From NCBI GenBank assembly GCA_027297085.1, contig JAPUIL010000125.1:1-12774 (forward strand): DNA of 12,774 bases, in the 5' to 3' direction. Below are positions 1 through 12,774 of this stretch, one piece after another. Under the pieces are notes generated by a model that saw only the letters and a program-made list of their open reading frames with translations, was not told where the DNA came from and made no database searches. The translations under genes and the position numbers were made by a program. Numbering within the stretch: the first letter of the stretch is position 1; the number at the start of each line of letters is the position of its first letter. The DNA comes from Verrucomicrobiota bacterium. GTDB lineage: Bacteria; Verrucomicrobiota; Verrucomicrobiia; Opitutales; UBA2995.

Positions 1-76
1 AAATGAAGAAATTGTTTATATTAGGGCTATTCTATTCATACTTTATTTCATTTAAAAAACCTATGAGTCGCCCCCA
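1..76. other. Downstream flank of the SelA-like gene
   Basis: AT-rich sequence beyond the stop codon at 77. On the minus strand a run of six T (61-56 region) follows the gene, but the nearest possible stem (CCCAT/ATGGG) overlaps the stop codon and is about 12 bases away, so a terminator is possible but not convincing. No gene is seen. Confidence 0.3.
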
Positions 77-1297
77 TCAGCCATGGGCTTTTTTCAGCTC
101 CTCCTTAACGCGTATGGCTACGATATGTTCCTGTTTAGGCAACATACTAAAAGTAGTTATGTTAAACCCGTTCTCTTCAGGATGGGCAATTTCGACGGAA
201 GGAGATCCACTACGCAGTGCATCTTGAATATCGAGACCTGAAGCAGGAATTTTCGATCGATCCCAGGTCAATTTCAGCGTTGGAACATTGTTTGGATATT
301 CTGGAATATAATTCTCAACGGTTAGGTCATCCACTGATGAAACCACTTTGGCAATTAATTCGATCTGCTTTTGCCAACGTTTATATTCTTTATCCATATC
401 CATTTCCAGAAACCGCTCCAGGGCAATCCACATAGAAATGATTTCCTCCTTGTTCACCTTCATGCCACGACCGATGCGATCTGAATGCGGCGGCGCGTTA
501 AACCGGGCAGCTTCGATCAAATCTTTTCTGCCGAACAGCAGGCCGGCGCTTTGCGGACCGCGTATTCCCTTACCGCCGGAAAACGTCACCAGGTCAAAGC
601 CCATATCTGTGTAAAGGGACAACCGCTTTCTGGGCGGTGCACTCGCCGCAGCATCATTGAACGTAGGAATACCATACTTCTTGCCGATCTGGACAAACTC
701 GCGGGCTTTAACCGATCCATCGTTCGTGTGGGTATCGGTATAATACAGCATGGCCGTGTTTTTCTTGATGGCCTTGATCAGCTCTTTCCGTGAATTCACA
801 ACCACCAATTTTATACCACAATTGATGATGGCGTGGGTATACCCGACAATGTGTTCTTTTTGCACGATGACCTCGTTTTTCATTCCACTCAGATCGATGG
901 GAATTCTTTTGGCCTTATCTTCATCCGTGCCGGTTAAAACTGCCGCTGTGGCCAGGGTCATGGCAGATGCCGCACCGGCAGTGACCATGGCAGCTTCACA
1001 ACCGAGCATGCCAGCTATCTTTTTGCCTACCGCATCCTGCAATTCCACCAGCGAAACATATTCGTTTGAAGCGTAGTTATAGGCCTCAACCACTTCCCGG
1101 GGCATTAAACAGCCTGTCAGGGTGGTGTATGAACCGGCTGCGTTGATAAACGTTTTCAGTCCCAGCTCTTTGAAATAGTTTCTTCGGGGTGCAAGTGCCC
1201 CATAAGCCACATTTCCGGATAGTAACCCTCCGGCGGCAAAACCTCCCACCAGCGGCAAGCTGGAGAGCGTTTTTAATAATTTTCTTCTACTAATCAT
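77..1297 (-). CDS. Tat-exported SelA-like PLP-dependent enzyme (amino-sugar-acid ammonia-lyase type)
   Basis: 406 residues from the chosen ATG. This is a fold-type I PLP enzyme of the group related to L-seryl-tRNA(Sec) selenium transferase (SelA), whose non-selenium members include D-glucosaminate-6-phosphate ammonia-lyase (DgaE type). The PLP-binding lysine is probably K243 in FSGGKGIRGPQSAG, and the cofactor-ring Asp is D215 in FNDAAA. The N-terminus MISRRKLLKTL followed by a Gly/Ala/Leu-rich stretch to about residue 33 is a Tat signal, which suits a cofactor enzyme folded before export. The frame stays open upstream to 1408, but that extension lies in repeat-like DNA and would bury the Tat motif, so 1297 is preferred; the ribosome binding site there is weak. 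It lies 231 bp downstream of the RidA-family gene, and both point left. Known: these lyases release ammonia from 2-amino sugar acids through enamine intermediates. The exact substrate is not readable; the family is fairly certain. Confidence 0.85.
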   Translation of the reverse strand: MISRRKLLKTLSSLPLVGGFAAGGLLSGNVAYGALAPRRNYFKELGLKTFINAAGSYTTLTGCLMPREVVEAYNYASNEYVSLVELQDAVGKKIAGMLGCEAAMVTAGAASAMTLATAAVLTGTDEDKAKRIPIDLSGMKNEVIVQKEHIVGYTHAIINCGIKLVVVNSRKELIKAIKKNTAMLYYTDTHTNDGSVKAREFVQIGKKYGIPTFNDAAASAPPRKRLSLYTDMGFDLVTFSGGKGIRGPQSAGLLFGRKDLIEAARFNAPPHSDRIGRGMKVNKEEIISMWIALERFLEMDMDKEYKRWQKQIELIAKVVSSVDDLTVENYIPEYPNNVPTLKLTWDRSKIPASGLDIQDALRSGSPSVEIAHPEENGFNITTFSMLPKQEHIVAIRVKEELKKAHG

Positions 1298-1375
1298 AGT
1301 CTTTTCATAGTTACGAATTTCTAAGGGAGGTGAGGTCTTGACGGGATCGAGGTGTCGAGCTTGACGACCGAAGAG

Positions 1376-1405
1376 CGAGGGAGCGCACTGCTGTGCGTAA
1401 CAGAG
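1376..1405. repeat. Copy 1 of a hairpin-core repeat (shared with 5059-5087)
   Basis: In the spacer between the RidA-family gene and the SelA-like gene. A GGGAGCG lead-in at 1379 begins a 6-bp stem (1383-1388 with 1393-1398) and a 4-base loop, followed by AACAGAG. The same frame of invariant bases with a different stem sequence occurs at 5059-5087. GC-rich DNA around it (1330-1440) has further short repeats such as CTTGACG twice, and codes for nothing convincing. Confidence 0.55.
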
Positions 1406-1439
1406 CAAGGAGGAAAGAACACTCGGCAGGTCGGCCCGA

Positions 1440-1526
1440 GGATGAATCTACAACAAATTCCAGAGAGTTCATTCCAGTATGCATTCTAAATTTTTGGGAT
1501 TTCTAGAAAACCTTGTAGATTCATCC
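1440..1526. repeat. 14-bp perfect inverted repeat just downstream of the RidA-family stop codon
   Basis: GGATGAATCTACAA at 1440-1453 is the exact reverse complement of TTGTAGATTCATCC at 1513-1526, with 59 bases between. The outer arm lies 2 bases beyond the RidA stop codon at 1529, so the mRNA can form a long stem-loop at its 3' end. No T-run follows, so it is not a canonical intrinsic terminator. It could protect the transcript, or be the ends of a small insert. Confidence 0.6.
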
Positions 1527-1528
1527 GC

Positions 1529-2119
1529 TCAAGGCTTCAATTCCACGATCATCTCGATTTCCACCGGAATATTGCTGGGCAATGAACTCATGCCTACCGC
1601 GGCGCGCGCCGGCTTGCCATTGTCTCCGAAAATTTCTGTTAACAAGGCCGTAGCCCCGTTAATAACCGCTGGTTGTTGCGTGTAAGTGGGCGTGCAATTA
1701 ACCATGCCGTGCACTTTAACAATTCGCTTCACCCGGTCCAAACTGCCGATCTCGTTTTTCAAGGAGGATAATAGGGAAATCATGGTATCCCGGGCTGCTT
1801 GGTAACCCTCTTCCGTAGTCACATCCAACCCGACTTTTCCCTTAGTAGAACTCCCATCTGCTTGCTTCGGACCATGCCCTGATAGGAAAACCAGGTTGCC
1901 GGCGGTAACTGCGGGCACAAAGTGGTTATTAGGCCGGCCTGCCGTATTCAAAACGACTCCCGATTTTTTTAAGTTAGCTTCATAACCAGGAGTTGCATGA
2001 CTGGCCGAAAACTTTCGTTTCTGGTCACCCTCCTTGTTCGGAAAACCGACGGAAAAAAGAAATAGAAAAAAAGCGATACCGGCTATCGCAGTAGTGGTCA
2101 TATTAAACAGATGCTTCAT
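1529..2119 (-). CDS. Secreted RidA-family (YjgF/YER057c/UK114) enamine/imine deaminase
   Basis: 196 residues. The RidA domain spans about residues 45-196 and resembles the longer YjgF-like subgroup with the INGATALLTEIFG and LDRVKRIVKVHGMVN segments. R172 in PARAAVG is the conserved Arg that binds the substrate carboxylate in RidA proteins, and E187 in VEIE follows 15 residues later. In front of the domain is a leader (MKHLFNMTTTAIAGIAFFLFLFSVGFPNK) that reads as a Sec signal peptide or membrane anchor, which is unusual because most RidA proteins are cytoplasmic. The start could also be M7. Known: RidA hydrolyses reactive enamines/imines made by PLP enzymes to keto acids plus ammonia. A SelA-like PLP lyase directly downstream would supply such products, so the pair probably acts in sequence. 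It is separated from the upstream amidohydrolase by 261 bp and a terminator, so it probably has its own promoter. Confidence 0.85.
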   Translation of the reverse strand: MKHLFNMTTTAIAGIAFFLFLFSVGFPNKEGDQKRKFSASHATPGYEANLKKSGVVLNTAGRPNNHFVPAVTAGNLVFLSGHGPKQADGSSTKGKVGLDVTTEEGYQAARDTMISLLSSLKNEIGSLDRVKRIVKVHGMVNCTPTYTQQPAVINGATALLTEIFGDNGKPARAAVGMSSLPSNIPVEIEMIVELKP

Positions 2120-2345
2120 TGGATCTTTATACTGAGTTTATAGAACTTTGTTTTGTTTTATTAAATTGGTTCAAATGGCTATCGTAAATAGCACTAAGTT
2201 AAGGCAGGCGTGGAGAATGTGTAATCCGTTTCCATTCGAGAGGGTCAAACCTTGAATCCCGTATCCATTCGACAAGCTCATGGCAGGTGGCATGCAAGAT
2301 TGCAAGGAATGACCCTGTGGTCGTCAAAGCTTCGGAAATTCATCG
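2120..2345. other. Spacer with a direct repeat and a probable dispersed-repeat remnant
   Basis: No gene is seen. AATCCGTTTCCATTCGA at 2223-2239 is repeated with small changes at 2255-2272. The second copy runs on into ACAAGCTCATGGCAGG, which resembles a TTCGACAAGCTCAGG-like motif that I recall as widely scattered in environmental bacterial genomes (from memory, unchecked). AT-rich DNA next to 2119 probably carries the RidA-family promoter, but I cannot assign convincing -35 and -10 boxes. Confidence 0.35.
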
Positions 2346-2366
2346 AAAAAGCGCTTATCTTAGCGC
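2346..2366 (-). terminator. Intrinsic terminator of the amidohydrolase operon
   Basis: Read on the minus strand just after the amidohydrolase stop codon: GCGCT, a 6-base loop, AGCGC, then TTTTT (2350-2346). A short GC stem directly followed by a T-run, 14 bases beyond the stop codon, is the classic layout. It separates the amidohydrolase unit from the RidA-family gene. Confidence 0.75.
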
Positions 2367-2380
2367 CATTTGGGCTATCG

Positions 2381-3667
2381 TTATTCTGCTTCATCCCAGG
2401 CTGACTTGGAAATCCCGTTCAAGTCCCACACGATTTCTCCTCCCAAAATTGTAAGCTCACATTCAAGTTTGCGGCTACCGTCCATACGCGTTTCCTCCAC
2501 ATCAATGAATCCGAAATCTCCTTCCAATTGCCGAATCACAGCCACATCCGCCAAAGCACCTACACTGAGGTGACCCAGCTCTTCTTCGATGTGAACTACC
2601 TGCGCTGGCTTCCAAGTGGACGCTTCGATAACCTCCTGTAGTGACATACCCATATTGAGGAACTTCGACATTACGTTTATCTGGCTCTTCATACCCCCGT
2701 TCATACTGCCCGTGTGCAAGTCAGTGCTTATGGTTTGTGGTTTTACTCCCTGTTCTAAGGCAGGGATGGCCACGTACCATCTAAAACTTCCCGCGCCATG
2801 ACCCACATCCAAGATGATACCTCGCTCCACCGCTTTCTTCACGAACGGTTTCAATATTCCATTCTCATCGACTATGGATTCCCGCCCTGTTGAATCAGCA
2901 AAACAGTGGGTGAAAATATCACCTGGCCGAAGTTCTTCCAGAAAAAGCTGCTCAATGGACAGCGGAGGATCCGCACGTCCAAAGTCGACCATGATCGGCA
3001 CATTACTTAACCGGCCTGCTTCCACGGCCCGGCGCGTGGGCTCCCAATTGGGTCCTTTAAAATGCGCCAATTTTATTCCTACAATTTCCTCAAACTCCAT
3101 AACCCGCATTGCAGTGAGCCTCGGATCCATGTCAGCGAGGTCCTGCTCATCGGGATCTCCTCTCATGCCCGCACCTACAATATTCAAAAAGACTTTAACA
3201 CGCGTCTTGGACTTATCGATGGTCTGCACCTTATACTGCTCAAACGATTTCCATCCTGGACCTCCAGCATCCACCACGGTTGTGACTCCGTAACGCAGGG
3301 TAAAACCATCTGGGGGCAAGGCGTTGTAGCTGTTAGCCAAATAATCGCCCTCACTGGTTCCCCAAAACATATGCGCGTGCAGGTCGATAAGCCCCGGAGT
3401 GACATACAATCCAGATGCGTCGACTACCAGAGCCGCTTCATTTGAAGTAATACCCTTTTCGACCGCGGCTATTTTATCGTCCTTGATCGCCACGTCGTAG
3501 ATGCCGTCGATCTGGTTTTTCGGATCAATCACGTGACCTCCCGTCACCAGAATATCATAAGTCTGCCCACTAACAGCAAAAGGAAGAAGAACAAAGAGCA
3601 ACAAGAAGGCGTTAAGCCTGAATTTACACACAATATCAGTTAGTAATTTTATTAATCCCATAGTCAT
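2381..3667 (-). CDS. Exported amidohydrolase/deacetylase-family metallohydrolase
   Basis: 428 residues from the ATG at 3667, which lies 7 bases past the stop of the upstream dehydratase and suggests coupled translation; M3 (3661) is equally possible. A hydrophobic segment at about residues 20-34 ending in AVSGQT is a Sec signal peptide. The mature part matches amidohydrolase-superfamily deacetylases (EF_0837/Atu3266-like group): DILVTGGHVIDP, metal site HAH at 97-99, probable carboxylated K199 in VGIKLAH, His in THCF, GHGAGSF, and the strand-8 Asp in STDLHTGS. The strand-5 position expected to be His (MVH) reads MVDFG. Known: this group hydrolyses N-acyl or ester bonds of small polar substrates; some relatives are encoded beside SelA-related PLP enzymes, the combination seen here. 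Deacylation of an N-acyl amino-sugar acid is a plausible but unproven role. Confidence 0.85.
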   Translation of the reverse strand: MTMGLIKLLTDIVCKFRLNAFLLLFVLLPFAVSGQTYDILVTGGHVIDPKNQIDGIYDVAIKDDKIAAVEKGITSNEAALVVDASGLYVTPGLIDLHAHMFWGTSEGDYLANSYNALPPDGFTLRYGVTTVVDAGGPGWKSFEQYKVQTIDKSKTRVKVFLNIVGAGMRGDPDEQDLADMDPRLTAMRVMEFEEIVGIKLAHFKGPNWEPTRRAVEAGRLSNVPIMVDFGRADPPLSIEQLFLEELRPGDIFTHCFADSTGRESIVDENGILKPFVKKAVERGIILDVGHGAGSFRWYVAIPALEQGVKPQTISTDLHTGSMNGGMKSQINVMSKFLNMGMSLQEVIEASTWKPAQVVHIEEELGHLSVGALADVAVIRQLEGDFGFIDVEETRMDGSRKLECELTILGGEIVWDLNGISKSAWDEAE

Positions 3668-3674
3668 ATTGTTT

Positions 3675-4967
3675 CTACCAGGCAGCGACTGAATCATCCT
3701 CATGCCAGAGTTGCGGCATGGCACGCGTACCCAAAAACGGATATTTTGCCAAGTCTTCTTCGGTTAATTCAAATCCGAGACCGGGTTTATCAGATAAAGG
3801 AAAGTAGCCATCGACCATCCTCATGGCGGGGAAACCAAACCACTCTTCCCAGATTTTCTCCTTGGTGCCGGGTTCAATACCACTGCATACTTCCTGAACC
3901 AGGAAATTGGGCATGGCGGCATCCACGTGCAGGGTGGCGAGTCCACCAATCGGTCCTTCACAGGCATGGGGCGCCATTTGCACACCTGCCGATTCACAAA
4001 GCGCGCCAATCTTCCATAAGGCTGTGATACCCCCCGTATGCACAATGTCGGTTTGAATGATATCGACTATGCCCTCTTCGACGAGCTCGCGACAGTCAAA
4101 AGCGGTTACCAGCCGTTCGCCGGTGGCAATCGGAACCGTAGTTTCCCGGGCAATACGGGCCATGGCTTGTTTGTTTTCCGGAGGACAAGGCTCTTCAATA
4201 AACATCAGGTTGAGTGGCTCCACCTCTTTGCAGATGATCCTGGCAACTGCCGGACTGGTTTTGGCATGGAAATCAATGCCAATATCGATCTTGTCACCCA
4301 GTCCCTCGCGCAAACGGGCAATCGCGTTTACCGCTCGATCGATTGACTGATTAGTGGCTATCCATTCATAAGCTCCCGGAATTCCGCTTTTGAACGCGGT
4401 TACGCCCAACTCGTCCGCTTTATCGCGCAATTCCCTCATATCCTCAAGCGTGCTCACCCGGGCATGATAATAACCGCGGACTCCGCGTGCATCCATGGGA
4501 CCCCCGAGCAGACGGTAAACCGGCTGACCCAGCACCTTTCCGCGAATATCCCACAAGGCATGATCGATACCGGAAATGGCTGAACCCACCACCGGACCTG
4601 CCCGGTAAAAGGAATGGACATACATCGACTGCCATAGGTGTTCCACCATCATGGGATTTTTACCCACCAGCAATTCACTCAGGTCGTGGACCGCAGCCAT
4701 GGCAGCTCCGGCTTTTCCCTCCAGAGTCGCTTCACCCCATCCATACACGCCTTCATTGGTTTCGATTTTAACGAACACGTAAGGTCGATCGGAATTTGGA
4801 TCGACCGTTACACCAAAGGTTTTGATTGCGGTAATTTTCAGGCCGGATCCACCAGAAAGAATGGCGTCCTCACTCCCGACTTGTGCAATCAAACTGCCAC
4901 TCCTTAGCAACGAGGCTCCGGAAAGTCCCATCCACATAGAATCTTTAATAAAGTTCCGTCGGTTCAT
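3675..4967 (-). CDS. Tat-exported galactonate-dehydratase-like enolase-superfamily enzyme
   Basis: 430 residues. MNRRNFIKDS followed by a hydrophobic stretch to about residue 29 is a Tat signal. After it come the enolase-superfamily lid domain (about 43-160) and barrel, similar to the mandelate racemase/D-galactonate dehydratase group. All expected catalytic residues are visible: K193 (AFKSG), metal ligands D232 (with H234, IDFHAK), E258 (FIEEP) and E284 (ATGERL), then the D307/H334 dyad (QTDIVHTGG, APHACEGP). The DxH form of the first ligand is typical of galactonate-type dehydratases, which turn an aldonate into its 2-keto-3-deoxy form. Exact sugar specificity cannot be read. It is followed by the amidohydrolase with only 7 bases between them, so they are almost certainly co-transcribed. 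The ribosome binding site is weak. Usual family members are cytoplasmic, so the Tat leader is notable. Confidence 0.88.
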   Translation of the reverse strand: MNRRNFIKDSMWMGLSGASLLRSGSLIAQVGSEDAILSGGSGLKITAIKTFGVTVDPNSDRPYVFVKIETNEGVYGWGEATLEGKAGAAMAAVHDLSELLVGKNPMMVEHLWQSMYVHSFYRAGPVVGSAISGIDHALWDIRGKVLGQPVYRLLGGPMDARGVRGYYHARVSTLEDMRELRDKADELGVTAFKSGIPGAYEWIATNQSIDRAVNAIARLREGLGDKIDIGIDFHAKTSPAVARIICKEVEPLNLMFIEEPCPPENKQAMARIARETTVPIATGERLVTAFDCRELVEEGIVDIIQTDIVHTGGITALWKIGALCESAGVQMAPHACEGPIGGLATLHVDAAMPNFLVQEVCSGIEPGTKEKIWEEWFGFPAMRMVDGYFPLSDKPGLGFELTEEDLAKYPFLGTRAMPQLWHEDDSVAAW

Positions 4968-4982
4968 GAGTTTAATTCAGAT

Positions 4983-5304
4983 GTTTCAAAAAATCGTACC
5001 GAGCAACGCGACATCAACCAATGTGATGAAGAGTAAGGCGCAGTCTGCAAGCACGCGCGGGAGCGTAGAATACTACGCAACCAAGAGTGTTGCGGGCTGG
5101 AACGCAGCTCTTCGCGCAGGTCGATTTTAGCCTTCGTACCGAGCCCTTGGCGACAGCGAAGCGAAAATAACAAGTGCTTTAAGACGTCACTTCTTTTGAA
5201 ATTTCCATGATCGATAATAAATTTCATTTCACACTGATTCTTTACTGGTTTATTTCTGCACTTGGGTGATGTCGCATTCTGCTCGGTACGAAGGCGTTTG
5301 AAAC
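4983..5304. repeat. Repeat element filling the 336-bp spacer between two enolase-superfamily genes
   Basis: No gene is seen here. The ends are long imperfect inverted repeats: 4983-5016 (GTTTCAAA, TCGTACCGAGCA, GCGACATCA) against 5267-5304 read backwards with the same blocks in the same order. A further copy of the block, GCCTTCGTACCGAGC at 5130-5144, is a perfect 15-bp inverse of 5281-5295. Between them lie the hairpin core 5059-5087 and a second possible hairpin (AAGAG/CTCTT plus TGCG/CGCA, 5083-5112). The right end reaches the stop codon of the upstream gene (5304-5306). It looks like a small non-autonomous element or structured dispersed repeat rather than a promoter. Confidence 0.7.
5059..5087. 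repeat. Copy 2 of the hairpin-core repeat
   Basis: GGGAGCG lead-in, 6-bp stem GCGTAG (5063-5068) with CTACGC (5073-5078), 4-base loop AATA, then AACCAAGAG. It matches copy 1 at 1379-1405 in the flanks, while the stem pairs differ in a compensated way. It lies inside the larger element 4983-5304. Confidence 0.6.
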
Positions 5305-6485
5305 TATGAAGCGATCTGGTAGCGCTTTACAGCATCCTCATTTAATGTGATCCCCAAACCGGGCCCGGTGGGCAGTGAAAGAAAACCGGCCTTAACCGAT
5401 TCTACGTCCTGGGATAGCAATTCCTTCCTCATGGCCCGGTCCTTGGCATCTTGAGGCAATGGAATCTCCTGCATAAAAAAGTTTGGGATGGAGGCAGCCA
5501 CTTGTAATCCAGAAGCTGTGGCAATGGGTCCACCTGTATTTACCGGGGCAACGGCCACGTAATGAGTCTCCGCATGGGCGGCCAGTTTTCGGATGGCATC
5601 AATCCCAAGAAGAGACACATCCGGTCGAACAACATCCAACGATCCACTTCTCAACCAGGCCTGAAAATCTTCTAAACCTGTTGCCATTCGACCCAGCCCA
5701 ACCGGAGTAACCGATTCTGCAGCTATACGCTGGCGGGCCGTATTCGTAGTCTGCTTACAAGGTTCATCCAGCCACAGTAAGCGAAAGGGCTCTAGCTCTC
5801 GAGCCAGGTAAGCCGCCTGCGATGGCCGGAGCTTGCCCTGGCAATCGATGGCAAAGTCACTTCCTTCTCCCGCAGCCTCGCGCAACCGTTCCAGTAAATG
5901 CCGGGTATCACGATAGAACTGGCGTCCGCGGATACCTTCGCCTGGCAACAATAGCGGAACAATAAACGCCCGATGCCCCGCCTCGCTTGCCCGATCCAAA
6001 GCTTTAAATAAGTCGCGTTCAGAACTGCCATCGAGTCTGGCCAAGGCCCTTGCCTTGGTCCGCGTTGCACCGGACACGACTTCGTAGACGGGAGCCTCAG
6101 AAACTTTTCCGGCAATATCGAGAAGCGCAATGTCCAAGGCAGAAAGAAATGAATTGGTGTTTGAATTATCCGATTGAGACAATTCCCACAAAAGGGATTG
6201 CCGTCCTTGCGCATCCCGACCTATCACCTCAGCTTTGCGCTTGATTACCGCTGCCAATGTAGACCGCACATCAAGGCCACCAGGCATTTCAGCCAAGCCC
6301 TCGATGCCGGCATCGGTGGATAACCGAACGATGATTGAGCTGCGCTTGCTTACCGGTTCGCGGACGGCAGTTGCCTTTAAACCGGTGATCGCGATAGTGG
6401 GATTGGGCCTATGAGTCCGGCCAGATTCGGCGGATGCCGTGAGCCAGGCTCGCTTCATGACCTGTTGAGTTGATAATTGGGGCAT
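5304..6485 (-). CDS. Enolase-superfamily protein with a degenerate active site (probable pseudoenzyme)
   Basis: 393 residues with the full two-domain mandelate racemase-like layout (lid about 30-145, barrel to about 375) and the family ending PTGPGLGITLNEDAVKRY. The usual residue ladder is broken. D214 (AIDCQG) is kept. The second ligand position is D240 (LDEP instead of EEP). The third, exactly 26 residues on as in the paralogues, is R266 (VGLGRM instead of TGER). The dyad Asp remains (D289), but the His position reads Val (APVNTGGP, V315 against APHACEGP). The lysine-motif position is I175. No Tat or Sec leader is visible, unlike its three paralogues. The frame is intact over its full length, so it seems maintained and not simply decaying. 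It is first in the minus-strand series, divergent from 6690. Alternatives are a redesigned active site, or a structural or regulatory partner of the exported dehydratase. Confidence 0.8.
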   Translation of the reverse strand: MPQLSTQQVMKRAWLTASAESGRTHRPNPTIAITGLKATAVREPVSKRSSIIVRLSTDAGIEGLAEMPGGLDVRSTLAAVIKRKAEVIGRDAQGRQSLLWELSQSDNSNTNSFLSALDIALLDIAGKVSEAPVYEVVSGATRTKARALARLDGSSERDLFKALDRASEAGHRAFIVPLLLPGEGIRGRQFYRDTRHLLERLREAAGEGSDFAIDCQGKLRPSQAAYLARELEPFRLLWLDEPCKQTTNTARQRIAAESVTPVGLGRMATGLEDFQAWLRSGSLDVVRPDVSLLGIDAIRKLAAHAETHYVAVAPVNTGGPIATASGLQVAASIPNFFMQEIPLPQDAKDRAMRKELLSQDVESVKAGFLSLPTGPGLGITLNEDAVKRYQIAS

Positions 6486-6689
6486 ACTGTTTTGCTGAGA
6501 TCAGGGGTTGAAAATGTCATCCGGACGAGACGCCTGAAGATGGGCAATTATCCGGGTTAAAAAAACAAAAGCAAGAGTTCACTAACACAATCAGCAGACT
6601 AAGAGGAAACAGGTTTGCCAGGTAGGAATAATTTCCCTAAGCAAATGTCAGCTTTCATCAAAGCACGAACCCTATTACATCAATCAGAT
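6486..6689. promoter_or_regulatory. Divergent intergenic region between the two enolase-superfamily transcription units
   Basis: Both neighbours are transcribed away from this stretch, so promoters for both must lie in it or just inside it. ATCCGG occurs twice in direct orientation (6519-6524 and 6550-6555), 31 bp apart, close to three helical turns, which could be regulator half-sites. A clear purine-rich SD-like AGAGG (6602-6606) lies 8 bases before an in-frame TTG at 6615. I could not assign -10 and -35 boxes with confidence. Confidence 0.35.
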
Positions 6690-8084
6690 ATGAGAATAAA
6701 ATCCCTGCACAGTGGTCGTCGCAACTTTCTAAAAGCAGCAGGTCTCGGCGGTCTCAGCCTGGCCGGTATGACTTCGTGCTCGATCGAAGACCAGATCGCC
6801 TATGCCACACAACACGTGAACCGAAACTCCTCTCCGTCCAAATTGAAGATCACCGATATGCGGATCGCGGAAATTTCCGGAGTAGTTTTCCGAACACCCA
6901 TTGTTCGGATCTATACCAACCAGGGCATTGTAGGTCATGGGGATGTGCGTGACGGTTCCGCCAAAGAATACGCGCTCTTTCTTAAAGCCCGATTGCTCGG
7001 CGAAAATCCCTGTAACGTGGAACGCTTGTTTAAAAAAGTGAGCCAGTTCGGCAGCCATGCTCGTCAGGGTGGAGGCGTGTCCGGAGTTGAAATGGCACTC
7101 TGGGATATCGTGGGCAAGGCCTATGGAGTACCCGTATATCAATTACTGGGTGGTAAGTACCGGGACAAAGTTCGGGTTTATTGCGATACAACTACATCGC
7201 CTGATCCACACGAATATGCACGACGGATGCAGGAAAGAATCGATATGGGCTACACCGCTCTAAAGATGGATATCGGAATTGGTCTCATAAAAGATGTGCC
7301 TGGCGCCCTCATAAATTCGCCCTATGGCGACAATACACCTTGGGAATCCGAATATCGGGACTACCGAATGACGAAGCATCCTTTCACCCGGACGCAAATC
7401 ACCGAGAAGGGCATGGATAAACTTATGGAATTTCTCGATGTGATGCGCTCAAAGATCGGATACGAGATACCTATGGGCACCGACCACTGGGGACACTTCG
7501 GAGTGAACGAAGCCATCAAGATCGCCAAGGCAACCGAGCCCTACACGCTGGCATACATTGAAGATATTATTCCCTGGCAGGAAACGGACCAATGGAAAGA
7601 AATCACCCAATCCACCTCTACTCCCACTCAAACCGGTGAGGATATTTACATGTTGGAAAACGGTTTTCAGGAGTTAATCGATACTCATGCGGTTGATATT
7701 GTGCACCCGGACCCGAATACGGCGGGCGGAATTCTTGAGACCAAGAAAATTGGTGACTACGCCTCCAAACACGGCATCGGTTTCATGCTTCACCACGCTG
7801 CCAGTCCGGTATCATTCATGGGTTGTGTGCATAGCGCAGCCGCCACCGAAAATTTTATGTGGCTGGAACATCACGCCGTCGATAAACCCAAATGGGAAGA
7901 CTTGGTAACCGGTGTGGAAAAACCGATCGTGCAGAATGGTTATGTAAATGTACCGGACACCCCGGGTCTCGGAGTCGAACTCAACGAAGAAGTTGTCAAA
8001 GAATACCTGGTAGAAGGCGAAAAGCTATTCGCTCCTACTCCGGAATGGGACGAAATCCGCGCATGGGATCGGCTATGGAGCTGA
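6690..8084 (+). CDS. Tat-signal (possibly lipoprotein) enolase-superfamily dehydratase
   Basis: 464 residues from the ATG at 6690. The leader MRIKSLHSGRRNFLKAAG, then a hydrophobic run ending GMTSC, is a Tat signal with a borderline lipobox (C30), so the protein may be a lipoprotein. The barrel has the full ladder: K192-x-D194 (LKMDIG), D265 (TDHWG), E291 (YIEDI), E317 (TGEDIY), D341 (HPDPNTAGG) and H368 or H369 (LHHAASP). About 50 extra residues (195-245) sit between the Lys motif and the first metal ligand, as in mannonate-dehydratase-like branches. Metal ligands are spaced 26 and 26 residues apart, as in its paralogues. A sugar-acid dehydratase is the best reading; the substrate is unknown. 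The frame is open to a TTG at 6615, preceded by the best SD in the area, and to an ATG at 6645, so the leader could be longer. It overlaps the next gene by 10 bases. Confidence 0.85.
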   Translation: MRIKSLHSGRRNFLKAAGLGGLSLAGMTSCSIEDQIAYATQHVNRNSSPSKLKITDMRIAEISGVVFRTPIVRIYTNQGIVGHGDVRDGSAKEYALFLKARLLGENPCNVERLFKKVSQFGSHARQGGGVSGVEMALWDIVGKAYGVPVYQLLGGKYRDKVRVYCDTTTSPDPHEYARRMQERIDMGYTALKMDIGIGLIKDVPGALINSPYGDNTPWESEYRDYRMTKHPFTRTQITEKGMDKLMEFLDVMRSKIGYEIPMGTDHWGHFGVNEAIKIAKATEPYTLAYIEDIIPWQETDQWKEITQSTSTPTQTGEDIYMLENGFQELIDTHAVDIVHPDPNTAGGILETKKIGDYASKHGIGFMLHHAASPVSFMGCVHSAAATENFMWLEHHAVDKPKWEDLVTGVEKPIVQNGYVNVPDTPGLGVELNEEVVKEYLVEGEKLFAPTPEWDEIRAWDRLWS

Positions 8085-9529
8085 GGTTTTCAAATCAAAT
8101 GCTCGATTGTCGATTTTGGATGGTGCTGGGTGCACTATTTTTGCTTCCGCTTCTCGTACAAGCCGATCGTAGCGGCGAGGAAGTTTACAATCTTTATTGC
8201 ATGCAGTGCCACGGTCCGAATATGGAAGGCGGACAGGCTGCGAGTTTTATAGACGGAGTTTGGAATTATGGTTCCGGGATTGGCCAACACAGACGAAATA
8301 TTGCATTTGGTATCATAGGCACACAAATGGTCGCTTGGGACAAAGTGCTAACCGATCCCGAAATTGATGCGGTGCTGGAATACATTCTAGAAGCTGAAGC
8401 AAATTTGAAGGTCCAACCTCCGCCTCCGCCCACTCACTTTGAAACGGAAGACTATCGGCTGAATATTGAAATCCTCGCGGAAGGACTCCAGCAGCCATGG
8501 GGAATCACTTTTTTAGACAAACGCACAGCGATTTTTACAGAATTCGATGGCAAGCTACGTTTACTGGTCGACAACAAAGTCGTCGACCAACCGATCTCCG
8601 GAACACCGGCAGCCTTGCGCCGACCTAGCGGAAACAAAATGGGATTCATGGACATCGCCGCTGATCCAAATTACACAGAAAACGGATGGATATACTTAAC
8701 CTATGCGCACGAAGCAGAACATCCAGTGCAAGGGGAGCCCTTCAATCGATCCGCTTTGCGAGTTGTTCGTGGTCGAATAAGAAACGGCTCCTGGGTAGAT
8801 GAGGAGATCATATACTCTACCGCTCCGAAACACTACCTGCTCAACACAGGCCACATCGGCTCGCGTCTACTATTTGATCGTGAGGGTTATCTCTATTTCA
8901 GTACGGGAGACCGGGACGAAATGATGGTGGCTCAAGACCTAAATGTTCCCTACGGTAAAATTCACAGAATCTATCCGGATGGTTCCGTTCCCGAGTCCAA
9001 TCCCTTTTTCGCTATGGGCAAAGTGGGCGCTTTACCGACAATCTACGCCTATGGGTCCCGCAATGCGCAGGGCCTGGCAATGCACCCGGTGACGGGTGAC
9101 ATTTGGTCCACAGAACACGGTCAGATGGGCGGGGACGAGCTAAATAAAATCGAACCCGGCGTTAACCTGGGCTGGCCGGTTATCACCCTCGGACTGGACC
9201 GCGACAATACCCCTCTAACACCCTACAAGGAATGGCCTGGTATGGTTCAGCCTAAGCATTATTGGACACCCTCGCCCGCAATTGGTGCGATCGAATTTTG
9301 CACGAGTCCACTATTTCCCAAATGGGAAAACAACCTTCTGGTTGCAGCCTTAAAACACAAAAACATCCGCCGGCTTGTCCTGGAAGGAGATAAAGTAGTT
9401 AAAGAGGAATTTATCCTTCGTGATTGCGGACGTATTCGCGACATCTCTACAGGCCCTGATGGTTCTATTTATGTGCTAGTTGACCTAAGAGGATTTATCC
9501 TGCGACTGACTCCCGACACCTTACCATAA
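8075..9529 (+). CDS. Cytochrome c-PQQ sugar dehydrogenase fusion (glucose/sorbosone dehydrogenase family)
   Basis: 484 residues from the ATG at 8075; M9 (8099) is an equally good start and avoids overlap with the upstream gene. Residues 10-30 (FWMVLGALFLLPLLVQA) form a Sec signal peptide. A small cytochrome c domain follows with haem motif CMQCH (42-46) and probable axial M85 (GTQMVAW). A proline linker (115-119) leads to a beta-propeller of the aldose sugar dehydrogenase type: GITFLD, MGFMDIAADPNY, probable catalytic H260 (TGHIGSRLLF), STGDRDE, AYGSRNAQGLA, TEHGQMGGDELN. Known: these soluble PQQ enzymes oxidise aldoses to lactones in the periplasm; the attached haem would pass electrons onward. 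The 10-bp overlap with the dehydratase gene suggests coupled production, and the chemistry links up: lactone to aldonate to dehydration. PQQ synthesis genes are not in the window. Confidence 0.88.
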   Translation: MELRFSNQMLDCRFWMVLGALFLLPLLVQADRSGEEVYNLYCMQCHGPNMEGGQAASFIDGVWNYGSGIGQHRRNIAFGIIGTQMVAWDKVLTDPEIDAVLEYILEAEANLKVQPPPPPTHFETEDYRLNIEILAEGLQQPWGITFLDKRTAIFTEFDGKLRLLVDNKVVDQPISGTPAALRRPSGNKMGFMDIAADPNYTENGWIYLTYAHEAEHPVQGEPFNRSALRVVRGRIRNGSWVDEEIIYSTAPKHYLLNTGHIGSRLLFDREGYLYFSTGDRDEMMVAQDLNVPYGKIHRIYPDGSVPESNPFFAMGKVGALPTIYAYGSRNAQGLAMHPVTGDIWSTEHGQMGGDELNKIEPGVNLGWPVITLGLDRDNTPLTPYKEWPGMVQPKHYWTPSPAIGAIEFCTSPLFPKWENNLLVAALKHKNIRRLVLEGDKVVKEEFILRDCGRIRDISTGPDGSIYVLVDLRGFILRLTPDTLP

Positions 9530-9736
9530 TGAAAGCATACATCAATTTCCGGTCTGAATCTTGCATGGAGACAAAATACTTTCGCAAAAATGTAGGCCAG
9601 ATTTTTGTGAGCATTCGTAGTATACTAAATTTCGACAACGATCACAATTATGATAACGATTTTCTCCGCCTTCCATCTTCAAACATCTGGCATTCAATCT
9701 GAACCCTTGAACCACAAAACCTTGAACCCTTAATCC
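9530..9736 (+). promoter_or_regulatory. Spacer upstream of the third Tat dehydratase, with small palindromes
   Basis: No gene is seen. TAGTATACTA at 9619-9628 is a perfect 10-bp palindrome containing a TATACT -10-like box. ATCACAATTATGAT at 9641-9654 is a near-palindrome with two mismatched positions, operator-like in size. A short repeat of the type CTTGAACCC appears twice just before the start codon (9701-9713, 9720-9731). Together these suggest that the downstream gene may have its own promoter and regulator site, but no -35 box at good spacing is clear. Confidence 0.35.
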
Positions 9737-10978
9737 ATGAAACTTCAATCACGTCGTTCCTTCCTTACTTCCCTGGCCGGTATTAGCACCGCAACCTGGT
9801 TTGCCACCTACGCACGTTTGAGCGCAGCCGAAAGTGGAAAGGTCAAAATCACTGACATCAAAACCATGCTTCTGAATGGTCCTCGCACTTATACCCTGGT
9901 AAAGGTGGAAACGGACGCAGGGATATTCGGCATAGCAGAGGCTTATGGTTCGCCGGGGCTGGGAATAGTGGATGCTATTCACGGCGTCAAAGAATTGTTG
10001 ATTGGCAAAGATCCTTTGCAAATCGACCGGCTTTACACCGGTTACCGCTACACAGACGGCAGCGCCCATCACCAGCAGCGCGCCATGAGCGGTATCGAAA
10101 TGGCACTTTGGGATTTAGCAGGAAAGTTGTTAAACGTTCCAACTTCAACATTACTGGGTGGCCGGTTCCGCGACCGAGTAAGACTTTATGATCACGCCCA
10201 CCCTTCAGACTTTCTGGACAAAAAGGCCTGTCGCGATTGGGCGGACGAAGTGATGGAAAACCCGAATGGCATAAACTGTCACAAATTTGGCCCTTTCCGC
10301 ACCAGCCCGGAAGAAGATTTTGGAAAAGATCCCTCAAACCGGCTACTTTCAAGCAAAGAACTTCGAAATCTTCGGAAAGGTTTTGAAAACGCCAGAGAAG
10401 CGCTCGGGTGGGACCACGACATCATGATCGGTTGTCATTGGGAATTTGACCTACGTTCGGCAATCGACCTGGCTGAACTGCTGGCAGACATCAAACCACT
10501 CTGGTTGGAAGATCCACTGCCCGTCCCCTACTCGGAAAGCTGGAAACGACTGACCGAATCTTCGCCGGTTCCAATTTGCACCGGAGAAAACTGGATGCGC
10601 CGGTCGGAGGCCCTGCCTTTCGTAATCAATTCAGCCATCGATATCTTACATCCCGACCTTCGAAATTCCGGTGGTTTCCTGGAAAGTAAACGCATGGCAG
10701 ACCTGGCCGATCTCTATTTCTTACCCATGGCCAACCACAACACCGGCAGCATCGTCAATGGTATGGCCTCTGTTCAATGGGCATCATCCATTCGCGATTA
10801 CCTGGCTTGTGAAACGGTGTTCTTTAACGGAGGCTGGATGGACGATGTCATTGTTCACAATGAACCTCTATCCAAGAACGGCTTTGTTGAGCTTACCGAT
10901 AAACCCGGCCTCGGCATAGAGCTCGATCCCGATGTGGTGAAGGCGCATCTGGTGCCAGGCGAAACCTGGTGGGGTTGA
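9737..10978 (+). CDS. Tat-exported enolase-superfamily protein with Asp-to-Gly change at the first metal ligand
   Basis: 413 residues. MKLQSRRSFLTSLAG and a short hydrophobic stretch ending about residue 31 (LSAAES) are a clear Tat signal. The mandelate racemase-type fold is complete, ending in TDKPGLGIELDPDVVKAHL. E258 (WLEDP), E284 (CTGENW), D307 (HPDLRNSGG) and H334 (MANHNTGS) are all present. The first ligand, always 26 residues before the second in its paralogues (D232 in the 3675-4967 protein), is here G232 in MIGCHWEF. The codon is GGT, one transition from the Asp codon GAT. C233 or H234 might replace it, or metal binding may be altered. WLEDP and the HPD segment place it nearer the 6690-8084 protein and mannonate/galactonate-type dehydratases than the others. 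It is 207 bp downstream of the PQQ dehydrogenase gene. Function as a sugar-acid dehydratase is likely only if metal binding survives. Confidence 0.85.
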   Translation: MKLQSRRSFLTSLAGISTATWFATYARLSAAESGKVKITDIKTMLLNGPRTYTLVKVETDAGIFGIAEAYGSPGLGIVDAIHGVKELLIGKDPLQIDRLYTGYRYTDGSAHHQQRAMSGIEMALWDLAGKLLNVPTSTLLGGRFRDRVRLYDHAHPSDFLDKKACRDWADEVMENPNGINCHKFGPFRTSPEEDFGKDPSNRLLSSKELRNLRKGFENAREALGWDHDIMIGCHWEFDLRSAIDLAELLADIKPLWLEDPLPVPYSESWKRLTESSPVPICTGENWMRRSEALPFVINSAIDILHPDLRNSGGFLESKRMADLADLYFLPMANHNTGSIVNGMASVQWASSIRDYLACETVFFNGGWMDDVIVHNEPLSKNGFVELTDKPGLGIELDPDVVKAHLVPGETWWG

Positions 10979-11019
10979 GTTGCTAGACTCAATTACCACT
11001 TGCCTCGTTCGGCGACCAA

Positions 11020-11077
11020 GCCCTACCATATTGAGGATTAAACACGGAAATGGTAGGGCGGTTTTGCCAAAACCGCC
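11020..11077. repeat. Overlapping inverted repeats downstream of the dehydratase gene (REP-like)
   Basis: GCCCTACCAT at 11020-11029 is the exact inverse of ATGGTAGGGC at 11050-11059. The right arm overlaps a second, tighter hairpin: GGCGGTTTT (11057-11065) with AAAACCGCC (11069-11077) around a 3-base loop. The two stems cannot form together. No T-run follows on either strand, so it is not a standard terminator; palindromes of this GGCGGTTT..AAACCGCC type look like a dispersed extragenic repeat. CTAGACT occurs on both sides (10983-10989 and 11081-11087), like a short target duplication. Confidence 0.6.
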
Positions 11078-11151
11078 GCTCTAGACTATTCGAAATCAGC
11101 AGAGTTACCGTTTAGAATGAGTTGCAATAATGCGTGATCCATAAGTTGGGA

Positions 11152-11179
11152 TTTACTCCTCAAGCCCGGATATTATAAA
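11152..11179 (+). promoter_or_regulatory. Candidate promoter of the NRPS gene
   Basis: TTTACT (11152-11157), a 16-base spacer and TATAAA (11174-11179) lie in the AT-rich leader 35 bases before the NRPS start codon. TAAGG at 11197-11201 is a weak, rather distant ribosome binding site. The boxes match sigma-70 consensus only partly. Confidence 0.3.
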
Positions 11180-11213
11180 TAGTTTAAAATTATTAGTAAG
11201 GTAATCATTTTAA

Positions 11214-12774
11214 ATGCGTAAGGAAACGGATCACAAAGAGAATTTCAAACGACAGTCGGAGAGAGCAAACAGCGAGATACTTTCTTTCGCGCAGCAACGT
11301 CTCTGGTTTCTTGATAAGTTGATGGGACCCAACCCTGTCTACAACATCGGTCGACAACTGAAGTTGGTCGGTGATTTAGACAAGGAAGCATTGCGCCGGA
11401 GCATGAACGAGATTGTGCGTCGCCACAACGTATTGAGGTCGAGTTTCCGCGAAGAGATGGGAGAACCGATCCAGCTAATAAATGACCACCTGACAATAGA
11501 GCTGCCGGTGGTAAGCCTGGAGGAACTTAAGGAAGATAAGCGGAAGTTGGAGGCAATTCGACTGGAGAAAGAAGAAGCTGAGAGACCGTTCGACCTGGGA
11601 AATGGTCCGCTGATACGTGCAATGCTCGTGCGCATGGAACCGCAACACCACCTTCTGAACATTACAATTCATCACATCGTTTTTGATGGCTGGTCCATTG
11701 ATGTATTCAACCGAGAACTTTCTATTCTCTATTCTACCTATCGGAAAAATGCGGTTTCACCACTAGAGGTATTGACGATGCAGTACCCCGAGTATGCAGT
11801 TCGCCAACGCGAATGGTTGCAGGGAGAGGCGTTGGAAAAGGAAATGAGTTATTGGAGGAGACAGCTGGCGAATCTCCCTGTGATTGATCTTCCTACCGAC
11901 CATCCACGGCCGAAAATGCCAAGTTTCAAAGGCAGTAACCTAAACATGCCCCTCACCTCAGACTTGACTGAGCAATTGGAGGTTTTGGGGCGGAAGAACA
12001 AAGCAACCAATTACATGGTCCTGCTTTCGGCCTTCATGGTTTTGCTCCACCGTTACACGAGTCAGAATGAAATTGTAGTGGGCAGCCCTATAGCAGGGAG
12101 GACGCGTGTGGAGCTCGAGCAGATGATCGGATTTTTTGTCAACACGCTGATTCTGCGAACGGACCTGTCGGGGGATCCACCTTTCGACGAATTGCTGGCG
12201 CGAGTGGTTGATGTTTCATTGAATGCGTTTACCAATCAACAGGTTCCGTTTGAAAAACTTGTCGAGGAACTACAGCCCGAGCGTGAATTGAACCGTAACC
12301 CACTTATCCAGATCATGTTCGCCTTTCAGAACGCAAAGGATGATGGATTGAAATTGGACTCGTTGGATGTAGAAGAGCTACCAAGGGAGGAAGGCACGTC
12401 CAAGTTTGATCTGACCCTGTTAGCTCGAAAGCAGGATGGAATGCTTGAAATTAAAGCAAACTACGCCACAGACCTGTTCAATAAAAGTACGATAGAACGG
12501 ATGCTCGGTCATTACGGGAAATTACTGGAAGGGATCGCCGACGATCCGGGCAAGACCATTTCCAAGTTACCAATTCTGACGGAATCTGAAGAACGACGCA
12601 TGTTGGTGGGATGGAACAATACAGAAAAAGCATATCCAAAGGACCTGTGCGCACACCACCTTTTCGAGAACCAGGCGAAAAGGACTCCAGACAAAGTGGC
12701 TCTTGTATTCGATGGACAAACCATGACCTATGCAGAGTTGGATGAAAAAGCTAACCAAATAGCAAATCATCTTT
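11214..12774 (+). CDS. Non-ribosomal peptide synthetase, N-terminal part (condensation domain plus start of adenylation domain), runs off the window
   Basis: The frame stays open from the ATG at 11214 to the window end (520 codons), so this is the 5' part of a longer gene. Residues about 22-450 form a complete condensation domain: LSFAQQRLWFLDKL, catalytic HHIVFDG (153-159), YWRRQL, VGSPIAGR, IGFFVNTLILRTDL, and VPFEKLVEEL with NRNPLIQIMF. The linker PILTESEERRMLVGWNNTE then leads into an adenylation domain, recognised by LFENQAKRTPDKVALVF and MTYAELDEKANQIANHL. Its specificity residues are beyond the edge. The signature segments look like ordinary L-to-L condensation domains, although a protein beginning with a C domain may be either a lipid-initiated first module or a later subunit. 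No signal peptide is present, so it is cytoplasmic. The context before it (sugar-acid enzymes) does not suggest a link. Confidence 0.92.
   Translation, partial: MRKETDHKENFKRQSERANSEILSFAQQRLWFLDKLMGPNPVYNIGRQLKLVGDLDKEALRRSMNEIVRRHNVLRSSFREEMGEPIQLINDHLTIELPVVSLEELKEDKRKLEAIRLEKEEAERPFDLGNGPLIRAMLVRMEPQHHLLNITIHHIVFDGWSIDVFNRELSILYSTYRKNAVSPLEVLTMQYPEYAVRQREWLQGEALEKEMSYWRRQLANLPVIDLPTDHPRPKMPSFKGSNLNMPLTSDLTEQLEVLGRKNKATNYMVLLSAFMVLLHRYTSQNEIVVGSPIAGRTRVELEQMIGFFVNTLILRTDLSGDPPFDELLARVVDVSLNAFTNQQVPFEKLVEELQPERELNRNPLIQIMFAFQNAKDDGLKLDSLDVEELPREEGTSKFDLTLLARKQDGMLEIKANYATDLFNKSTIERMLGHYGKLLEGIADDPGKTISKLPILTESEERRMLVGWNNTEKAYPKDLCAHHLFENQAKRTPDKVALVFDGQTMTYAELDEKANQIANHL

What the first reader, a model, noticed from the sequence alone, without database searches (positions are those of the whole stretch)
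77..3667. Apparently exported deacetylase, RidA and PLP ammonia-lyase set: a candidate periplasmic amino-sugar-acid deamination route
Seen: three neighbouring minus-strand genes encode an amidohydrolase of the deacetylase group, a RidA-family protein and a SelA-like PLP enzyme, and all three have signal peptides (Sec, Sec/anchor, Tat). Known: SelA-like lyases deaminate 2-amino sugar acids through enamines, and RidA hydrolyses such enamines. Inference: the order N-deacylation, PLP elimination, RidA hydrolysis would turn an N-acyl amino-sugar acid into a 2-keto-3-deoxy acid plus ammonia outside the cytoplasm. I know of no described pathway of this kind located in the periplasm.
Basis: partly seen in the sequence, partly recalled or inferred. 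Interest (0 to 1): 0.7.

Follow-up and report, generated by a model that had tools for sequence, protein, structure and literature searches.

The report
Exported deacetylase, lyase and RidA trio
Several groups of bacteria appear to send a deacetylase, an ammonia-releasing vitamin-B6 enzyme and its RidA clean-up partner out of the cytoplasm together, which suggests that amino-sugar acids are stripped of their nitrogen outside the cell interior.

Summary
Window 77-3667 (minus strand, an Opitutales MAG) encodes a Tat-leadered SelA-like PLP enzyme, a Sec/anchor RidA and a Sec-leadered amidohydrolase. The trio, with leaders, recurs in the same genus and in Bacteroidota, Acidobacteriota and Planctomycetota. 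On a Rid tree the leadered Rids fall in two separate places, so Rid was apparently exported twice. [quoted passage not shown] a published DGL H163A mutant releases enamine, which would explain a Rid partner. A cytoplasmic counterpart is in print: OngB/OngC/OngD of chitin oxidation, with other lyase and deacetylase types. Leadered neighbours (sugar dehydrogenase-cytochrome c, lactonase, sugar-acid dehydratases, RraA-like aldolases) point to sugar acids. The substrate is inferred; N-acyl beta-hydroxy-D-amino acids remain a serious rival. Leaderless SelA-amidohydrolase pairs also occur, and many SelA-like copies stand alone. Verdict: real and conserved, a new variant of a known kind, substrate unproven.

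The parts
77..1297 (-). SelA-like fold-type I PLP ammonia-lyase candidate, 406 aa, Tat leader SRRKLLK
   Evidence: family profile matches DGL 7lc0 at E 2.7e-70; PLP Lys in 77 of 77 aligned rows
1338..1450 (.). About 100-bp dispersed repeat in the RidA-SelA gap (not thought to belong to the enzyme function)
   Evidence: 36 matches in the own MAG (the query place included), 23 in G001, 5 in G002, 2 in G004
1529..2119 (-). RidA/YjgF-family protein with N-terminal hydrophobic leader or anchor, 196 aa
   Evidence: PF14588 and PF01042 above gathering; Arg172 in 16 of 16 aligned Rids
2381..3667 (-). Amidohydrolase of the deacetylase group (cog3964, label recalled) with Sec leader, 428 aa
   Evidence: NF006689 above cut-off; H97, H99, K199, H254, D316 in 17 of 17 aligned rows
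3675..4967 (-). Tat-leadered galactonate-dehydratase-type enolase (Enol1), 7 bp upstream of the amidohydrolase
   Evidence: NF010624 360.6 bits against cut-off 311; gap and leader
5304..6485 (-). Enolase-superfamily paralogue (Enol2), no leader seen, catalytic motifs altered
   Evidence: IDCQ where Enol1 has IDFH, no TGE motif
6615..8084 (+). Tat-leadered enolase-superfamily protein (Enol3)
   Evidence: PF13378/PF02746; GRRNFLK leader
8075..9529 (+). Cytochrome c + glucose/sorbosone dehydrogenase fusion with a Sec-type leader (start chosen by eye)
   Evidence: PF07995 326.5 bits, PF13442; N-terminus
9737..10978 (+). Tat-leadered enolase-superfamily protein (Enol4)
   Evidence: PF13378/PF02746; SRRSFLT leader

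Best explanation
The three genes encode an exported enzyme relay that removes nitrogen from an N-acylated 2-amino acid with a 3-hydroxyl group, most likely an N-acetyl-2-amino-2-deoxy-aldonate such as N-acetylglucosaminate. The amidohydrolase removes the acyl group. The Tat-exported PLP enzyme, which Tat could carry folded with its cofactor, eliminates water to give an enamine. It lacks the DGL residue that protonates the enamine in the active site, so it releases it, and the co-exported Rid protein hydrolyses enamine/imine to a non-phosphorylated 2-keto-3-deoxy acid plus ammonia. Shown here: genes, leaders, conservation, active-site residues, absence of the phosphate site. Inferred: substrate, order of steps, enamine release, actual location outside the cytoplasm, and the link to the neighbouring sugar-acid enzymes.
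For: Trio in 17 of the 58 loci (L024 is the same contig as in G004, L067 is rearranged), with leaders by rule or eye on the trio proteins whose N-termini are complete. Among 18 SelA places in four genomes that lay in no locus examined before, 3 have an amidohydrolase and 3 a Rid within 4 kb, 2 both, against 0.16 and 0.20 expected. Leadered Rids need two changes on the Rid tree. DGL Lys213 kept in 77 of 77 rows, Arg226 as R/K in 64, Arg346 in 0, Arg332 in 4, Arg301 in 8, His163 in 1. DGL H163A releases enamine (PMC9529869). The Ong pathway has the same three functions with RidA essential (PMC9537276). Sugar-acid neighbours with leaders: GSDH-cytochrome c in 5 of 5 loci of the Lunatimonas/Cyclobacteriaceae type, lactonase in L031, RraA-like aldolase in 8 of 8 Acidobacteriota loci that hold one beside leadered SelA; exported RraA and dehydratase plus a KDG-kinase relative in L098.
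Against: No activity data. The nearest solved amidohydrolase, 2ogj (Atu3266), is recalled as an acetyl-mandelate esterase with weak N-acetyl-D-serine activity. No LPMO in 7 of 7 genomes, so the Ong source of N-acetylglucosaminate is missing there. His163 is also absent from leaderless cousins without a nearby Rid, and L081 has the His pair with a leaderless Rid about 0.9 kb away. Many SelA-like copies lack both partners: 11 of 13 in G057. Three leadered Rids (L105, L108, L115) are not within 4 kb of a SelA. No KDPG aldolase was found in G000 or G004, both incomplete, though it was in 7 of 9 genomes.
Confidence: 0.5

Rival explanations
1. The trio is an exported degradation set for N-acyl beta-hydroxy-D-amino acids (D-serine, D-threonine, hydroxyaspartate types), not for sugar acids. 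The chemistry is the same: deacylation, elimination of water, Rid hydrolysis, giving simple 2-keto acids.
For: A leaderless SelA-amidohydrolase pair in the same order is followed by a BhcC-like 3-hydroxy-D-aspartate aldolase relative (L084, 266.6 bits against a cut-off of 690). OngC also deaminates D-serine and D-threonine. Recalled: Atu3266 weakly hydrolyses N-acetyl-D-serine.
Against: Neighbours are largely sugar-acid enzymes: GSDH-cytochrome c, lactonase, galactonate-dehydratase type, RraA-like aldolases, KDG-kinase relative, with SusCD, sulfatases and GH43 near some loci. [quoted passage not shown]
Confidence: 0.27
2. The three exported proteins are neighbours for regulatory reasons and do not act in one pathway; the exported Rid is a general scavenger of enamines or has another role, and the amidohydrolase may be an esterase.
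For: Many SelA-like copies occur without the partners; [quoted passage not shown]
Against: Repeated adjacency in different gene orders in four phyla, with two separate leadered Rid lineages.
Confidence: 0.15
3. The SelA-like protein catalyses another PLP reaction on a substrate outside the cytoplasm, such as racemisation or another lyase step.
For: NCBIfam DgaE models match only below cut-off: 163.4 against 385.3 and 137.2 against 600 bits.
Against: Best solved relatives are DGL 7lc0 and 8t7j, with the PLP lysine and mostly the carboxylate arginine kept; a Rid partner fits an elimination.
Confidence: 0.08

Closest known systems
Ong pathway of chitin oxidation, OngB/OngC/OngD (PMC9537276: abstract, 12 passages, sections 13 and 17 read; PMC12017989: outline, abstract and start of introduction seen)
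   Same: Deacetylase, PLP ammonia-forming deaminase and RidA encoded together; each gene needed for growth on N-acetylglucosaminate; product 2-keto-3-deoxygluconate.
   Different: OngB has a D-aminoacylase-like fold and OngC is a fold-type III PLP enzyme; OngB and OngC are predicted cytoplasmic. Here the lyase is SelA-like (fold-type I, recalled), the amidohydrolase is nearest to 2ogj/8je0, and all three carry leaders.
[quoted passage not shown] 7lc0, 7lce; PMC9529869: abstract and section 14 part 1 read)
   Same: Same family by profile; PLP lysine and mostly the carboxylate arginine kept.
   Different: Phosphate arginines and His163 absent; leader present; Rid and deacetylase partners; below the NCBIfam cut-offs.
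cog3964 amidohydrolases (2ogj Atu3266, 2ics EF0837; gene names recalled)
   Same: Closest solved relatives of the window amidohydrolase include these (E 1.6e-46 and 3.5e-36).
   Different: The window protein has a leader. The biochemistry of Atu3266 is recalled, not read; no paper on it was found in the library.
Rid proteins of solved structure 3d01 and 9bk9 (PA0814)
   Same: Closest solved relatives of the window Rid (E 6.7e-28 and 3.2e-21).
   Different: The window Rid has about 45 residues with a hydrophobic stretch before the matched domain.

Membership tests
[quoted passage not shown]
   137.2 against 600 and 163.4 against 385.3 bits
[quoted passage not shown] the paper passage calls it Lys-217) | tested here: met
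   K in 77 of 77 rows, window included
[quoted passage not shown]
   Window T, A, F; Arg346 in 0, Arg332 in 4, Arg301 in 8 of 77 rows
[quoted passage not shown]
   Gap in the window; His in 1 of 77 rows (L081); window has one His in the column of His162
NF006689 amidohydrolase/deacetylase family metallohydrolase | Score above cut-off | tested here: met
   430.1 against 371 bits
NF006689 amidohydrolase/deacetylase family metallohydrolase | Metal-site residues | tested here: met
   H97, H99, K199, H254, D316 in 17 of 17 rows; their role as ligands is from general knowledge
NF006689 amidohydrolase/deacetylase family metallohydrolase | N-deacetylase activity | not testable with these tools
   needs an enzyme assay
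Rid (RidA/YjgF) family | PF01042 or PF14588 above gathering | tested here: met
   46.3 against 27.3 and 55.3 against 35 bits
Rid (RidA/YjgF) family | Catalytic arginine for imine deamination | tested here: met
   Arg172 in 16 of 16 rows; equivalence to E. coli Arg105 recalled
Ong oxidative chitin pathway | Deacetylase, PLP deaminase and RidA encoded together | tested here: met
   window and 17 of 58 loci, by family only, not by activity
Ong oxidative chitin pathway | OngC is a fold-type III PLP enzyme | tested here: not met
   window lyase matches SelA and DGL
Ong oxidative chitin pathway | LPMO in the genome | tested here: not met
   PF03067 in 0 of 7 genomes; the own MAG is 76% complete
Exported (Sec/Tat) set | Leader on each protein | tested here: met
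   own rule and eye; TatC in 9 of 9 genomes
Exported (Sec/Tat) set | Protein found outside the cytoplasm | not testable with these tools
   needs fractionation or proteomics

The most novel reading that the evidence does not exclude
A whole non-phosphorylating route for sugars and amino sugars runs outside the cytoplasm in several phyla. A dehydrogenase-cytochrome c oxidises the sugar at C1, a lactonase opens the lactone, and exported dehydratases (plain sugar acids) or the deacetylase-lyase-Rid relay (amino-sugar acids) converge on 2-keto-3-deoxy acids, which an exported RraA-type aldolase splits or a transporter imports. Rid proteins were drawn into this location at least twice, so an enamine hydrolase would be a true pathway enzyme there.
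Probability: 0.4. Interest if true: 0.85.

Novelty: new variant of a known kind. Interest (0 to 1): 0.68.

Why it matters
PLP enzymes and Rid proteins are usually thought of as cytoplasmic (general knowledge). A conserved exported pair would mean that reactive enamines are made and quenched outside the cytoplasm, and would give bacteria in four phyla a way to draw carbon and ammonia from amino-sugar acids before import. It also gives a direct test of the unexplained need for RidA in the Ong pathway: a lyase family without the DGL proton donor should release enamine, and Rid should speed product formation. Some sources now call these lyases 'selenocysteine synthase', 'L-seryl-tRNA(Ser) seleniumtransferase' or 'aminotransferase class V-fold' and the amidohydrolase 'dihydroorotase' (names), so a function would correct many annotations.

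Tried and rejected
Considered and rejected: (a) SelA proper (selenocysteine synthase): DGL 7lc0 and 8t7j match far better than SelA chains. (b) A phosphorylated substrate as for DgaE: the phosphate arginines are absent. (c) LPMO-made N-acetylglucosaminate as in the Ong pathway: no LPMO in 7 of 7 genomes; GH20 is present in 7 of 7, which does not decide. (d) A known RNA element in the 231-bp RidA-SelA gap: no Rfam match at gathering level in the window; the repeat folds with z -2.0 on one strand and -0.4 on the other.

Led nowhere: literature searches for SelA-like with RidA and amidohydrolase (0 papers), cog3964 (1 paper, not opened), 'periplasmic RidA', glucosaminate with periplasm and ammonia lyase, 'Rid family' with twin-arginine and exported, 8JE0/8WZY/Atu3266/8T7J (2 unrelated), RidA family with periplasm, aldonic acid, PQQ, amidohydrolase (10 of 17 listed; only PMC9537276 relevant by its listing) and (12 of 3,816 listed, none relevant by title). 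PMC4433059 holds none of six terms sought; nothing else of it was read. Structure prediction and fold search were not used. PADLOC, PHROGs and the viral, phage, plasmid, metagenome and E. coli collections were not searched.

Limits: leader calls rest on my own rule and on eye. In one search the rule flagged the start of the domain in several leaderless proteins (Poribacteria loci, L079, L084), which I call leaderless. For the tree I set the labels by hand: 12 rows marked 'none' by the script were taken as leadered. Rows dropped: L046 and L047; L111 from the Rid tree; partial hits of G002 and G004 and a weak third hit of G011, where split Rid domains of G057 and G058 were also merged. (33 SelA places in 10 genomes: 16 with amidohydrolase, 15 with Rid, 14 both; 0.24 and 0.32 expected) is partly circular, since 8 of the 10 genomes were already known from fetched loci to hold a trio; I lean on the 18 unseen places instead. 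Trees are quick ones with open forks and long-branch warnings from the tool; the number of changes does not tell gains from losses. The 58 loci were found through six peptide patterns of the query and favour close relatives.

Changed after checking: the leaders of neighbouring dehydrogenases, lactonase and RraA-like proteins were looked at only; because the RraA-like proteins proved leadered, the probability of the novel case was raised from 0.35 to 0.4.
Full report
What is there. The window is contig C30 of a 4.85-Mb MAG, 76% complete; the nearest named relative among the loci is an uncultured Opitutales MAG. On the minus strand lie, in order of transcription, an enolase-like gene with altered motifs (Enol2), a Tat-leadered galactonate-dehydratase-type enolase (Enol1), an amidohydrolase 7 bp behind it, RidA and the SelA-like enzyme, with gaps of 261 and 231 bp. 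On the plus strand lie two more Tat-leadered enolases and a cytochrome c-glucose/sorbosone dehydrogenase fusion with a Sec-type leader, then the start of an NRPS gene.

Leaders. All three proteins of the finding have N-terminal leaders beyond their domains. Among the best 119 homologues listed for each (the searches were capped), my strict rule finds leaders in 79 Rids, 106 SelA-like proteins (115 with an RR motif) and 83 amidohydrolases, and in 0 of 2375 internal control segments. By eye many of the missed ones have leaders too; of the 40 unflagged Rids I read 31 as truly leaderless, most of them about 152 aa long and 55-66% identical to the window Rid: the exported Rids have close leaderless cousins. 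TatC is present in 9 of 9 genomes searched.

Conservation. Of the 58 loci, 17 hold all three genes and 21 hold SelA with an amidohydrolase. Gene order differs: amidohydrolase-Rid-SelA in Opitutales, Rid-SelA-amidohydrolase in loci of the Lunatimonas/Cyclobacteriaceae type, SelA-Rid-SelA-amidohydrolase in most Acidobacteriota loci with the trio, and a multi-domain leadered Rid divergent from amidohydrolase-SelA in Planctomycetota (three Rid stretches in L048). In 10 genomes, 33 SelA places have an amidohydrolase within 4 kb in 16 cases and a Rid in 15 (expected 0.24 and 0.32), both in 14. Eight of these genomes were already known to hold a trio, so the fair figure is that of the 18 places in no locus seen before: 3 with an amidohydrolase and 3 with a Rid (expected 0.16 and 0.20), 2 with both. 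Those two, in G053 and G054, are second trios with a lipoprotein-type Rid. In G057, 11 of 13 SelA copies have neither partner nearby.

Two leadered Rid lineages. On a tree of 80 Rid domains the leadered ones need two changes, also when only starred branches are trusted. One lineage matches PF14588 as well as PF01042 (window, L093) and has Sec or lipoprotein leaders; it holds the Opitutales and Lunatimonas/Cyclobacteriaceae-type Rids. The other matches PF01042 alone in the members tested (L065, L048) and has mostly Tat-type leaders; it holds the Acidobacteriota, Bacteroidales and Planctomycetota Rids. In both lineages members lie beside leadered SelA and amidohydrolase genes; three leadered Rids (L105, L108, L115) do not. 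With leaderless relatives around both, two gains are the simplest reading, though the method does not tell gains from losses and warns of long branches. The SelA tree of 77 rows also needs two changes; 17 of its 20 leaderless rows form one clade (Poribacteria, Gemmatimonadota, Latescibacterota, L084 and others).

Active sites. In PMC9529869 (section 14, part 1) Arg301, Arg332 and Arg346 lie near the phosphate, Arg226 near the carboxylate, and His163 protonates the enamine; H163A releases the enamine into solution. In 77 SelA-like rows the PLP lysine is kept in 77, Arg226 is R or K in 64, Arg346 is kept in 0, Arg332 in 4, Arg301 in 8, His163 in 1. Four of five Opitutales rows have one His in that loop, aligned with His162, and the loop is two residues shorter, so a replacement donor cannot be excluded. 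His163 is absent from the leaderless rows as well (19 of 20), so its loss is a trait of the family and not of the trio. The amidohydrolase keeps its metal-site residues in 17 of 17 rows and the Rid its arginine in 16 of 16.

Context. A GSDH-cytochrome c gene lies about 0.8 kb upstream of Rid, with a CBM9-type gene between, in L026, L027, L028, L030 and L034 (Pfam run on L028 only); all five have lipoprotein-like or Sec-like N-termini by eye. A GSDH fusion lies beside the amidohydrolase in L083 and in the window cluster. An SMP-30/gluconolactonase gene with a leader precedes the amidohydrolase in L031. Eight Acidobacteriota loci hold an RraA-like aldolase gene beside leadered SelA, all eight with a hydrophobic leader by eye, while RraA-like proteins near leaderless SelA (L059, L076, L084) have none: the aldolase's leader follows that of the lyase. 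TonB receptors and MFS transporters are also near in Acidobacteriota, SusCD in L093, sulfatases and GH43 in L082, GH43 in L030. L098 holds an exported RraA, a Tat-leadered dehydratase and a kinase closest to the kinase half of a KDPG-aldolase/sugar-kinase fusion and to KDG kinases, each below its family cut-off. These point to sugar acids. The BhcC-like gene in L084 points to hydroxy-amino acids.

Comparison with the known. The Ong pathway (PMC9537276; abstract, passages, sections 13 and 17) has the same three functions, with RidA essential and its role unknown, and OngB and OngC predicted in the cytoplasm. OngC is of another fold and OngB of the D-aminoacylase type, so the present trio is not a member of that system; it probably works like it. 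I found no description of an exported Rid or of this chemistry outside the cytoplasm in searches of the open-access library, which lacks most subscription papers.

Verdict. Leaders and conservation of the trio: well supported. Relay of deacylation, elimination and Rid hydrolysis: likely. Amino-sugar-acid substrate: the best single guess, about one in two.

Noticed in passing
window 1338-1450: About 100-bp dispersed repeat between RidA and SelA, 36 matches in the own MAG and 23 in G001; one strand folds better than shuffles (z -2.0); no Rfam match.
   Followed up: partly
window 5304-6485: Enolase-superfamily paralogue without visible leader and with altered catalytic motifs (IDCQ, no TGE), perhaps not catalytic.
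   Followed up: no
window 3675-10978: Three Tat-leadered sugar-acid-dehydratase-type enolases around a leadered cytochrome c-sugar dehydrogenase fusion: itself an apparent exported sugar-acid cluster.
   Followed up: partly
window 11214-12774: Start of an NRPS gene (condensation domain, then the beginning of an AMP-binding domain), cut by the window end.
   Followed up: no
L054:11818-13524 and L055:11095-11394: An Acidobacteriota SelA paralogue carries an extra C-terminal stretch of about 100 aa; a separate 99-aa gene that weakly matches the SelA profile follows leaderless SelA in several loci (L053, L055, L062, L063, L072, L080); no Pfam match for the small gene.
   Followed up: partly
L048:6843-8306, L049:1820-3106, G057:C188: Multi-domain Rid proteins beside SelA-like genes: three Rid stretches in L048 (leadered) and three matches in one frame of G057:C188; L049 is a leadered relative not scanned for domain number.
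   Followed up: partly
L054, L056, L057, L060, L065, L066, L067, L069: RraA-like aldolases with hydrophobic leaders in 8 of 8 Acidobacteriota loci that hold one, unlike those near leaderless SelA.
   Followed up: partly
L084:11905-13002: BhcC-like PLP gene behind a leaderless SelA-amidohydrolase pair.
   Followed up: no
G057 (genome of L025): Thirteen SelA-like matches in one acidobacterial MAG, 11 without amidohydrolase or Rid nearby.
   Followed up: no
G001:C1:1430313-1430795 (L115): A second leadered Rid gene in a same-genus genome, not near its SelA-like gene.
   Followed up: no
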